Of a stretch of 64,000 bases of DNA, positions 1 through 64,000 are shown piece after piece. This DNA is from an uncultured Clostridia bacterium (GTDB lineage: Bacteria; Bacillota; Clostridia; Christensenellales; CAG-138): assembly GCA_947168565.1 (NCBI GenBank), contig CAMVMM010000005.1, positions 1-64,000 on the forward strand. Direction: 5' to 3'. Position numbers and translations under genes: made by a program. Position 1 is the stretch's first letter. Each line of letters starts with the position of its first letter. The notes beneath the pieces are model-generated. The model ran no database searches. It worked only from the letters and a program-made list of their open reading frames with translations, and had not been told where the DNA came from.

Positions 1-255
1 AGCACAAAGCGGCTTGCAAGCGGAGCTTGAGGAAGCCCGAAGGCAGCTTTTAGCACAAAGCGGCTTGCAGGCGGAGCTTGACGAAGCCCGAAGGCAGCTT
101 TTAGCACAAAGCGGCTTGCAAGCGGAGCTTGAGGAAGCCCGAAGGCAGCTTTTAGCACAAAGCGGCTTGCAGGCGGAGCTTGACGAAGCCCGAAGGCAGC
201 TTTTAGCACAAAGCGGCTTGCAGGCGGAGCTTATTGAAGCGCGCAGACGCTTGCT
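1..255 (+). repeat. 51-bp tandem repeat array (102-bp higher-order unit)
   Basis: Five copies of a 51-base unit run from position 1. Copies 1 and 3 are identical, and copies 2 and 4 are identical, so the real unit is 102 bp. Copy 5 (205-255) is diverged. All copies are in frame and encode the coiled-coil repeats. The array probably continues upstream. Confidence 0.95.
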
Positions 256-616
256 GACGCAGGATAAAATGCAGGAGGAGCTTGAAGAGGCACGAAGGCA
301 GCTCCGTTCCCGTGATTTGAATTCTAAAGAAGCGGGTTCGCTTGCGGATACCATTTTCAGGCTCAACGGAATGTTTGACGCTACGATCGCTTCATGTGTG
401 CAATATGAGGAAAGCATCAAAAAACGGAACGACAAGCAGATAGAAACCAATTTCAAACGCGAGGCGGAAAGCATTTTGAGGGCGACCGAGATCATAGAGA
501 ATGCGACCGCCAGAGCTGCTCGAATCGAGAAAGAAGTAATAGAACGCTGCGAGAAGATGATCGAATTGGCCGGCGCAAGCGTGGAGAGCTTTAGAGAAAG
601 GCTGCAGGAGCTTTGA
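2..616 (+). CDS. Coiled-coil repeat protein, 5' end outside window
   Basis: The reading frame is open from the first bases, so the true start lies upstream. The visible part begins with near-identical 17-residue repeats of the form LQAEL(E/D)EARRQLLAQSG, a heptad-like, charged alpha-helical pattern. A further helical tail of about 110 residues is rich in Glu, Arg and Ala. No signal peptide, membrane segment or enzyme motif is visible. It ends 31 bases before the signal peptidase gene and may be the first visible gene of the pilus operon. The function is unknown; a cytoplasmic or structural coiled-coil role is inference. Confidence 0.75.
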   Translation, partial: AQSGLQAELEEARRQLLAQSGLQAELDEARRQLLAQSGLQAELEEARRQLLAQSGLQAELDEARRQLLAQSGLQAELIEARRRLLTQDKMQEELEEARRQLRSRDLNSKEAGSLADTIFRLNGMFDATIASCVQYEESIKKRNDKQIETNFKREAESILRATEIIENATARAARIEKEVIERCEKMIELAGASVESFRERLQEL

Positions 617-647
617 TACGCCTGCTCCGTATTAAAAGGAGAGTGCG

Positions 648-1250
648 ATGCCGAAGGAAACAAACGAGATAAACCCCGGGCTTGATCTGGAAAAACTCAG
701 AGGTGAACTCAAACGGGTGGAACAGAGGAAACGCTACCGGAGTGCGCTGAGAGGCACTTTGTCAATGCTGATCGTGGTTGCGGCAATAGCCGTGCTTGTT
801 TCAATGATCTGGTTTCCTGTGCTTAGAGTGTTTGGCGACAGCATGACTCCAACCATCACGGAGGGGCAGGTGATCGTTGCCGCAAAAGGAGCCCGATTTA
901 AAACGGGTGATGTGATCGGCTTTTATTACGGCAATAAGCTGCTGATAAAAAGGTGCATCGCCGGCCCGGGTGATTGGGTAAACATCGATGAGAGCGGCTG
1001 CGTATTTGTGAATGATGCCGCGATAGATGAGCCGTACATCTCGGATAAGGCTTTGGGCGACTGCAATATAGAGCTTCCGTATCAGGTGCCGGAGGGAAGG
1101 TACTTCGTTATGGGGGACAACAGGTCCATATCGGTGGATTCACGCAATACGACCATGGGCTGTATTGCGGAGGAGCACATAGTCGGAAGGATCCTTTTAT
1201 GCATCTGGCCGCTGTCGGACTTTGGCATCATCAGGGAGGTTAAACAATGA
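648..1250 (+). CDS. Signal peptidase I of the pilus locus
   Basis: Type I signal peptidase (S26 family), which cleaves Sec signal peptides outside the membrane. One membrane segment lies at about residues 38-58. The catalytic Ser is in GDSMTPT (about S65) and the general-base Lys in LIKRC (about K101). The later conserved box GDNRSISVDSR is present. Both catalytic residues are intact, unlike the inactive SipA chaperones of some streptococcal pilus islands. An AAAGGAGAG site precedes the ATG. The stop overlaps the next start (ATGA), so it is co-translated with the adhesin and probably dedicated to pilin processing or pilus assembly. Confidence 0.93.
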   Translation: MPKETNEINPGLDLEKLRGELKRVEQRKRYRSALRGTLSMLIVVAAIAVLVSMIWFPVLRVFGDSMTPTITEGQVIVAAKGARFKTGDVIGFYYGNKLLIKRCIAGPGDWVNIDESGCVFVNDAAIDEPYISDKALGDCNIELPYQVPEGRYFVMGDNRSISVDSRNTTMGCIAEEHIVGRILLCIWPLSDFGIIREVKQ

Positions 1251-4200
1251 GTAATGAAAAACTAACAAAGCTGGAGCATTTTCTCAAAGAATACCGGCGC
1301 AGAAAGCGGATCGCAGTGGTTTCTTCGCTGCTGTCGTTACTTGTGATCACAGCGACCGTTGTTTCGCTCACGCTTCCCGCCGTGACCCTTTCTTCAATTT
1401 GCGGAATGGAAACACATGTTCACGGAGATGAATGCTATGAGGAAAGGGTGATTCCCGGCAAAAAGCGTATTGTTTGCGGCTTTGAAAACGCCGAGTGCAC
1501 CGTGCTGCATACCCACGATGAAAATTGCTATGATAACGACGGAAATTTGATATGCCCGCTTGAAGAGATCGAGGAGCACCGTCACACCGAGGAGTGCTAT
1601 TCCATCGAAAGGGTGCTTGTCTGTGATCCGGATGAATACTCGAAGCATACTCATACGGAGGAATGCTATGAAACGCAAAGAGTGCTGAAATGCGGAAAGC
1701 AGGAGCTTTTTGCAAAAACGGTGCTTCCGGATGCAGCTGATTCAGCCTCCAGAGCCCTGCCTGCGGTCATAGCGCATCAGCACGGCGAGGGCTGCATTCA
1801 TCAGGATGAGCCTATCGTGGAGAGGGTTCTTGTGTGCGAATTGCCGGAGCATGTGCATACCGATGAATGCTATCCCGATGAAGGCACCTGCTGCGGAATA
1901 AAGGCGCATACGCATACTGAGGAATGCTTTGATGAAAACGGCGCGCTTATCTGCCAAAAGCAGGAGCACCGTCACACCGAGGAATGCATGACCGACCGAA
2001 GCGATGAAAGGATCATGGGCGAGCCGCAGAATGCTGAAAAGGAGATTATTGAGCTTAGCGGCGAAGCAGCGAACGGACTCTCGGCTTTGCTGCGTGGAAG
2101 CGCTGATATGTTTCCTGTTTCTGCGGACGAGATCGATATGAAGCTGTTTGCCGCACCGGCGGAGGAGGTGCCCGGAAAAATACAATCATATCTCACAGAG
2201 CACAAGCGCGAATTGCTTACGGGATACCGCGTGGACGTTCGTTTGTTCCATGGGGACTCGATGATTCAGCCAACGGGAGAGGTTACTATCGTGTTGTCCG
2301 GATTCGGCAATGAAAACGATTCTCGATCCCTTGAAAATGTATTGATTCTCGGCGGCACGGAGAAGGCGGAGCCGATCCCCTTCAGGACCGATGATGGGGA
2401 GAAAGCTGGAATTGCGTTTGAAACGGCGCAGCTGTCGGGCCTTTTCGTTGCTTTCACAAAGGGATCCGAAGATGTTCCGCTTCGAGCATACGGCGCGCCC
2501 GGCACCATTCAAACAGCGGACAGCCGTGCAGACGGAATAAGGATAAATCTGTTCGACTATCATGGATACCGCTTGGACACATGGGACAACAAGGTAACGA
2601 GTCCGGTTTACAACGGAATAAACAACGGAAAAAATGTGAATAGCGATCTGCTGTTTCTCGGCACAGGCTCGGAATCGAGCTCCAACGGCATCAATCATTA
2701 TACGAACGGCGCGATCGCGCTTCAGGGCATTGTGAACAGAACCCTGTCAAACGGTTATCCGACGCTGCGAACGAACAATTCGAGCCTTTCGTATCTGTTT
2801 GATCTGAATCCGATCCAGGGCGCAAAAACCGTCTACTCCGATGTGAATCACCTTTTCCGAAAGGATGCCGAAGGCTACTACCGGTTCGACAGCGATTATA
2901 ACTATGCGTATTACGGATCCAACAGCGGCGGGGGAAACTTTACCGTATACAGCAATACGTATAAAAACAACGACGACACCGCAATCGGATTCTTCCCATT
3001 CAATGATTACGATACGAGGTATCGTGATGTTAAGCCGAATCAGCCAGTGCATTATAACCATCATTTCGGCATGACAATGAGCGGCTCCTTCTTTATGCCG
3101 AGGGGCGGCATGGTGAACGGCAAGGACATGATTTTCGATTTCTCGGGCGACGATGACGTTTGGGTTTTTATTGACGGCGTTCTGGTGCTTGATATAGGCG
3201 GCATCCATGAAGCTGTGCATGGCCAGATCAACTTTGCCACGGGTGTGGTTACGGTTGAGGCCGCAACCCCCGCAAGCTGCGCCGGCGGACAGGCGATAGG
3301 CACAAGCTCCACCCTTTCTGCCATTTTTGCCGCCGCGGGCAGGACCTTTGACGGATCGGACTATTCCGAACACACGATGTCGTTCTTCTATCTGGAGCGC
3401 GGCGGATGCTATTCCAACTGCTCGCTTACCTTCAATCTGAACGTTTACGCTATGCGCGAGCTGGAGATAGAGAAGCAGCTTGAAGGGGAGGACGCGGGTC
3501 AGTTTGCAAATAACGAGTTCCTGTTCCGCCTGTTCATCGGCAACGGCTCGTCGATCGATGATTACGAGGTGTTTACCGGCCCCGCGAGGTACTCGGACGG
3601 AACAGCGGTGACCTTCTCGCAGGACGGGGTGTTCCGCTTGAAGGCAGGCCAAAAAATCGTGGCTTCAGGCATTCCGGACTATAAGGAATACTATATTGAG
3701 GAGCTGGCTGTCAACGAGGAGCAGTTTCCGGAGGTCAAAATCAACGGTCAATTCTGCCAGCCGATCTATTCCGGCTCCAATAATGCGATCTACATGATTC
3801 GAAGCAGCATCGCAAGCATACGCGACAGAGTTGAGATAGTATGCACAAATGTGCGCCCCAAGCCGCCCAAGCTTTCGGTTGAGAAGCTTTGGGAAAGCTA
3901 TAATGGCAGCACGATCAACGCTCCTGTTGAATCAATAGATGTGCAGCTTTGGCGCAAGCATTTTGTTCCCGCTGGGGGGACAAGCCATACGGTTCGCTTC
4001 CAGCTGCTTATCTATAATGCGTCCACACAGCAGACCGCGCCGTATTTTGTTCATTCGCAAGAGGTGGCGCACGGTGGCTCGATATCCTTTGCGTGCGCGC
4101 TGTGGGTTTCGGCGAGCGGAGCGGTGAGCACGGGCGGCCCGGTCACTTCAAACGGTAACCATGCGTTTGAGTCATGGCTGAATGCAACGGTTTTCGTCCG

Positions 4201-5041
4201 AAATAATGTGACGCAGGATGAAACCGTAACGATCCATTACAATGTGAACGGCAATACCTGGCTCTACGCGAATCAGGTTTCCGGCTTGAGATTCCACGTC
4301 GTTTCCTGCGATGAGCCGGGGCCGACCGATCCTTCCGCAGGCACCTTTGAGCACGAGTTGGTGCAAACCGTTTCGCTGAGTGCGGAAAACGGCTGGGTGC
4401 ATGAGTGGAGCGAGTATCAGCTCCCGGCGGAACATGTTTCGGGAGAACCGTATTACTACTATGTGAAAGAGATCTCCGTGCCGGGCTATGAAACAAGCTA
4501 CACGAATAATAACGGCATCACCGAGGGCCTGATACGGATAACGAATACCATGCAAACCGTGAGCCTGACTGTGATCAAAAGCGTGGTTGGAACCGCGACC
4601 GGCGACAGCTTTAGCTTTGAGGCGGTGTTTGAAGACGGCAGCGGCGGCCGATTGACCGAGATACCGTCGGGAACGGGATACACGGTCAATTCCGATGGCA
4701 GCGTGAATTTTTCACTGCATGACGGAGAGTCCGTAACCATCTCCGGGCTGCCAAGAGGAACCGTTGCCACCGTTACGGAATTGAACCACAACGGCTATGT
4801 TGTGCTGATCAAGGCAGGTGCGCAAACGCTTTACACTTCGGACAGCGGCAGCATTATTCTCAATGGGGATAGGGAAATCACCTTTGTCAACAGCGCCGGA
4901 ACGGTTTTGCCGGAAACCGGGGGCGAAGGATCTGAATTCTACATATTCGGCGGTTATGCCCTGATGCTTATCGTCGTTATGTATATTCTCGGCAGGCGGA
5001 TTCGGGAAGGAGGGCATTCAACAGGTCCGTATGAGGACTGA
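1247..5041 (+). CDS. Large LPxTG surface adhesin, fibro-slime and Cna-B/SpaA domains
   Basis: A 1264-residue cell-wall protein, probably the pilus tip or large ancillary pilin. A signal segment lies at about residues 20-45. Residues about 50-255 carry eight HxHxxxC modules (for example HTHTEECY, HRHTEECY, HVHTDECY). A fibro-slime type beta domain follows, roughly 440-735, with the block DFSGDDDVWVFIDG. SpaA/Cna-B-like beta domains occupy about 880-1200. The C-terminus has the sorting signal LPETGG (about 1221), a hydrophobic segment and a basic tail. It overlaps the signal peptidase gene by 4 bases. Family knowledge indicates sortase attachment; the ligand is unknown. Confidence 0.88.
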   Translation: MSNEKLTKLEHFLKEYRRRKRIAVVSSLLSLLVITATVVSLTLPAVTLSSICGMETHVHGDECYEERVIPGKKRIVCGFENAECTVLHTHDENCYDNDGNLICPLEEIEEHRHTEECYSIERVLVCDPDEYSKHTHTEECYETQRVLKCGKQELFAKTVLPDAADSASRALPAVIAHQHGEGCIHQDEPIVERVLVCELPEHVHTDECYPDEGTCCGIKAHTHTEECFDENGALICQKQEHRHTEECMTDRSDERIMGEPQNAEKEIIELSGEAANGLSALLRGSADMFPVSADEIDMKLFAAPAEEVPGKIQSYLTEHKRELLTGYRVDVRLFHGDSMIQPTGEVTIVLSGFGNENDSRSLENVLILGGTEKAEPIPFRTDDGEKAGIAFETAQLSGLFVAFTKGSEDVPLRAYGAPGTIQTADSRADGIRINLFDYHGYRLDTWDNKVTSPVYNGINNGKNVNSDLLFLGTGSESSSNGINHYTNGAIALQGIVNRTLSNGYPTLRTNNSSLSYLFDLNPIQGAKTVYSDVNHLFRKDAEGYYRFDSDYNYAYYGSNSGGGNFTVYSNTYKNNDDTAIGFFPFNDYDTRYRDVKPNQPVHYNHHFGMTMSGSFFMPRGGMVNGKDMIFDFSGDDDVWVFIDGVLVLDIGGIHEAVHGQINFATGVVTVEAATPASCAGGQAIGTSSTLSAIFAAAGRTFDGSDYSEHTMSFFYLERGGCYSNCSLTFNLNVYAMRELEIEKQLEGEDAGQFANNEFLFRLFIGNGSSIDDYEVFTGPARYSDGTAVTFSQDGVFRLKAGQKIVASGIPDYKEYYIEELAVNEEQFPEVKINGQFCQPIYSGSNNAIYMIRSSIASIRDRVEIVCTNVRPKPPKLSVEKLWESYNGSTINAPVESIDVQLWRKHFVPAGGTSHTVRFQLLIYNASTQQTAPYFVHSQEVAHGGSISFACALWVSASGAVSTGGPVTSNGNHAFESWLNATVFVRNNVTQDETVTIHYNVNGNTWLYANQVSGLRFHVVSCDEPGPTDPSAGTFEHELVQTVSLSAENGWVHEWSEYQLPAEHVSGEPYYYYVKEISVPGYETSYTNNNGITEGLIRITNTMQTVSLTVIKSVVGTATGDSFSFEAVFEDGSGGRLTEIPSGTGYTVNSDGSVNFSLHDGESVTISGLPRGTVATVTELNHNGYVVLIKAGAQTLYTSDSGSIILNGDREITFVNSAGTVLPETGGEGSEFYIFGGYALMLIVVMYILGRRIREGGHSTGPYED

Positions 5042-5109
5042 ATCCGTCAGTTTCCTGCGGAGAACACATATATACCACCACACTCACTAATCTAAAGGAG
5101 AAAACGAAT

Positions 5110-6639
5110 ATGAAAAGACTCAAGAACCTGCTCGCGGGCGTTCTCGCGGCAATTATGACTCTGTCTATCGGCTTCGCTGCTTTTGCGGAGGGAGAAGGCA
5201 GCATTACGGTCAATGGCACCACACCCGGAAAGAAATATGAGATCTATAAGATCTTCGACCTCACGCTTTCCGATGATGATGCTGCCGCTTACACTATCGA
5301 TGCGGATTGGGAGAGCTTCTTCTTCAATGCCGACGGCTCCAAGACCGAGGCGGGTATCGCCTACCTTCTTGACGCTCAGCCCGCTGGCGGCGAGCTCAAT
5401 CAGATCGTTCATAACGGCACCGTTTATTATATGAACATCACCGAAAGCAACATTGCGGCTTTTGCAAATACCGCGCACGCATACACTGCGGTCGTTGAAC
5501 CCGACGCTTCCAAAACTGCGGAAGCGGACACCACTTCCGTAACCTTCACCGGTATTCCGCTTGGCTACTATCTTGTACTGCCCGTTGACGCTACCGAACC
5601 CGGAACCGGATACGGCTCCATCTGCTCGCTGACGAATGCCTCGCCGGATGGCATTATCAATATGAAGGGTGAATATCCCACCATCGATAAAGAGGTTGAC
5701 GATCAGGACGTTGAAGTCGGCCAGACCGTAAGATGGGAGGTAACAGGCAAGGTTCCAGACACCACCGGATACGAGCAGTTCGTTTGGAAGCTGCATGATA
5801 CCATGAGCGCAGGCCTGACCTTCGGCAACAGCATTGCGACCACGAATTTCGTTGTTAAATTCGATGACACCGTGATAATCGATTCCACCCATCCCACTGC
5901 CTCCCACGATTCGCTTGTGTTTGGCAATAACGGCTTTGTGCTTACCATGGATATGACCAAGTATCAGGCTTATGTGGGGCAGCAGATCACCGTAAGCTAC
6001 ACTGCCGTAGTGAATGATGATGCCGTGTGCAATTACACCCACAACGATGCTTGGCTTGAGTACGGTCACGATCCCGATGACGGGCTGGAATCCACGCCCC
6101 ATATCGACGTTCCCGTTTATTCCTCAAGGATCATAGTTGATAAATACGGAGATAACAACGAGGACAACAAGCTTGAGGGCGCTAAATTTGCTCTCTATAA
6201 GCTTGGTGAGAATGGCGAAAAGCTTTACTACAAGTATACCGCTGCCACTACCGATGAGGGCGCAAAGGTGGAGTGGATCCCCGCCAATGCCGACGGCAGC
6301 GTTCCTGAGGGCGCCACCATCGTTACCACCGACAGCAACGGCTCCGCAAGCTTCGTTGGCCTTGAATCCGGCATTTATTACCTTCAGGAAACCGAGGCTC
6401 CCGAGGGCTACAACCTTCTGACCGAACCCGTTCAGATCACTGTTCTGGCTCCGACGGAGGACGAAAACGGCAACCAAGTCGGCATTTCCCTAACCAAGCC
6501 GATCAACAACAACTCCGGCTCGATTCTTCCCGAGACCGGCGGCATCGGAACGAAGCTCTTCTACGTCGTGGGTGCGGTATTACTCGTTGGCTCAGCGGTG
6601 ATGCTCGTTGTCCGCAGACGTGTTGGCTATGATCGATAA
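5110..6639 (+). CDS. Major pilin subunit, SpaA-type, LPETG-anchored
   Basis: 509 residues with a signal peptide ending near ALAAIM...FAAFAEG. A pilin-motif-like lysine lies in EYPTIDKEV (about K193). A SpaA/Cna-B domain at about 340-450 holds the E-box YLQETEAPEGY, typical of intramolecular isopeptide bonds. LPETGG is at about residue 473, then a membrane span and an Arg-rich tail. AAAGGAG lies 8 bases before the ATG. Sortase C would link the pilin lysine to the Thr of LPETG to build the shaft. A GC-rich hairpin follows the stop and separates it from the sortase gene, which would favour more pilin than sortase. Confidence 0.92.
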   Translation: MKRLKNLLAGVLAAIMTLSIGFAAFAEGEGSITVNGTTPGKKYEIYKIFDLTLSDDDAAAYTIDADWESFFFNADGSKTEAGIAYLLDAQPAGGELNQIVHNGTVYYMNITESNIAAFANTAHAYTAVVEPDASKTAEADTTSVTFTGIPLGYYLVLPVDATEPGTGYGSICSLTNASPDGIINMKGEYPTIDKEVDDQDVEVGQTVRWEVTGKVPDTTGYEQFVWKLHDTMSAGLTFGNSIATTNFVVKFDDTVIIDSTHPTASHDSLVFGNNGFVLTMDMTKYQAYVGQQITVSYTAVVNDDAVCNYTHNDAWLEYGHDPDDGLESTPHIDVPVYSSRIIVDKYGDNNEDNKLEGAKFALYKLGENGEKLYYKYTAATTDEGAKVEWIPANADGSVPEGATIVTTDSNGSASFVGLESGIYYLQETEAPEGYNLLTEPVQITVLAPTEDENGNQVGISLTKPINNNSGSILPETGGIGTKLFYVVGAVLLVGSAVMLVVRRRVGYDR

Positions 6640-6671
6640 TGCTGCTTTCGGACCTTAGCATTATTTGATCA

Positions 6672-6727
6672 TCCCCCCGTACCCCACTGGCACTCCCTCC
6701 TGCGGTGGGGTACGGAACCCGGGGGGA
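6672..6727 (+). promoter_or_regulatory. GC-rich hairpin that traps the sortase ribosome-binding site
   Basis: An 11-bp perfect stem, CCGTACCCCAC (6677-6687) with GTGGGGTACGG (6705-6715), closes a 17-base loop. An outer stem pairs TCCCC (6672-6676) with GGGGA (6723-6727). That right arm is part of GGGGGGA (6721-6727), the Shine-Dalgarno of the sortase starting at 6735. There is no T-run, so this is not a classic terminator. It likely lowers sortase translation or protects the 3' end of the pilin mRNA; this is inference. Confidence 0.7.
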
Positions 6728-6734
6728 CAATGAA

Positions 6735-7565
6735 ATGAAGAATCGAGGAATTGCAGCCTTTGGGCTGACGGTGCTTTTTGTGATAGGCCTTGGCTTGCTG
6801 CTGTATCCAAGGGCAAGCAATTATTGGAATTCGCTGCACAGCACAAAAGAGGTCAACCAATATGCCGCGCAGGTGGAAGGCCTGGACGAGGAGTATTATG
6901 CCGATCTGATGCTGAAGGCGGAAAAATACAATTTGGAGCTGACGCGCCGCGAAAACGCCTACAAGCTTTCACCCGAACAGGAAAAAGAATATATGGATTT
7001 GCTTGATATTTCCGATAACGGAGTGATGGGCTATATTGAGATACCGGTGATAGGCGTTACTTTGCCGATCTATCATGGAACCTCCAATGCGGTGCTGCAA
7101 AAGGCTATCGGACACTTGGATTGGACAAGTCTCCCTATTGGGGGACCGGGCTCTCATTGCGTTCTTTCCGGGCATCGCGGGCTTCCTTCAGCAAAGCTTT
7201 TTACAGATCTTGACAAGGTCGCGGAGGGCGATGTTTTTATCATCAGAGTTTTAAACGAAGTGCTGACCTATAAGGTAGATCGCATCCTGACCGTTGAACC
7301 CGCAGATACATCGTCGCTTACGATCGAAGCCAATAAGGATTATTGCACTCTTGTCACCTGCACGCCTTATGCGGTGAACACTCACCGCCTGCTTGTGCGG
7401 GGGCATAGGATAGATAACACGCAGCTGGCATCCGTTGCCTATATCACTGCGGATGCGGTGCAGATAGAGCCGCTTATAGTTGCGCCGGTGATATTCACCT
7501 TTGTGTTAACGGTGATCGTGATAGTCAATGCGCTGCTTCCGAGCCGAAGGAATAGGAGGAGTTGA
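6735..7565 (+). CDS. Class C (pilus-polymerising) sortase
   Basis: 277 residues with an N-terminal membrane segment (about 7-25) and a second one at the C-terminus (about 245-268), the topology of class C sortases. The catalytic His is in LSGHRGLPSAKLF. The catalytic Cys and Arg are in TLVTCTPYAVNTHRLLVRG, the class C signature. Start choice: the ATG at 6735 has GGGGGGA seven bases upstream. An ATG at 6730 gives only two codons, and a GTG at 6705 lies inside the hairpin stem. It would polymerise the LPETG pilin encoded just upstream. Confidence 0.93.
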   Translation: MKNRGIAAFGLTVLFVIGLGLLLYPRASNYWNSLHSTKEVNQYAAQVEGLDEEYYADLMLKAEKYNLELTRRENAYKLSPEQEKEYMDLLDISDNGVMGYIEIPVIGVTLPIYHGTSNAVLQKAIGHLDWTSLPIGGPGSHCVLSGHRGLPSAKLFTDLDKVAEGDVFIIRVLNEVLTYKVDRILTVEPADTSSLTIEANKDYCTLVTCTPYAVNTHRLLVRGHRIDNTQLASVAYITADAVQIEPLIVAPVIFTFVLTVIVIVNALLPSRRNRRS

Positions 7566-7567
7566 AT

Positions 7568-8749
7568 TTGAATAAGAATAAAAGATCAAAAAGCTTTCTT
7601 GCGGTGATAGCTGCCTTTCTGATCGCTTTGGCTATGCTCCGCATGCCCGCTTATGCCGCCTCTCGATTCGATCCGGAGCACGATTCGGCGCTGACTGTTG
7701 AATGCTCATATAACTTTTCGCCTCTTGAAGGCGTAAGCTTTGACATTCACCGCGTTGCGGACATGACCGCTCAAGGCGGCTTTGTGATAACCGATACATT
7801 TGCAGACTGCAGCATCGATCTTCATCAGCAGGATTCGGCCGGCTGGAGAATGCTTGCCGAAACGATCTGTGCGTTCATTCAGCTTTATCAGATCCCGCCG
7901 CTTTCAACCGTTTCAACGGATCAAGACGGCATGGCGCTCTTTGAGGGGCTTTCTCCTGCAATGTATCTTGTGTGCGGCGAACAGTTTGTTTCAAACGGAT
8001 TCATCTACACTCCGGAACCTTTTTTGATCAGTCTTCCGCAGCAGGATGAGAACAACGAATGGTGCTATGAGATAGGCGTAAGCTGCAAAGGGGAGGGGTG
8101 TGAGGAATCACCCGATCCTATAGATATCAGCGTTTTAAAGCTTTGGGAGGATCAGGGAACCGGTGCGATAAGACCCGCGAGCATTACTGTGCTGCTGCTT
8201 TGTGATGGCGTGATTTTCGATTCTGCTGTTTTAAGCGAGGAAAACGGCTGGTATCATATATGGCGCGATCTGGAGGCTGCGCATGATTGGCGCGTGATCG
8301 AGCAAAATGTTCCCGAAGGCTACTCCCTTCTGATTTCAAGGGAGGGCTGGGTATTCGTGCTCACAAATACCTGCTCTCAGCGCCTAACGGAGCTTTTCGT
8401 TCAAAAGGTTTGGGATGACGCGGGGAATGAGCATCAGCGTCCCGTAAGAGTAACCGTGCAGCTTCTGCGCGATGGCGAAGTGTATGACACGGTGACTCTA
8501 AGCGAGGCAACGGGATGGAGCTATCACTGGGTCGATTTGGATGATTCCTATATATGGACGGTAAGGGAACAGAATGTTCCTCCCGGATATACCGTAACCG
8601 TAACGGAGCAGGGAGTTTATTACTATATTGTCAATACCTATAAGCCGATTCCGCAAACAGGTCAGCTTTGGTGGCCGATCCCGGTGCTTATCTGCTTCGG
8701 ATTTATCTTTCTGATTTGGGCTGTTTTAAAAGGAAAGGGGTCGGAATAA
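7568..8749 (+). CDS. Minor pilin / basal surface protein, Cna-B repeats, IPQTG anchor
   Basis: About 393 residues: a signal peptide (1-30), an N-terminal SpaA-like domain, and two Cna-B-type repeats (about 185-270 and 275-360) sharing KLWEDQG / KVWDDAG starts and EQNVP(E/P)GY ends. A variant sorting signal, IPQTG, precedes a membrane span and a KGKGSE tail. AGGAGG at 7555-7560 fits the TTG at 7568 (7-base spacing) better than the TTG at 7562. The gene follows the sortase with a 2-base gap and overlaps the next sortase by one base. It is probably the wall-anchoring base pilin or an ancillary pilin. Confidence 0.86.
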   Translation: MNKNKRSKSFLAVIAAFLIALAMLRMPAYAASRFDPEHDSALTVECSYNFSPLEGVSFDIHRVADMTAQGGFVITDTFADCSIDLHQQDSAGWRMLAETICAFIQLYQIPPLSTVSTDQDGMALFEGLSPAMYLVCGEQFVSNGFIYTPEPFLISLPQQDENNEWCYEIGVSCKGEGCEESPDPIDISVLKLWEDQGTGAIRPASITVLLLCDGVIFDSAVLSEENGWYHIWRDLEAAHDWRVIEQNVPEGYSLLISREGWVFVLTNTCSQRLTELFVQKVWDDAGNEHQRPVRVTVQLLRDGEVYDTVTLSEATGWSYHWVDLDDSYIWTVREQNVPPGYTVTVTEQGVYYYIVNTYKPIPQTGQLWWPIPVLICFGFIFLIWAVLKGKGSE

Positions 8750-9429
8750 TGAGCGGAAAGCGTTGGCGCGGATCGCCTAAATTAACTCTTATTGTATTCA
8801 GCTGCATGTGCTTTTTTGCGGCAGGGTGTCTGGTTTTCACAAATCATCGTGAGGACGCCCAAGCTAAAGCAGCATCCTCAAATGTGCTTGAATCCATTGT
8901 CGATCGGTTGCCGGAGGAAGCGAAAAAGGCTTACCTTCAAACGGACTCGCCTTTGCCGACAGCAGCACCCTCTGAAACCCAAGCCCCTCATGAGCGCTGC
9001 GCGATCCCGAAGGGGAAAATGCCGGTTCTGACGATCGACAACGAAGGCTATCTTGGCTTTATCTTCATTCCGTCCATTGGGATCAAGCTTCCCGTCATGT
9101 GCGAATGGAGCTATGACGCTCTAAAGAAAACGCCGTGCTTATTCGCAGGCTCGATTTACGGCAGAAACGCCGTTATCGCCGCGCATAATTACAGCAGTCA
9201 TTTTGGCGGGCTCATTAGGCTTTCTCAGGGCGATCAGGTCAGCTTTTTTGATACTGCCGGCAACGAATTCAAGTACACGGTATCTCTATGTGAGATTTTG
9301 CAGCCGACCGCAATAGCGGAGTTGGTTCGCGGCGATTTTGAGCTTTCTCTCTTCACCTGCACAGTTGGCGGCCAATCTCGCTACACTGTAAGGTGTACCT
9401 TGGAGCAGGTTGTTTGTCATACAGGCTGA
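8749..9429 (+). CDS. Second sortase family transpeptidase
   Basis: 226 residues with an N-terminal membrane anchor (about 10-28) and a Ser/Thr/Pro-rich linker. The sortase fold carries the catalytic His in IAAHNYSSHFGGL and the Cys in LFTCTVGGQSRYTVRC, with the Arg a few residues later. It lacks the C-terminal membrane segment and TLVTC signature of the first sortase, so it is another class, perhaps a housekeeping-like or B/D-type enzyme anchoring the finished pilus. The start is fixed by the TAATG overlap with the previous stop. A longer in-frame extension upstream would overlap the previous gene and is unlikely. Confidence 0.88.
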   Translation: MSGKRWRGSPKLTLIVFSCMCFFAAGCLVFTNHREDAQAKAASSNVLESIVDRLPEEAKKAYLQTDSPLPTAAPSETQAPHERCAIPKGKMPVLTIDNEGYLGFIFIPSIGIKLPVMCEWSYDALKKTPCLFAGSIYGRNAVIAAHNYSSHFGGLIRLSQGDQVSFFDTAGNEFKYTVSLCEILQPTAIAELVRGDFELSLFTCTVGGQSRYTVRCTLEQVVCHTG

Positions 9430-9853
9430 TCAATACTATCTCTCCGGCTATGCATTGAGGCATGGTCAAACAGACAGCCTGCTCCGTGCGCCTCAGCCGG
9501 CATGGTGTGCGATGAAAAAACTTTTAGTATACTGAATGAGCCTGCTTTCCCAACTCCATTGCAGAGTATGGTAATGATTGCTATCCACGCGAGCTTTGTT
9601 TGGAAAAGGAAACCCGGTACAAGCCGGAATATCAGCCCGATAAGAGGTGCGATTCCGGTTTATTCATTATCAGCGGTTTGCGAGCAGTTGTTTCATGGTG
9701 TTGTAAAGAAAATGTAGTAAAATTGCCCGATGAGGCTTGAAAAAAGGCCGTTTGATTTATTCAAAAGGGTTTGAAAAATGAGGATGTCGGCTAATTTGAA
9801 GACGAAAATATGGTATAATTGTAGTAGTAAAACGGCTTAATAATTATAAAACG
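9430..9853. other. Non-coding stretch after the pilus operon
   Basis: No convincing gene. A bulged inverted repeat (CCGGCT...GAGGC with GCCTC...AGCCGG, about 9442-9500) could fold in the 3' region of the operon transcript. Open frames of about 65-70 codons at 9502-9742 have no good start site and no recognisable product. A TATAAT at about 9813 lies close to the terminator that follows. Confidence 0.5.
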
Positions 9854-9889
9854 AACTCCGAAAAACACAATGTTTTTCGGAGTTTTTTT
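9854..9889 (+). terminator. Rho-independent terminator
   Basis: A perfect 14-bp stem from AACTCCGAAAAACA (9854-9867) to its complement (9871-9884), a 3-base loop and a run of T. It is the first strong terminator after the pilus operon. Confidence 0.9.
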
Positions 9890-9890
9890 G

Positions 9891-9909
9891 GTGTATCTGC
9901 CGAGATTCG
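9891..9909 (-). repeat. Partial copy of the tRNA-Arg 3' end
   Basis: GTATCTGCCGAGATTCG at 9893-9909 matches the acceptor/T-arm end of the tRNA-Arg at 10078-10094 with one mismatch. The same bases also form an 8-bp inverted repeat with TCGGCAGA near 9922. It could be an att-site scar or a tRNA gene remnant. Confidence 0.5.
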
Positions 9910-10040
9910 CTTTTTCGCTCATCGGCAGATTTGCTTGCTAAAATCGCTGCGCAAATCGCCTGAGCCGAAAAAGACGGCCGCTGAAACGCGTCACCGGCGC
10001 GTTTCTTTTTCGCGGCTTCGAATCTCTTTGAACGACGGGC

Positions 10041-10074
10041 AAAAATCAAGAGGGCATCTGCCCTCTCAATTTTT
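10041..10074 (-). terminator. Terminator of the tRNA-Arg transcript
   Basis: Stem AGAGGGCA (10049-10056) with TGCCCTCT (10059-10066), flanked by A5 and T5. Read on the minus strand it lies just 3' of the tRNA and ends in a T-run. Confidence 0.85.
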
Positions 10075-10076
10075 GG

Positions 10077-10150
10077 CGTACCTGCCGAGATTCGAACTCG
10101 GGACCTTCAGAGTCGGAGTCTGACACTCTATCCAGCTGAGCTACAGGTAC
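10077..10150 (-). tRNA. tRNA-Arg (anticodon CCG)
   Basis: 74 nt on the minus strand. The acceptor GTACCTG pairs with CAGGTAC and the discriminator base is G. The D-arm has GCTCAGCTGGATAGAGT, the anticodon loop CTCCGAC sits in a TCAGA/TCTGA stem, and the T-arm is CCGAGTTCGAATCTCGG. CCA is not encoded. The anticodon CCG reads CGG codons. Confidence 0.97.
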
Positions 10151-10181
10151 ATATTTGGTTTTTGAGGTTTGCGGACAGTCG

Positions 10182-10214
10182 GGGTCGGAGCCCGGCGCTT
10201 CGTCCGGCTGTGCT
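10182..10214 (-). pseudogene. Degenerate tRNA-Arg 5' half upstream of the intact tRNA
   Basis: About 22 of 33 bases match the D-arm-to-anticodon part of the neighbouring tRNA-Arg (10110-10142), including the whole CTCCGAC anticodon loop. The anticodon stem has changed to CGGG/CCCG and still pairs. No T-arm or acceptor stem is present. It lies between the promoter and the intact tRNA, so it should be transcribed. Confidence 0.45.
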
Positions 10215-10286
10215 GCGTTGGATCCATCATGCTGCTGCGGCGCGGCCTTGCGGCGGAACGAGGCGTGCGGGAGCGGCAGCTTTGTT

Positions 10287-10315
10287 ATTATACCACAGTT
10301 TACCAAAACAGGCAA
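10287..10315 (-). promoter_or_regulatory. Promoter upstream of the tRNA-Arg
   Basis: On the minus strand: -35 TTGCCT (10315-10310), a 17-base spacer and -10 TATAAT (10292-10287). It would start transcription about 130 bases before the mature tRNA. Confidence 0.65.
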
Positions 10316-10334
10316 CACGAACAGGGGCGAATTT

Positions 10335-11177
10335 TCAGAAAATCCGAAAGGACTTTTCGGCTGTTACGGAAAACTCATCGGCGCATAAAAACTGCCGCGC
10401 ATCCGAGCTCGGCGCTGCGGCCGCCGTCTGTTTTGCCGATTTGCAGTGATCCTTGAATTGCTCCTCGATTTCTTCTTCGCCGCAATTGAAAATGCGGGAG
10501 AGGTTTTCAAAGAGTGGAGCATCGGACGTATAGACCGAATGAAGGAAAGCGTCGAAGCCGAGTTTTTCAACAAGAAAGCCCGTAAACGCGCCGGAAATCG
10601 GATATGTTTTCTCACTTGGGAACGCAAAAAATACATCGTCGGACGCAAGCTTGATCACCGAAATATAGGAGCCGTTTTCCAAAAACTCCCGCACCCAGGC
10701 TGCGTTGGGCTTGCCCCAAAATGAACCATCCGTATACATCGCAAGGCCCTCGCTCAAAAACCGGCTCTTTGGCATACAGAGCCGATATGAGAACAGGTGC
10801 GTGACCTCGTGATGCCCCAGACACTTAACCTCTCTGTTGTAGACGGCGAAAACATAGTTCGGGCCGACGCAAAAGCCGTTCATCGGGCCTTGCGCCGTGC
10901 CTGTAAGCTCGCTCAGCGCATCGCCGTTTTCCTCGGGTGAAGCGGTCAAAAGGTATTCGATTTTTGAAGGAATAGCGAAGCCGAACAGGCCGGCAAGGTG
11001 CGAATAGACCCTTTCCTGCTCAGCCGCTATACCTGCAATTTCTTTTTCAGCCGGGGAGTTTGCCGAAAAACGGAAAACGTGATGCTCGGTTTCAAAGGAA
11101 CGGTTCAGGCTGTTCAGCGTTTTCAGCTCGACCTCCTCCAATGCGCCGCATTCGTCCGCTGCGATCAATAGTTTCAT
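10335..11177 (-). CDS. Peptidase MA-like zinc metalloprotease
   Basis: 280 residues. The gluzincin signature HEVTH (within LGHHEVTHLFSYRL, about residue 122) supplies two zinc-binding His and the catalytic Glu. A downstream SEGLAMY provides the third zinc-ligand Glu about 20 residues later. No signal peptide is seen, so it may be cytoplasmic. The start follows an AGGTGA-type site. It sits 8 bases after a Sel1-repeat gene on the same strand, so the two are probably co-transcribed. The substrate is unknown. Family assignment rests on the HExxH...EGxAxY arrangement. Confidence 0.75.
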   Translation of the reverse strand: MKLLIAADECGALEEVELKTLNSLNRSFETEHHVFRFSANSPAEKEIAGIAAEQERVYSHLAGLFGFAIPSKIEYLLTASPEENGDALSELTGTAQGPMNGFCVGPNYVFAVYNREVKCLGHHEVTHLFSYRLCMPKSRFLSEGLAMYTDGSFWGKPNAAWVREFLENGSYISVIKLASDDVFFAFPSEKTYPISGAFTGFLVEKLGFDAFLHSVYTSDAPLFENLSRIFNCGEEEIEEQFKDHCKSAKQTAAAAPSSDARQFLCADEFSVTAEKSFRIF

Positions 11178-11185
11178 AGTTCACC

Positions 11186-11581
11186 TCATTGAATGGGTTT
11201 CATTGGTGCCTTAAATGCCAATTCCTTTTTTGCTTCCTCAACGGCATCGGGATCGGAGCTTTCCATAGCTTTATTAAGCCAATTCTCCGCTTTCCCACGG
11301 TCGGGGTTTACATAGATGCCGCGATTATAGAATCTGCCCACAAGCTCCATTCCCTTGCCGTAACCTGCGTTGGCGGATTCAAGATACAGCTCAAAGGCTT
11401 TTTTCAAATCGATGCTCACACCATAGCCGTAGTGATAACAGATGCCCAGATTATACGCCGCCTCGATATGCCCCAGATCACGGGCTTGAGCCAGAAGCTT
11501 GAATGCCAAAGCATTATCCTCGGGCACGCCGTCGCCGTAGATATGCTTCATGGCAAGCTCAAAATATTCCTGTCCGTTCAT
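11186..11581 (-). CDS. Sel1-repeat (TPR-like) protein
   Basis: 131 residues with about three Sel1-like repeats of 36 residues. Typical segments are AFKLLAQARDLGHIEAAYNLGICYHYGYGV and ELYLESANAGYGKGMELVGRFY (shown only in part of the repeat). Sel1 repeats form alpha-solenoids that bind other proteins. It has no signal peptide. It directly precedes the metalloprotease gene in the same operon and may supply substrate or partner binding for it (inference). A GGATAAA-type site lies upstream. Confidence 0.8.
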   Translation of the reverse strand: MNGQEYFELAMKHIYGDGVPEDNALAFKLLAQARDLGHIEAAYNLGICYHYGYGVSIDLKKAFELYLESANAGYGKGMELVGRFYNRGIYVNPDRGKAENWLNKAMESSDPDAVEEAKKELAFKAPMKPIQ

Positions 11582-11706
11582 CTTTTATCCTTTTAGAATC
11601 ATACAGATTATGATTAGCATATTGACAAATAATCGGGACGATCAACTGCTCGTATCGCAAACACCGCGCTTGCCGCAATATTGGAAAGTGTTACGCACAA
11701 GCATTA

Positions 11707-11740
11707 GGCCGCCGCGAACGCAAGCTCTTTTCGGCGGCCG
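11707..11740. other. GC-rich hairpin between operons
   Basis: GGCCGCCG (11707-11714) pairs with CGGCGGCC (11733-11740) across a 17-18-base loop. It lies downstream of the minus-strand P-loop gene and upstream of the Sel1 gene. No T-run is present, so termination is uncertain. Confidence 0.5.
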
Positions 11741-11786
11741 CTATCGCATTCTTTGGACTTAACGCAGCGGTGATCCGGCTCCCGCG

Positions 11787-12722
11787 TCAATCGGTGGAGA
11801 TATCGTTCACGTCGTCTATGCTGTCGCCGCCGGCGCCGGGGCCGACCCTTCCCGCGATAAGATAGGTGGATTCTATGGGGTCGTAGATTATGCGCTTCAA
11901 CAGGCGGAAGCCCTCTATGCAGCCGGTGCTTGCAACGTGCGTCCGCGGGCCGGTGCAGGGCTGAACGTTGTCGCCAATGCGCACGTGCCCCTCGTCAACG
12001 TAGGAGATGGGCAGATCCTGCGCGATGGCGGCTCTAACGTAGCTTTCCATAGCGTCAAGATCCACCTCCGGCGGATGCTCCGCAAAGGAAAGCACAAAGC
12101 CGTGCTTTATGTCGCGGTGGCGGCAGCGCGCAAGCTCGTTTTCGGGAAGAAACGCCTCGCAAAGATCCTCGGCGGTGTGCGTCATGCGGCGAAGCTCAAC
12201 GCTGCGGGCAACGCGCTCGTGAAGCTCGCCGGGAACGGGGCCGAAAACCGTGGGGCGCGTGATTATTACCTCCTCGCCTATGCCTATCATCAGATTGGCG
12301 TTCATTCCGTCCATAAAGGGGTAGATCAGGTCGAAATGCTCCACTATAACGCGCTTGCCGTTCTTAACGGCGCGGCGGATCGCCTCGGCAAGCGTGCCAA
12401 GCTGCGTGAACGCCGCCTCAAAGCGGATATCCAGATGATAGGTGTGCGCGGTGAAAAAGCCGTATTCGCTCTGATCGAGCAGCGGCAGGGGGCGAATATT
12501 CACCCCGTCGTCGTCGTTCGTGAGCTCAAGCCCGGGAAACATTCCCTTGATTATCATGCTTTTGCCGGAGCCGGATTCGCCGATTATGCCGATGAGCTTA
12601 TCGTAGGGGGAAAGATACATCTGCGCGATCTGCATACCAAGATCGTAGATGCGGTCGCGCCCGCGCGGGGCGAAAAATACGCTGTAATAATGATTATTCT
12701 GCATTCTGCCCGAATAGGACAT
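11787..12722 (-). CDS. P-loop NTPase of a conserved Clostridia family
   Basis: 311 residues with a Walker A motif GESGSGKS at about residues 48-55. It is followed by NDDDG and a stretch VIVEHFDLIYPF that could act as Walker B. The C-terminal part (about 210-290) resembles the region annotated in some databases as the 'alanyl-tRNA synthetase second additional domain'; I recall this family but cannot check it here. AAGGAGG lies 8 bases before the ATG. No membrane segments. The substrate is unknown; a nucleoside or uridine-kinase-like phosphotransfer role is one possibility. Confidence 0.6.
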   Translation of the reverse strand: MSYSGRMQNNHYYSVFFAPRGRDRIYDLGMQIAQMYLSPYDKLIGIIGESGSGKSMIIKGMFPGLELTNDDDGVNIRPLPLLDQSEYGFFTAHTYHLDIRFEAAFTQLGTLAEAIRRAVKNGKRVIVEHFDLIYPFMDGMNANLMIGIGEEVIITRPTVFGPVPGELHERVARSVELRRMTHTAEDLCEAFLPENELARCRHRDIKHGFVLSFAEHPPEVDLDAMESYVRAAIAQDLPISYVDEGHVRIGDNVQPCTGPRTHVASTGCIEGFRLLKRIIYDPIESTYLIAGRVGPGAGGDSIDDVNDISTD

Positions 12723-12791
12723 GGGTTTATCCTCCTTGCGGTGTGGAATTCTTAGTAATTAAATCTAACGGTAATGGTAAGCGCAGTACAA

Positions 12792-14543
12792 TTACATATC
12801 CGTGCAATAGTCAGAAATCACCCTGTTTCCGGCCAATATATCATCACTCCAGAGCCTAATTACTTTGCATTCGATAACATATTGCATTGCTCGGATTGCA
12901 TTTGAAACAGTGTATATGTCTGAGCCGGATGATAAATTAGATATTGTTATATTCAATCTATCTGAATCCGTAATACTCGTCAATAAGAACAATGATTTAT
13001 CATTAGAGAGCGTTGAAACACTTCTCGAAAAGGAAGGGTGTTTTTCGTCGAACAGAGCTTGGATGGTTTGATAGCATATCCGCGATTTACGGTCTGTAGC
13101 CCAATACGGAGTAACCTTTCCATCAAAAGGATTTACATATACATGACTTAGTGTACCAATGTCAATAATACAACCATGAATAGCACCGCTACAGTTAACA
13201 GCCTTTAATTCTTCGGATAATTGAAGCATTACACTGTAATATTGGCGAATAAGGCTTTCAACTGTTTTTGCAAACTTAACCATATTATTGTAATAATAAT
13301 CAATATCTCCAATGGGCAGTTTCTTTCTTTTTGCGCCTATATACAGCATCAATCCTTTGGCTGTTTGAGTGAAAAACACATAATACTTATCGCGTTTTAG
13401 CATGATGAGCTTTTCTAATCGATCTGTAGGGGACATGTTTATCCCACGACCTCTATTAAACTCCAAATATTGCGAGTAATCAACGCTGTAAATACCGTCT
13501 GAATACTTTTCAAAAGGATCGTACCATAGTTTATCAACAAGAAAAGAATTAAGCTTCCAATCCCGTGGCTTATATCCGACTTGATTGTCGGATAAAATAC
13601 ATGGGCCATCTTCTGATACACTCATTACATTCCGGTGAGTATGTCCATTTACATAGATCCAATTTGGAATGCATGGTTTATCTGTCCAATCATACACAGG
13701 GTTGTGAGTAAGGACAATCACTCTTCTATCATATGCGCAACGAACTACTTTGTCGTATATGTTAGCAAATGACTTTGTTCTTGCTAAGTCTTCGGTATTA
13801 GACGAAACCGTATTTCTATACAAACCAGCTTCGGCATTGTATATGCTATTCAAGCCTGAAAAGCCAACTCCGCCTAAAAGTATGAAGCTACAATTGGAAA
13901 GAAGCAAGGCTAAATCTTCTTCCCGCATTTGTAGAATATCGCTTTGACTTAATTTGGTATATGATGCCTCATAGCTTTTTACAACCAAAGCATTTTCGAG
14001 CAAGAAACTTTTAGAAGTATTAACTAATGACGAATAATCTAGCACGATCTCATCAACAGACCGCCTGACGCGAGAATTATCAACCAAATCAAAAAAGCTT
14101 TTTGCACCCCATAGTTCGTGATTACCAAGCACAGAAAAGATTCGGCCACGCCATCGTGAGAACAACTGTTTGTAAAAGATAGACGCAAGGTCAAAACAAG
14201 AGGATACATCACCGCCTATCAGGAGGGTGCACGTAGTATCAACTCTTTCGAGCATCTTATCAATTCTATTCTTTATAGCTGATTCGAAATCAAACCCACC
14301 ATTCAAGCCACTTTCAATAATATGAGGCATTAACTGATGTTCAATATGAATATCAGAAACGTAATAGATCCTTCGATGCGATAACGACTCAGTAAAAGAA
14401 TGAACAACGGGGAAAGCATATTCATATTTAACAGGGGTGTAAAAAGATGGAACCTCGTTTGGGATAAGGTTATTGGTATCAGACAGTGTTTTGCTAATGG
14501 CTGCAGTATTTTTTTTAGTTAAACCGCTACGGTAATTGTTCAT
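12792..14543 (-). CDS. Metallophosphoesterase with unknown C-terminal half, AT-rich
   Basis: 583 residues. Calcineurin-like phosphoesterase motifs appear in order: SDIHIEH (about 62), GGDVS, GNHELWG, THNP and NGHTHRN (about 295). These are the metal-binding residues of the fold. Residues from about 370 onward are not recognised. The ATG at 14543 has GGAG eight bases upstream; the ATG at 14561 lacks a well-spaced site. Codon use is clearly AT-richer than the neighbours, suggesting transfer. It stands alone between the P-loop gene and a gene fragment. Nucleic-acid or nucleotide hydrolysis, perhaps in defence, is inference. Confidence 0.78.
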   Translation of the reverse strand: MNNYRSGLTKKNTAAISKTLSDTNNLIPNEVPSFYTPVKYEYAFPVVHSFTESLSHRRIYYVSDIHIEHQLMPHIIESGLNGGFDFESAIKNRIDKMLERVDTTCTLLIGGDVSSCFDLASIFYKQLFSRWRGRIFSVLGNHELWGAKSFFDLVDNSRVRRSVDEIVLDYSSLVNTSKSFLLENALVVKSYEASYTKLSQSDILQMREEDLALLLSNCSFILLGGVGFSGLNSIYNAEAGLYRNTVSSNTEDLARTKSFANIYDKVVRCAYDRRVIVLTHNPVYDWTDKPCIPNWIYVNGHTHRNVMSVSEDGPCILSDNQVGYKPRDWKLNSFLVDKLWYDPFEKYSDGIYSVDYSQYLEFNRGRGINMSPTDRLEKLIMLKRDKYYVFFTQTAKGLMLYIGAKRKKLPIGDIDYYYNNMVKFAKTVESLIRQYYSVMLQLSEELKAVNCSGAIHGCIIDIGTLSHVYVNPFDGKVTPYWATDRKSRICYQTIQALFDEKHPSFSRSVSTLSNDKSLFLLTSITDSDRLNITISNLSSGSDIYTVSNAIRAMQYVIECKVIRLWSDDILAGNRVISDYCTDM

Positions 14544-14674
14544 TATCGAATCTCCGTTCATTAAGGATTTGCTGCCTCATAAGCTAGTTTTCATAAACCA
14601 ATTCACTCTAAATGATGATGGCATACGGTTAGCATTGGAGACAACTATTTTACAGCTATATTATATTATTATAA

Positions 14675-14851
14675 AAGGCGGTTGTCAATAAAGATGTTTG
14701 CATACAAAGCGACAAGGCAATTGGTAATCTGAATAAGAATACTGTCTTCCGCTTGCCCATTGAACTTGCCAATACTATCCTGCATCTGAAGCATCGGGAG
14801 CGGGCGAGAGGAAAAGATGTCGCCCGAATCATGATTTTAGGCGCAGGATAG
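14675..14851 (+). pseudogene. Possible 3' gene remnant
   Basis: After an in-frame stop at 14672 an open frame of about 58 codons runs to TAG at 14849. It has no credible start site and ends ...LPIELANTILHLKHRERARG...MILGAG. The product looks protein-like (amphipathic, basic) but I do not recognise it. It lies next to the AT-rich metallophosphoesterase and may be debris from the same transfer event. Confidence 0.3.
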
Positions 14852-14872
14852 TATTATTATCGCGTTTTCCTA

Positions 14873-14901
14873 TTGAATCCGGCGCGATTCGGGTTTATAA
14901 T
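14873..14901 (+). promoter_or_regulatory. Promoter of the citramalate lyase / mesaconase operon
   Basis: -35 TTGAAT (14873-14878), a 17-base spacer and -10 TATAAT (14896-14901). Transcription would begin about 60 bases before citE. Confidence 0.75.
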
Positions 14902-14965
14902 AGCTGTGTATGTAAAACTAACCGCAGGGCGCCGAAGGCGGCGCTCATGCCGAAAGGAAGTTAAA

Positions 14966-15850
14966 ATGCGCAGAAGCATGCTATTTTTGCCTGGAAACAC
15001 GCCGAATATGATAATAAACGGCGACAGCCTGGGGGCGGACAGCATTATTTTGGATCTTGAGGACGCGGTTTCGCCGGATGAAAAGGACTCCGCGCGCCTG
15101 CTCGTTCGCAGCGCCATGAAAAGCATGGGCTTTTCGGGCGTGGAGATCACGGTTCGCATCAATTCCATAGATACCGATTACTGGAAGGACGATCTGGACG
15201 CGATAATCCCGCTTCGTCCAAACCTTATCATGCCGCCCAAGGCGAGCTGCGCCGAGGATATCCGCACCGTGGATGCGTATATCGAGGAGGTTGAGAAGCG
15301 CAGCGGCATGGAGGTGGGCTCCGTGCGGCTCATTCCGCTTATTGAAACCGCTCTTGGCGTTGAAAACGCCTTTGCGATCGCCTCCGCCTGCCCGCGCGTT
15401 GCCGCGATCTTCCTTGGCGGAGAGGATCTCACGGCCGATCTTCGCTGCAAGCGCACCAAGGAGGGCAACGAGATAGACTACGCCAGAAAGCGCCTCGTTT
15501 GCGCCGCGCGCGCCGCCGGAGTGGACGTTTACGACACGCCGTTTACGGACGTGAACGACGACGAGGGCATAGTGACCGATGCGGAATATGCAAAAAGCCT
15601 TGGCTTTACGGGGAAATCCGCCATCGCACCGCGCCACGTGAGGGTGATAAACGAGGTGTTCAGCCCCTCCGAAAAGGATATCGAATACGCCAAGCTCGTG
15701 TTTGAGGTGATCCGCATCGGGCAGGAGCAGGGCAAGGGCGCGGTTTCCCTTCGCGGCAAAATGATAGATAAGCCCATAGTTGAGAGGGCAAGGCAAACTC
15801 TTTTGGCGGCAATTCAGCTTGGACTTATGGAGGGCGAGATAGATGAGTAA
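14966..15850 (+). CDS. citE: Citramalyl-CoA / citrate lyase beta subunit (CitE family)
   Basis: 294 residues of the HpcH/HpaI-CitE TIM-barrel family. N-terminal RRSMLFLPGN, the acid cluster ILDLEDAV, LIPLIETALG and FLGGEDLTADL (Mg2+-binding Glu/Asp) are all present. AAAGGAAG precedes the ATG. In the methylaspartate pathway the enzyme cleaves citramalyl-CoA or citramalyl-ACP to pyruvate and the acetyl thioester. It overlaps citF by 8 bases and is followed by the mesaconase genes, which favours citramalate over citrate as substrate. No acyl-carrier (citD) gene precedes it. Confidence 0.9.
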   Translation: MRRSMLFLPGNTPNMIINGDSLGADSIILDLEDAVSPDEKDSARLLVRSAMKSMGFSGVEITVRINSIDTDYWKDDLDAIIPLRPNLIMPPKASCAEDIRTVDAYIEEVEKRSGMEVGSVRLIPLIETALGVENAFAIASACPRVAAIFLGGEDLTADLRCKRTKEGNEIDYARKRLVCAARAAGVDVYDTPFTDVNDDEGIVTDAEYAKSLGFTGKSAIAPRHVRVINEVFSPSEKDIEYAKLVFEVIRIGQEQGKGAVSLRGKMIDKPIVERARQTLLAAIQLGLMEGEIDE

Positions 15851-17252
15851 AATTGTTTCTTCAATAAAGCAGGCGATAGAGGCGAGCGGCCTCAAAAGCG
15901 GCATGACCGTTTCCTTCCACCACCACCTCAGAAACGGCGACTACGTGCTGAATATGGTTATGGAGGCGATAGCCGAAGCGGGCATAAAGGAGCTGACGGT
16001 GAACGCAAGCTCTCTTTTCGATGCGCACCGACCGCTCAGAGAGCATATCCAGAATGGCGTGGTGACCACCATTCAAACGGACTATATGTCCCAGGAGCTG
16101 GGCAGGTTCATTTCGGCGGGCAACATGAAAAACCCCGTGCAGTTCCGCACCCACGGCGGCCGCCCCGCGGATATAGAGAGCGGCAAAACGCCGATAGACG
16201 TTGCCTTTATTGCGGCTCCCGCTGCGGATAATATGGGCAACTGCACCGGTAAGATCGGTAAATCCGCCTGCGGCTCGCTCGGCTATGCGATACCGGATGC
16301 AAGATGCGCGAAGTTCACCGTGGTGATAACCGATGAGCTGCACCCCTATCCGCTGCTTCCGCGCTCCATTCCCGAAACGGACGTGGACGCGGTGGTGGTC
16401 GTGGATTCGATAGGCGACCCAAAGGGCATCGTTTCCGGAACGACGAAGATAACCCGCGACCCCGTCGGGCTTCTTATGGCGCAGACGGCGGTGGACGTTA
16501 TAAAGGCGTCCGGTCTGTTGAAGGACGGGTTCTCGTTCCAAACAGGCGCGGGCGGCGCTTCGCTTGCGGCGGCAAAGTATTTAAAGGACGTTATGCTCAG
16601 GGAAAAGATACAGGGCAGCTTCGGTCTTGGCGGCATCACCGGCTATATGGTGGATATGCTGAACGAGGGCTGCTTTGAATCGCTGCTGGACGTGCAGTGC
16701 TTCGACTTAAAGGCGGTTGAATCCATACGAAACAACCCAAAGCACAGCGAGATCTCCGCTTCATTATACGCTTCGCCTTTCGCAAAGAGCGCGGTGGTGG
16801 ACAGCCTGGACGTTGTGATCCTTGGCGCAACGGAGATAGACACGGATTTCAATATAAACGTGCACACCGATTCAAACGGCAGGATAATGGGCGGCAGCGG
16901 CGGCCACAGCGACACGGCGGCGGGCGCGAAGCTTGCCATGATAATCGCGCCGCTTTCAAGGGCAAGGCTGCCCATCGTGACCGACCGCGTGAGCTGCATC
17001 TCCACTCCCGGCAGCACGGTGGACGTGCTCGTGACCCAGAGGGGCGTGGCGGTGAACCCGAAGAACGCGGAGCTGAAGGCAAGGCTCACGGGCGCGGGCG
17101 TGAAGGTGCTGGATATACGCGAGCTCAAGGCGCTTGCGGAGCAGCGCAGCGGCGTGCCGACGAAGCCCGCACTCGGCGAAAGGGTGGTGGCGGAGGTCAT
17201 CTACCGCGATGGCACGGTCATCGACCGCATACGCGAGGTAAAGGAATTTTAA
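15843..17252 (+). CDS. citF: Citramalate / citrate lyase alpha subunit (CoA/ACP transferase)
   Basis: 469 residues matching the CitF family through SGMTVSFHHHLRNGDYV, HGGRPADIESG, GFSFQTGAGGASLA and GGSGGHSDTA. CitF swaps the acetyl thioester for citramalate (or citrate), giving the acyl thioester cleaved by CitE. It is about 40-45 residues shorter at the N-terminus than E. coli CitF, beginning just before the conserved core. It overlaps citE, and mesaconase alpha follows after 27 bases. Together with the missing citD this hints at a CoA-dependent variant, though that is inference. Confidence 0.9.
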   Translation: MSKIVSSIKQAIEASGLKSGMTVSFHHHLRNGDYVLNMVMEAIAEAGIKELTVNASSLFDAHRPLREHIQNGVVTTIQTDYMSQELGRFISAGNMKNPVQFRTHGGRPADIESGKTPIDVAFIAAPAADNMGNCTGKIGKSACGSLGYAIPDARCAKFTVVITDELHPYPLLPRSIPETDVDAVVVVDSIGDPKGIVSGTTKITRDPVGLLMAQTAVDVIKASGLLKDGFSFQTGAGGASLAAAKYLKDVMLREKIQGSFGLGGITGYMVDMLNEGCFESLLDVQCFDLKAVESIRNNPKHSEISASLYASPFAKSAVVDSLDVVILGATEIDTDFNINVHTDSNGRIMGGSGGHSDTAAGAKLAMIIAPLSRARLPIVTDRVSCISTPGSTVDVLVTQRGVAVNPKNAELKARLTGAGVKVLDIRELKALAEQRSGVPTKPALGERVVAEVIYRDGTVIDRIREVKEF

Positions 17253-17279
17253 GCGTAAAATACTGAAAAAGGTGAGTTT

Positions 17280-18119
17280 ATGAGAGAGATAGATTCAAGG
17301 CTTATCACCGATGCCGTGGCGGCGCTTGCGGTGGAGGCAAACTGCATCCTGCCTGCGGACATCAAATCGAGGATCGAAAAGGCACGGGCGGCGGAAAGCT
17401 GGCCGACCGCTCAGGGCATACTTGATAAAATAATCGAAAACTACGGCATTGCCGAATGGAACAGCGTGCCGATCTGCCAGGATACGGGCGTTTGCTGCGT
17501 TTTTCTGAAGATAGGGCAGGACGTGCATATCGTGGGCGACCTTAGAGCGGCCGTGGATGAGGGCGTTCGGCTCGGCTACGGCGAGGGGTATCTGCGCAAA
17601 TCCGTGGTTGCCGATCCGCTCCGCAGGAAAAACACGGGGGACAACACCCCCGCAATGCTCTACACGGAGATAGTTCCCGGGGATAAAATCGAAATAACCG
17701 TTGCCCCCAAGGGCTTCGGCAGCGAGAATATGAGCCAATTGAAGATGCTCAAGCCCTCGGACGGCATAGAGGGAGTGAAGGCGTTCGTTTTAAAAACCGT
17801 GGAGGAGGCGGGGCCGAATCCCTGCCCGCCCATCGTGGTGGGCGTGGGCATCGGCGGCACCTTCGACAAGGCGGCGTATCTTGCCAAAAAAGCGCTTATG
17901 AGAAGCACGGAGGAGCGCAATTCGGAATTGTTCTATGCGGAGCTTGAAGCCGAGCTGCTTGAAAAGATAAATTCGCTCGGCATAGGTCCCCAGGGCTTCG
18001 GCGGAAAAACCACCGCACTTGCGGTAAATATCGAAACCATGCCCACCCATATCGCGGGCCTGCCCGTGGCGGTGAATATAAACTGCCACGTCACAAGGCA
18101 TAAGAGCGCGGTGCTGTGA
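17280..18119 (+). CDS. Mesaconase (class I fumarase-type hydratase) alpha subunit
   Basis: 279 residues of the Fe-S hydro-lyase, tartrate dehydratase/fumarase alpha family. The Cys ligands for a [4Fe-4S] cluster are likely in PICQDTGVC, the NPCPP segment and the C-terminal INCHVTRH. GVGIGGTFDKAA is also typical. Together with the beta subunit it would hydrate mesaconate to (S)-citramalate, linking methylaspartate ammonia-lyase to citramalate lyase. Fumarate hydration is the alternative activity. The ATG follows AAAGGTGAG. It lies in the citEF operon. Confidence 0.88.
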   Translation: MREIDSRLITDAVAALAVEANCILPADIKSRIEKARAAESWPTAQGILDKIIENYGIAEWNSVPICQDTGVCCVFLKIGQDVHIVGDLRAAVDEGVRLGYGEGYLRKSVVADPLRRKNTGDNTPAMLYTEIVPGDKIEITVAPKGFGSENMSQLKMLKPSDGIEGVKAFVLKTVEEAGPNPCPPIVVGVGIGGTFDKAAYLAKKALMRSTEERNSELFYAELEAELLEKINSLGIGPQGFGGKTTALAVNIETMPTHIAGLPVAVNINCHVTRHKSAVL

Positions 18120-18139
18120 AGCGGAGGGAGGAAAGCACA

Positions 18140-18700
18140 ATGGAAAGAAAGCTGAAGCTGCCCATCACAAGGGAAATGGCAAGGGATATTAAAAGCGGCG
18201 AAAGCTGCCTGCTCTCGGGCGTGATCTACACCGCGAGGGACGCGGCGCACAAGCGCCTTGTGGAGCTGCTTGAAAAGGGTGAAAAGCTGCCCTTCGATAT
18301 TGAAAATGCAACCATATACTACGTCGGCCCCACTCCGGCAAAGCCCGGGCAGGTCATCGGCTCGGCGGGACCCACCACCAGCTATCGCATGGACGCCTAT
18401 TCGCCCGCGCTGATCGCGGCGGGGGAAACCGGCATGATAGGCAAGGGCAAGCGCGGCGCGGAGGTTGTGGAGGCCATGAAGAAGCATGGCGCGGTATACT
18501 TCGCGGCGATAGGCGGCGCGGGCGCGCTGCTGTCAAGCTGCATCAAGTCCGCCGAGATAGTGTGCTATGAGGATCTCGGTGCGGAGGCGGTGAGAAGGCT
18601 CGTGGTGGAGGAGCTGCCCGTGGTCGCCGTTATCGACAGCGAGGGGAACAACCTCTATGAAAACGGCAGAAGGGCGTATCTTGAGGGCGCGGAGAAGTGA
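18140..18700 (+). CDS. Mesaconase (class I fumarase-type hydratase) beta subunit
   Basis: 186 residues of the fumarase C-terminal / TtdB family. Conserved blocks include LLSGVIYTARDAAHKR, YYVGPTPA, GSAGPTTSYRMD, GKGKRG and AAIGGAGALLS. It completes the two-subunit hydratase. The ATG at 18140 has GGAGGGAGGA upstream; an in-frame GTG at 18116 would overlap the alpha stop. It is the last gene of the operon and a terminator follows. Confidence 0.9.
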   Translation: MERKLKLPITREMARDIKSGESCLLSGVIYTARDAAHKRLVELLEKGEKLPFDIENATIYYVGPTPAKPGQVIGSAGPTTSYRMDAYSPALIAAGETGMIGKGKRGAEVVEAMKKHGAVYFAAIGGAGALLSSCIKSAEIVCYEDLGAEAVRRLVVEELPVVAVIDSEGNNLYENGRRAYLEGAEK

Positions 18701-18743
18701 AAGCGCCGCGCATGAGCCGCTGAAGCCGCGGTAATGCAAAAGG

Positions 18744-18781
18744 AAAAAAGCTGTGGAGCGCATCGGCCCCGCAGCTTTTTT
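18744..18781 (+). terminator. Terminator of the citEF-mesaconase operon
   Basis: AAAAAAGCTGTGG pairs with CCCGCAGCTTTTTT (one G-T pair), ending in a T-run. It lies between convergent genes and the A/T symmetry would let it act on both strands. Confidence 0.88.
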
Positions 18782-18846
18782 ATATCGGGCATTGGAATGC
18801 TTTGCTTCTGCCGCCGCTTCTGTTTTTTCATTTTCAGCCGCTTCTA

Positions 18847-20004
18847 TCATTTTCTTCTCCGCCTTTTCCTTTTCCGCCGCTGTTGAGGCCGGGTTCGCCC
18901 GCTCCGAACAGAGCTTGACCACGCCCAATCCTTATAAAACAGCCTGCGGAAGCCCGGTGAGAAGCGTTCGGGATGCCTGCCGACCACTATTCCAACGATG
19001 GCTAAGAAGGTGAAAACGCACATCATTACGATTAAGATCACGCAGGCGGCATACTGCGTGCTTCGATAGGCGGAATTTCGGTCGTATGCGCTGATAACGC
19101 TTCGGTTATCGGCGGTGGATACGGCGTAGATCCAGTATTCGTCCCTGCCCTCGCGCACGGACAGTATGTATTCCTCGCCGCTGCACAGGGCTTCGGGATC
19201 GGGCGCACGATCCTTGTAGCCCGAAAGGTATGTGATGGAAAACGGCTTTTCGTAGTCCGGCGCATGAAGCACGATGGTGCCATAGGTATCTTCATTGACC
19301 TCGTAGGATGAAAAGGCGGTGCGAACCTCCCTTGCATCCGCGGGAAGACTGCCGTCCGCAGGCCTGAGAACGTGAAGGGCCAATATGAAAATGAATATGC
19401 TCGCGGCAATAATCGCAAGGTAGATCGTCAGATGCAGCCACGGCGTATCAAGATTTCCGTTCATCGGATCCTTTTTGCGCTTCAATACCGGCAGGCCGCT
19501 GCCGCGCTCCTTGCGAAGCGCGTGATCCGCAAAGAGGATAAAGCTGCCGCTCCCGATATGCGCTTCATCAAAACGGATGCTTCTTCTGCCGCAGCGCAAT
19601 ACCGTGCCGCCGCCGCTCCGAAGAATGCCGGTGATCCGATCGTAGCCGTACGTTCGCTTTATTCCGAATAAATTGCTTGCGGTAAACCCTTTTTCATCGT
19701 ATGTGACAGTGCTGTTTAAGTACACGAGCAGCATAACTATGCACACAAGAACGGTGAATTCAAACAGGTACCACACGGCGTCCGGTGTGCCGTTAAGCCC
19801 AAGCAGGGTTACCGGCACGCTCAGCACGCCGCCGCAGATCGCGCCGGTCCACAGCAGGATCGGGCTGAGGGAAACGAGGCGGTAATGCTTCAGCTGCTCC
19901 CGCTTTTTGCGAAGCAGCAGCCCCCTGATAAAAAGCAGCACGATCAGCACGTCCTGAACTATCGGAACAACGGAAAACAGCGCGGAGACTATCTCGTTCG
20001 GCAA
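18847..20004 (-). CDS. Conserved membrane protein of unknown function
   Basis: 385 residues. Hydrophobic segments lie at about 10-30, 47-68, 78-97, 208-228 and 322-345. A soluble segment between 100 and 180 (TYDEKGFTASNLFGIKRTYGYDRI) resembles the PH-like domain seen in DUF6560-type proteins. Beyond the last span is a very basic tail (RRKRKRRRRK). AGGAGGGC precedes the start. It probably forms an operon with the short upstream gene. It lies between the two methylaspartate blocks but shows no link to the pathway. Confidence 0.7.
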   Translation of the reverse strand: MPNEIVSALFSVVPIVQDVLIVLLFIRGLLLRKKREQLKHYRLVSLSPILLWTGAICGGVLSVPVTLLGLNGTPDAVWYLFEFTVLVCIVMLLVYLNSTVTYDEKGFTASNLFGIKRTYGYDRITGILRSGGGTVLRCGRRSIRFDEAHIGSGSFILFADHALRKERGSGLPVLKRKKDPMNGNLDTPWLHLTIYLAIIAASIFIFILALHVLRPADGSLPADAREVRTAFSSYEVNEDTYGTIVLHAPDYEKPFSITYLSGYKDRAPDPEALCSGEEYILSVREGRDEYWIYAVSTADNRSVISAYDRNSAYRSTQYAACVILIVMMCVFTFLAIVGIVVGRHPERFSPGFRRLFYKDWAWSSSVRSGRTRPQQRRKRKRRRRK

Positions 20005-20028
20005 TCGGGCCCTCCTTTCGCGCCGAGC

Positions 20029-20241
20029 TTACGGCGCCCTTCTAATAAATCTGTTCACAGCCTCCACCACCATAAAGCCCGGCACTATCGCAAGGCAGGT
20101 GATGAAGAGCTTTGCGGCGCTCTCGCGGCCGAGGGTATTGCTTCCTGTTACGAAGCCATACAGCATATAATATAGGGAAGAAACGGGTATCAGCTCCGCC
20201 CCAAAATCGAGTATTGCGGAAAAAATTCTTTGATGCTCCAT
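20029..20241 (-). CDS. Small membrane protein
   Basis: 70 residues with two probable membrane spans (about 15-33 and 43-62) and a basic end (NRFIRRAP). It is 24 bases upstream of the larger membrane protein on the same strand. No family is recognised. It is kept as real because of its membrane-protein character and operon position. Confidence 0.5.
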   Translation of the reverse strand: MEHQRIFSAILDFGAELIPVSSLYYMLYGFVTGSNTLGRESAAKLFITCLAIVPGFMVVEAVNRFIRRAP

Positions 20242-20522
20242 GCTCTAACCGGCATTTAGCCGACGCTCCCGTTTGTTTTTTGTTCATGCAATATAATACA
20301 TATTTTTGCGCGTTCTTTCAACCTTTTCGGGAAAAAACAGCGGGAATGACGCATGGTATATATTATGTCAATTCGGAAACTCCGTTGCAAGCGCCGAAAT
20401 ATGATGGTAAACTGTATACAGGGCCGCCCGGGGTCGAATGCCCCGACCGGATCAAAACCGAAGCCGAAGCCGAAATCGGAATCAAATAAAGCATTGGATC
20501 AAAAAAACAAGGAGAAGCCGGC

Positions 20523-22310
20523 TTGCGTTCCGTGAAAACGGAAAAAGCCGCAAAAAACGTCATGGAACACAAAAAAACCACCGCTTTTTCCGCTTTTTCC
20601 GCCGTTATCGCGCTGCTGCTCTGCCTTTTTACGCTTGCGTCCTGCGCCGTGAACACGCCGGGCAGCGCCACTCCCGCTCCGGAGCAAAGCGGCTCGCCGC
20701 AGCCCACAGCGGGCATTTCCGCCGAGCCTTCGGGGCAGGCGCAGACCCCGGCGCCGCAGACCGACAAGCCGACCGACGAGCCGAGCGAAACGCCTTCATC
20801 CGCGCCCGCCTCGCCCGCAAACCTGCCCTTTGATTTCGGCAGCATACCTGAGTTCACGTGGAGAAACCCGGACAAAGGGTTTATACCCGTTTCTGTAAAA
20901 ACGGAAACCGTCGGCACCGGAGGAAACTGCAGCTTTCAGTGCATTTCCGCCTATCCCGCGTGGGAAAAGATGTATGCCGCCCTTGACAGGCTGAATCAGA
21001 CCTTTGCAGCCGATGCGTATCTGAAATACGGCAGCATCCTTCGCAGCGGCGGGGGCAGGTATATCCAAAAGATCTATCTGCGCCGTGCGGATCACGGCTA
21101 TCTGAGCATACTGATACAAACCTTTTCGGGAAGCGGCGAGGCCGTGTACAGCGCCGAGAATATCAGCTATAAAAACGGCGAAAGGGTTTTGCTGAATGAG
21201 CTTATTTCCAATTTTTCCGCTCTGCCCGCGCTTATAAACGAGCAGCTTGCAGGCGCGGGCTTCACCGTTTCGGAAAGCTATCTGCTTGGGGAAGGGGAGA
21301 GCGCGCCCGTTTGGACGCTGGATCGGGACGGCATCTGTTTTGTGTTCAACAGCGGCGAATACGGCGGAGCGCGGCTCGATTCGCCCACGGCGGTGCTCGT
21401 GCCGTATTCGCTTCTTGAAAGCGCGGAAAGGCTTGAGCCGCTGACGGAGAACGGCAGCATGGAGCTTCCGCTTGAGCTGCCCGCGTATTACGTTGAAAAC
21501 GGCGAGGTGAAAAGGCTCGATCTCAGCTCCGTGGTCACGGGCGGGGATATCGATTGGAAGCCATATCTTCACGTGGAAAACGGGGAGAGGAGCGCGAGTA
21601 TGTATCACGAAAGCAGCATGAACGCGCCCTCCTCAATGAACGGCTCCTATATAAACCTTGTGAGCATGGGCGAAACGCGCAGGCTGTACGTGTTCGACAC
21701 GGGCGACGGCTATTACAGAGTGCTCGGCATACTGGAGCTGACGGGCGAAAAGCCGTTTGAATTTGAATACGGCGGGGATTATTATATCTACGACAGGCTG
21801 ATCGACCCGAAGTGCTTCCGGCTTGGGATAAGATCCTCCGTACTCAGCCACACCTACGGCAACAAGGTGTTTGAGCTTGGGGAGGACGGAATGCCCGTTC
21901 CCGTGGAAAACTACTATGATCTTACGGATTATTACTGTGTTGAAGCGGATGCAAAGCTGTTTCAGCTTTACGCGCTGAAGGCATTCGATGCGGCGGAGCG
22001 ATCGTTTGAGGACGAAAGCCTGTCCGTGTTCACCGTGAGGCCGGGAATGGAGCTGACCTATTCGGAAACCACGGACTTTATGAAAACGGACACGGAGGGA
22101 GAGTTTGCGGCATACTGCGTTTTGAGCGCCACAAACGAGGACAATACCGAGCTGCATAATATCATCGTGCGCGTGGACGCACGGCTCGTAGGCGGCGATT
22201 ACTATTTCACGGTGAACGGCGAAAACATCTTCGAGCTGTTCGCCGGCATGGATTTTTACCGCTCCGAGATACTGCCGCAGCGCCCGTTGAGCGGCACGCA
22301 GGAAATGTGA
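20523..22310 (+). CDS. Lipoprotein of unknown function
   Basis: 595 residues. A basic N-terminus, hydrophobic core and lipobox LASC (about residue 41) mark it for lipidation. A Pro/Thr/Ser-rich linker of about 60 residues follows, then a large extracellular part without recognised motifs. AAGGAG at about 20509-20514 fits the TTG at 20523; ATG 20562 lacks a site. A strong terminator follows. It may be a sensor or wall-associated protein, but nothing specific supports a role. Confidence 0.7.
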   Translation: MRSVKTEKAAKNVMEHKKTTAFSAFSAVIALLLCLFTLASCAVNTPGSATPAPEQSGSPQPTAGISAEPSGQAQTPAPQTDKPTDEPSETPSSAPASPANLPFDFGSIPEFTWRNPDKGFIPVSVKTETVGTGGNCSFQCISAYPAWEKMYAALDRLNQTFAADAYLKYGSILRSGGGRYIQKIYLRRADHGYLSILIQTFSGSGEAVYSAENISYKNGERVLLNELISNFSALPALINEQLAGAGFTVSESYLLGEGESAPVWTLDRDGICFVFNSGEYGGARLDSPTAVLVPYSLLESAERLEPLTENGSMELPLELPAYYVENGEVKRLDLSSVVTGGDIDWKPYLHVENGERSASMYHESSMNAPSSMNGSYINLVSMGETRRLYVFDTGDGYYRVLGILELTGEKPFEFEYGGDYYIYDRLIDPKCFRLGIRSSVLSHTYGNKVFELGEDGMPVPVENYYDLTDYYCVEADAKLFQLYALKAFDAAERSFEDESLSVFTVRPGMELTYSETTDFMKTDTEGEFAAYCVLSATNEDNTELHNIIVRVDARLVGGDYYFTVNGENIFELFAGMDFYRSEILPQRPLSGTQEM

Positions 22311-22322
22311 ATGGATTTTTCA

Positions 22323-22359
22323 AACCGCCGCAGGCCCTTGCTTCCGGCGGTTTTTTTTG
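22323..22359 (+). terminator. Terminator of the lipoprotein gene
   Basis: AACCGCCG (about 22323-22330) pairs with CGGCGGTT, followed by T8. Confidence 0.92.
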
Positions 22360-22453
22360 CGCCCGGGAGCGGGAGGGGGAGCGGGGGAGGAAGCGGGAAA
22401 AGACGTATTGAAAAGCGCGGAATAAAATATACTTTATTTTATTATGTTTCCTA

Positions 22454-22482
22454 TTGACTTTTTTCGCCAATAGGGGTATCAT
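22454..22482 (+). promoter_or_regulatory. Promoter of the glutamate mutase operon
   Basis: -35 TTGACT (22454-22459), a 17-base spacer and -10 TATCAT (22477-22482). A leader of about 90 bases precedes glmS. I see no B12-box in this leader, so this operon does not appear to be under a cobalamin riboswitch. Confidence 0.75.
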
Positions 22483-22578
22483 ACCGCAAAGTGAACAATG
22501 TAAAATCGCTTAATATGCGTCAGTGCGTGCGCAGGGCGATAAACCACCGAAAAAATACCGGTTTTACGAGGTTTAACT

Positions 22579-23001
22579 ATGGAACAGAAAAAGAAAACTC
22601 TGGTCATCGGCGTCATCGGCGCGGACGTTCACGCCGTTGGCAACCAGATCCTCTACCATGCCTTTTCGGATGCGGGCTTCAACGTGATCAACCTTGGCGT
22701 TATGGTATCGCAGGAGGAGTTCATCGCCGCCGCCATCGAAACCAATGCGGACGCGATCATCGTTTCCTCCCTCTACGGCCAGGGCGAGCTGGACTGCCGC
22801 GGCCTTCGTGAAAAGTGCGATGAGGCGGGTCTTGAGAATATCCTGCTGTACGTGGGCGGCAACATCGTTATCGGCAAGCAGCCCTTCGACGAGGTTGAAA
22901 AGCGCTTCAAGGCGATGGGCTTCGACCGCTCCTTCCCTCCGGGAACCCCTCCCGAGGTGGATATAGAGGCGCTTAAAGAGGACCTGCACGTTGAGGACTG
23001 A
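22579..23001 (+). CDS. glmS: Glutamate mutase sigma (small, B12-binding) subunit
   Basis: 140 residues, the usual length. The cobalamin-binding Rossmann domain carries DVHAVGN (the DxHxxG motif whose His coordinates cobalt), then [10 protein letters not shown] and [10 protein letters not shown]. With GlmE it converts L-glutamate to (2S,3S)-3-methylaspartate through an adenosylcobalamin radical. GAGG lies 8 bases before the ATG. It is the first gene of glmS-glmL-glmE-mal. This is not glucosamine synthase and not the mismatch-repair MutS. Confidence 0.95.
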
Positions 23002-23047
23002 TCCTTCGCTTAAAGGATCGAGGCGGATTATCGCGTTTTAAATTGTT

Positions 23048-24439
23048 ATGGATCCGGTTCTGCTGATAGATTTCGGAAGTACATACACCAAGGTCACGGC
23101 CGTTGATATAGACGAGCCGCGCCTTTTGGGAACTGCAAATTCTTATACCACCGTTCAGACCGACATCAACAACGGGCTTGCCGATGCTCTTATTAAATTG
23201 GAGCAGACGACCGGCAGGCTCGATTTTTCTGCCCGTTACGCGGCTTCAAGCGCGGCGGGCGGTCTTAGGATGCTGGCGAGCGGACTTGTGCCGGAGCTTA
23301 CGGCGGAGGCGGCAAAAACGGCGAGCCTCGGCGCGGGGGCGAAGGTGCTGAAGACCTATGCCTTCAAGCTCACGGAGGACGATGCGGAGGAGATAGCAAG
23401 GCTTTCGCCGGATATTTTCCTGCTCTGCGGCGGCACGGACGGCGGCAATACCGACACCGTGATCCACAATGCCAAGGTGCTGCACAAGATCGGCGGCAGC
23501 TATCCCATAATTTACGCCGGAAACAGAAACGCCGCGCGTGAATGCGAGCGCATCCTGGAGGGCAGGGAGGTGCATATCACCGAAAACGTGATGCCTGCGT
23601 TCGGCAAGCTCAATATCGAGCCCACCCAAAAGGAGATACGCGAGGTTTTCCTTGCGCGCATTGTGCAGGCGAAGGGGCTTACGCAGGCAAGCGAGCTGAT
23701 AAGCGGCATCATGATGCCCACCCCGTCCGCAGTCATGGCGGCGATGAAGCTGCTTGCGGAGGGCACCAAAACGCAGCGCGGCATAGGCGATCTTGTGGCG
23801 GTGGACGTTGGCGGCGCAACTACCGATATCTATTCCGTTTGCGAGGGTCTGCCGGACGATCCGCGCACGAGCCTCAAGGGGCTGCCGGAGCCGTACGTCA
23901 AGCGCACCGTTGAGGGCGACATCGGCATGAGATACAGCATTCGCGGCATTGTGGACGCCGCCGGGCTGGACCGCGTTGCCAAAATAGCGGGTCTTGGCGT
24001 GGAGCGCACGGCCGAGATAATCGATATGTTTGCAAACAATACCGAGCTTTTGCCCACGGACGGCGAAACCCGGGCTGTGGACGAGGCGCTGGCGAGCATG
24101 GCGGTGCGCGTTGCCGTGAAGCGGCATGCCGGAAGGCTTGAGGAAATGTTCGGCATCGGCGGGCTGAAGCTCGTTCAAACCGGAAAGAACCTTAAAAACG
24201 TGGATAAGGTCATAGTTACGGGCGGCTCACTGATCCACACCGAGCACACGGGGCGCATTGCCTCCTACTGCTTCTACGACGAGGAGGAGGATCCCGAATC
24301 CCTCCGCCCGGAAAAGGCCGATATTTTGGTCGATCGAAGATACATCATCGCCGCGATGGGGCTTTTAAGCGAGCATCATCCGGAAGCGGCGCTCAAAATA
24401 ATGAAACAGGAGTTAGTGAAAGATGATTCTGCAAAATAA
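23048..24439 (+). CDS. glmL: GlmL/MutL, ASKHA-type glutamate mutase accessory protein
   Basis: 463 residues, close to clostridial GlmL/MutL. The actin/Hsp70-like ATPase fold is indicated by [14 protein letters not shown] near the N-terminus, LCGGTDGGN, and [13 protein letters not shown] around residue 258. Such proteins are thought to reactivate or load B12 in glutamate mutase, like diol-dehydratase reactivases. It lies between the two mutase subunits and overlaps glmE by 17 bases. It is unrelated to DNA-repair MutL. Confidence 0.93.
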
Positions 24440-25886
24440 GCGTATTCCCGACGATGAATTCAATTCAATCCGCGAGGAAGTTTTAAAGCAGTGGCCCACC
24501 GGCGCCGACGTTGATTTCAAAGAGGCGATCGAGTTCCACAAGGCTATGCCCGACCACAAGGTGTTTTCCAAAAAGCTTGTGGACGCGAAAAACAAGGGCG
24601 TTACCCTCATTCAGCCCCGCGCCGGCGTTGCTCTCATCCAGGATCAGATAGAGCTTTTGACCTATCTTCAGGATAAGGGCGAGGCGGATCTGCTGCCCAC
24701 CACCATCGACAGCTACACCCGTCAGAACCGCTATGAGGAGGCGGAGACCGGTATCCGCGAATCCATGAAGGAGCGCCGCTCCATGCTGAACGGCTTTCCC
24801 GCCGTCAATCACGGCGTGGACGGCTGCCGCAGGCTTATAAACAGCCTGGACACCCCCATTCAGGTGCGCCACGGCACTCCGGACGCAAGGCTTTTGACCG
24901 AGATCACCTACGCGGGCGGCTTCACCAGCTATGAGGGCGGCGGCATTTCCTACAACCTTCCTTACGCGAAGAACGTGCCCATGGAAAAGACCATCCGCGA
25001 CTGGCAGTATGTGGACAGGCTCACAGGCATCTATGAGGAAGCGGGCGTTTCCATCAACCGCGAGCCCTACGGCCCGCTGACCGGCACGCTCGTGCCCGCC
25101 TGCATCTCCCACGCAGTCGCCATCATAGAGGCGCTTCTTGCCGCAGAGCAGGGCGTTCGCAATATCACCGTGGGCTACGGCCAGTGCGGCAACCTCGTTC
25201 AGGACGTGGCAGCAATCCGCGTGCTGGATGAGCTTACCAATGAATACCTTGAAAAATACGGCTATAACGATGTGATCGTTACCACCGTTTTCCATCAGTG
25301 GATGGGCGGCTTCCCGCAGGATGAAGCCAAGGCCTTCGGCGTTATAAGCTGGGGCAGCGCCACCGCCGCGCTTTCCAAGGCCACCAAGGTCATAGTCAAA
25401 ACCCCTCACGAGGCGGCCGGCGTGCCCACCATGGAAGCAAACGCGCAGGGACTTCGCTGCACAAAGCAGGTCATATCCATGCTTGCCGACCAGGTCTGCA
25501 CCGCCGCGAACCTCGAGGAGGAAAAAGAGATGATCCGCCGCGAGACCCGCTGCATAGTGGATAAGTGCTTTGAGCTGGGCGACGGGGATATTGCCGCCGG
25601 CACCGTGCGCGCCGTTCTTTCCGGCGTGCTGGATATTCCGTTCGCTCCCTCGCGCTTCAACGCGGGCAAGATGCTTCCCGCGCGCGATAACGACGGCGCC
25701 ATCCGCATCTACGAGATGGGCAATCTGCCCTTCACGGAGGAGATCAAGCAGTTCCACCGCGCCAAGATCGCGGAGAGGGCGAAGGCGGAGAAGCGCAACG
25801 CCTCCTTCCAGATGGTTATCGACGACGTTTACGCCATCAGCAAGGGCAGGCTCGTGGGCCGTCCGCAGGGACTTAAAAACAGCTGA
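24423..25886 (+). CDS. glmE: Glutamate mutase epsilon (catalytic) subunit
   Basis: 487 residues, matching the family length of about 483. Conserved segments include [50 protein letters not shown] and [14 protein letters not shown], typical of the TIM-barrel subunit that binds glutamate. It pairs with GlmS to form the radical enzyme. The ATG lies inside the end of glmL, suggesting translational coupling. About 108 bases separate it from mal. Confidence 0.95.
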
Positions 25887-25994
25887 TTCGATGCGCTGTT
25901 TGAACCGGCTTTAAAGCTCGCACCTGAAGCGGCTTTTGCTTCTTCAAGGTGCGCAATTAAAGGTGCTACTAAATTTTTTAAGAGGTAAAAATAA

Positions 25995-27245
25995 ATGAAA
26001 ATCGTAGATCTTATCTGCTCCGCAGGCCGTACCGGCTTCTATTTCGACGATCAGCGCGCCATCAAGGGCGGCGCGAAGGCGGACGGCGCCGCTTACATCG
26101 GCGAGCCCAAGACGGCGGGCTTCACCTCCGTGCGCATGCCCGGCGAATCCATCTCCGTTATGCTCATCCTTGAGGACGGCCAGATCGCTTACGGCGACTG
26201 CGCGGCCGTGCAGTACAGCGGCTGCGGCGGACGCGACCCGCTGTTCCTCGCCAAGGACTTCATTCCGATCATCGAAAAGCATATCAAGCCCGCGCTCGTT
26301 GGCAAAGAGGCGGATAATTTCCGCGAGCTTTCCGCCATGCTCGAGGCCATCACCGTGGACGGCAAGCGCCTGCACACCGCCATCCGCTACGGCATGACCC
26401 AGGCCATTCTGGATGCCGTTGCAAGGAGCAAGAAGTGCATGATGTATGAGGTGGTTGCGGAGGAGTACGGCTGCAAATTCGAGGATAAGCCCCTGGATAT
26501 CTTCACCCAGTCCGGCGACGACCGCTACACCAATTCCGATAAAATGATAATCAAGGGCGCCCAGATCCTGCCCCATGCGCTTATCAACAACGTTAAAACC
26601 AAGCTCGGCGAGCATGGCGAGCTGCTGCTTGAGTACGTTAAATGGCTGCGCGACCGCGTGCTTGCGCTGCGCACCAGCGAAAGCTATAATCCCATCTTCC
26701 ATATCGACGTTTACGGCACTATCGGCGCAGCCTTCGGCAACGACAACTACAAGGCGATGGCGGATTATATGGCCACTCTTGAGGAGGCGGCAAAGCCATT
26801 CCACCTTCGCATCGAAGGCCCCATGGACGTGGAGGACCGCGAAAAGCAGATGCTCGCTCTCAAGGCGATCACCAAGGAGCTGGACGACCGCGGCATCAAC
26901 GTTGAAATAGTTGCGGACGAATGGTGCAACACGCTTGAGGATATCAAGTACTTTGCGGACAACAAGGCGGGCCACATGGTTCAGATCAAGACCCCCGACC
27001 TCGGCGGCATCAACAACACCATCGAGGCGGTGCTCTACTGCAAGGAGCGCGGCATCGGCGCCTATCAGGGCGGCACCTGCAACGAAACCGACCGCAGCGC
27101 GCAGGTTTGCGTGCAGTGCGCTATGGCGACCCGTCCCGATCAGATCCTTGCAAAGCCCGGCATGGGCGTTGACGAGGGCTACATGATCGTTTACAACGAG
27201 ATGCAGCGCATACTCGCCTACGCAAGGGCGAAGGCGGCAAAATAA
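25995..27245 (+). CDS. mal: 3-methylaspartate ammonia-lyase
   Basis: 416 residues, against about 413 in the family. Enolase-superfamily features: FHIDVYGTIG (metal-ligand Asp), EGPMDV and VADEWCNT (further metal ligands), and VQIKTPDLGG with the catalytic Lys. GRDPLF and QGGTCNETDRSAQ are also typical. It eliminates ammonia from 3-methylaspartate to give mesaconate, the substrate for the hydratase encoded at 17.3-18.7 kb. AAGAGGTAAA precedes the ATG. A terminator follows. Confidence 0.95.
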   Translation: MKIVDLICSAGRTGFYFDDQRAIKGGAKADGAAYIGEPKTAGFTSVRMPGESISVMLILEDGQIAYGDCAAVQYSGCGGRDPLFLAKDFIPIIEKHIKPALVGKEADNFRELSAMLEAITVDGKRLHTAIRYGMTQAILDAVARSKKCMMYEVVAEEYGCKFEDKPLDIFTQSGDDRYTNSDKMIIKGAQILPHALINNVKTKLGEHGELLLEYVKWLRDRVLALRTSESYNPIFHIDVYGTIGAAFGNDNYKAMADYMATLEEAAKPFHLRIEGPMDVEDREKQMLALKAITKELDDRGINVEIVADEWCNTLEDIKYFADNKAGHMVQIKTPDLGGINNTIEAVLYCKERGIGAYQGGTCNETDRSAQVCVQCAMATRPDQILAKPGMGVDEGYMIVYNEMQRILAYARAKAAK

Positions 27246-27267
27246 CACGCAATAAAACGGTAAACAC

Positions 27268-27307
27268 AAAATCGAGCGGCCGGCTTATGCGGGTCGCTCG
27301 ATTTTTT
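27268..27307 (+). terminator. Terminator of the glm-mal operon
   Basis: AAAATCGAGCG pairs with CGCTCGATTTT across a G/C-rich loop, followed by T residues. Confidence 0.88.
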
Positions 27308-27352
27308 GCGCCTGCATTTTCAAACAGCATATTGACGGAGCTTCGCAAATGA

Positions 27353-27381
27353 AAAAGGACGGGCAAATCGCCCGTCCTTAA
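27353..27381 (-). terminator. Terminator of the BMP lipoprotein gene
   Basis: AAGGACGGGC (27355-27364) pairs with GCCCGTCCTT (about 27370-27379). On the minus strand the stem is followed by CTTTTTCA, giving a short T-run after the gene ending at 27394. Confidence 0.82.
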
Positions 27382-27393
27382 AGTCAAATCGAA

Positions 27394-28659
27394 TTACATG
27401 ATGTTGCCGTGCTTGGTAACGGTGATGGTGGTATTGGGCATATCGCCGATATCGTTGGACACCTTGATCTCGCCCTTGAACATCTTGTTCACAAGCTCCT
27501 TGTAGTTCTCCTGAGTGAACGCGCCGTCCTTCCACTGGGTGGACTTCATCGGGAGCTGAACGTAGTTCAGCTCGGGATCGTCGCCGGAAACGAGGCCGAG
27601 GTTATCGTACTTGCCGCCGAACTTGCTCCAGGCGTTGTTTTTGATGGTTTCGTTAAGAACGTTTTTAACGGTTGCGCCAAGGCCCTTCATAGCGGAGGTA
27701 ACGGTCATGTCGTCCACCTTGGAGAGGGTCTTGATAATGGCGGACTGATCGACGTCAACGCCGATGACCTTCGCGTTCTTCTTGCCTGCGGCCGCAACAG
27801 CGGAGGTGTAGATACCGCCGCCGCATGCGAACACGACCTCAACGCCCTTGGTCTGATACCAGGTATCCATAACGGCGGTGATGGCGGGATCGCCGGCAAA
27901 CGTATTGCCGTATACGTATTCAACGGAAACCTGATCGGCAATGCCCATTTCAACCGCAGCGGCGTCGCAGCCCTGCACGAAGCCGTAGCCATAGCGGATA
28001 ACCGCGGGAACGGCCATACCGCCGAGGAAGCCGAGGTGCTTATAGCCAAGCTTTACGGCAGCGTAGCCCGCCATATAGCCGCAGAGCTCCTCCTGATAAA
28101 CGGCGCAGTAAACGTTGCTGCCGACGTGGGGCTCCTTGCTTGCGTCGATAAGGTCGGTGCGCTCGTTTTTTTCATCGTGGTTGTAGAAGCAATCCTCAAC
28201 ATCCCACTGGGAAACGTCCAGCGCCACGAACTTAACGTCCTTGTATTCGGGCTTGTCCTGCACGGCATAGATGGTGCCTGCGAACGCGAAGCCGGGCATA
28301 ACGATGATGTTGTAGCCGGCGTCGATGGCTTCTTCAACCTTGTTGACGCGCTCGGCGGTGGAGTCGCCCGCGGGCTTGTAGTACTGGAAGGGAATGCTGT
28401 TTGCTTCGCAGTATTCCTTGCAGGCCTCGTAGGTGGTCTGGTTGAAGGATTCGTCGGTAATGTCGCCGTAGTCGGTGATCATCGCCACCTTGAAGGTGCT
28501 TTCGGTTTTGCCTTCGTCTTTGCCGCTGTTGCCGCTGTTGCCACTGTTGCCGCTGTTGCCGCTGTTGCCGCTGTTGCCGTCATTGCCTGAGGTTTGGCAG
28601 GCTGCAAGCATGGGCACGATCATCAGCGCGGCAAGAATGATTGCCAGGATCTTTTTCAT
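27394..28659 (-). CDS. BMP-family ABC substrate-binding lipoprotein
   Basis: About 421 residues. Signal peptide with lipobox MLAAC, a flexible linker of (NSG)n repeats, then the BMP/PnrA-like domain (MITDYGDITDESFNQ, IIVMPGFAFAGTIY, GFLGGMAVPAVIRYGYGF, VVFACGGGIY, VIGVDVDQSA). BMP proteins bind purine nucleosides or similar ligands for ABC importers. No permease or ATPase genes lie beside it, so its partners must be elsewhere. GGAGG fits the ATG at 28659 (8 bases) better than the ATG at 28665. Placed after the glutamate operon, it could also serve a different ligand. Confidence 0.88.
   Translation of the reverse strand: MKKILAIILAALMIVPMLAACQTSGNDGNSGNSGNSGNSGNSGNSGKDEGKTESTFKVAMITDYGDITDESFNQTTYEACKEYCEANSIPFQYYKPAGDSTAERVNKVEEAIDAGYNIIVMPGFAFAGTIYAVQDKPEYKDVKFVALDVSQWDVEDCFYNHDEKNERTDLIDASKEPHVGSNVYCAVYQEELCGYMAGYAAVKLGYKHLGFLGGMAVPAVIRYGYGFVQGCDAAAVEMGIADQVSVEYVYGNTFAGDPAITAVMDTWYQTKGVEVVFACGGGIYTSAVAAAGKKNAKVIGVDVDQSAIIKTLSKVDDMTVTSAMKGLGATVKNVLNETIKNNAWSKFGGKYDNLGLVSGDDPELNYVQLPMKSTQWKDGAFTQENYKELVNKMFKGEIKVSNDIGDMPNTTITVTKHGNIM
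28515..28590 (-). repeat. 9-bp microsatellite encoding the NSG linker
   Basis: Tandem copies of a 9-base unit (GCCGCTGTT with small variants on the plus strand) encode Asn-Ser-Gly repeats directly after the lipobox. This type of array can change in length by slippage. Confidence 0.85.
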
Positions 28660-28710
28660 TTTCATATCCTCCGTAGTTTTGTTTGCGCGGCTCTGCCCCG
28701 CAACGGGTAG

Positions 28711-28719
28711 ATTATAGCA
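28711..28719 (-). promoter_or_regulatory. Extended -10 promoter of the BMP gene
   Basis: TGCTATAAT on the minus strand (TATAAT at 28716-28711) with the TGn extension. The -35 position shows only a weak match. Confidence 0.5.
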
Positions 28720-28731
28720 CATTCCGAGCAT

Positions 28732-29079
28732 AAATGGAAGTATAATAAAGCTTCAGCAATCGGACCGCCTGAAGCTCCCAACCCGTTGATGTGCCGATAA
28801 ACCTTGAGTATTTCGGCAATATGTTCGGCAGAATAGATAAAATATTATTGCTTTTTCGCTCGCAGCTAAAGCGAAAAAACGCGGAATATGGCCGATATCG
28901 CTCCATAAAACAAATCAAAGGCTTATTGGGGGAGCAAAAAGAGCGTGCATCGAAACGCCCTGATCTGTTAAAAAAACTGCCGGGCTCAGCCGCAAAAAGG
29001 CTTGAAAAAAGAGGAAGCATGGTATAAAATAAAATAGGAAAATTTCGGGCAATGCGCCTGCGTAAAGGAGGAAGGGGAG
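28732..29079. other. Intergenic region between divergent genes
   Basis: It holds an inverted repeat GCTTCAG...CTGAAGC near 28750-28775 without a T-run. A 78-codon plus-strand frame at 28791-29027 has no clear start site and a basic, unrecognised product, so I do not call it. A strong AGGAGGAAGGGGAG site begins the next gene. Confidence 0.45.
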
Positions 29080-30018
29080 TTGTACGGCTATGTTCGGCCC
29101 AATATTCCCGAATTGAAGGTTCGGGAAAAGCTCAGATACGATGCGTGGTACTGCGGGCTTTGCAGAAGCATCGGCAAAAGGTATTCGCTCACCTCAAGGC
29201 TTGTGCTGAGCTATGATTCCGCTTTCCTTGCCATGCTCGTTTCGGACGTGTGCGGCTTTGATTCCGTTTGCGAAAAGCATACCTGCCCGATCCGTCCGAT
29301 AGGTGCCAAAAAGGTGATGGTCAAAACCGAAAACCCCGCGCTGGACTTCGCCGCGGACGTGTGCGTGATCCTTGCCGAATTCAAGCTGAAGGACGACGTG
29401 GCGGACGGCAAAAGGCTGCGCGGCGCCGCGCGGCTGCCGCTCCTTCGCGCCTTCAGGAAGGCAAAAGCGAACGCACCGGAGCTGCATGATGCCGTGCAAA
29501 AGGGCATAGAAAGGCTTTCCGCCATAGAAAAGGCGCGCGCCCCCTCGCTCGATCTTGCGGCGAATGCGTTCGGAGAGCTGATGCGCGATATGCTGCTTTT
29601 GGCTCCTCTTCCGCAAAGCAGCGAGCAGGAGCGGGCGAAAACGCGCACTGTGCTTGGCGAGATCGGCTATTGGCTCGGCAGAACCATCTATTTTATGGAT
29701 GCCTGGGACGACCGCGCGGAGGATGAGAAGCGCAAAACCTACAACCCGTTCATTCTTTCGGGAGCCACGGAGGAGGACGCGGAGTTTGCGGTGAACTACT
29801 CCATAAATTCGCTCATCTCCGCATACGATCTTCTTGAGCGAACGCATAAAACGGGGATGGACGGCGCGATAGAGGACAACGTGTTTTATATCGGCCTTTT
29901 CGGTATGTGGGACAGCGTTAAATCCGGAAAAACGGAGCGCGCAAAGCGTTTTAAGAGGAACGGCGGCGCGAATATCGATATTATAAACGAAAAAGAAAGG
30001 GTGGAGGGCAATAAATGA
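29080..30018 (+). CDS. DUF5685-family protein
   Basis: 312 residues beginning YGYVRPNIPELKVRE and YDAWYCGLCRSIGKRY, the hallmark start of DUF5685 proteins. A few conserved Cys (YCGLC, KHTCPIRP) could bind metal. The rest is alpha-helical, with FMDAWDDRAEDEKR resembling the Asp-rich motifs of helical isoprenoid or coenzyme enzymes, though that likeness is weak. The TTG start is chosen because GGAGGAAGGGGAG ends just before it. The stop overlaps the DnaJ-protein start (ATGA), indicating co-translation. Function unknown; pairing with a J-protein suggests a folding or assembly partnership. Confidence 0.75.
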   Translation: MYGYVRPNIPELKVREKLRYDAWYCGLCRSIGKRYSLTSRLVLSYDSAFLAMLVSDVCGFDSVCEKHTCPIRPIGAKKVMVKTENPALDFAADVCVILAEFKLKDDVADGKRLRGAARLPLLRAFRKAKANAPELHDAVQKGIERLSAIEKARAPSLDLAANAFGELMRDMLLLAPLPQSSEQERAKTRTVLGEIGYWLGRTIYFMDAWDDRAEDEKRKTYNPFILSGATEEDAEFAVNYSINSLISAYDLLERTHKTGMDGAIEDNVFYIGLFGMWDSVKSGKTERAKRFKRNGGANIDIINEKERVEGNK

Positions 30019-30689
30019 ACCCCTATCAGGTGCTTGGAGTCAGCGAAAACGCGACCGATGAGCAGGTTCGCGCCGCGTATTTGCAGCTTGTGAAAAAATA
30101 TCATCCGGATAAGTATCAGGATAATCCCTTAAAGGAGCTTGCCGGCGAGAAGCTTAAGCAGATAAACGAGGCATACGATATCATCACAAAGCAGCGTCAG
30201 AGCGGCTCGTATTCGGGCAGCTCGTCCTATTCCGGAAGCTCGTCATACTCGGGAAATTCGTCCTACTCCGGCGGCTCGTCGTATTCGGGAGAATCCGCCG
30301 CCGAGTTTGCGCGTGTGCGCGAATTGCTCAATAATCACGCCGTGCAGCAGGCAAGAAACGTGCTGAACAATATGCAAAACCGCAACGCGGAGTGGAATTA
30401 TCTATACGGCATCACGCTTTTCCGCTCCGGCGAATACTCCGCCGCAAGGAATTACCTTGAAACGGCGGTGAAGATGGATCCCAATAATCCGGAGTACCGC
30501 AACGCCTATCAAACCACCTTCGCGCGGGGCACGAGGAGCTATCACACCTATAACCGTGCGAACGACGGCTCCGACTCATACGGCAGCGGCTGCGGCTCTA
30601 ATATGTGTACCACCCTTATCTGCGCGGACTGCTGCTGCGAATGCTTCGGCGGCAATCTGATACCATGCTGCGGCTTCAGAACCGTCTGA
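30015..30689 (+). CDS. DnaJ-domain protein with Ser/Tyr-rich repeats and Cys-rich tail
   Basis: 224 residues. An N-terminal J domain (about 2-65) holds the HPDKYQ motif needed to stimulate DnaK. A low-complexity (SYSGSS)n linker follows at about 70-95, then a TPR-like pair (about 100-160; AEWNYLYGITLFRSGEYSAARNYL region). A cysteine-rich tail carries about nine Cys (CGSNMCTTLICADCCCEC and later). It is not a canonical DnaJ since the usual zinc repeats are absent. It is coupled to the DUF5685 gene. Confidence 0.85.
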   Translation: MNPYQVLGVSENATDEQVRAAYLQLVKKYHPDKYQDNPLKELAGEKLKQINEAYDIITKQRQSGSYSGSSSYSGSSSYSGNSSYSGGSSYSGESAAEFARVRELLNNHAVQQARNVLNNMQNRNAEWNYLYGITLFRSGEYSAARNYLETAVKMDPNNPEYRNAYQTTFARGTRSYHTYNRANDGSDSYGSGCGSNMCTTLICADCCCECFGGNLIPCCGFRTV

Positions 30690-30711
30690 TACGCGCGGGA
30701 GTGGGGTATTA

Positions 30712-31257
30712 TTGAAAATGAAAAAGCTTTCCGCAACTGCAAGGCTCACCCTGGGCGCGATGGCGGCGGCGCTGGGCGTGCTTTTCATGTATGCCGCGTC
30801 GATCCTTCCGAGCGGCAAGCTGGTGCTGCTGTTCCTTGCCTCCGTGGTGATCTGGATACCGCTCAATGAGCGCGGCGGCATCCCTTACGCCGTCGCCTGC
30901 TATCTTGCCACGGCGCTTTTGACGCTGCTGCTCGTGCCAAACAAGCTCTATGCGCTCGCCTACGCGCTTTTCTTCGGGCTGTACGGCTTCATCAAGCTGG
31001 GGGTGGACGGAGCGGTGCGTGACCGCTTCATCGCCTTCGTGCTGAAAATGCTTATTATGAACCTGCTTGCCGCCGCCTTCATTTGGCTGGGCGGGCTTAT
31101 TATGAAGCAGGATCTGTTTTCCATGCTGCCGGAGTATCCGCTGTATATAGTGATACCCGTGCTTGAGGCGGCGTTCGTCGCCTTCGAGCTTTTATACACC
31201 TTTGCAATAAGCTTTTTTGACGGCAGATTGAGGGATCGCATAACCCCAAAGCGCTGA
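30712..31257 (+). CDS. Conserved integral membrane protein
   Basis: About 181 residues with five or six hydrophobic spans covering most of its length. An internal Lys/Arg-bounded loop contains MKQDLFSMLPEYPLY. The topology resembles small ECF-type or DUF-type membrane proteins, but no signature is certain. Start: TTG 30712 or ATG 30718; GGAGTGGGG lies just upstream of both. It follows the DnaJ gene by 22 bases and is likely in the same operon. Confidence 0.65.
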   Translation: MKMKKLSATARLTLGAMAAALGVLFMYAASILPSGKLVLLFLASVVIWIPLNERGGIPYAVACYLATALLTLLLVPNKLYALAYALFFGLYGFIKLGVDGAVRDRFIAFVLKMLIMNLLAAAFIWLGGLIMKQDLFSMLPEYPLYIVIPVLEAAFVAFELLYTFAISFFDGRLRDRITPKR

Positions 31258-31306
31258 AAAAACGCGTGATCCGAATAAAACGCGAATAAAACGCGAATAT
31301 AACGCG

Positions 31307-31344
31307 AATGCCGCCGGCGGACAGCTCCCGCTCGGCGGCATTTT
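31307..31344 (+). terminator. Terminator after the DUF5685-DnaJ operon
   Basis: AATGCCGCC (31307-31315) pairs with GGCGGCATT (31334-31342), then TTT. The T-run is short. Just upstream are three imperfect copies of ATAAAACGCGA. Confidence 0.6.
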
Positions 31345-31367
31345 GGTTATTCGGTTTTGCGAAAGGC

Positions 31368-31709
31368 TTATCCCAGCCTTGGCTCAATGAGCGGATCCGC
31401 CCAGTCTATGCTGCCGCCAAGCTCATCGGCAAGCTCGTTCGCATGCTCCTCAAGCGCGGAAAGAAACTCCGCCTCGCGCTTTTTGGAGCGGCGGCCCTTC
31501 GTCTGATAGATGATCTTTGAGGCCTCGGCGTCGTAGGAAATGCCGAAATCGTCCTCCGTTTCATGGGGGAAGAACGAAACCGAAACGAAGTAGGTTATCT
31601 GCCCCGCGTCGCTCTCGGCGGTAAGACGAACGGCTGCGGCGCGCCTTTCAACGCCGTTGTAAACGCAGCTTGCGCCGAAATAGCAAAGGTAAACGTCTAT
31701 CGTTTTCAT
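31368..31709 (-). CDS. Small conserved hypothetical protein
   Basis: 113 residues, mixed alpha/beta, no signal or membrane segment. Possible features are a Cys pair near the N-terminus (YLCYFGASC) and an acidic helix at the C-terminus. GGAGGATA precedes the ATG. It is 34 bases from the small sodium-pump-associated gene on the same strand. No function is recognised. Confidence 0.6.
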   Translation of the reverse strand: MKTIDVYLCYFGASCVYNGVERRAAAVRLTAESDAGQITYFVSVSFFPHETEDDFGISYDAEASKIIYQTKGRRSKKREAEFLSALEEHANELADELGGSIDWADPLIEPRLG

Positions 31710-31743
31710 AAAATATCCTCCGTGCGCCTGAGGTCGGGAGTGG

Positions 31744-31959
31744 CTATTCTCTGCCGTTTTCGTTTCCGGTTCCGCTTTCTTTTTCGCTCTTTTTCCTGCT
31801 GTATTTATTAAGCACGAAAACGATAAGAATAAGTATCGCGGTCACAAGGAATATGGTAAGCATGCCCCTTGCCATTATCTTGAGCGAATCGACGAATTGA
31901 AAATTCTCTATATCGGGCGTGAGTATGCCGCCTGAAAGCAGGTTTTTAATGGAGATCAT
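31744..31959 (-). CDS. Small single-span membrane protein next to OadB
   Basis: 71 residues: a short N-terminal soluble part, one membrane span (LTIFLVTAILILIVFVLN, about 33-51) and a charged tail of Lys, Glu and Asn. GGGAGG lies 7 bases before the ATG. It follows the sodium-pump beta subunit by 18 bases. Gamma subunits of such decarboxylases are small one-span proteins, so an OadG-like role is reasonable, but it is shorter than usual and lacks a clear zinc-binding tail. Confidence 0.55.
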   Translation of the reverse strand: MISIKNLLSGGILTPDIENFQFVDSLKIMARGMLTIFLVTAILILIVFVLNKYSRKKSEKESGTGNENGRE

Positions 31960-31977
31960 AATTCTATCCTCCCGTTA

Positions 31978-33108
31978 TCAAAGGAAAGCCTTGAAAAGGC
32001 TCAGGATAAGACCGCCCGCCACAACGGAAGCGATCTGACCCGAAACGTTCGCGCCGATGGAGTGCATGAGCAGGAAGTTTTGATTATCCTCCTCAAGACC
32101 CATCTTATGCACAACGCGCGCACTCATGGGGAACGCGGAAATGCCCGCCGCGCCGATCATGGGGTTGACCTTCTTCTTTGCAAAAAGGTTTATGAATTTG
32201 GCGAAGAACACGCCGCCCACGGTGTCGAACACAAACGCCACAAGGCCAAGGCCGAGCACGATGAGCGTTTGCACCTGAAGAAAGCTCTCCGCCCTCATGG
32301 TGTATGAAATGGAGATGCCAAGGAAGATGGTGATAAGGTTCGCAAGCACCTTCTGCGCGGTTTCGGAAAGTGAATTCAGCACGCCGCACTCCCTTATAAG
32401 GTTGCCGAACATAAGGCAGCCGATGAGGGGCAGGCCGTCCGGCGCAACGAAGCCCACCACGGCGGTTATCACGATGGGGAAGAGGATGCGCGTGAACTTG
32501 CTCACGTCCTGCTGCTTGTACTCCATGCGGATAAGGCGCTCTTTTTTGGTGGTGATAAGCTTTATGACAGGGCGCTGAACTATCGGCACAAGCGCCATAT
32601 AGGAGTATGCCGCAACCACTATCGCGCCGAAAAGACCGGGATTGTTCACGCCGATCCCAAGCTCGTTTGCCACAACTATGCTCGTTGGGCCGTCCGCCGC
32701 ACCGATGATGGCGATGCTCGCCGCCTCCGTGGGCGCAAAGCCCAGCAGCGTTGCCATGGAAAGGGTGAAGAAAATGCCGAACTGCGCCGCCGCTCCGAAG
32801 AGCATGAGCTTGGGGTTGGTGAGAACGGGGCCGAAATCGATCATTGCACCGATGCCGATAAAGAGCACCAGCGGGAAAAATTCGTTTTCAATGCCGCTTC
32901 TGTAAAGCAGGTCGATGATATGCCCGGGATCGGCGATGGTAGAGCCCGGAAGGTTCACGAGGATGGCGCCGAAGCCGATGGGCAGAAGGAGGGTGGGCTC
33001 CATGTCCTTCTTGATGGCGAGGTAGATAAGCACTCCGCCGATTACCCACATAATCGCGTTCATCCAGTTGCCCTGGATGAACTGCCACGCAGTTTCAAGA
33101 ATACTCAT
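31978..33108 (-). CDS. Sodium-translocating decarboxylase beta subunit
   Basis: 376 residues with about nine membrane spans. It matches the OadB/GcdB/MmdB family through IGAADGPTSIVVANELG (the Na+-binding Asp), GFVAPDGLPLIGCLMFGNL and MIGAAGISAFPMSARVVHKMG. The subunit couples decarboxylation of carboxybiotin to Na+ export. The ATG at 33108 has GGAG a few bases upstream; the longer frame to 33138 lacks one. No alpha (carboxyltransferase) or biotin-carrier gene is nearby, so the substrate (oxaloacetate, glutaconyl-CoA or methylmalonyl-CoA) cannot be told here. Confidence 0.92.
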   Translation of the reverse strand: MSILETAWQFIQGNWMNAIMWVIGGVLIYLAIKKDMEPTLLLPIGFGAILVNLPGSTIADPGHIIDLLYRSGIENEFFPLVLFIGIGAMIDFGPVLTNPKLMLFGAAAQFGIFFTLSMATLLGFAPTEAASIAIIGAADGPTSIVVANELGIGVNNPGLFGAIVVAAYSYMALVPIVQRPVIKLITTKKERLIRMEYKQQDVSKFTRILFPIVITAVVGFVAPDGLPLIGCLMFGNLIRECGVLNSLSETAQKVLANLITIFLGISISYTMRAESFLQVQTLIVLGLGLVAFVFDTVGGVFFAKFINLFAKKKVNPMIGAAGISAFPMSARVVHKMGLEEDNQNFLLMHSIGANVSGQIASVVAGGLILSLFKAFL

Positions 33109-33171
33109 TTTTTCTCCGTGTGTTTTTTCTGCACTCATATTTCGGCAAAGCCGATACTGTGCATCCTATCT

Positions 33172-33200
33172 ATTATACTCAAATCCGCACGCGGTTGCAA
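33172..33200 (-). promoter_or_regulatory. Promoter of the decarboxylase beta gene
   Basis: Minus strand: -35 TTGCAA (33200-33195), 17-base spacer, -10 TATAAT (33177-33172). Confidence 0.65.
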
Positions 33201-33562
33201 GCTTTTTTCAGATATTATCGAGCTGTTTTTGACGGCCGTTTCATTCGCCTGCCGAGCTTGCTTGCGCGATCTGCGCTCTTTCGCATTCCGTTCGAAGCAA
33301 TTTGGTGAGCGATAAATAAGCTCTGCGCTGCTTGAATACGCAAGCGGCATGGATGGAGAAATGACGGAGAGAGGACTGATAATTGGTGAAAAAAGGGATA
33401 GCGGGAGGGGATAAGCCCGGAAAAGAAAACGGCTCCGCATTTTTCATTGACAGAAAGGCGATTATGGCTTATACTTTCACATAATGAATCGATGATGCGG
33501 CGCTTTTCTGCCGATCATGCGTGATTATTTTACTGCCGATGGCGGCAAAGGAGCGAAAGAAT
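33201..33562. other. Intergenic region, nothing recognised
   Basis: Short antisense and sense frames here have no ribosome-binding sites and no recognisable products. I see no hairpin with a T-run. Confidence 0.5.
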
Positions 33563-33985
33563 ATGATCCGCGAGAAGAGCTGCGGCGCGGTCGTTTACAC
33601 GGAGATAGACCGCGAGACCCATTATTTGATAGTGCGTATGCGCAAGGGGCATTTCGGCATGGCGAAGGGCCATGTTGAGGAGGGCGAAACCGAGGCGCAG
33701 ACCGCCGAGCGCGAGATACTTGAGGAAACGGGGCTGAGCGTGAAGGTGGACACCGATTTCAGGCGAAGCGTGATGTATCGCCCTTACGCGGGCTGCCTGA
33801 AGGACGTGATATTCTTCGTTGCGCATTCAAGCAGCACAAGGACCGTGCCCCAGCAGGAGGAGATAAGCTCCATCCGCTGGCTGAAATATGACGACGCAAT
33901 GAATATTCTGACCTATGAAAACGATAAAGAGGTGCTGAAGCACGCCCGCGACTATCTTTTAAGAACGGGGGCCATCCAAAAATGA
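33563..33985 (+). CDS. Nudix hydrolase (Ap4A hydrolase-like)
   Basis: 140 residues. The Nudix box reads GHVEEGETEAQTAEREILEE followed by TGL, matching GX5EX7REUXEEXGU. The N-terminal SCGAVVYTE and RMRKGHFGMAKGH resemble bis(5'-nucleosyl)-tetraphosphatases. Such enzymes hydrolyse nucleoside polyphosphates using Mg2+. AAAGGAGCGAAAGA precedes the ATG at 33563. The stop overlaps the radical SAM start (ATGA), so the two are co-translated. Confidence 0.9.
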   Translation: MIREKSCGAVVYTEIDRETHYLIVRMRKGHFGMAKGHVEEGETEAQTAEREILEETGLSVKVDTDFRRSVMYRPYAGCLKDVIFFVAHSSSTRTVPQQEEISSIRWLKYDDAMNILTYENDKEVLKHARDYLLRTGAIQK

Positions 33986-35013
33986 CGGCGGCGGAGCATA
34001 AGCCCGTTACGCGCTCCATAATGCTTCAAACGCTCTGCACGCCGTGCGCGAACTTTTGCCGCTACTGCCTGCTCTCGTGGAACGGGCGGGTTTCGGGCGC
34101 GGATTGGGATCGCAGCGCGGCGCTTGCAAAGCGCTTTTCCGAATGGATGAAAAAGAACCGACCGGAGCTTAAATTCGACTTTGCCTTCGGCTGCTCGATG
34201 GAGCATCCGAAGCTGATCGAGGCGGTGGATTTTTTAAACTCCATCGGCTCCGTTATGGGAAGGTTCCTTCAGCTTGACGGCATGCGTATGCGCACGGATC
34301 CCGAGCTGGACGCGCTTTTTTCTTCACTTTCGGCGCACGGTGTGGAGCACGTGGATTTCACCTTTTACGGCACCGAGGCGTATCACGACCGCTTTGCCGC
34401 CCGCCGGGGCGACCACGAGCTCATGCTGAGGAGCATCCGCTTTGCGCTCGCCGCCCACATAGCAGTTACGGCGGATATGCCGCTGACGGGTGAAAATATA
34501 GGGATGGCAAATTCCGTTGTGGATGAATTGCGGCGCCTTGGCTGCGGCGATATCCGCTTTCGCATCCCGCACGGCGAGGGCAGGGGAGCGCTGCTTGAGC
34601 CTGTGCGCCTGAAAATAAGCGAGTTTGAAGCGCTTGAAGCCGGTATCAGGCCGCTTTTGAACCGCGCCGTGTTCAAAACGGAGGGGGAATGGCTCGATAT
34701 GGCGCAGCGCGGCGAGCTCGCGCCCGAATCCAACCGAAGCCTGCTCATTTCGCTCACTCCGCAGAATATCGGTGAAATGGAGGCTATGCAGGTGGAGCGC
34801 ATCATTTCGGAGGCAGAGAGGCTGGATGAGGAATACTATGCCGCGTTTCCCGATTTTGCGGCGCTTGCCGAAACGTACGGCGATAAAAACGGCGAAAGGC
34901 TGTTTTCCCGCCGCGACCTGTTTCATTATTACAGAAAAAGCTATGCGCTTGAGCACGGCGTGAAGGTTTACGACGTTACGGACGAAACGCAAACGGGCAG
35001 CAGAAGGTACTGA
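33982..35013 (+). CDS. Radical SAM protein
   Basis: 343 residues. CANFCRYC near residue 23 gives the CX3CX2C cluster-binding motif, so it should bind a [4Fe-4S] cluster and S-adenosylmethionine. A further CTPC just before it adds one more Cys. The TIM-barrel follows, with FAFGCSMEHP and FRIPHGEGRG. It has no SPASM-type Cys cluster at the C-terminus. It overlaps the Nudix gene. The substrate is unknown. Confidence 0.82.
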   Translation: MTAAEHKPVTRSIMLQTLCTPCANFCRYCLLSWNGRVSGADWDRSAALAKRFSEWMKKNRPELKFDFAFGCSMEHPKLIEAVDFLNSIGSVMGRFLQLDGMRMRTDPELDALFSSLSAHGVEHVDFTFYGTEAYHDRFAARRGDHELMLRSIRFALAAHIAVTADMPLTGENIGMANSVVDELRRLGCGDIRFRIPHGEGRGALLEPVRLKISEFEALEAGIRPLLNRAVFKTEGEWLDMAQRGELAPESNRSLLISLTPQNIGEMEAMQVERIISEAERLDEEYYAAFPDFAALAETYGDKNGERLFSRRDLFHYYRKSYALEHGVKVYDVTDETQTGSRRY

Positions 35014-35127
35014 GAATTCATCTGAACAACCTTTTTCGGCGTTTTGGACAATATGAATAATAAAAAGAGCCGCATCCAAAGCTGCAAAAACCAAAGCTGC
35101 AAGGTCAAAACGCAAAGAATAAACCAA

Positions 35128-35155
35128 AAACCGACCCCGCCATGGAGTCGGTTTT
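35128..35155 (+). terminator. Terminator after the radical SAM gene
   Basis: AAACCGAC (35128-35135) pairs with GTCGGTTT (35147-35154), followed by TTC. A-rich bases before the stem suggest it also works on the minus strand for the MerR gene. Confidence 0.78.
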
Positions 35156-35215
35156 CAATATTATCCTGTCAAGGCTTCAGGCGTGGGGGGTGTATCGCTT
35201 TGCCCGTTCGGGGAA

Positions 35216-35980
35216 TCAGGCCTTTGCGCAAAGGGCGCGTATCGCTTCCGCCGCGTATTCCGCCGTGCCTTCGCCGCCCGCGCCGTCGATATTCGCCTTA
35301 AAGCGCGGATCGGAGCAATACGTTTGCGCAAGCCCCAAAAGGATTTCATCGGTGCAGGTGTAATAGTTCGCCGTGATATGCGCCTTCAGCCTGAGCGCGG
35401 CGTCCTGCGCGGCCGGCCCGTCTGCGGGCTCGCCAAAGCTTCGCAGCCTGCCAAGCTCTGCAAAAATCCGCATCAGCTCCTCGGCGGCGGCATTTCGCTC
35501 CGCATCGCCGCGCATTTTATCCCTTTGCTCAAATTCCGCGTATGCCGGGGTTTCGCCCCAGCGCCGCTTCGCTTCGGTGCGGAGGGCTTCCGCTTCGTCG
35601 TTGTTAAATGCTTTGAAATCCATAGTTTCTTCTCCTTTAATAATGCTGTCCGCAAGCTCAATAAGCTTTTCAAGCCTTTTGATCCTGCGCGAAAGATGAT
35701 CCTTTTGAATGATAAGCGCCGTCCTCTCATCAAAATTCGGAGAATCGATCGTGCGCTTGATATCCGCAAGCGGAAGCTCAAGCTCTCTGAAAAGCAGAAT
35801 TGTTCGAAGCCGCTTGAGAGATGCTTCATCATACCTGCGATAGCCGGATTCGGAAACGGACGCGGGCATAAGCAGCCCGATCGAATGATAGTGGTGCAGC
35901 GCACGAATGCTTATGCCGGTAAGCTCGCTGACCTGCTTAACGGTCAGCAGCTTTGGGCCATCGCCGCCGAAGCTCGTCAT
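35216..35980 (-). CDS. MerR-family regulator, TipA-like
   Basis: 254 residues. The N-terminal winged helix has TVKQVSELTGISIRALHHYHSIGLL and SGYRRYDEASLKRL, classic MerR. A coiled-coil dimer helix spans about 90-120. The C-terminal part (about 130-254) looks like a TipAS antibiotic-recognition domain (RWGETPAYAEFEQR). Such proteins sense peptide antibiotics or drugs and activate promoters with long spacers. The ATG at 35980 has GGGGGG upstream, and the promoter just before it has a 19-bp spacer. Confidence 0.88.
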   Translation of the reverse strand: MTSFGGDGPKLLTVKQVSELTGISIRALHHYHSIGLLMPASVSESGYRRYDEASLKRLRTILLFRELELPLADIKRTIDSPNFDERTALIIQKDHLSRRIKRLEKLIELADSIIKGEETMDFKAFNNDEAEALRTEAKRRWGETPAYAEFEQRDKMRGDAERNAAAEELMRIFAELGRLRSFGEPADGPAAQDAALRLKAHITANYYTCTDEILLGLAQTYCSDPRFKANIDGAGGEGTAEYAAEAIRALCAKA

Positions 35981-36004
35981 AGTCAATCCCCCCTTTCAAC
36001 TGAG

Positions 36005-36035
36005 ATTATAAACCATAACGCTGCGTGGGAGTCAA
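36005..36035 (-). promoter_or_regulatory. MerR-type promoter with 19-bp spacer
   Basis: Minus strand: -35 TTGACT (36035-36030), a 19-base spacer (36029-36011) and -10 TATAAT (36010-36005). Over-long spacers are the hallmark of MerR-activated promoters, so autoregulation is likely. Confidence 0.75.
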
Positions 36036-36111
36036 GAGGAAAATGAAAAATAATCGAATATTTTTTCTTATTGCATTATAATAGCATTATAATCTTAACC
36101 GGAGTTGAGAA

Positions 36112-36855
36112 ATGAATAGAAAACGGATTTTCGAAATCATTGAGAAAAGCGAACGCAAGGACGATTGGGCCGGTTCTGCGTACGACATTTTTATGATTGC
36201 TGTTATTGTTATCAGCTTAATCCCATTAGCTTTTAAAACCGAATCGCGAGTACTGTTTATTATAGATAAAGCAGCGGCATGTATCTTTATCGTTGACTAC
36301 ATACTTAGGTGGGTTACAGCCGACTATAAATTTCCAAATTTCGGAGCATTTGCGTTTGTTAGGTATCTATTCTCTTTGATGGCAATTGTTGATCTCATAT
36401 CAATTCTGCCATCATTCAGCATTATTTCCGGCGGGTTTAAGGTTCTGCGTGTATTGCGAATGATAAGGGCGCTTAGAGTTGTTAGAGTTTTCAAGGCTAT
36501 GAGGTACTCTAAAAGCTTTGAGATTATAGGAAATGTGCTGAAATCATCAAGATCATCGCTCGTTGCTGTCTGCACACTTGCCAGCGGATATATTCTTGTT
36601 TCTGCTTTGATTATTTTTAATGTTGAACCCGAATCGTTCAATAACTTCTTTGATGCAGTATACCGGGCAACAGCATCGCTTACCACTGTGGGCTACGGGG
36701 ATATATATCCTGTTTCAACTTTAGGCAGGATTATTACTATGATTTCATCAATTTTCGGAATTGCAATAGTTGCACTTCCGGCAGGCATTATTACTGCGGG
36801 TTACATGACTGAGATCAGCAAGCAAGACAGCGAAGATGATGGTACTGAAGAATAA
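36112..36855 (+). CDS. Voltage-gated potassium channel
   Basis: 247 residues with six membrane spans. S4 carries regularly spaced Arg/Lys (FKVLRVLRMIRALRVVRVFK). The pore loop has the selectivity filter TTVGYGD at about residue 195. The ending is a short acidic cytoplasmic tail. It is AT-richer than its neighbours. It would let K+ across the membrane in response to voltage. GGAG precedes the ATG. It stands alone between the MerR promoter and rpmE. Confidence 0.93.
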   Translation: MNRKRIFEIIEKSERKDDWAGSAYDIFMIAVIVISLIPLAFKTESRVLFIIDKAAACIFIVDYILRWVTADYKFPNFGAFAFVRYLFSLMAIVDLISILPSFSIISGGFKVLRVLRMIRALRVVRVFKAMRYSKSFEIIGNVLKSSRSSLVAVCTLASGYILVSALIIFNVEPESFNNFFDAVYRATASLTTVGYGDIYPVSTLGRIITMISSIFGIAIVALPAGIITAGYMTEISKQDSEDDGTEE

Positions 36856-36868
36856 TTTGATAAACAGA

Positions 36869-36898
36869 AAAAACCGGAATCGCTCGATCCCGGTTTTT
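36869..36898. terminator. Bidirectional terminator between channel gene and rpmE
   Basis: AAAAACCGG pairs with CCGGTTTTT across a 12-base loop. A and T runs on the two sides let it serve both converging genes. Confidence 0.88.
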
Positions 36899-36910
36899 CA
36901 TTAGCAGTAA

Positions 36911-37111
36911 TCAGTTCATGCCATAGCGCTTCTTGAACTTATCCACGCGTCCACCGCTGTCGACCAGCTTCTGGCGGCCGGTGTAGAAGGGGTGGCACTT
37001 GGAGCAGATTTCGACCTTGAGCTCGCCCTTGACGGAGCCGCTCTTAAAGGTCTCACCGCAAGCACAGCGAACGATGCTCTCGCCGTAGGAAGGATGAATG
37101 TCCTTTTTCAT
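36911..37111 (-). CDS. rpmE: 50S ribosomal protein L31, zinc-binding type
   Basis: 66 residues, a complete L31 with the C+ (zinc) form: CAC near residue 16 and CSKC at about 37, and [20 protein letters not shown] typical of the family. Many bacteria also carry a zinc-free paralogue used under zinc limitation; none is seen here. GGAGAAAA precedes the ATG. Confidence 0.97.
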
Positions 37112-37293
37112 TGTTTTCTCCTGATTTGTTGGGCGAAGATCATCGGTTCACTCCGCCGCTGAACTCTTGACGATGTAACAGCATCATCAAGGCAACGGTT
37201 ATTTTATCATATTTGGAAAAGAAAAAGCAATACGAACAACGGCAAAAACGCAATATATTTTTGACGCCCGGAACGCGGGCGGCGCGAACGGGC

Positions 37294-38115
37294 TCAGCGA
37301 AACACGCCGTGCTTTTTCTTTATTCTGCCAAGCTTATTTAAAAGCGGCTTTGTGAGCAGCAGCAGGAAAAGCACCGTTGCCGAAGCAAAAACGAGGTTTA
37401 CGGGAAGGCCCGAGGCGTACACCGCAAGAAACATCTCCCACGTCACGTTCTGTGCGGAGGAGAAAACGACCTGCGTATCCACTATCTGCCCGTAGATGCC
37501 CACCGTGACGAACGCGCCGTAGGCGCAGAGCAGAAAGAGCTTTAGTTTTGTTGTTATCTGATCGTTAAAAAGAATGCCGGAAAGAAAGCCGATAAGCCCG
37601 AGCGCAAACATCTGCCACGGCGTCCATGGCCCCTGCCCGAAAAACATATTGGACACGAAGGCGGTAAGCGCGCCGGTGATGAAGCCCGCCTCGCTCCCGA
37701 GGGAAACGCCGGTGATTATCACTATCGCGGCTATGGGCTTGAAATGGGGCAGCATGTAGAACGCGGCTCTGCCCGCAACGCCGAGCGCAACCATCACCGC
37801 GATAAGCGTCAGCTCCCTTGCCCTTGGGCGGCGCTTTTCAAACATGAAGAAGAACGGCACCATCGAAAGCGCGATTATAAGCATTGAAACTATATAAAAC
37901 TGCCGGTCGTGCCATTCAAGCAGTCCAACGAGTATCACGCTCGGCACGAACACAAGTATGAGCACGGCGGAAACGATGCGCCGTATCAGCCTGCGCTTTT
38001 TTTCCTCCGCCGCCTGCCTTGCGCGAAGCCGCTCTGCGGCGAGTACGCGCTCATCCGCCGCAGGCTCGGGCCGGGCCGCCGCGGTATTCGGTTTTTCAGC
38101 AAATTCCTTTTGCAT
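37294..38115 (-). CDS. ECF transporter S component (likely cobalamin/corrinoid)
   Basis: 273 residues. A charged, Ala/Glu/Arg-rich cytoplasmic start of about 45 residues is followed by six or seven membrane spans. ARELTLIAVMVALGVAGR and the middle segment with LGSEAGFITGALTAFVSNMFFGQG are typical ECF S-component signatures. It follows the EcfA gene by 6 bases. Its position in a cobalamin-riboswitch operon with transcobalamin-like proteins suggests it binds cobalamin or a precursor. The sequence alone would not tell the substrate. Confidence 0.85.
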   Translation of the reverse strand: MQKEFAEKPNTAAARPEPAADERVLAAERLRARQAAEEKKRRLIRRIVSAVLILVFVPSVILVGLLEWHDRQFYIVSMLIIALSMVPFFFMFEKRRPRARELTLIAVMVALGVAGRAAFYMLPHFKPIAAIVIITGVSLGSEAGFITGALTAFVSNMFFGQGPWTPWQMFALGLIGFLSGILFNDQITTKLKLFLLCAYGAFVTVGIYGQIVDTQVVFSSAQNVTWEMFLAVYASGLPVNLVFASATVLFLLLLTKPLLNKLGRIKKKHGVFR

Positions 38116-38121
38116 AAGGGT

Positions 38122-39828
38122 TTATTTACGGTTTATCCTCTCTATCAGCTCGCCTGCGGTCACCGCGCCGTCCATCATGCCCCTGCCGATCCGCGCCGCA
38201 ACGGTGGTATAGAAATTGTTTCCGGAAAGCACCTCTTTAGGCGTTCCCTCGGCAATGATCCCGCCGTCGAAAAACATGGCGAGCCTGTCCGCATATTCCG
38301 CGCAAAACTCTATATCGTGCGAGATCAGCACTATCGCCGTGCCTTGCGCGGTCAGCTTGCGAAGCAGTGCGCCGAATTTCACCTTGAAAAAGGCGTCCAT
38401 GCCCTTTGTGGCTTCATCAAGAAACAGGATGCGCGGCTCCAAAACAAGCAGCTTGGCAATGGCCGCGCGCTGAAGCTCGCCGCCGCTTATATCGTATGGA
38501 TTGCTTTCCAAAATGCCGGAAAGCTCCATCAATTCAGCTATTTCATCAAGCCTGCTTTTATCAAGCTTATTCTTTTTGATCACCGCCTCAAGCTCCTCGC
38601 GCACGCTGTCGTGAACGAAGCTGAGTATCGGGTTTTGCAGCAGCACGCCCACGCGCCGTCCGAAAAGCTCCCCGTCCGAATACTTATCTATCGGCTTGCC
38701 GTCGAGCAGCACCCTGCCGCGATAGGGCTTGAGCATTCCGGAGGCGGTCATCACGGCGGTGGTCTTGCCCGCGCCGTTGCCGCCGATTATGCACGTCAGC
38801 TCGCCCGCGTTTATTTCGAGCGAGGCGCCCTTTAAAATGTCGTCCGAATTTCGCTCGTAGCGAAACCACACGTCGCGCATGGAGATAACGGGCTTTTCGG
38901 AGCGCTTGCTTTTCTGCGCTTTTTCGCGGGGGCGGGCGGGGGAAGGCGCAGCGGCCTGCGGCAAGGCTTTTTTCGCTGCGGCTGTTTTTTCCTCAAGTAT
39001 TCGCTTCAGATACGCCCTGCCATCGCGCACGGTGATGGGGGCGGGCAGGTCCTTCATGCTTTCGGTGCGGGTTTCGTAATAAACGGTCATAGCCGTGGGC
39101 AGCACGGCGGAAAGCGCGGGGTCGCGGCTCAAAAGCTCCGCGCAGCTTTCGGGCGTTCCGCTGTGGAGTATGCCGCCGTTTCGCATGAAAACGACCTTGT
39201 CCGCAATAGGAAACAGTCCCTCAACGCGGTGCTCGGTGATCATCACGGTGGTGCCAAGCTCGCTGTTTATGCGCTTGAGCGTGTCAAAAAAATCGGCGGC
39301 GGCGATGGGATCGAGCTGCGAGGTGGGCTCGTCCAGTATCAAAAGCCGGGGCTGCATCACCATCACTGAGGCAAGGCAGAGCAGCTGCTTCTGCCCGCCG
39401 GAAAGCTCCGAAACGGGGGAGTGGAACCATTTTTGAATGCCGAAAAAATTCGCCATTTCGGCAACGCGGACGCGCATCGTGCTTTGATCCACGCCAAGGC
39501 TCTCAAGCCCGAAGGCAAGCTCGTGCCACACCTTATCGGTGGCTATCTGCATCTCCGGATCCTGCATCACAAAGCCTATCTCGGAGGTTTGACGGCGAAG
39601 ATCCAGCGCTTCAACGGGCTCCCCGCCGAAGAGCACCGCGCCGCTGACGCTGCCAAAGGAGCTGAGGGCGGGCTTGAGCATCCGAAGCAGGGTGGATTTG
39701 CCGCAGCCGGAGGGGCCGGCGATAAGCACAAATTCCCCCTCCGAAACGGAGAGGTCTATATTCAAAAGCGCGGCCTTATCCGCCTCGGGATATGTAAACG
39801 TCAGATCCTTGATCTCAACAAGTGCCAT
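38122..39828 (-). CDS. Double ATPase of an ECF transporter (EcfA-EcfA' fusion)
   Basis: 568 residues with two ABC ATPase domains. The first has Walker A GPSGCGKST (about 39), LSGGQKQLL and LLILDEPTS. A Pro/Lys/Ala linker spans about 270-320. The second has GGNGAGKTT, ISGGELQRA and ILFLDEATKG. One chain thus supplies both ATPases that energise EcfT and the S component. It overlaps the EcfT gene by 28 bases and precedes the S gene. Part of the riboswitch-led operon. Confidence 0.94.
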   Translation of the reverse strand: MALVEIKDLTFTYPEADKAALLNIDLSVSEGEFVLIAGPSGCGKSTLLRMLKPALSSFGSVSGAVLFGGEPVEALDLRRQTSEIGFVMQDPEMQIATDKVWHELAFGLESLGVDQSTMRVRVAEMANFFGIQKWFHSPVSELSGGQKQLLCLASVMVMQPRLLILDEPTSQLDPIAAADFFDTLKRINSELGTTVMITEHRVEGLFPIADKVVFMRNGGILHSGTPESCAELLSRDPALSAVLPTAMTVYYETRTESMKDLPAPITVRDGRAYLKRILEEKTAAAKKALPQAAAPSPARPREKAQKSKRSEKPVISMRDVWFRYERNSDDILKGASLEINAGELTCIIGGNGAGKTTAVMTASGMLKPYRGRVLLDGKPIDKYSDGELFGRRVGVLLQNPILSFVHDSVREELEAVIKKNKLDKSRLDEIAELMELSGILESNPYDISGGELQRAAIAKLLVLEPRILFLDEATKGMDAFFKVKFGALLRKLTAQGTAIVLISHDIEFCAEYADRLAMFFDGGIIAEGTPKEVLSGNNFYTTVAARIGRGMMDGAVTAGELIERINRK

Positions 39829-40688
39829 CTGTATGCCTCAATGGAATTCATCATCACGGGTATGAGCAGCGTTAGCGCGTAGATAACGCAAAACGCTATA
39901 AAAAGCGGGGTTGCTTCGTTTGCCTTATACGAGGGAAAGAAGCGTATGCCAATAAGCTTGAAGTAGGAGGCAAGCGCGGTGCAGAGCATTCCAAGCGCGA
40001 GCAGCCCGCCCACAAGCGCATCCCTGCCGTCGAAGCGGTAGTTTGCAAAGCTCCTGCGCGGGTGCAGCCCATACCCCCTTGAGCGCATTGAATCGGCGGT
40101 GGTAACGGAGCTTTCAAGCGCCCAGGTGATGAGCGATGAGAGAATGCTCAGCCCGTTTCGCGCCCGCGCAAGGATGCTTCCGCCGCGGGTACCCATTCCC
40201 GCTCCGCGCTGCGCCTGCGCTATGCGCTTTGCCTGGTGCGAAAACAGCGGCACAAAGCGGAGCGCCATGGATAAAACGAGCGAGAGGGAGGGGGCGAACC
40301 TGCCGAGCAGGTAAACTATCTTGTCGCTTGTGAATATGGCGTTGAAGCAGGCGAACCACAGCACCACCGAAGCGAGCATTCCGGCGGAAGCGACGCCGTA
40401 CACAATGGATTCAAGCGTTATGGGGTTATGCCTTAAATAAAAAAGGATGGTGACGCCGGCATGGTTGAAAAGGGGATTCATCACGGCGGTGAGCAGCATT
40501 ACGGGCAGCGCAAATTTGAGTATATAGCCCCATGCCCTTTTGCCGCGAAGAATGAAAAGCCATGCGAGCGCGCACGCAAGGGATATGCCCAAAAGAACCG
40601 GATGCATCACAAGCATCGGCATGATGAGCGCGAACGCAAAGAATACGAACGCAACTATTGGGTTTACCGTGTCAAACGCATCGCGCAT
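39801..40688 (-). CDS. ecfT: ECF transporter transmembrane protein EcfT
   Basis: 295 residues, four or five membrane spans and a long cytoplasmic coupling loop. The coupling helices carry AQRGAGMGTRGG and ADSMRSRGYG, the Ala-Arg-Gly type motifs that dock to the two ATPase domains. It links ATP hydrolysis to toppling of the S component. It lies between the DUF4430 lipoprotein and the double ATPase, with an overlapping stop. Confidence 0.92.
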   Translation of the reverse strand: MRDAFDTVNPIVAFVFFAFALIMPMLVMHPVLLGISLACALAWLFILRGKRAWGYILKFALPVMLLTAVMNPLFNHAGVTILFYLRHNPITLESIVYGVASAGMLASVVLWFACFNAIFTSDKIVYLLGRFAPSLSLVLSMALRFVPLFSHQAKRIAQAQRGAGMGTRGGSILARARNGLSILSSLITWALESSVTTADSMRSRGYGLHPRRSFANYRFDGRDALVGGLLALGMLCTALASYFKLIGIRFFPSYKANEATPLFIAFCVIYALTLLIPVMMNSIEAYRWHLLRSRI

Positions 40689-40705
40689 AACGAGCTTTTA
40701 AAGAA

Positions 40706-41338
40706 TCAGGGATTCGGGGTCTGCCCCGCAATGAAATAGCTGCCGACATCCGCGCCGAAATCGCAGGTGTAATGCCACTCCACCGCGTCGCCGTCCTTTA
40801 AAATATACTTGCTGCAGCCGTAATTCGGAAAAGCGCCGTTCACGGAAAAGGTCCAGCCGCTGCCCTCGCCGCAGTCGAATTCATAAAGATTGTTTATGCC
40901 CTCCACGTACGCGCTGTCGTAAACAGGGGTATAGGAGTATTCCATGTGGATCTTGCGGCTCTTAAGAGTGCGCACCATCATATCGTAAACGCTTTCGCCC
41001 TGCTTGAAGCTGACCGTGCATTTTTCAAGCACTATGCCGTTTTCGGGCAGCACGTCCAGCTTATCGGTGTTGAATTTATCCATATTGTTCAGTATGGTGG
41101 TGCATTCGATATAGAGCGTGCAGGAAAGCTCCTCGTCCGCTCCCGAAGAAGGAGAGGCCGAGGGTAATGGGGATGAGCCTTGATTTTCGCCGTTTTTTAC
41201 GCCGCAGGCGAAGGAAAGGGATGCGGCAAGCAGCACAAGGCATAAAAAACAAAGCAGCATTGGTCTGCCGTGGGCAGTACCGACGCTTGCCTTGCGATTG
41301 GTTTTATTTTCAGCAGATGAACGAGTAAATTTTATCAT
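40706..41338 (-). CDS. DUF4430 lipoprotein (transcobalamin C-terminal-like domain)
   Basis: 210 residues if started at ATG 41338. The signal region ends in lipobox LSFAC. A Ser/Pro linker precedes a single DUF4430 domain with the hallmark GWTFSVNGAFPNYGCSKY and DGDAVEWHYTCD. DUF4430 corresponds to the beta domain of intrinsic factor and transcobalamin. As a lipoprotein it would be held at the membrane next to the ECF transporter. No good Shine-Dalgarno is seen at 41338, so the exact start is uncertain. Confidence 0.85.
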   Translation of the reverse strand: MIKFTRSSAENKTNRKASVGTAHGRPMLLCFLCLVLLAASLSFACGVKNGENQGSSPLPSASPSSGADEELSCTLYIECTTILNNMDKFNTDKLDVLPENGIVLEKCTVSFKQGESVYDMMVRTLKSRKIHMEYSYTPVYDSAYVEGINNLYEFDCGEGSGWTFSVNGAFPNYGCSKYILKDGDAVEWHYTCDFGADVGSYFIAGQTPNP

Positions 41339-41414
41339 AAACAGAAATAATTCGCAGCAGCTTTCTTTGAGCGGAGGATGAGCGCTGCTTTGCTCACCCT
41401 CCGCGGATAATTCG

Positions 41415-43064
41415 TTACTGATCGCGCTTGCGCGAGGATATGATAAGGAAGATGCCCGCCACAAGCAGTATGCCGCCTATGCCCACGGGAATGAGCCACT
41501 TCAGCTTCTCTCTGCGGATGCTGTTGTTGCCCTTCCAGTCGCTGCCGGTGATATCGATCGGATCGAAGGTCACGTCGGGCACCTCGGTAGGCTCGGGAGT
41601 GTCCGCAGGCGGTGTATCCGCGGGATCCGGCGTTTCGGTGGGCTCGGGAGTATCGGAAACCTCGGGGGTGGGCTCCTCGGTAGGCTCGTCCGAAAGCTCC
41701 GGAGTCACGCTCGGCTCCTCGGTGAGCTCGGGAGTGGGGTCATCGGTAGGGATGCCGGTTGGAATATCGGTCGGAATATCGGTTGGCGCGTCGCTGGGTA
41801 TGGACGCAGTGGGCGTCGGAGTGGGACGCGGCGTGGGCGTCGGAGTGGGACGCGGAGTAGGCGTCGGGGTGGGACGCGGCGTGGGCGTCGGAGTGGGACG
41901 CGGCGTAGGCGTCGGAGTCGGACGCGGCGTAGGCGTCGGGGTGGGACGCGGCGTAGGCGACGGCGTAGGCGTCGGAGTGGGCGTCGGGGTGGGACGCGGT
42001 GTAGGCGTCGGCGTGGGCTCGGGAGTGGGCGTTGGAGGCATGGTGATCGGCGGTTCGATCGGAGAATGGCTGAAATCAACGTCGTTCATATTGAAAAGCG
42101 TGTTGCGGCCGCGCAGGAATCTGTCGTAAGCGCAAAGCGCATACGCCGCCTGCTCGCTCGCCATGCCGTTCACTACGCCGCCAATCGTGTGTGAAAAGCC
42201 GGTTCCCGTGAAGAAGGAGAGAAGCGCATCCACAACCGATTTGCCATTTTTTGTGAATCTTGAATCGCTGCCGGCGTCTATATTCATGGCGCTGAGGGCA
42301 ACCATCACCTGAGAGCAGCTTTCGGAGCAGGCGGTGCCGAAGCTTGAAAAGCCTCCGTTCGCATCCTGCATTTCGGACAGAATGCGAATGCCCCTGTTCA
42401 CGGCGTCACGCGCGGCGGAATAATTCGCAAGCGCGGTGATCGCCATCGCGGTCACGTCCGGATCGGGATTGTTTCCCGCAAGCGCCCAGCCGCCGCCGGG
42501 GATCTCACGCTCAAGAATAAAATCGATGCACCGGGTCTTAAGGGAGCTCATGCCGTAGGCGCTGTTTGAATTGAGCGCGATCAAAGCGAAGATCGCACCG
42601 TTTATGCCCTGACGCCTGACGTAATCAAAATCGGAAAGCGGGTAGGTAAGATCGTACCCCGCAACGCTGCGCGCATCGCGGCCGATGGAGGTAAGCGCTA
42701 TGATAACGCGCGAATTTTCGGTGGATTTGGTGGAATCAAGCCTGCCGGAGCCCGCTTCGCGCACCATGCGCTCGATCTGGGAATAATAGGCGGAAGCATA
42801 GTTGCTGTCCGGCTGAAGCCTGCCGCTTCTTGCAAGGGCAAACACCTTCCACTCGCCGCCGATGCTTCCGTACACGGGCGCGCCGCTCGAATAGAGGTAG
42901 TTCAAAACGCTGTTGTACTGCTGGGTGTATGATACTGCTATGGACTCCTGCGCGCTTTCGGCCCGAACCGCGGTTGAAAAGGGTGCGGCGGCAATAAACA
43001 ATGCCAGCAAAAGCGGCAGCGCGCGGGTGAATACAGCTCCGAGTTTATGTATGATGCGTTTCAA
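41415..43064 (-). CDS. Membrane-anchored alpha/alpha-toroid protein (intrinsic-factor alpha-like)
   Basis: 549 residues. A signal peptide (1-34) is followed by an alpha/alpha-toroid of the prenyltransferase/squalene-cyclase superfamily (about 45-330). Repeats include GGGWALAGNNPDPDVTAMAITAL and DANGGFSSFGT...CSQVMVAL (fragments). A long PT/PR-rich spacer lies at about 345-420, then an acidic TDIP/TPEPTE region. One membrane span near the C-terminus ends in SSRKRDQ; no LPxTG. The toroid matches the alpha domain of cobalamin-binding intrinsic factor/transcobalamin. GAGGTGG precedes the ATG. Confidence 0.85.
   Translation of the reverse strand: MKRIIHKLGAVFTRALPLLLALFIAAAPFSTAVRAESAQESIAVSYTQQYNSVLNYLYSSGAPVYGSIGGEWKVFALARSGRLQPDSNYASAYYSQIERMVREAGSGRLDSTKSTENSRVIIALTSIGRDARSVAGYDLTYPLSDFDYVRRQGINGAIFALIALNSNSAYGMSSLKTRCIDFILEREIPGGGWALAGNNPDPDVTAMAITALANYSAARDAVNRGIRILSEMQDANGGFSSFGTACSESCSQVMVALSAMNIDAGSDSRFTKNGKSVVDALLSFFTGTGFSHTIGGVVNGMASEQAAYALCAYDRFLRGRNTLFNMNDVDFSHSPIEPPITMPPTPTPEPTPTPTPRPTPTPTPTPTPSPTPRPTPTPTPRPTPTPTPRPTPTPTPRPTPTPTPRPTPTPTPRPTPTPTASIPSDAPTDIPTDIPTGIPTDDPTPELTEEPSVTPELSDEPTEEPTPEVSDTPEPTETPDPADTPPADTPEPTEVPDVTFDPIDITGSDWKGNNSIRREKLKWLIPVGIGGILLVAGIFLIISSRKRDQ
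41808..42040 (-). repeat. 24-bp repeats encoding the PTPTPTPR spacer
   Basis: About nine imperfect copies of a 24-base unit (plus strand GGCGTAGGCGTCGGAGTGGG and similar). They encode an extended Pro/Thr/Arg stalk that would lift the toroid away from the membrane through the cell wall. The opposite strand reads as a false Gly/Val open frame. Confidence 0.9.
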
Positions 43065-43174
43065 ATTATTCCACCTCGTGAGTTAAAAAGTATTTACCGA
43101 ACCGGTCGGGGGAGGAAGCTGCGAATCCCCCCGGCGGCCCTCATGGGACAGCCGGGGAGCGAAGAATACGGTTT

Positions 43175-44212
43175 TTATGCAAGGTTGAGCGCTATGCGCA
43201 TGGCAAGCAGCGCGTCGTAGGTAAGCACGCTGCCGTCGCCGTTCACGTCCGCAGATTCAAGCGCATCGCCCTCAAGCAGCTCGGTGCCCATTGAATGGCG
43301 CAGGATGGCAAGCGCGTCGCTGATGGTAACGCTGCCGCTGCCGTCCACGTCGCCGGGAAGCGCGCCGCCGGAAAGAGCGGCGATAAGCGCGTCAAGCGCC
43401 TCGTCGATGGCGGTCTGATCGCTTGAAAGATCGGTCACCACATCCATAAAAGCGTTATAGGCCTCGTTTGCGGTGCCGCCCACATCAACCTTGGCGGCAA
43501 GCTCGGGGTCTGCGGCGATCTCGGCAAGAAGTGCGCTCGCCGCATCGCGGTCAACGCCGAAGGAGGGGTTATCGAAGGGAGCGAACATACCCCAGCCGTC
43601 GTTGATGCCGATGTCCATGCCCCAGCCGTAGATGGAGTACATCCAGCGGTAAACGTGGCCGTCCTCAACGGTAACGCCGTCCGCGCCAACGCTGGCGGAT
43701 ACATTGTTGTCCACGAACATCCAGCCGGAATAATAGGTGTATTCCTGCTGAGAAAGGATGCCGTCGCCGTTTTCGGGGTTGTACCAGCCGTCGCCGTCGT
43801 CGTTGTAGCAGCCGTAGTTGTTTTCAAGCTCGGGAGCGAGATAGTCGGGAACCACGATCTCCGCGCCGCTTGCAAGCTGCTCGCACTCGATGCCGTTGAG
43901 GTAGAAGCCGTACTGGCTGTTCTGATAGTCGCCGCCAACGCCGGCGGTCTCAAGCAGGCGAATGGTTACGTCCGCAACGGTTTCGCCGCTGCGATAGGGC
44001 ACGAGGGTGGGCTCGACGACATAGCCCCAGCCGAGCACGAACGCCTCGAAATCGACCACAACGAAGCCGTCGTAGCCTTCGGGAACTTCGGGAGAGGCGA
44101 GGGGAGCATCAGCAGAGATGCGGGGAGCCCCGGCGGAAACGCTGCCGAAGGCAAGGCTGAGAAGGAGCGCCGCGCAAAGAAGCATGGCAAAGAGTTTTTT
44201 GTAGAGTTTCAT
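43175..44212 (-). CDS. Secreted DUF4430-dockerin protein
   Basis: 345 residues. Signal peptide (1-27), DUF4430 domain (about 35-190, with SGETVADVTIRLLETAG, YGFYLNGIEC and YSGWMFVDNN), a helical linker, and a type I dockerin at the C-terminus. The dockerin has two Ca2+-binding loops, GDVDGSGSVTISDALAI and ADVNGDGSVLTYDALLA. The ATG at 44212 has GGAGG 10 bases upstream. It is the first gene after the cobalamin riboswitch. The dockerin should hold it to a cohesin-bearing surface protein not found in this window. A corrinoid-binding role is inferred from DUF4430 and the riboswitch. Confidence 0.9.
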   Translation of the reverse strand: MKLYKKLFAMLLCAALLLSLAFGSVSAGAPRISADAPLASPEVPEGYDGFVVVDFEAFVLGWGYVVEPTLVPYRSGETVADVTIRLLETAGVGGDYQNSQYGFYLNGIECEQLASGAEIVVPDYLAPELENNYGCYNDDGDGWYNPENGDGILSQQEYTYYSGWMFVDNNVSASVGADGVTVEDGHVYRWMYSIYGWGMDIGINDGWGMFAPFDNPSFGVDRDAASALLAEIAADPELAAKVDVGGTANEAYNAFMDVVTDLSSDQTAIDEALDALIAALSGGALPGDVDGSGSVTISDALAILRHSMGTELLEGDALESADVNGDGSVLTYDALLAMRIALNLA

Positions 44213-44359
44213 TTTACAGTACCTCCGTGTATTTTCTTTGGGGTCTACAAGCCCCATGCGGCAATACGGAAGCACTGCGTCTTGGCGCGGAAGCTCGGCA
44301 AAACCGAGCCGGCGCCGCTCAAACAAGCCGCTTCTTCCCGAAAGCCGCCTTGACAGGGT

Positions 44360-44559
44360 GATACGGCAGGTCTCCTGGCTTGCGGATAAGCCTAATCGCC
44401 CCGCCTTCCCATGCAAAAAGCAAAGTGGCGGTATGGGGCTTTCGTGACCGGTTACAGTAGCGGGGTCTGCTGCGGATTCGCACCGCATTCCCTATTGACC
44501 CGCGGAGAATGATTTGATATTACATCATATCGAATCAAAAACCGCATTGGGACCGTATC
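44360..44559 (-). promoter_or_regulatory. Cobalamin riboswitch
   Basis: Minus strand. The B12-box AAGCCAGGAGACCTGCC lies at 44381-44365. Core elements GGGAATGCGGTGCGAATCCGC, CCGCTACTGTAACCGG and CGCCACT are clear. A closing P1 stem pairs GATACGG (44559-44553) with CCGTATC (44366-44360). Binding of cobalamin normally switches off the downstream genes. No T-run is seen before the ATG at 44212, so control could be at translation; this is not decided. Confidence 0.95.
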
Positions 44560-44578
44560 TGCCTATTCAATTAACCTG

Positions 44579-44607
44579 AGTATAGCAAAACGGCGGCAGT
44601 TTGTCAA
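44579..44607 (-). promoter_or_regulatory. Promoter of the riboswitch-led operon
   Basis: Minus strand: consensus -35 TTGACA (44607-44602), a 17-base spacer, -10 TATACT (44584-44579). Confidence 0.9.
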
Positions 44608-44694
44608 CAATATTCGGCAGTTTCCCGCCCTATATGAAGAGGTAAGAATTGGCAGGGAACGAGGGAGGGATGGCCTTCAGAGCAAAATGAAAAA

Positions 44695-44722
44695 GAAAAA
44701 GCCCCGCCTGAAGCGGAGCTTT
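44695..44722 (-). terminator. Terminator of tRNA-Glu
   Basis: Minus strand AAGCTCCGC...GCGGGGCTT with a bulge, followed by a T-run, right after the tRNA 3' end. Confidence 0.8.
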
Positions 44723-44724
44723 GG

Positions 44725-44797
44725 CACCCAGTAGGGGAGTCGAACCCCTGCCGCCGCCGTGAGAGGGCGGTGTCCTAGGCCACTAGACGAACTGGGC
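44725..44797 (-). tRNA. tRNA-Glu (anticodon CTC)
   Basis: 73 nt on the minus strand. Acceptor GCCCAGT/ACTGGGT with a G discriminator. The D-arm has GTCTAGTGGCCTAGGAC, the anticodon loop CTCTCAC sits in a CCGCC/GGCGG stem, and the T-arm is AGGGGTTCGACTCCCCT. CCA is not encoded. It reads GAG codons. Confidence 0.97.
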
Positions 44798-44816
44798 AAA
44801 TCTCGATTGCTTAGTT

Positions 44817-44845
44817 ATTATACACGAACCGGCGGCGCTTGTCAA
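44817..44845 (-). promoter_or_regulatory. Promoter of tRNA-Glu
   Basis: Minus strand: -35 TTGACA (44845-44840), 17-base spacer, -10 TATAAT (44822-44817), about 20 bases before the tRNA. Confidence 0.92.
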
Positions 44846-45029
44846 TAGTTTTTTTGCAAAAAATAGTATATTGTGAAAACGGGCGTGAACGGGGGATAAG
44901 TAAGCGCAGGGAGGATGAAATGCGCATCGGTTTATGGTATAATAAGGCGGCAGGAGCGGTCTGTAAAAGCCGCGCCCCGGCATCAAGCCGTAATTATAAA
45001 GAGTTGTTTGGAAAAACAGGGGTAAAAGT

Positions 45030-45308
45030 ATGAGATTGGATAAATATTTAAAGGTTTCCAGAATAATCAAGCGCCGCACCGTGGCAAATGAGGCTTGCTC
45101 CCTCGGCCGCGTGAGCGTGAACGACAAGGTGGCAAAGCCCTCCACGGACGTTAAGGTGGGGGATATAATCAGCGTGCGCTCCGGCGCGAAACTCCTTTCG
45201 GCGGAGGTGCTTGCCGTGAAGGAAAGCGTTCGCAAGGAGGAGGCGGACTCCATGTACCGCATAATTGCGGACAGCCTGAATGACCCTTCGGATAAGGGCG
45301 AAGACTGA
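45030..45308 (+). CDS. rqcP: S4-domain ribosome quality-control factor RqcP
   Basis: 92 residues made up of one S4 RNA-binding domain (MRLDKYLKVSRIIKRRTVANEAC, start only). Size and composition match RqcP (B. subtilis YabO), which helps RqcH add C-terminal alanine tails on stalled 50S subunits. Heat-shock protein Hsp15 is the related alternative. The ATG follows a GGGGTAAA-type site. It is 15 bases upstream of ispDF, probably co-transcribed. Confidence 0.85.
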   Translation: MRLDKYLKVSRIIKRRTVANEACSLGRVSVNDKVAKPSTDVKVGDIISVRSGAKLLSAEVLAVKESVRKEEADSMYRIIADSLNDPSDKGED

Positions 45309-45323
45309 AAAAGCGGGCTGCTT

Positions 45324-46535
45324 ATGGGTAAATTCGATAATAAACGCGTTTGCGCGATCCTTCTTGCCGCAGGCGGCTCCACCCGCATGGGCGAAAACAA
45401 GATGCTTATGCGCTTTAGCGGCAAAACGCCCATTGAGCTTTGCCTTGAAGCGTTCAGGGAGCATGCGGACGAATTCGTGATAGTGGTTTCGCCCTCAACC
45501 GCCGAAGCCGCTCAGGAGGCGGCACAAAGAGCATTGGGCGAAGGGGGCGCGGTAAAGCTTGTGTACGGCGGCGAAAGGCGGCAGGATTCGGTATACAACG
45601 CGCTTGTGTCTACCGAGGCGGATATAGTTTCGATCCACGATTGCGCGCGCTGCTGCGTTTCACAAGACGTTATAGAAAAAAGCATATTTTCCGCTGTGGA
45701 ATACGGCAGCGGCATCGCCTCCGTGAAGGTGGTGGACACGCTTAGAAGCGCCGCAGAGCAGCAGATAGTGGACAGGGATTCGCTGCTTGCCGCGCAAACG
45801 CCGCAGAGCTTTTCCCGCAGCGGCATTTTGAGCGCATACGAGAAGATCGATGGTGGAATTACCTATACCGATGATGCCGCAATTTTCAAATCGGCGGGAA
45901 ACGAGCTGCATTTCAGCGAGGGCGACAGGGCAAATATCAAGCTTACGGGCAGGGAGGATATAATCATTATGAAAGCTTTGCTTGAACAGCTACGGCAGGA
46001 CGCTTCGGAAAAAACGAACGCCGAAATGAAAAACAGCGCCTGTGCGCACGACCTCATGCCGTTTCGGATCGGATTTGGGGAGGATACCCACAGGCTGAAG
46101 GAGGGCAGGGCGCTGATACTCGGCGGGGTGCATGTGCCGTATGAATTCGGGCTGGACGGGCATTCGGATGCGGACGCGCTTGCGCACGCGCTGATCGACG
46201 CGGTGCTCGGCGCCTGCGCGCTGGGCGATATAGGAATGCACTTTCCGGACAGCGATCAAAGGTATAAGGGTATAGACAGCCTTTTGCTTGCCTCGCACAC
46301 GGCGGCGCTTGTGCGCGAAAGGGGCTTTGAGATAGGCAATCTGGACGCAACGGTGATCGCGCAGAGGCCCAAGCTCGGCGCGTATCGGGATGAGATGCGC
46401 AAAAGGCTTGCCGAGGCGTTCGGCGTCGATTTTTCCCGCATGAGCGTTAAGTTCACCACTCCGGAGCATACCGGACCCGAGGGCAGGGGGGAGAGCATGA
46501 CCGTTCGCGCCGCCGCGCTCGTGTTTGAAAAATAA
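45324..46535 (+). CDS. ispDF: Bifunctional IspD-IspF isoprenoid enzyme
   Basis: 403 residues. The N-terminal half (1-225) is IspD, with AAGGSTRMGENKMLM binding CTP and HDCARCCVS. The C-terminal half (about 240-403) is IspF, starting RIGFGEDTHRL, with GLDGHSDADALAHALIDA, GDIGMHFPDSD and the FTTPEHTG end. It makes 4-CDP-methylerythritol and 2-C-methylerythritol 2,4-cyclodiphosphate in the MEP pathway, skipping only the IspE step between. Fused IspDF proteins are known in several lineages. Confidence 0.96.
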   Translation: MGKFDNKRVCAILLAAGGSTRMGENKMLMRFSGKTPIELCLEAFREHADEFVIVVSPSTAEAAQEAAQRALGEGGAVKLVYGGERRQDSVYNALVSTEADIVSIHDCARCCVSQDVIEKSIFSAVEYGSGIASVKVVDTLRSAAEQQIVDRDSLLAAQTPQSFSRSGILSAYEKIDGGITYTDDAAIFKSAGNELHFSEGDRANIKLTGREDIIIMKALLEQLRQDASEKTNAEMKNSACAHDLMPFRIGFGEDTHRLKEGRALILGGVHVPYEFGLDGHSDADALAHALIDAVLGACALGDIGMHFPDSDQRYKGIDSLLLASHTAALVRERGFEIGNLDATVIAQRPKLGAYRDEMRKRLAEAFGVDFSRMSVKFTTPEHTGPEGRGESMTVRAAALVFEK

Positions 46536-46673
46536 GGGCGCTTATTAAAAACATACAGCTTTATACGGCTTTTTGAAATACAGAATCGCAAGGTAAACCC
46601 GCGTAAAACTAAACAAAAGGAAGAAAAAGCAAGGTAAAGCATAATAAAATAAAAAAGTAAATTAAAGTAAAGC

Positions 46674-46752
46674 TCAACAAAACAAAGCAAAACAAAGCAA
46701 AGCAAAACAAAGCAAAGCAAAGCAAAACAAAGCAAAGCAAAACAAAGCAAAG
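46674..46752 (+). repeat. T-free AAAGC/AAAAC pentamer array
   Basis: About 75 bases made almost only of AAAGC and AAAAC pentamers, with no T on the plus strand. It lies just before the terminator, in the 3' untranslated region of ispDF. The flanking 46610-46670 bases are similarly A-rich but contain some T. Confidence 0.9.
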
Positions 46753-46784
46753 GATCCCGCTCAAGTGAGCATGGGATCCTTTTT
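46750..46784. terminator. Bidirectional terminator between ispDF and ricT
   Basis: AAAGGATCCC...GGGATCCTTT with an inner GCTCA/TGAGC stem, followed by T on the plus strand and by T-rich bases on the minus strand. Confidence 0.88.
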
Positions 46785-46843
46785 CAGAAGCATTGATAGA
46801 ATTATTGCGTTTGGAAGCTGCACTTTTTAGCGCAATACGGCGC

Positions 46844-48235
46844 TTATTCGCCGCTGCCGCCGCCGGGCTCGCCCGATTGCCTCTGCGCACCCGGCCTGCG
46901 CCGGTTCGCGCCGTTGTAGCGGCGATAGGGCTTGCCGGGGCCGCCGTGCTTTTTGGCGCCGCCGTTGAGCTGCCTGCCTTGAGGCCTTTCGGTGCGCTCG
47001 GCTTTTTCCGCCCGCTCGGCTCTCTCCTGCCCGTTCTGCCCTTCCTCGCCGCCGGAGCGTGCCTGCCTGCGGGGATGCTGCTGATCGAACCTGCGCGTAT
47101 AGGGCTTTTTGGTTTGCGCCGCGCCCTCCCCGCCTGCTGCGCGGGGGCCCGATTCCGCGTATCTTCTGCGTATCTTCTGCGGCTTTTCGACTCTTTCGCC
47201 CGCCTCTCCGCTTTCGCCGCCTTCGGATGTATCGGATCTTTCACCGTTTGCGCTATTCTCGCCGTCTTCACCCTCGCTTTGTTCGGGCGTTTCGGCTTCG
47301 GCGCCGGCGGGTTCGGCGGCCTTTTCGGCGTCGTGGGGCGCGGTGCGGCTCTCGTTTTCGCCGCAAGCTTCGCAGCCCTCGCGGCCCTCGCAGTCTCCGC
47401 AGCCTCCGCAGCCTTCACAGACGCCCCCGGCGGGCATAAGGTCGCGGAAGGGATAGCTGCGAACGTCGAAGGTGCCGTCCTGAAGGGTAATCTTCAGCTT
47501 GGTGGTTTCGGTTATCGCGTTGTTTTCAAGCACGGTGCCGGGGCCGTCCGGCGTGATGAACTGCTTGCCGACGCCGGGCATCACCTTCTGCATGGATTCA
47601 TACGCCTCCTGCTCGTAGCGCAGGCAGCACATCAGCTTGCCGCAGATGCCGGAGATCTTGAGCGGGTTCAGCGAAAGATTCTGCGTTTTCGCCATCTTTA
47701 TGGAAACGGGCGTGAATTCGGTCAGGAAGGTGTTGCAGCACACGGGGCGGCCGCAGAAGCCCAGACCGCCGCATTTTTTCGCCTCGTCGCGGTCGCCGAT
47801 CTGCCTCAGGTCGATCCTTGCCTTGAATACGGCGGTAAGATCCTTCAAAAGCTCGCGGAAATCCACGCGGCTGTCCGCCGTGAAATAGAAGGTGAGCTTG
47901 GAGCCGTTGAAGGCGTATTCCGCGTTCACAAGCTTCATCGCAAGCCCGCGCGCCTCAACCTTGGTGCGGCATATTGCAAGCGCCTCGCTCTCCTTGGATT
48001 GGAAATACCGCATCTGGGAAAGATCGTCCTCCGTTGCGATGCGCAAAACGGGCTTGAGCGGGGATGAAAGCCGCGCCTCGTCCATTTCCGCAGGCTCTCC
48101 GCTGACGGTGCCGAGCATATCCCCATGGGTGGTGTTCACTATAACGCTCGTTCCGTCGCACAGGTCAAAGTCCAGGGCGTCGAAATAATAGCCCCTGCCG
48201 CTGTTTCTGAATCTTACCTTAACAACTCTTTGCAT
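46844..48235 (-). CDS. ricT: RicT/YaaT (PSP1-domain) protein with long disordered tail
   Basis: 463 residues. The N-terminal 265 residues are a PSP1 domain with conserved Cys sites CGGLGFCGRPVCC and ISGICGKLMCCLRYE, which in RicT bind Fe-S clusters within the RicA-RicF-RicT complex. The C-terminal 190 residues are an unusual extension: a Cys cluster (CEGCGGCGDCEGREGCEAC), acidic stretches, then an Arg/Gly/Gln-rich basic end. Homologues are usually about 275 residues. The neighbouring holB fits the conserved Firmicutes order. RicT helps RNase Y act on transcripts and controls development in Bacillus. Confidence 0.9.
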   Translation of the reverse strand: MQRVVKVRFRNSGRGYYFDALDFDLCDGTSVIVNTTHGDMLGTVSGEPAEMDEARLSSPLKPVLRIATEDDLSQMRYFQSKESEALAICRTKVEARGLAMKLVNAEYAFNGSKLTFYFTADSRVDFRELLKDLTAVFKARIDLRQIGDRDEAKKCGGLGFCGRPVCCNTFLTEFTPVSIKMAKTQNLSLNPLKISGICGKLMCCLRYEQEAYESMQKVMPGVGKQFITPDGPGTVLENNAITETTKLKITLQDGTFDVRSYPFRDLMPAGGVCEGCGGCGDCEGREGCEACGENESRTAPHDAEKAAEPAGAEAETPEQSEGEDGENSANGERSDTSEGGESGEAGERVEKPQKIRRRYAESGPRAAGGEGAAQTKKPYTRRFDQQHPRRQARSGGEEGQNGQERAERAEKAERTERPQGRQLNGGAKKHGGPGKPYRRYNGANRRRPGAQRQSGEPGGGSGE

Positions 48236-48331
48236 TTTTGCTTATCTAACCGCAGTTTAGCGGATTCCTTTCGTAATTTAAACACTTTTCTTTGCGCAAT
48301 ACGGCGCGGCTGCAATATAGTACCAAATACC

Positions 48332-49243
48332 TCAGCTTGCGGCGGGGTAGGCTATCTCTATCATAAGCAGATCGAAAATTCTTGAAAGCCTGATAACGGG
48401 GGAGATTCGCTGCGCCGCCGAGGAAACCGCGCCCGCTATGCGCTCAAGCTCCGAAAAGCCGAGCCGCGCTGCCGCTGCGGAGGCCTGCGAACCGAAATCC
48501 GGATTGAAAAGCTTCAGCGAATAGCAGCCGCTTTTTTTAAGCATAATGTCGTGGCAGGCTGAAAGCATGAAGTACAGCGCGGCGCGCGCCGATTCCGCGT
48601 CCGCTCCAAGCGCGTCGCTTGAATCAAAGAGCTTTCCGCCGGCAAGAACGGTGTAAAAGGCCTCGAGCGCGGTGCTTCGCAGCTTTGAAAACGCGCTGCT
48701 TGAATAGAGCCGAACGGCGGTATCGAGCGAGCAGGCGCTCTTCTGCGCCAGCGTTTCCGCCTCTGCTTTGCCCGCGCCGAGCCTTATAAGCTCCTTTGCG
48801 ACCTCATCCGCAGAGCGCTCCCCAAGCCGCACCGTCATCACGCGCGAGCGGATGGTGGGCAGCACCTGAAGCTCCTCTCCCGAAAGCAGAAAATAGGTGC
48901 CCTCGGGCGGCTCCTCAAGCATTTTCAGCATGGCGTTTACGGCGCGATCGTTTAATAAATGAACGCTTCTGATCAGAATAACGCGGTTATCGGTGGAGAA
49001 GGTGCGCTTTGTAAGCTCGCTTTTGATCTCGCGTATACGGTCCACCTTCACGCTGCCGTCAAGCGCTATATAGTCCGCTGCGGTGCTTAGGCGCGTAAGC
49101 TCCACCGAGCCGAAAAGCAGTATGCTTGCGCACTGCTCCATTATGCCGCCCTCAATATCGCAGCCAGCGCCGGTGAAAAGGTAGCCGTGCATCGCCCGTG
49201 AAGATCTCAGGGAAAGCTTTAATTTTTCCGCAAGCTCGTGCAT
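48332..49243 (-). CDS. holB: DNA polymerase III delta' subunit
   Basis: 303 residues. Clamp-loader delta' features are present: an N-terminal HGYLFTGAG lacking a full Walker A, ILIRSVHLLNDRAVNAMLKMLEEPPEG and SRVMTVRL. The sensor-like motifs and C-terminal helical domain complete it. It loads the sliding clamp with tau/gamma and delta. The start overlaps the stop of the upstream gene at 49243, and ricT follows, as in other Firmicutes. Confidence 0.93.
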   Translation of the reverse strand: MHELAEKLKLSLRSSRAMHGYLFTGAGCDIEGGIMEQCASILLFGSVELTRLSTAADYIALDGSVKVDRIREIKSELTKRTFSTDNRVILIRSVHLLNDRAVNAMLKMLEEPPEGTYFLLSGEELQVLPTIRSRVMTVRLGERSADEVAKELIRLGAGKAEAETLAQKSACSLDTAVRLYSSSAFSKLRSTALEAFYTVLAGGKLFDSSDALGADAESARAALYFMLSACHDIMLKKSGCYSLKLFNPDFGSQASAAAARLGFSELERIAGAVSSAAQRISPVIRLSRIFDLLMIEIAYPAAS

Positions 49244-49839
49244 TATCTGCCGCCCTCAGCCGTGCCGCCATCCTCGGCGGCGGGGGAGCGCAGCATTTGC
49301 TCATAGCAGCTTAAAAATTCCTCATCAGGCGCGAAAAGCACGCGGCAGACCTCGCCGTTTCGGTTGAAATAAAGCGAATGCGCTCTCTCGCTCCTTGTGC
49401 AGGAATAATCCGCGGAATGCGCTATCGGCTTATCCGGCGAATAGCTTTCTGTGGGAGGCACAAGCGCAAGAATATCCTTTTTATCCACGGTCAGAAGTAT
49501 GGCGCCCTTCGCGCTCACTATGCGCTCAAAAACTATGGTGCCTACGGGATACTGATAGTCCTCGTGCAGTATCATATCGTCGAAGCGGGGATCGTAAACC
49601 GGCTCCGCCTCCTTATAGAAGATGGTGTAGCGGTAGCCTGTGAGCCTCAGCCGGTAGATAAGATACAGCGCCAAAAGCGCCAGCGCGATGAACACGTAGC
49701 GCGGCACATTGGAGGAAAAAAGCTTTTCAAGATACAGCACCACCGCGCCGACCACGAAAAAGCCGATCACAAGAAATATGAACAGCCAAAGATCGGATCT
49801 TGCCGTGCCGTGCGAGCGGTCAACACTTTGCTGAAACAT
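49243..49839 (-). CDS. Conserved membrane protein upstream of holB
   Basis: 198 residues with two membrane spans (about 18-38 and 46-64) and a soluble beta-rich domain (about 75-180) of unknown fold. It overlaps holB by one base, so they are likely co-translated. No known family is recognised. Confidence 0.65.
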   Translation of the reverse strand: MFQQSVDRSHGTARSDLWLFIFLVIGFFVVGAVVLYLEKLFSSNVPRYVFIALALLALYLIYRLRLTGYRYTIFYKEAEPVYDPRFDDMILHEDYQYPVGTIVFERIVSAKGAILLTVDKKDILALVPPTESYSPDKPIAHSADYSCTRSERAHSLYFNRNGEVCRVLFAPDEEFLSCYEQMLRSPAAEDGGTAEGGR

Positions 49840-49891
49840 TTTTGAATTACCCCAGGTGCAAAAGCAATAAAACGGTATGCCGGCTCCGCCG

Positions 49892-51547
49892 TCAGTTTCC
49901 GGGCTTGTAGCTGTCCTTCAAACCGACGGTGCGGTTGAAAACGGGCCTGATCTCGGTTGAATCCCGATCGGCGCAGAAATAGCCTATGCGCATGAACTGG
50001 TATTTCGAGCCGATCTCGGGTGAAGCAAGGAATGGCTCCACAAAGCCGTTCAAAATGCGCACGGAATCGGGGTTGAGCTTATCTATAAAGTCGTCCGCCG
50101 ACACGTTTTCCTCCGTCATAAGCGGCTCATAGAGCCTGAATTCGGCGGGCACCGCGTCCGCAGCGGGAACCCAGTGGATTGTGCCCTTGACCTTGCGCTC
50201 GCATTCTCCCGAGAAGCTTTCGGGATCGTAGGTGCAGCGAACGAGCTTCACGCTGCCGTCCTCATTCAGCTCCCAGCCGGTGCATTTTATGATGAATGCA
50301 CCCTTCAGGCGCACCTCGCCGTCCGGCTTGAGGCGGAAGAATTTTTTGGGCGGCTCTATCATGAAATCCTCGCGCTCGATATAGATCTCGCGGGAAAAAC
50401 GAACGGTATGCGTTTTGCCGTAGAGCGCGTCGCCCTCCTCGGCGATGGGCATATCCTCTATCTTGACCTCCACGGATTCGTTTTCCGGGAAGTTTTCGAT
50501 TATGACCTTCACAGGGTCGGTAACGGCCATGGCCCTCGGTGCGCGCGTGTTCAGATCCTCGCGCACACAGTGTTCCAGCATTGCGGAATCCACAGTGGAA
50601 TCCGCCTTGGCAACGCCGGCGCGGTCCAGAAAATCCTTGATCGCCTCGGGGGTGTAGCCCCTTCTGCGCATCGCGCAAAGCGTGGGCATGCGCGGATCGT
50701 CCCACCCGCTCACGTAGCCGCCCTCAACGAGCGCGCGAAGGAAGCGCTTGCTCATGATGGTGTTTGTGAGATTAAGCCTTGCAAACTCTATCTGGCGCGG
50801 CTTGGGCTCAAAGCCGCAGTTGTCTATCACCCAGTTGTAAAGCGGGCGGTGCGCCTCATATTCGAGCGAGCAGAGCGAATGGGTCACGCCCTCGATTGCG
50901 TCCTGTATGGGATGCGCGAAATCATACATGGGGTAGATGCACCACTTGTCGCCCTGATGGTGATGGCTGCGGTGCAGTATGCGGTAGAGCGCCGGATCGC
51001 GCATATTGATATTTGGGGAGGCCATGTCTATCTTGGCGCGCAGGGTGCGGCTGCCGTCCTCAAATTCGCCCCGTCTCATGCGCTCGAAAAGGTCAAGGTT
51101 TTCCTCCACGCTGCGCTCACGGTAGGGGCTGTTCACGCCCGGCTCGGTGAGGGTGCCGCGGTATTCGCGGATCTGATCCTTGTCAAGATCGCAAACGTAC
51201 GCCTTGCCGTCTTTAATAAGCTTGAGCGCCAGCTCGTAGCAGGTGTCGAAATAATCGCTGCCGAAGCAGAGCTTATCCCATTTGAAGCCCAGCCAGCGGA
51301 TGTCCTCCTCGATCGCGTCCACAAACTCCACGTCCTCCTTGGTGGGGTTCGTGTCGTCAAAGCGCAGGTTGCAGGTGCCGCCGAAGCGCTCCGCCGTTGA
51401 AAAATCAATGTAAAGGGCCTTCGCGTGGCCAATATGCAGATAACCGTTGGGCTCGGGCGGAAAGCGCGTTTTAACGGTGGGATTCGCCTTAATATCCTCA
51501 ACGATGAATTCCTCTATAAAATTGCGCGGTTCAAACTCTTTTTCCAT
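49892..51547 (-). CDS. glnS: Glutaminyl-tRNA synthetase
   Basis: 551 residues. Class I signatures: [16 protein letters not shown] (HIGH) and TIMSKRFL (the KMSKS equivalent MSKRF). [17 protein letters not shown] and the beta-barrel anticodon-binding C-terminus follow. It charges tRNA-Gln directly. Many Firmicutes instead use Glu-tRNA(Gln) and GatCAB, so a true GlnRS here marks a lineage that kept or acquired it. The ATG at 51547 follows an AAAGGA site; the longer frame to 51580 is less likely. Confidence 0.95.
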
Positions 51548-51731
51548 GGTATTGAGTGTCCTTTCGATATATAAAACCATCTTTTATTATGCCACAAACG
51601 GCGTGGCTTTGTCAATAAAAAAATGGAACAAAACGCCGTGAAAACGGAAATATCCCGCCGAAGTGCCGGATGGGTGCGCGTCGGAGCTTATCGTATAATG
51701 ATTTTAGGGAGGCAGCGGGGTGCGATTTGTG

Positions 51732-51760
51732 TTGACCTGAACAAAATATGCTGATATAAT
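51732..51760 (+). promoter_or_regulatory. Promoter of the PNPOx-like gene
   Basis: -35 TTGACC (51732-51737), 17-base spacer, -10 TATAAT (51755-51760). Confidence 0.9.
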
Positions 51761-51849
51761 TATATAGGATAAATCGCCGCATGAACGGCAGGATTTATGA
51801 AAAAAAAGAGAATCAAAAGAAAATTAAGGAAAATGAAAGGAAAAAGAGT

Positions 51850-52242
51850 ATGAACGAGGTCTATCGGTTTTTGAAGGATTGCGGCGTGTATTTCCTTGCC
51901 ACCGCGGAGGGGGATCAGCCGAGAGTGCGCCCGTTTGGAACGGTGAATCTGTTTGAAAACAGGCTCTATATCCAGATGGGCAAGGTGAAGAACGTTTCAA
52001 AGCAGATACAGGCCAATCCAAAGGTGGAGCTCTGCGCGTTTAAGGACGGCAGATGGCTCAGGCTTTCGGGCGAGCTGGTGCGTGATGAGCGCGTGGAGGC
52101 GAAAAAGGATATGCTCGATCATTATCCCGAACTGCGCTCAATGTACGATGAAAACGACGACAACACCGAGGTGCTGTATTTTAAATCCGGCACGGCTGTA
52201 TTCAGCTCGTTCACCGAGCCTCCGAAAACCATCGAGCTTTGA
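51850..52242 (+). CDS. Pyridoxamine 5'-phosphate oxidase-like flavin protein
   Basis: 130 residues with the split-barrel FMN-binding fold. FLATAEGDQPRVRPFGTVNLFENRLYIQMGK is characteristic (shown only in part), and the KDGRWLRLSGEL strand is typical. Small members often reduce or oxidise unknown flavin substrates. The ATG at 51850 has AAAGGA upstream, and the gene has its own good promoter. Confidence 0.85.
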   Translation: MNEVYRFLKDCGVYFLATAEGDQPRVRPFGTVNLFENRLYIQMGKVKNVSKQIQANPKVELCAFKDGRWLRLSGELVRDERVEAKKDMLDHYPELRSMYDENDDNTEVLYFKSGTAVFSSFTEPPKTIEL

Positions 52243-52329
52243 CACGCCGAAGCGGGCTCGACTGTTTCTTCGGAATAATCTGAAATAAGCTTGATCATAA
52301 AGAAGGATAAACTCAAATAGAATAAACGC

Positions 52330-52373
52330 AAAAAAAGCTCCGCCGCTGCCCTTTTTGGGGAAACGGCGGAGCG
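52330..52373 (-). terminator. Terminator of the zinc-ribbon gene
   Basis: Minus strand GCTCCGCCG...CGGCGGAGC followed by seven T, after the gene ending at 52425. Confidence 0.88.
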
Positions 52374-52424
52374 CATTTACGCTTTTATGCGCGGTTCGCC
52401 CGCTTTTTACGGGAGTGGGGAATA

Positions 52425-52700
52425 TCAGGCCCTGTGCTTTGCATAGCACTCGCTGCAATAGACGGGCTTGTCGGTCTTGGGCTCGAAGGGGATCTTGGTT
52501 TCACAGCCGCAATCGGCGCAAACCGCATCAAACATAACGCGCTCACCGCTGCGGCGGGAGGACTTACGGGCGCTTCTGCAAGCCTTACAGCGGGTAGGCT
52601 CGTTCTGGAAACCCTTTTCCGCGTAGAACTCCTGCTCGCCTGCGGTGAAAACGAATTCGCTGCCGCAATCCTTGCAAACCAATACTTTGTCTTCAAACAT
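52425..52700 (-). CDS. Zinc-ribbon protein
   Basis: 91 residues with two zinc-ribbon halves. The first has CKDCG and, 22 residues on, CKAC, with the conserved GEQEFYAEKGF between them. The second has CADCGC and CSEC. Such small proteins bind zinc and are widespread in Clostridia, with unknown function. The ATG at 52700 has CGAGG upstream; the longer frame to 52760 runs into the structured leader. It lies just downstream of a putative structured RNA on the same transcript. Confidence 0.85.
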   Translation of the reverse strand: MFEDKVLVCKDCGSEFVFTAGEQEFYAEKGFQNEPTRCKACRSARKSSRRSGERVMFDAVCADCGCETKIPFEPKTDKPVYCSECYAKHRA

Positions 52701-52709
52701 GGGAATATA

Positions 52710-52941
52710 CCTCGTTGAGTTTTTTGGCCTGAAACCGGCTGACCTGGTCTTTGACCCCACACTCGCCTGTTGGAGGGTTCGCTACTAAGCCTTACGCTGC
52801 CCACTACTGCCCCTCTCGGGCGATGCCCGACAGGACTTACGTCTAAGCCGCACCATGCTCACGGGGGCTTTGCCCCGCTTATGTGGATCGTTTCGCCTGC
52901 GACTGGCATCGATTTTCAACCACAGACCCGATTTCCGTGCC
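52710..52941 (-). ncRNA. Structured RNA leader, raiA-motif-like (class tentative)
   Basis: About 230 bases on the minus strand between a good promoter and the zinc-ribbon gene, with no reading frame. Hairpins include GGGGCAAAGCCCC, CGGGCATCGCCCG and GGTCAAAGACC, the last in a very conserved-looking stretch GGGGTCAAAGACCAGGTCAG. A repeated GGCTTAG with GTAAG/GTAAGG flanks suggests tertiary contacts. From memory it resembles the raiA RNA of Firmicutes; HEARO/omega RNA is a weaker alternative since no IscB gene is present. Class needs a covariance search. Confidence 0.55.
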
Positions 52942-52947
52942 GCGCCT

Positions 52948-52977
52948 ATTATATCATGCTTATTTGGGTGTATACAA
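52948..52977 (-). promoter_or_regulatory. Promoter of the structured RNA
   Basis: Minus strand: -35 TTGTAT (52977-52972), an 18-base spacer and -10 TATAAT (52953-52948). Confidence 0.75.
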
Positions 52978-53086
52978 GCTTTTTTTCATATAATAATAAA
53001 TATATGCTTTGATCCTCGGCTTTGAAGCGGAGGAGGGAAGCTCTCAAGCCTTTGTGCGCAGGATGGCATTGGCATTTTATTTTTTG

Positions 53087-53117
53087 TTGGACATTTCATA
53101 TTCGGATGTGTTATTAT
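53087..53117 (+). promoter_or_regulatory. Possible promoter of the STAS gene
   Basis: TTGGAC (53087-53092) and TATTAT (53112-53117) with a long 19-base spacer. The match is moderate. A leader of about 120 bases precedes the STAS ATG at 53246. Confidence 0.4.
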
Positions 53118-53245
53118 ATAGGAGTAATATATTGGCTTTGCGCGGCGATGCCGCGGACGAATATGCGCCGCCGCCGCTGCAAAGATTACAAGCAGGAGCC
53201 AAAACGCGAAAGGATTCGGCTCAGGTGACATTCGGAGGATCGAAA

Positions 53246-53545
53246 ATGAAAATTACGGAAAAAAGAAGCGGCGAGCGTCTCACGCTGGAGCTTTTCGGCA
53301 GGCTGGATACGGAAACCTCGCCGGAGCTTGAAAAAAGGCTGGACGCGGGGCTTGACGGCGCAAAGGAGCTTATTCTGGATTGCAAATATCTTGAATATGT
53401 TTCCTCCTCGGGCCTGCGCGCTATCCTGCGCGCGGCAAAGCTGATGAGCGGAGCGGGCGGTAAGCTCAGGATCGAAAACACGAACGAGCTTGTGGCCCAA
53501 GTGCTTCAGGTCACCGGCTTTTACGAGCTGCTTTGCGCCGAGTGA
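53246..53545 (+). CDS. STAS-domain anti-sigma factor antagonist
   Basis: 99 residues, a single STAS domain like SpoIIAA/RsbV. The phospho-acceptor site is in LEYVSSSGLRAIL. Partner switching with an HATPase kinase controls release of a partner protein. GGAGG lies 9 bases before the ATG at 53246; the longer frame to 53009 lacks a site. The likely kinase partner is the C-terminal HATPase encoded in the next gene. Confidence 0.92.
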   Translation: MKITEKRSGERLTLELFGRLDTETSPELEKRLDAGLDGAKELILDCKYLEYVSSSGLRAILRAAKLMSGAGGKLRIENTNELVAQVLQVTGFYELLCAE

Positions 53546-53784
53546 AGGCGGCATAAAAGCGGGAAAAAAAGCGGCGCAAAAAGCGGGCAAAAGGCGGCAT
53601 AAAAGCGGGCAAAAGCAGAATTAGCGCGGAGCCCTTCAAAGCCTTGATGGGGCGGACAAGCCCATAGTTCGGCGCTGCGCCTTTTTGCACGGCGCCGGAG
53701 CTGCGCCCGCATTGGTTTTTTGTTTGATTTTTGCAAAATGAAATAAACAGGCATTATTTAAAAAGGTACGGAGGAAAACAGCGA

Positions 53785-55407
53785 ATGAGCGAAACCAATA
53801 CCTCAAACGAGATCGTAATAAAGCTTTCCGAAAGGATAGATTCAAACAACGCGCAGGCGGAGGAGGCGCGCATCCGCGCCGCGCTTTCGGGCGTCGGCGG
53901 GAAATGCATCGTGCTTGACGCGGACAGGCTTGACTACATATCGAGCGCCGGCCTCAGAGTGCTTCTGCGCCTCAGAAAGGAGCATTCCGAGCTGCGGATA
54001 ATAAACGTTTCTTCCGACGTGTACGATATTTTCGATATGACGGGCTTTACCGAGATGATGAGCATCGAAAAGTCGATCAGAAGCATTTCCGTGGAGGGCT
54101 GCGAGAAGATAGGCGAGGGCTTCAATGCCGCGGTATACCGAATGGACGGCGACACCGTGGTGAAGGTTTATAAGCACGGCGAGGGGCTTTCGGAAATAAA
54201 GCACGAGCAGGAGGTGGCAAGGCTTGCCCTCATACTCGGCGTGCCCACGGCGATCTCATACGACGTGGTGAAGGTGGGCAGCAGCTACGGCTCCGTGTTC
54301 GAGCTGCTGGACGCGCGCTCGTTTTCCAGGATCCTTTGCGAGGAGCCGGAGCGCATGGACTGGTGCGTGAAGGAATACGTGGATATGCTGCACACCATCC
54401 ACGCTATAACGGTGCCGGAGGGCAAGCTGCCGCATATTAAGAGCGAAGCGATAGCGCAGATACAGAGAATAATCCCCGCCCTTCCCGATGGCATAGGCGA
54501 AAAGCTTCTGAGGATGGCGCAGGAGATACCCGATTCAAACCGCCTCATTCACGGCGATTATCACACGCAGAATATAGTGCTGGCTTCGGGCGAGGTGCTG
54601 CTCATAGATATGGACACGCTCTCGGTCGGGCATCCGATATTCGAGCTTGCCCAGATGTTTAATTCCTACATAGGCTTTTCCGAGTATGACCACGAGATAG
54701 TGAAGCGCTTTCAGGGCTTCGATCAGAAAACCGCAGCGGAGTTTTGGCAAAGGAGCCTTCGGGCGTATCTTGAAACGGAGGACGAGCGGCGCGTTTCGGA
54801 CGTGGAGAATAAGCTGCGCTGCATAGCCTATTCCGATCTTATAGACTGGAAAACTCGCCATACGCAGCTTGCAGCGCGGGAGGATAGGGAAACGGTGGAG
54901 CTTTGGAAGCGCGAGCTTACGGAGCTTGTGTCAAGGCTGGACACGCTTGATTTCGAGATCGCTTCCGGAAAACAGAGCGATGCTCCCGGCGAGCTGGATA
55001 TAGAGGCGGCGAAGGAAAACCTTGATCGGGTGCTCGAATTTGTGAACGCGCATCTTGAGCGGGTGAGCTGCCCCCAAAAGTCGCAGCTTCAGATAGACGT
55101 GGCGGTGGAGGAGGTGTTTATCAATATAGCAAGCTATGCCTACACCACCGAAAAGGGCAGGGCCACGGTGCGCGTTGAGGTTTCGGATGAGCCTATAACC
55201 GTGACCATCACCTTTATCGACAACGGCGTGCCCTACGATCCGCTTGCAAAGCCGGATGCGGACACTTCGCTTCCGCTCGACAGGCGCGAGATAGGCGGGC
55301 TCGGCATATTTATCACAAAACGCTTTATGGATGAGCTTGCCTATGAGTATAAAAACGGGCAAAACATCCTGAAGCTTAAAAAGAATATCGGAGGCGGAAA
55401 TGAGTAA
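53785..55407 (+). CDS. STAS - aminoglycoside-kinase-like - HATPase triple fusion
   Basis: 540 residues. (1) STAS domain (about 1-95) with YISSAGLRVLL. (2) A protein-kinase/aminoglycoside-phosphotransferase-like domain (about 98-330): GEGFNAAVYRM as P-loop, DTVVKVYKHGE with the Lys, HGDYHTQNIVL as the catalytic loop and IDMDTL as metal-binding. (3) An anti-sigma-type HATPase (about 420-540): VEEVFINIASYAY, IDNGVPYDP and IGGLGIFITK. GGAGG is 9 bases before ATG 53785. The chain thus carries antagonist, kinase and anti-sigma modules. It overlaps the HD gene by 8 bases. Confidence 0.9.
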   Translation: MSETNTSNEIVIKLSERIDSNNAQAEEARIRAALSGVGGKCIVLDADRLDYISSAGLRVLLRLRKEHSELRIINVSSDVYDIFDMTGFTEMMSIEKSIRSISVEGCEKIGEGFNAAVYRMDGDTVVKVYKHGEGLSEIKHEQEVARLALILGVPTAISYDVVKVGSSYGSVFELLDARSFSRILCEEPERMDWCVKEYVDMLHTIHAITVPEGKLPHIKSEAIAQIQRIIPALPDGIGEKLLRMAQEIPDSNRLIHGDYHTQNIVLASGEVLLIDMDTLSVGHPIFELAQMFNSYIGFSEYDHEIVKRFQGFDQKTAAEFWQRSLRAYLETEDERRVSDVENKLRCIAYSDLIDWKTRHTQLAAREDRETVELWKRELTELVSRLDTLDFEIASGKQSDAPGELDIEAAKENLDRVLEFVNAHLERVSCPQKSQLQIDVAVEEVFINIASYAYTTEKGRATVRVEVSDEPITVTITFIDNGVPYDPLAKPDADTSLPLDRREIGGLGIFITKRFMDELAYEYKNGQNILKLKKNIGGGNE

Positions 55408-55984
55408 ATTTGAAAGGGCGCTTGCCTTTGCTTCGGAGAAGCACTGCGGCATGAAGCGCAAGCTGGACGGCGCACCGTACATGCTGCACCCCATCGAGGT
55501 GGCGCTGATCGTTTCAACCATGACCTATGACGACGAGGTGCTGGCGGCATGTGCGCTTCACGACGTGGTGGAGGATACGGACACAGGCCCGGAGGAGGTC
55601 GAAAGCCGCTTCGGGCAGCGCGTTGCGGCGCTGGTCGCCTCCGAAACGGAGGATAAAAGGCCCGGCACTCCCAAATCCGAGAGCTGGCGCTCCCGCAAGG
55701 AGGAATCCCTTGAAAAGCTGAAAAACGCGGAGGATATCGGCGTTAAGTATTTGTGGCTTGGGGATAAGCTTTCCAATCTTCGCAGCATGCACAAAGCCTT
55801 TTTGGCAGAGGGAAACGATTTGTTTCTTGAATTCAATCAAAAGGATCCCGCGCAGCACGCATGGTATTACCGCTCCGTTCTCGCGCTTTTGAGCGAGCTT
55901 TGCGAGCATGATGCGTGGAAGGAGCTTTCGGCTCTTACGGACGCGGTTTTTGGGAAGGATAACGGGGATGAGCCTGAGGTTTGA
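55400..55984 (+). CDS. HD-domain alarmone hydrolase (SpoT/MESH1-like)
   Basis: 194 residues. HD motifs: MLHPIEVA, ALHDVVEDT (His-Asp metal site), then LVASETEDK, SWRSRKEE and LWLGDKLSNLR. This set matches the ppGpp hydrolase domain of RelA/SpoT proteins, without a synthetase or TGS domain. It would degrade (p)ppGpp or a related nucleotide. It overlaps the triple-fusion gene and the next gene, indicating a tightly coupled operon. Confidence 0.88.
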   Translation: MSKFERALAFASEKHCGMKRKLDGAPYMLHPIEVALIVSTMTYDDEVLAACALHDVVEDTDTGPEEVESRFGQRVAALVASETEDKRPGTPKSESWRSRKEESLEKLKNAEDIGVKYLWLGDKLSNLRSMHKAFLAEGNDLFLEFNQKDPAQHAWYYRSVLALLSELCEHDAWKELSALTDAVFGKDNGDEPEV

Positions 55985-57203
55985 TACCGTAAATAAAAAG
56001 CCGAAGCTGTATTTTCTGATACCCGCCGCCATCGCAGCGGCGGTGATAGAGTACCTGCTTATTAAGAACGGCGCGCAGAAGAATTCCGTTGCGCTCTGCT
56101 CGGTCACGATCGCTTTTCTCACTGTTTGCGCGGGCTCGCTCGCATGGGCGTTCGTACGGCAGCTCAAATACAATCCGTATTCCTACAATACGATTTATTA
56201 CTTCGGCTTTTTCCTGTTCGTTCTTTCAATCATAGTTACCCACGCGCTGCTTTTGATGCAAATGCTCACAAGCGCGGAGCCGGTGCCGGTCATGATGATA
56301 CCGAGCACGCTTATGAACGCCGCAAAAACGTATATGCTGCTGAGCTTCCCGTTTCTTTTCGCGTTCTCTGCCGCGCTGATAGTTTCAAATATTTCGCTGC
56401 TCATTCATGAGCGCAAAAGGTTTGCGAACGTGCTTGGGATCATACTTGCATTATTGATCATCGGCGGCGAGGTGTTTCTTTTCAGCGTTGATTATTACGT
56501 GGAGGGAAGCCAGCAGGAGGTGATGTGGCACGAGATTCTCACAAACCTCTTTGCTTCCGTGTTCCTGTATCTGGAATGTATGCTCATAGGCGCGATCGCC
56601 GCAAATATCATAGTCGTGCGCTATAAGGTGGATACGGACAGAAGCTATCTCATCGTGCTCGGCTGCGGCCTTCGCAGGGACGGCACGCCGACCCCGCTTT
56701 TAAGGGGCAGGATCGACCGCGCGATAGAGTTTTACAACAGGCAGCAGGCCGAAACGGGCAAGCCGCCCGTCATCATCTCCTCCGGCGGCAAGGGCGAGGA
56801 CGAGGTCGTTTCCGAAAGCCTTGCCATGAAGCGCTACATGATTGAAAAGGGCATACCCGAGGAAATGATCGTCATGGAGGAGCAGTCGCGCGATACCGTT
56901 CAGAATATGCGGTTTTCCAAGCAGAAAATTGCCGAAAGAAGCCCGAATGGGGAGTACGACAGGGGCGAGAAGGTGGCGTATGCCACTTCAAACTACCATG
57001 TGTTCAGAAGCGGACTCTGCGCAAGGCGCGTGAAGATGCGCGCCGTTGGCATCGGCGCCAAAACAAAATGGTACTTCTGGCCAAACGCCGCCGTGCGCGA
57101 ATTCGTCGGCCTGCTTACGGAGCACCGCGTAAAGCAGGCAGTGATCCTTACATGTATGATAGCCGTGTTCGCTGCGCTCACTGTTGCGGTATACAGCTAT
57201 TAA
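55968..57203 (+). CDS. DUF218 (YdcF/SanA-like) membrane protein
   Basis: 411 residues. About six N-terminal membrane spans (about 12-210) are followed by a DUF218 domain with YLIVLGCGLRRDGTPTPLLRGRIDRAIEF (in part), ISSGGKGEDEVVSE and EEQSRDTVQNMRFS. DUF218 proteins act in envelope or lipid-carrier metabolism. A final span ends the protein. The ATG at 55968 lies 16 bases inside the previous gene and is chosen over an upstream frame because it starts the family-like part. Confidence 0.85.
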   Translation: MSLRFDTVNKKPKLYFLIPAAIAAAVIEYLLIKNGAQKNSVALCSVTIAFLTVCAGSLAWAFVRQLKYNPYSYNTIYYFGFFLFVLSIIVTHALLLMQMLTSAEPVPVMMIPSTLMNAAKTYMLLSFPFLFAFSAALIVSNISLLIHERKRFANVLGIILALLIIGGEVFLFSVDYYVEGSQQEVMWHEILTNLFASVFLYLECMLIGAIAANIIVVRYKVDTDRSYLIVLGCGLRRDGTPTPLLRGRIDRAIEFYNRQQAETGKPPVIISSGGKGEDEVVSESLAMKRYMIEKGIPEEMIVMEEQSRDTVQNMRFSKQKIAERSPNGEYDRGEKVAYATSNYHVFRSGLCARRVKMRAVGIGAKTKWYFWPNAAVREFVGLLTEHRVKQAVILTCMIAVFAALTVAVYSY

Positions 57204-57231
57204 CCAAATAATACGGAAAGAGATAAAAATT

Positions 57232-57888
57232 ATGTCCACTGTTTATTCCAAAGCCACAACCGATCCCTCCGGCTTTGTGCTGCTTTCGGACCTTGTGCCG
57301 GGCATCATTCAGGAGATAAGATATTTTTCAACCTATAATTTTATCGGCGAGCGCATAGACGGCTACGAGGAGCCCTGCGCCCTTCTCACCAGGGAGGCGG
57401 CCCGCGCCCTGAAGGAGGTCAGCAAGGAGCTGATGGTGCGCGGCTACTGCATCAAGGTTTTCGACGCCTATCGCCCGGCAACGGCGGTAAAGCATTTCGT
57501 GCTGTGGGGCATAGAGGATATGGATGTGCGCATGAAGCCGTATTTCTATCCCACCCTTGAAAAGCAGGAGCTTTTCAGCAAGGGCTATATCGCAAAGCAG
57601 TCGTCACATTCCAGGGGCAGCACCGTGGATCTGACGCTGCTGGATATGAAAACGGGAAAAGAGGTGGATATGGGCGGCCCGTTCGATTATTTCAGCGAGC
57701 TTTCGCACCCCGATTTTCGCGGCATCACGGACGAGCAGTTTGAAAACAGAATGCTGCTTTCCCGCGAAATGATCCGCTGCGGCTTCAAGCCCTACGAGTG
57801 CGAATGGTGGCATTTTACGCTTGAAAACGAGCCCTATCCGGATACCTATTTCGAGTTTCCCGTGTCCTCGGCATACCTCAAAAAATAG
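57232..57888 (+). CDS. VanX-like D-Ala-D-Ala dipeptidase (M15D)
   Basis: 218 residues. Zinc ligands and catalytic residues are in SSHSRGSTVDLTL (His and Asp) and ECEWWHF (Glu and His); FDAYRPATAVKHF holds the conserved Arg. VanX cleaves D-Ala-D-Ala dipeptide in vancomycin resistance, and related DdpX enzymes recycle wall peptides. No vanH or vanA gene is nearby, so a wall-recycling role is more likely. ATG 57232 has GAGATAAAA upstream. Last gene of the signalling operon or independent. Confidence 0.92.
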   Translation: MSTVYSKATTDPSGFVLLSDLVPGIIQEIRYFSTYNFIGERIDGYEEPCALLTREAARALKEVSKELMVRGYCIKVFDAYRPATAVKHFVLWGIEDMDVRMKPYFYPTLEKQELFSKGYIAKQSSHSRGSTVDLTLLDMKTGKEVDMGGPFDYFSELSHPDFRGITDEQFENRMLLSREMIRCGFKPYECEWWHFTLENEPYPDTYFEFPVSSAYLKK

Positions 57889-58171
57889 TCGAAGCGTGCG
57901 CCGGGGACACTCCCTTCGCCGATGCGCCGCAAACACCTTTTTTTACCCCGCGCCGAATGCGCTGACCGAATCGGCTTAAATTCGTGCTGTTCCACCCCCA
58001 AAAACCTTGTTTTGGACGGCTCTTTTTCCGCTGCATCCGCTCGCCTGCTCTAAATGCTTTGAATGCGGGATAGTATAAACAGCATCCGGATTAAATGAGG
58101 TAAAATACTCAATGAACAATGCGGAAAGTGAAAGATATCCGACTGTTAAAAATTAATAAGGGGATAACGAT
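57889..58171. other. Intergenic start of the AT-richer accessory island
   Basis: No gene supported. Composition changes here from GC-rich to AT-rich. A possible -10 (GATAGTATAA) lies near 58070. No clear terminator. Confidence 0.45.
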
Positions 58172-58361
58172 ATGGAACTGTCCAAAGTGTTGCCTGATAT
58201 GGCAATTTATATGAAAGAAAACGATTACAAAAAGCGCAACAATAGTTGGCGCTGAATCGGGGTTCTCTGCTGTTGCTATGTTGATGATCGGTATTTGTTT
58301 TGGAGGCGGCGGAGGGTATGTTGCGTTGCCGATCAATGACTATTCGTATGGCATTAGGTAA
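58172..58361 (+). pseudogene. Frameshifted small membrane protein
   Basis: An ATG at 58172 after a GGGGATAACG site opens MELSKVLPDMAIYMKENDYK and stops after about 27 codons. The next frame continues protein-like (ATIVGAESGFSAVAMLMIG) to TAA at 58361, including a Gly-rich hydrophobic segment. Removing one A from the A5 run near 58230 joins them. It could be a real frameshift, a pseudogene or a programmed shift. Confidence 0.55.
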
Positions 58362-58375
58362 GGAGCATAGTTGCC

Positions 58376-59023
58376 ATGAAGGATTATTTAGCAGAATTGT
58401 ATCAATTGCATGACGTCAAGTCATTTGACGAACTTTCAAAGGAACAAATCAAGGTTCTTAATGAATGTATGCACCATCATGATTCGGAGGTGCGCTTTGA
58501 AATAGCGGCATTAATTGGGCGGCTTGAACCAAGTGAAAACACTGTCAAACGGCTTAAACAACTTATATGGGATAAAGACGAGCTTGTTGCATCAGAGGCT
58601 TGCGAAGCGATGCGTGTGGTTGGCGATGAAAGCTGCATTGATGCTTTGCTGAAACGACTCAACGCGCGTTCGGCAATGGTTCGCGGTTATGCTGTTATAT
58701 CAGCAGCCGATCTGTGTACAATCTACGATCAGAAAGCAGAAAAAATGAAGCAACTGGTTTTAGAACGTATGAAGCAGGAAAAGGAGCAGTGGGTGCTGTT
58801 GGATTACCATTGTGCAATGTATTTACTTGGTGAAACGGCTCATTTAGTTCATTTGCTCAAAGGGCTTGTGAGTAAGAACTATCTTATAAGAGCATCAACA
58901 GTGTCGCTTATAAAGGACTTTGTTTTTGATGATGACCAAAGCATATCCACGGTTAGAGCATATGCATCGAAGCATATGGATAAGACTTCTCGAGAATATG
59001 CTGAGTTAATAAAAGTACTGTAG
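58376..59023 (+). CDS. HEAT-repeat protein
   Basis: 215 residues of helical pairs. Repeats include DSEVRFEIAALIGRL, DELVASEACEAMRVVG and SAMVRGYAVISAAD, typical of HEAT/PBS-lyase repeats. No signal peptide. AGGAG precedes the ATG. HEAT proteins are often immunity or scaffold proteins in toxin loci, which fits the RHS debris downstream, but no toxin is adjacent. AT-rich. Confidence 0.75.
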   Translation: MKDYLAELYQLHDVKSFDELSKEQIKVLNECMHHHDSEVRFEIAALIGRLEPSENTVKRLKQLIWDKDELVASEACEAMRVVGDESCIDALLKRLNARSAMVRGYAVISAADLCTIYDQKAEKMKQLVLERMKQEKEQWVLLDYHCAMYLLGETAHLVHLLKGLVSKNYLIRASTVSLIKDFVFDDDQSISTVRAYASKHMDKTSREYAELIKVL

Positions 59024-59178
59024 ATAAGTCTGACTTTTCCCTTGCAGTTTGATTAAATACTGTATGGGGTGAATGATTAAGCTGTTCGAGGTCGTGATGG
59101 ATACGATTATCCTTTACGACCTCGGACTGCAAACAGCTTATCGGTACTCAAAAATATGCTTCCTGATGAGGTGTTTTT

Positions 59179-59991
59179 ATGAGCAGCATAAATAAAAGAA
59201 AAAGAGAAAGCAGAATAGTATTCATAATAGTATTTATTGTGCTTTTAGCTTCCATGTCAATAGCCTGTTTCAGAACGGGAATGGAACCACGGTCATATTA
59301 CGGTCCGCATTGGGATCTGTTTACTCAAGCAGCGTTCAGTATTGCGGGAACAGATGAGATGGGGACGCGAATAAGCTCTCTGGAAACGGATGAATTCGGA
59401 CGAAAGCTGTTTGAGGTTAAATTCTTTGGAAATTCTATCGACAGGTTATATATTCCGAACAGAGAAACGTCCGGTCGGCTTTTTGCATATGCTATATGCC
59501 AAAAGGCGGATGATGAGTGTGTGTATTATTATGAGGACGATTCTTTCTCGATATTTGGAGCGCAGGATGAGTTTACAGACGATGAGAGGAATGCTTTGAA
59601 GCAGAGAAACGATTGGAATAAGCCTCCCAATGATGAAAAGCTGACTTCTCGCAGAATAGTGAATTTGGACAAAGGCAGGCTCAGAGTATCCGCAGATTAT
59701 GATAATAATTTTTGGAGAGATTGGCATGCGAAGGAAGTTTTCAAACGCTATGTTACCGTCAATGAAAACGCAATCTCAAGAAAAGTATTGCTTGATATTG
59801 ATAAAGACGGACGATTGCTCTTTATAATGTGGATAGAGTATAATAACGATCAAGCCGCAGAGGGCTGGTTTATGCTGATGCCGCCGTCTGCTTCCGATGT
59901 TGATCCGGTGGTTTCACAAATAAACGATCCGATTCATTATTGGCGGGAGCTAAAGGAGTTTAAGCTTGACAATGACTGGAATAGCCCATAG
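59179..59991 (+). CDS. Membrane-anchored protein of unknown function
   Basis: 270 residues. One N-terminal hydrophobic segment (about 12-30) ending near SIACF, which may be a membrane anchor or lipobox-like site. The rest is a hydrophilic extracellular domain, with Trp/Asp/Asn-rich regions but no known motif. GAGGTG precedes the ATG. AT-rich codon use. Neighbouring genes are similarly orphan. Confidence 0.65.
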   Translation: MSSINKRKRESRIVFIIVFIVLLASMSIACFRTGMEPRSYYGPHWDLFTQAAFSIAGTDEMGTRISSLETDEFGRKLFEVKFFGNSIDRLYIPNRETSGRLFAYAICQKADDECVYYYEDDSFSIFGAQDEFTDDERNALKQRNDWNKPPNDEKLTSRRIVNLDKGRLRVSADYDNNFWRDWHAKEVFKRYVTVNENAISRKVLLDIDKDGRLLFIMWIEYNNDQAAEGWFMLMPPSASDVDPVVSQINDPIHYWRELKEFKLDNDWNSP

Positions 59992-60052
59992 CATTATCAA
60001 TATTGAATAGCGTAGAGGGACTAATTCTGTATGTTTGGGGGGTCAACTTCTA

Positions 60053-60910
60053 ATGGAAACATCTTTTAAATCCAAGCAAAGATCATGCGCGGTGCGGCTG
60101 CTTGCCGTGCTTGCGTTTGCCGCAGCGATCATGGGTTGTGTTTGCGGAAAGGATCGGGAACCCTACCTTGATGATCGCACGGAGGGATGGCAGCCGCGGC
60201 TTACCCTCAAGGTGAAGTTTTGGCCGGATGAGCTTGATGCGGAAGCATCGGAGCTTTGGAGCAATATGATTCGTTTTGTTCCATACAGCTTTGGCGGGGA
60301 AGTATCGAATGATAACATCATGGCCGCCGCAGCCGAAGCGATAAAGCTGAACCTTGGTGAAGATTATGCGGCCATAGATACAGGGTATGAATTGATTGAA
60401 AAGAATGCTTCCTTTTCAAAGAACACTATCGGCGTTTTGACGGATTCAATACTGGTTTTATTCGCATCAAGCACAGGCAGATTGAAATTCTGCGCAAATC
60501 TCAAAGACCTGCCTATGATGAAAATGAACTCAGAGGGAGCCTTGCTTTTTTCACTCGATGCGGCGCAGTTGAGCGCGTCGGAGCTTTGTGAATTGCAGAA
60601 ACGGTCAAGCTTTAACGATCTCGTTGTTAAGCCGAGCTTGGCTGGGATCGCGCTTCCGCTGACGGCGCAGGGAGCGTTTGCTGTTTCGCTCGGAATGGAT
60701 GTGAAGTCTTGGAACGGTTCTTCACGCCTTGCAGCCACCGGAGGAGCCTTCAAGGTTTATCGCTCGGAGAGATCCAATGCATTGTTTGTGGTAACAAACA
60801 CATATATTCAAGCTTTTGATATAGCTACCGGAAAAATGCTTTTGATGAGCCCTTTCGACACGAAAGCTAATGGCAGATTTGGCTGCGATGAGTCAACGCG
60901 CTTGGAATAA
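60053..60910 (+). CDS. Putative lipoprotein of unknown function
   Basis: 285 residues. Basic start, hydrophobic core and lipobox MGCVC (about residue 30). The mature part has no recognised motif. GGGGGG lies upstream of ATG 60053. It lies between the orphan gene at 59.2 kb and the RHS debris. A short sequence GCGTA(T)AG(C)GGGACTAAT occurs both just before it (about 60010) and just after it (about 60912). Confidence 0.65.
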   Translation: METSFKSKQRSCAVRLLAVLAFAAAIMGCVCGKDREPYLDDRTEGWQPRLTLKVKFWPDELDAEASELWSNMIRFVPYSFGGEVSNDNIMAAAAEAIKLNLGEDYAAIDTGYELIEKNASFSKNTIGVLTDSILVLFASSTGRLKFCANLKDLPMMKMNSEGALLFSLDAAQLSASELCELQKRSSFNDLVVKPSLAGIALPLTAQGAFAVSLGMDVKSWNGSSRLAATGGAFKVYRSERSNALFVVTNTYIQAFDIATGKMLLMSPFDTKANGRFGCDESTRLE

Positions 60911-61025
60911 GGCGTATAGCGGGACTAATATTCCCTATACCGGCAAATTGGTTTTTAAAATGTAATCCATGCAAGCCTTGGTGCGCGAAGTATTCAGACT
61001 TTGCGCATTGAGGCTTGCCGGTTGA
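60911..61025. other. Short non-coding gap before the RHS fragment
   Basis: Nothing recognised apart from the direct repeat noted at about 60912. An in-frame TGA at 61023 closes the RHS frame upstream. Confidence 0.4.
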
Positions 61026-61848
61026 TGCAGTGCTCAGGGCGATATTGTCAAACTCATTGACAACGGCGGCGATACTAAGGTAGAATATACCTACGATAGT
61101 TGGGGTAAGCTTATCTCAACTACTGGTCCCTTGGCAACTTCATTAGGGAAGAATCAGCCGTTCCGTTATCGCGGTTATGTCTACGATACCGAAACGCAGT
61201 GGTATTATCTGCAATCAAGGTACTACGATCCCAACACCTGCCGCTTTATCTCCAGCGACGTCTATCTCTCAACAGGACAAGGCGTTATTGGGCATAACTC
61301 CTACGCGTATTGTTTGAATAACCCATGTTCTCTTTGGGATAAAAATGGACAGTTTGCACTTTCTTTAAGTTTTGGAACACTGATTTTGTGCGGAGTTGCA
61401 GTTTGCGCCGTTGTAGGGATTGGTATTGCTGCAACTCAGGCTATGCCACAAGCAAAGGTTTCAAAACCAAAACCGGATGTTGATTGGTCAAGAGTTTCCG
61501 GTAACAATAGAGCTAAGTTTAGCGATTTGCTAAACAAACTGAAAAAGCTCGTTTCTGCAGCACTTACAGCTGCAATTGCAGCAGGAAAAAGTTTTAACAT
61601 TCGCCATAAGCATCATATTATTGCAAAGAATGCATGGCAAGCAACACCGGCCTGGTTAATATACTGCTGTGCTTGCGGTAATAGTATTAATAATCCGAAT
61701 AACATTGCCCTCGTGAAAGATTATATCCATCAGTATCTACACTTACACAACTATCAATTTATTGATTGGTGGAGCATGGTCGTTTAACGGAAAAGATGGA
61801 GTTAATCAGATGCTTAATGAAATCAAGAATATCTTACAATCTTTCTGA
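61026..61848 (+). pseudogene. Truncated and frameshifted RHS-repeat toxin tip
   Basis: The frame opens at 61026 right after a stop and encodes YD/RHS repeat end sequence: VEYTYDSWGKL, FRYRGYVYDTETQWYYLQSRYYDP and RFISSDVYLST...NSYAYCLNNP, the conserved RHS core end. A hydrophobic stretch then leads to a toxin domain with KHHIIAKNAW and NNIALVKDYIHQYLHLH, resembling HNH/AHH-type nucleases. The visible frame stops at 61787, but the next frame continues as ...GAWSFNGKDGVNQMLNEIKN to TGA at 61848, which looks like the proper end. The gene has no start, so it is an orphan tip cassette. Confidence 0.75.
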
Positions 61849-61863
61849 GGAGGAGCTCGCTCA

Positions 61864-62727
61864 GTGATGAAGAATACTTCAGAAACAGTCATAACTAGCC
61901 GACTATGCAAACTCTTTAATAGTCTGCCGTTTCATTCTTGGATGGAGCCAACCGTCGATACGGTGCTTAAAAGGCTCGAAATAATAAAACAGGCGGCAAC
62001 AGCAGTCGATGCTGCTTCGATCGGATTGAAGAAGTATGCTGAAACTAATACGGCTTACATCGAATACTGCACGGGCAGTGAGATGGAGCCGAGGGGTTAT
62101 TATACCCCAAACCCACTATTGGATATAATTGCAAGCAATTACCGGCGCGGCAGAAAGGTCAAAAAGCAGCCGGAGCGGCTCCCTTATATGGTTTATCATT
62201 TCAATGGAAATAACGAAATGATCATGATTGAAGGGCGCGGCAACGGATGGGACTCATTCGACGCGTTCGAGCTTATACTGCGGTTCGGTTGCTTTCGCGC
62301 GGGCTTTCACTATCGGGAAAACGACAGAATGCCTCAGCGCAGCATGGATGTTTGCATTGAATGCAAAAGCGAAAACGGTGAAAAGTACACGATCAGCGCC
62401 TATACAGTTTACTTTAAAAACGGTAACCCTTCCGTTTCAAAGTCGATTCGTTCCGACCAAATCGTTTTCAGCGGCGGAATGCCGTGCGTGGATAATATGA
62501 TATCCGAGTTCATTTGCGAAGCGGATGATCGTGATTATATGGAGATATTCTGCGCAGCAGAAAGCATTGAGGAAATACCGAATTACGAGGGGCTTCTGTA
62601 CTCAAAAACGGCGCAAGATATCGAAGTGATCTATGATGATGCGGGATTGCCATTTGCCTGTAAGGATCGCGGCGAACCATGCAGACCCGGCAGGATCAAA
62701 AAACCTGTTTTGGCGGGGATGATGTAG
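61864..62727 (+). CDS. Unknown protein following the RHS toxin tip
   Basis: 287 residues, soluble, mixed alpha/beta, with no known motif. GAGGAGG lies upstream and either GTG 61864 or ATG 61867 could start it. It begins 16 bases after the frameshifted toxin end, the place where an immunity gene would sit. This is positional inference only. It has intermediate base composition. Confidence 0.6.
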   Translation: MMKNTSETVITSRLCKLFNSLPFHSWMEPTVDTVLKRLEIIKQAATAVDAASIGLKKYAETNTAYIEYCTGSEMEPRGYYTPNPLLDIIASNYRRGRKVKKQPERLPYMVYHFNGNNEMIMIEGRGNGWDSFDAFELILRFGCFRAGFHYRENDRMPQRSMDVCIECKSENGEKYTISAYTVYFKNGNPSVSKSIRSDQIVFSGGMPCVDNMISEFICEADDRDYMEIFCAAESIEEIPNYEGLLYSKTAQDIEVIYDDAGLPFACKDRGEPCRPGRIKKPVLAGMM

Positions 62728-62745
62728 GGTTTATTCAGCACGAAT

Positions 62746-63657
62746 ATGGGCATTTGGGGAACAGGAATTTATCAAAATGATTTGGCGGTGGATGTTCGGG
62801 ATGAATACCGCAGCCTGCTTCAGCGCGGAGAGAGCGACAGCGCCGCGCTGGAGGCCATGCTGGATAATTATTCACAGGAGGCGGACGATATTGATGATGC
62901 GCCGTCATTTTGGCTTGCGTTTGCGGACACCCAATGGAAGCTGGGGCGGCTGGATTGCGGAGTTAAGCGGGAAGCACTGAATTTGATAGAAACGGAATTG
63001 AATGACGGCTGCTCGCTATGGGGCAAGAGCGCAAAGCAAAGGGCGCGGGCATTGACTGAGCTGCGGGCGCGCCTGCTCTCGCCGCAGCCGGAACGCAAGC
63101 CGATCCGCACCGTAAAGGAATACAGATGCGAGTGGGCGGACGGCGATATTTACGCGCTGGAATTAAGGAGCAACAAAGCAAGGGAAATGGGCTTGAGCGG
63201 AAGATACTTGCTTATCCAGAAGGTGGGCGAGTTTCTGTGGAGCCGCTTCCCGCGGCATCTTAACCCCGTGATTCGGATCAAGCTTTCCGACAATGGAGAG
63301 TTACCGCGCAGCATACAGGAATTTGATGCGCTCAAATACATTCAGGTGTATGCAAGACCGTATTCGCTTCGTTTCCTGCCGGACAGCGGGCTTTTATCTG
63401 CGGAAGAGAACAGAGCGGAATGCGAAGCCCTGCGCTGCGAGGTTGACGAAACGGGCAGGCTGGCGGAATACAAGGCGGCATTGTTCATCACTTCGAAACG
63501 GTCGCTGCCGAAGGGGCTGTTCTTTGTCGGAAACTTCGGAGAAGCAAAGCCGCCCGAAAAGGAATTCATTCCGCGCGGAGGTGCGCACGGCTTGGAGGGG
63601 ATAAACGCAAAGTATCTTGAGGAGGATGCTTTGGATTTTTATATGAAATATATGTGA
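62746..63657 (+). CDS. DUF4259-like N-terminal protein of unknown function
   Basis: 303 residues. The start MGIWGTGIYQNDLAVDV resembles the W-G-x-G-xxxND starts of DUF4259-type proteins; the rest is not recognised. No signal or membrane segment. It follows the previous gene by 18 bases and is followed at once by another RHS fragment. It may be an immunity or accessory protein of the degraded RHS locus. Confidence 0.6.
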   Translation: MGIWGTGIYQNDLAVDVRDEYRSLLQRGESDSAALEAMLDNYSQEADDIDDAPSFWLAFADTQWKLGRLDCGVKREALNLIETELNDGCSLWGKSAKQRARALTELRARLLSPQPERKPIRTVKEYRCEWADGDIYALELRSNKAREMGLSGRYLLIQKVGEFLWSRFPRHLNPVIRIKLSDNGELPRSIQEFDALKYIQVYARPYSLRFLPDSGLLSAEENRAECEALRCEVDETGRLAEYKAALFITSKRSLPKGLFFVGNFGEAKPPEKEFIPRGGAHGLEGINAKYLEEDALDFYMKYM

Positions 63658-63784
63658 TGGCAGCGTGCTGATAGGTATGCAGAGCGGCAATACCGTTCAG
63701 CGCTTCTCCTACGATGCACAGGGCAAGGTCGTCGCCGTGGATTACTCCGAAAACGGCGGAAGCAGCTACACCACCTATTCATGA
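63656..63784 (+). pseudogene. RHS/YD-repeat fragment
   Basis: Frame GSVLIGMQSGNTVQRFSYDAQGKVVAVDY (shown in part) then a stop at 63782. SYDAQGKVVAVDYS is a clear YD repeat. It begins inside the previous stop and has no start, so it is debris. A second frame (EVTADLLGGVVREHLPYSEE) continues after it to about 63872. Confidence 0.7.
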
Positions 63785-63898
63785 AGTGACTGCGGATTTG
63801 CTTGGCGGAGTTGTTAGAGAGCACTTGCCGTATTCCGAGGAAATTGGCATATTGTATCTGATTCTGCCTTAATCAATATTAAAAGGAGGAGCAACACA

Positions 63899-64000
63899 AT
63901 GAAACGGAAAACCGGTTTTATAATTGCCGTCATGTTAGTATGTGTATTTCTGTGTTCCGCTTGCCAGCCATATCAGTATTACGGCGCAAACCCGGAGCTC
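63899..64000 (+). CDS. Lipoprotein, 3' end outside window
   Basis: AAAAGGAGGAG precedes the ATG. The visible 34 residues are a signal peptide with lipobox CSAC. No function can be assigned from this part. Confidence 0.8.
   Translation, partial: MKRKTGFIIAVMLVCVFLCSACQPYQYYGANPEL

Follow-up and report, generated by a model that had tools for sequence, protein, structure and literature searches.

A riboswitch-headed operon for probable extracellular B12 capture and ECF import in a Clostridia bacterium

Bacteroides possess outer-membrane lipoproteins for B12 capture, and Benoit et al. are said to have described zebrafish B12-binding proteins in 2018; to our knowledge, B12 capture outside the membrane by Gram-positive gut bacteria is poorly known. 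The mammalian carriers intrinsic factor, transcobalamin and haptocorrin are single soluble chains that pair an alpha/alpha toroid with a beta domain and deliver to an endocytic receptor. Cobalamin is reported to go to the beta domain first, with the alpha domain closing afterwards (PMC11107200), and to be bound by the isolated human beta domain (PMC5599065). For bacteria, Burroughs et al. proposed in 2007 that transcobalamin-clade SLBB proteins scavenge B12, so the general scavenging idea is already known; the operons they described place an extracellular transcobalamin-like beta-grasp protein, frequently accompanied by a toroid and a second paralogue, beside CbiO/CbiQ ABC genes, in hosts usually without key B12 biosynthesis genes (PMC1796856). 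In the literature searched, outside which most subscription papers lie, we found neither an experimental test of this idea nor a paper joining bacterial transcobalamin-like proteins with a riboswitch. On the import side, ECF-CbrT (PDB 6FNP) combines the S component CbrT with EcfT and EcfA/EcfA'; CbrT is reported to take cobalamin and cobinamide, and in L. delbrueckii one motor is described as common to eight predicted S components (PMC5997447).

We analysed a window of 64,000 nucleotides from an uncultured Clostridia bacterium, in which a six-gene operon shares the beta-domain fold and the toroid-beta pairing with the mammalian carriers, and the CbrT-kind S component, EcfT and EcfA/EcfA' with ECF-CbrT. 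Unlike the mammalian carriers, it divides these parts over two or three proteins attached to the membrane or to a scaffold, which would deliver to an ECF importer. Its alpha and beta modules are, in contrast to the 2007 operons, separate genes, one with a dockerin, its S component is CbrT-like, its host keeps cbi genes, and it has a cobalamin riboswitch, whereas the word "riboswitch" is absent from the main text of Burroughs et al. Unlike ECF-CbrT, its motor is dedicated within the operon, the EcfA pair is fused, and external capture proteins are present. We read the locus, with a probability slightly above three in four, as a B12 (corrinoid) acquisition operon that would operate by corrinoid binding, a joint clamp and handover, and the bacterium probably captures extracellular B12 and brings it inside. 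The original prediction of B12 capture with ECF delivery held up in part, namely in architecture, folds, riboswitch linkage, conserved gene order and CbrT relationship; against it, the toroid is nearest to terpene cyclases and unmatched by PF01122, the best-scoring S families of gene 6 bear riboflavin and folate names, other corrinoid routes exist in the genome, and the idea dates from 2007.

All features of the operon lie on the minus strand. A riboswitch and promoter heading six co-directional genes had been predicted, and this layout was confirmed: a sigma-70-type promoter (TTGACA-17-TATACT, 44579..44607, 11/12 consensus bases) stands before a cobalamin riboswitch aptamer (RF00174, 44357..44562; 114.9 bits, E 4.6e-28, where 31.5 bits is the curated cut-off) and six minus-strand frames. 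In the minimum-free-energy fold of the leader, a predicted hairpin (44217..44278) pairs the Shine-Dalgarno sequence of gene 1 and is a probable translational expression platform. Under AdoCbl scarcity the riboswitch would permit expression of the operon. A terminator-like hairpin with 14 pairs and a T-rich tail, recognized by consensus match only, lies 3' of gene 6 (36868..36899).

Gene 3 (40706..41464; start uncertain, ATG 41338 possible) had been described as a DUF4430 lipoprotein, of which the DUF4430 assignment stands (5.3e-19) and the lipobox, judged by eye, is not canonical. Its domain (40709..41134) was identified by structure search as a transcobalamin-type beta domain, as had been proposed, and by fold it matches cobalamin carriers specifically, together with one R. 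gnavus protein. A lipobox-like motif was found in 11 of the 21 DUF4430 proteins checked (relatives and the same genome), and the gene 3 protein is probably surface-anchored. Attached at the outer membrane face, its domain would bind the corrinoid first, like the mammalian beta domain. Gene 1 (43175..44212, 345 aa, Shine-Dalgarno before ATG 44212) encodes a secreted DUF4430-like protein with a C-terminal dockerin; the dockerin of the proposed DUF4430-dockerin pair is clear (Dockerin_1, 8.2e-10), and the DUF4430 match taken alone is sub-threshold (22.9 bits against a cut-off of 23.8, Pfam). Cohesin was matched 23 times in the genome, and the gene 1 protein may catch corrinoid farther out, perhaps on cohesin scaffolds.

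Gene 2 (41415..43064, 549 aa, Shine-Dalgarno before TTG 43064) encodes a signal peptide, an alpha/alpha toroid (42090..42959), a Pro/Thr stalk and a C-terminal hydrophobic segment, the stalk and membrane segment being identified by eye. An AF2 model of the toroid as a single domain, the form in which all structures were predicted, reached pLDDT 91.0 and pTM 0.91. The fold search established the toroid fold, with terpene cyclases rather than intrinsic factor as best matches and enzymes of terpenes and sugars as closest folds; transcobalamin and intrinsic factor were absent from the best 50 rows, which does not exclude them. Sequence profiles gave SQHop_cyclase_C at 9e-5 (22 bits, under the cut-off of 26.1, Pfam) and NCBIfam NF053823, the SCO2321 family membrane protein, at E 3.9e-9 (35.9 bits, cut-off 300); no apparently related paper on SCO2321 was found in the literature searched. 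The proposed check with the intrinsic factor/transcobalamin alpha-domain profile yielded no PF01122 match for the window toroid, and 4 of 70 toroids matched at E <= 0.1. When their domains were searched in isolation, the sister toroids L121 and L154, from operons of the same kind, scored 25.6 and 27.7 bits (cut-off 25); the whole proteins, at 22.5 and 24.2 bits, stayed just below it. Their PF01122-matching bridging subfamily (A6) aligned with the window toroid family (A1) in hhalign (99.6%, E 9.7e-25), and through it the segment DPDVTAMAITAL, whose resemblance to transcobalamin had been pointed out, lines up with the VDTGAMA region of haptocorrin, giving the operon a DxTAMA-type segment in common with the mammalian carriers. 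Against PDB, the A6 profile matched a cobalamin carrier weakly (E 0.0067); no cobalamin carrier was among the matches listed for gene 2, gene 3, profiles A1, A2 and A4 or the L106 protein. Stalked and membrane-anchored, the toroid would shut over the bound corrinoid, like the alpha domain.

The linkage of these genes was examined in relatives. At least 44 of 83 DUF4430 places lie within 10 kb downstream of a cobalamin riboswitch, against 0.15 expected, these counts being lower bounds over phylogenetically non-independent places, many in MAGs; none of the 83 was near a cobalamin riboswitch in the other orientation among the riboswitches listed. A chance cluster was rejected on these counts, which are far above expectation. 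As a control, TPP riboswitches accounted for at least 1 of 83 places among those listed, and a general riboswitch neighbourhood effect was rejected on that basis. At least 590 relatives of the S component were confirmed. Some S genes missed by a simple frame script were recovered by six-frame search. DUF4430 occurs near the S component on either side in 64 of 80 loci (60 when the upstream side alone is counted). For 52 of the S-component loci, 9 kb or more of upstream sequence was available; DUF4430 lies upstream in 44 of these and a toroid in 39, and in 40 the distance from the end of a DUF4430 domain to EcfT is no more than 600 bases. Toroid and beta domain are separate genes in the window, not one polypeptide; in 20 cases elsewhere they share one frame, such as the 458-residue frame of L106.

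The importer might carry cobalamin while the toroid and DUF4430 proteins bind another surface ligand, such as wall sugars or a host or partner protein, and serve only to fix the importer's position or to tether the cell. The terpene and sugar enzymes nearest to the toroid are in keeping with this, as are the dockerin, SLH and GLUG modules that gene 1 and gene 2 relatives carry and the operons in which one or both surface proteins are absent. We nevertheless consider it unlikely, in view of the carrier-specific DUF4430 fold match, the PF01122 scores of the sister toroids, and the small CbrT-like S protein that follows DUF4430, with no toroid between, in 11 of the 17 places listed within 1 kb of a riboswitch.

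Returning to B12 acquisition, the predicted dedicated ECF importer is present in full (Pfam/NCBIfam), with EcfT of the CbiQ family in gene 4 (39801..40688; PF02361, 8.5e-9), a fused double EcfA ATPase with two ABC domains in gene 5 (38122..39828; TIGR04520, 4e-97) and an S component in gene 6 (37294..38115). Gene 6 passed the cut-offs of two Pfam ECF S families, PF07155 (named for riboflavin) and PF12822, its best families being named for riboflavin (Pfam) and folate (NCBIfam). Its family profile (A3) matched 6fnp_A, a 182-residue chain of the ECF-CbrT entry, at 8.8e-18 and 4hzu_S at 1.1e-3, with no other S component in PDB at E <= 1; by this comparison gene 6 is nearest to CbrT among solved S components. 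The captured corrinoid would be handed to this component and imported by the dedicated EcfT/EcfA-EcfA motor. Instead of cobalamin itself, the system could import an incomplete corrinoid or the precursor of one, or else cobalt. Cobalamin riboswitches are reported to govern a cobalt importer too, C. difficile cbiMNQO (PMC11477304), cobinamide is also a CbrT substrate, and with the cbi genes and CobS of this genome a salvaged corrinoid could be completed. This is improbable, however: gene 4 scored 21.5 against the cobalt equivalog cut-off of 111.8 despite its CbiQ Pfam family, the S component is CbrT-like, and a transcobalamin-kind carrier would seem unnecessary for cobalt. A cobalt importer as the main reading was rejected on the first two of these.

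DxDD is the acid motif of squalene-hopene-type terpene cyclases, and D.DD was not found in the window toroid. That the toroid is a terpene-cyclase-like or glycosidase-like enzyme and not half of a binder is very improbable, given DxDD anywhere in 2 of 70 toroids and 0 of 6 in the bridging subfamily, the extracellular position on a stalk and membrane segment, and the natural toroid-DUF4430 fusions.

The B12 acquisition reading extends, tentatively and at a little under even odds, to an external relay in which a CbrT-like S component is loaded by a beta domain of the transcobalamin type, acting by itself or clamped with a toroid. Its smallest form would be a riboswitch-controlled DUF4430 and CbrT-like S pair; its largest would be a bacterial counterpart of intrinsic factor, whether split or fused, which some species hang on cohesin scaffolds or on S-layer domains. 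The animal B12 carriers would come from a family whose bacterial side is the SLH-bearing toroid subfamily. We lowered this slightly from even odds because the whole-protein PF01122 scores fall just under the cut-off. If the B12 acquisition reading is right, animal and bacterial B12 carriers would have a two-part design in common, a binding-protein step would be added to an ECF importer, and the 2007 prediction could be put to a direct test, using small soluble domains and the B12 switch built into the operon. DUF4430 stands beside ECF genes in loci titled Christensenellaceae (L081, L082), Oscillospiraceae (L091, L106), Blautia (L124, L127) and Paenibacillus (L115, L132).

The importer is not the sole corrinoid route of this bacterium, because the genome also has cbi genes on C28 (CbiF over the cut-off, the remainder named by reading), CobS on C26 and two BtuC-like permeases. 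In favour of B12 acquisition, the window itself contains an operon for glutamate mutase, an adenosylcobalamin enzyme.

The operon lies at 44607-37294 on the minus strand of the window, where a promoter (TTGACA-17-TATACT, 11 of 12 consensus bases) and a cobalamin riboswitch (44562-44357, minus strand, 114.9 bits) precede six frames running in one direction, with a terminator-like hairpin 3' of gene 6 (36899-36868, minus strand). The gap between gene 3 and EcfT is 17 bases, the EcfT and EcfA frames overlap, and 6 bases separate EcfA from the S component. The start codon of gene 1 is ATG 44212, preceded by GGAGG, while gene 2 begins with TTG 43064 after GAGGTGG. The gene-1 Shine-Dalgarno sequence is paired in a strong hairpin in the one minimum-energy fold computed, therefore the riboswitch probably acts on translation. 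Elsewhere in the window, the list of open reading frames shows, between two gene clusters, a simple-sequence tract at about 46530-46750 whose minus-strand reading repeats LLCF, and a raiA RNA lies at 52730-52936 (minus strand, 198.9 bits).

Genes 4-6 encode EcfT, a fused EcfA pair and an S component. Family names alone would label gene 6 as a riboflavin-type or folate-type S component, since it matches PF07155, which bears a riboflavin-type name, above the cut-off (45.9 bits) and a folate-type S family under the cut-off (27.2 bits). A profile of its own family (19 sequences) was compared with all PDB sequences; the top match was 6fnp_A (E 8.8e-18), followed by 4hzu_S (1.1e-3), with no other S component at E up to 1. 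The 6fnp_A chain (182 residues) is taken as CbrT from its length, and ECF-CbrT (6FNP) was shown to import cobalamin and cobinamide, according to the available portion of PMC5997447.

Scanning genome contigs with the same profile confirmed at least 590 relatives of gene 6, and the best 80 of these formed the locus set. EcfA was present in all 80 loci, EcfT in 75, DUF4430 in 64, a toroid in 53 and an upstream B12 box in 26, with a box elsewhere in the locus in 7; the box scan finds 18 of 20 known riboswitches. In 52 of these best 80 loci the upstream sequence was 9 kb long or more; among them, DUF4430 lay upstream in 44 and a toroid in 39, a DUF4430 domain ended within 600 bases of EcfT in 40, and DUF4430 was absent upstream in 8. 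Toroid and DUF4430 share a single frame in 20 of the best 80 loci, one frame in each. One such frame, from an uncultured Oscillospiraceae (L106:2541-3914), directly precedes EcfT and encodes 458 residues with a lipobox-like start, a toroid at 49-321 and DUF4430 at 325-456, which is the intrinsic-factor layout in a probable lipoprotein. In L063, of the order set, one frame has the toroid first, then two hydrophobic segments, judged by eye, and last DUF4430. Surface proteins of about 2000-2300 residues also combine both domains (L045:3431-10360, L058:7162-13170 and L059:6980-12967); the L058 protein, the one scanned, carries GLUG repeats. At L055:2115-3503, a 462-residue beta-propeller (PQQ_2, E 4.7e-7) occupies the usual toroid position ahead of DUF4430-EcfT-EcfA-S; Bacteroides has B12 binders of the beta-propeller kind (BtuG). 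DUF4430-EcfT-EcfA-S also occurs in a bin labelled Nitrososphaerota archaeon (L116, JAITCR010000088.1), probably on a misbinned Bacillota contig.

The linkage of DUF4430 to cobalamin control was surveyed in 200 genomes of the order, which hold 83 DUF4430 places (62 genomes) and cobalamin riboswitches in at least 127 genomes. At least 44 of the 83 places, in at least 31 genomes, lie within 10 kb downstream of a cobalamin riboswitch on the same strand, against about 0.15 expected at 10 kb, and among the riboswitches listed none lies within 10 kb of a DUF4430 place in another orientation (0/83). As a control, TPP riboswitches gave at least 1 of 83 places downstream and at least 3 pairs in another orientation. 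At least 17 places lie within 1 kb of a cobalamin riboswitch. Three of them form the first gene of a complete operon (the window, L057 and L060), and in 11 a small CbrT-like membrane protein follows within about 0.5 kb (L068, L069, L071-L076 and L164-L166; the L165 DUF4430 is sub-threshold at 20.4 bits). EcfT follows in L070, and neither EcfT nor a small S protein in L053 and L065, L053 having EcfT and S on the opposite strand. Five small S proteins scanned gave no Pfam match and one weak, uninformative NCBIfam match, and their profile matched 6fnp_A alone in the PDB at E up to 1 (1.4e-15). They may use a shared motor encoded elsewhere.

Gene 2 encodes a toroid, a Pro/Thr stalk and a hydrophobic C-terminal segment. 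PF01122, the eukaryotic cobalamin-binding alpha domain (cut-off 25 bits), matched, at E up to 0.1, 4 of 70 toroids, of which one is the window's and 69 come from the 80 loci. The cut-out domains scored 27.7 (L154), 25.6 (L121), 21.7 (L150) and 19.4 bits (L159); the whole proteins scored lower, at 24.2 (E 1.9e-5), 22.5 (6.6e-5) and 19.4 bits (5.8e-4) for the first three, with L159 unmatched at E up to 0.001, so the match stands near the Pfam cut-off and not clearly above it. All four toroids belong to operons with DUF4430, EcfT, EcfA and S; the box scan detected a B12 box ahead of the L121 operon alone. The subfamily of the L121 and L154 toroids has six members, all in proteins with SLH domains. 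Its profile had two weak matches at the head of its PDB rows, intrinsic factor (E 0.0067) followed by haptocorrin (E 0.18), and the subfamily aligned with the window toroid family at 99.6% probability (E 9.7e-25, 232 columns). The original prediction likened DPDVTAMAITAL to a conserved carrier segment, and this alignment chain bears it out, placing DPDVTAMAITAL in register with haptocorrin VDTGAMA; its second Asp is conserved in 67 of 70 toroids.

Of the other surface proteins, gene 3 matches DUF4430 (5.3e-19), and gene 1 combines a signal peptide, a DUF4430-like domain (22.9 bits, below the Pfam cut-off of 23.8) and a type I dockerin. A scaffold for this dockerin exists, since the organism's genome has 23 cohesin matches, on contigs C15 (G000:C15:49317-55418, L170), C10 (L169) and C3 (L171), 11 of them within a single 2299-residue frame on C15. 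The putative B12-capture dockerin protein could thus sit on a cellulosome-like scaffold. A third small DUF4430 protein (G000:C3:124858-124998; L005, L038; 175 aa, lipoprotein-like), with no cobalamin riboswitch on the same contig, possibly binds another ligand or is a spare binder.

In the available parts of the sources, the human beta domain binds cobalamin by itself (PMC5599065), transcobalamin binds it first through the beta domain before the alpha domain closes over (PMC11107200), and teleosts have short relatives with the DUF4430 part only (PMC4350170). The simplest reading is a two-step capture by separate anchored proteins, in which the beta domain would bind the corrinoid, the toroid would clamp it and the CbrT-like S component would then receive it. 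Because DUF4430-S pairs exist, the beta domain is suggested to contact the S component and the toroid to be an optional clamp. Bacterial transcobalamin-like B12-scavenging operons were proposed earlier (Burroughs et al. 2007, PMC1796856, in the text available), therefore our finding is a variant of an already predicted kind. The present analysis adds riboswitch statistics with a control, a link of two S families to CbrT, a split form that bears a dockerin, small DUF4430-S units and the PF01122 bridge.

The window also carries a glutamate mutase operon (22579-27245, plus strand; GlmS, GlmL, GlmE and methylaspartate ammonia-lyase), glutamate mutase being an adenosylcobalamin enzyme system; PF02310 occurs at three places in the genome, GlmS included. 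Contig C28 has two divergent cobalamin riboswitches. To one side lie cbi genes and a BtuC-like permease; the opposite side has a CbiK-like protein, a binding protein and another permease of the BtuC-like family, whose best model is the F420-0 permease, with BtuC ranking second. CbiF scores above its cut-off, CbiK and the permeases below theirs, and the remaining cbi names were assigned by reading. A CobS gene lies on C26. The organism therefore needs corrinoids and has further routes to them, whereas the hosts in Burroughs et al. 2007 were, in the text available, expected to be auxotrophs. The CbiK (sirohydrochlorin cobaltochelatase) homologue on C28 (L037:9299-10522, 249.5 bits against a cut-off of 400) has a lipoprotein-like signal and sits after a cobalamin riboswitch, beside the second divergent riboswitch and the cbi genes.
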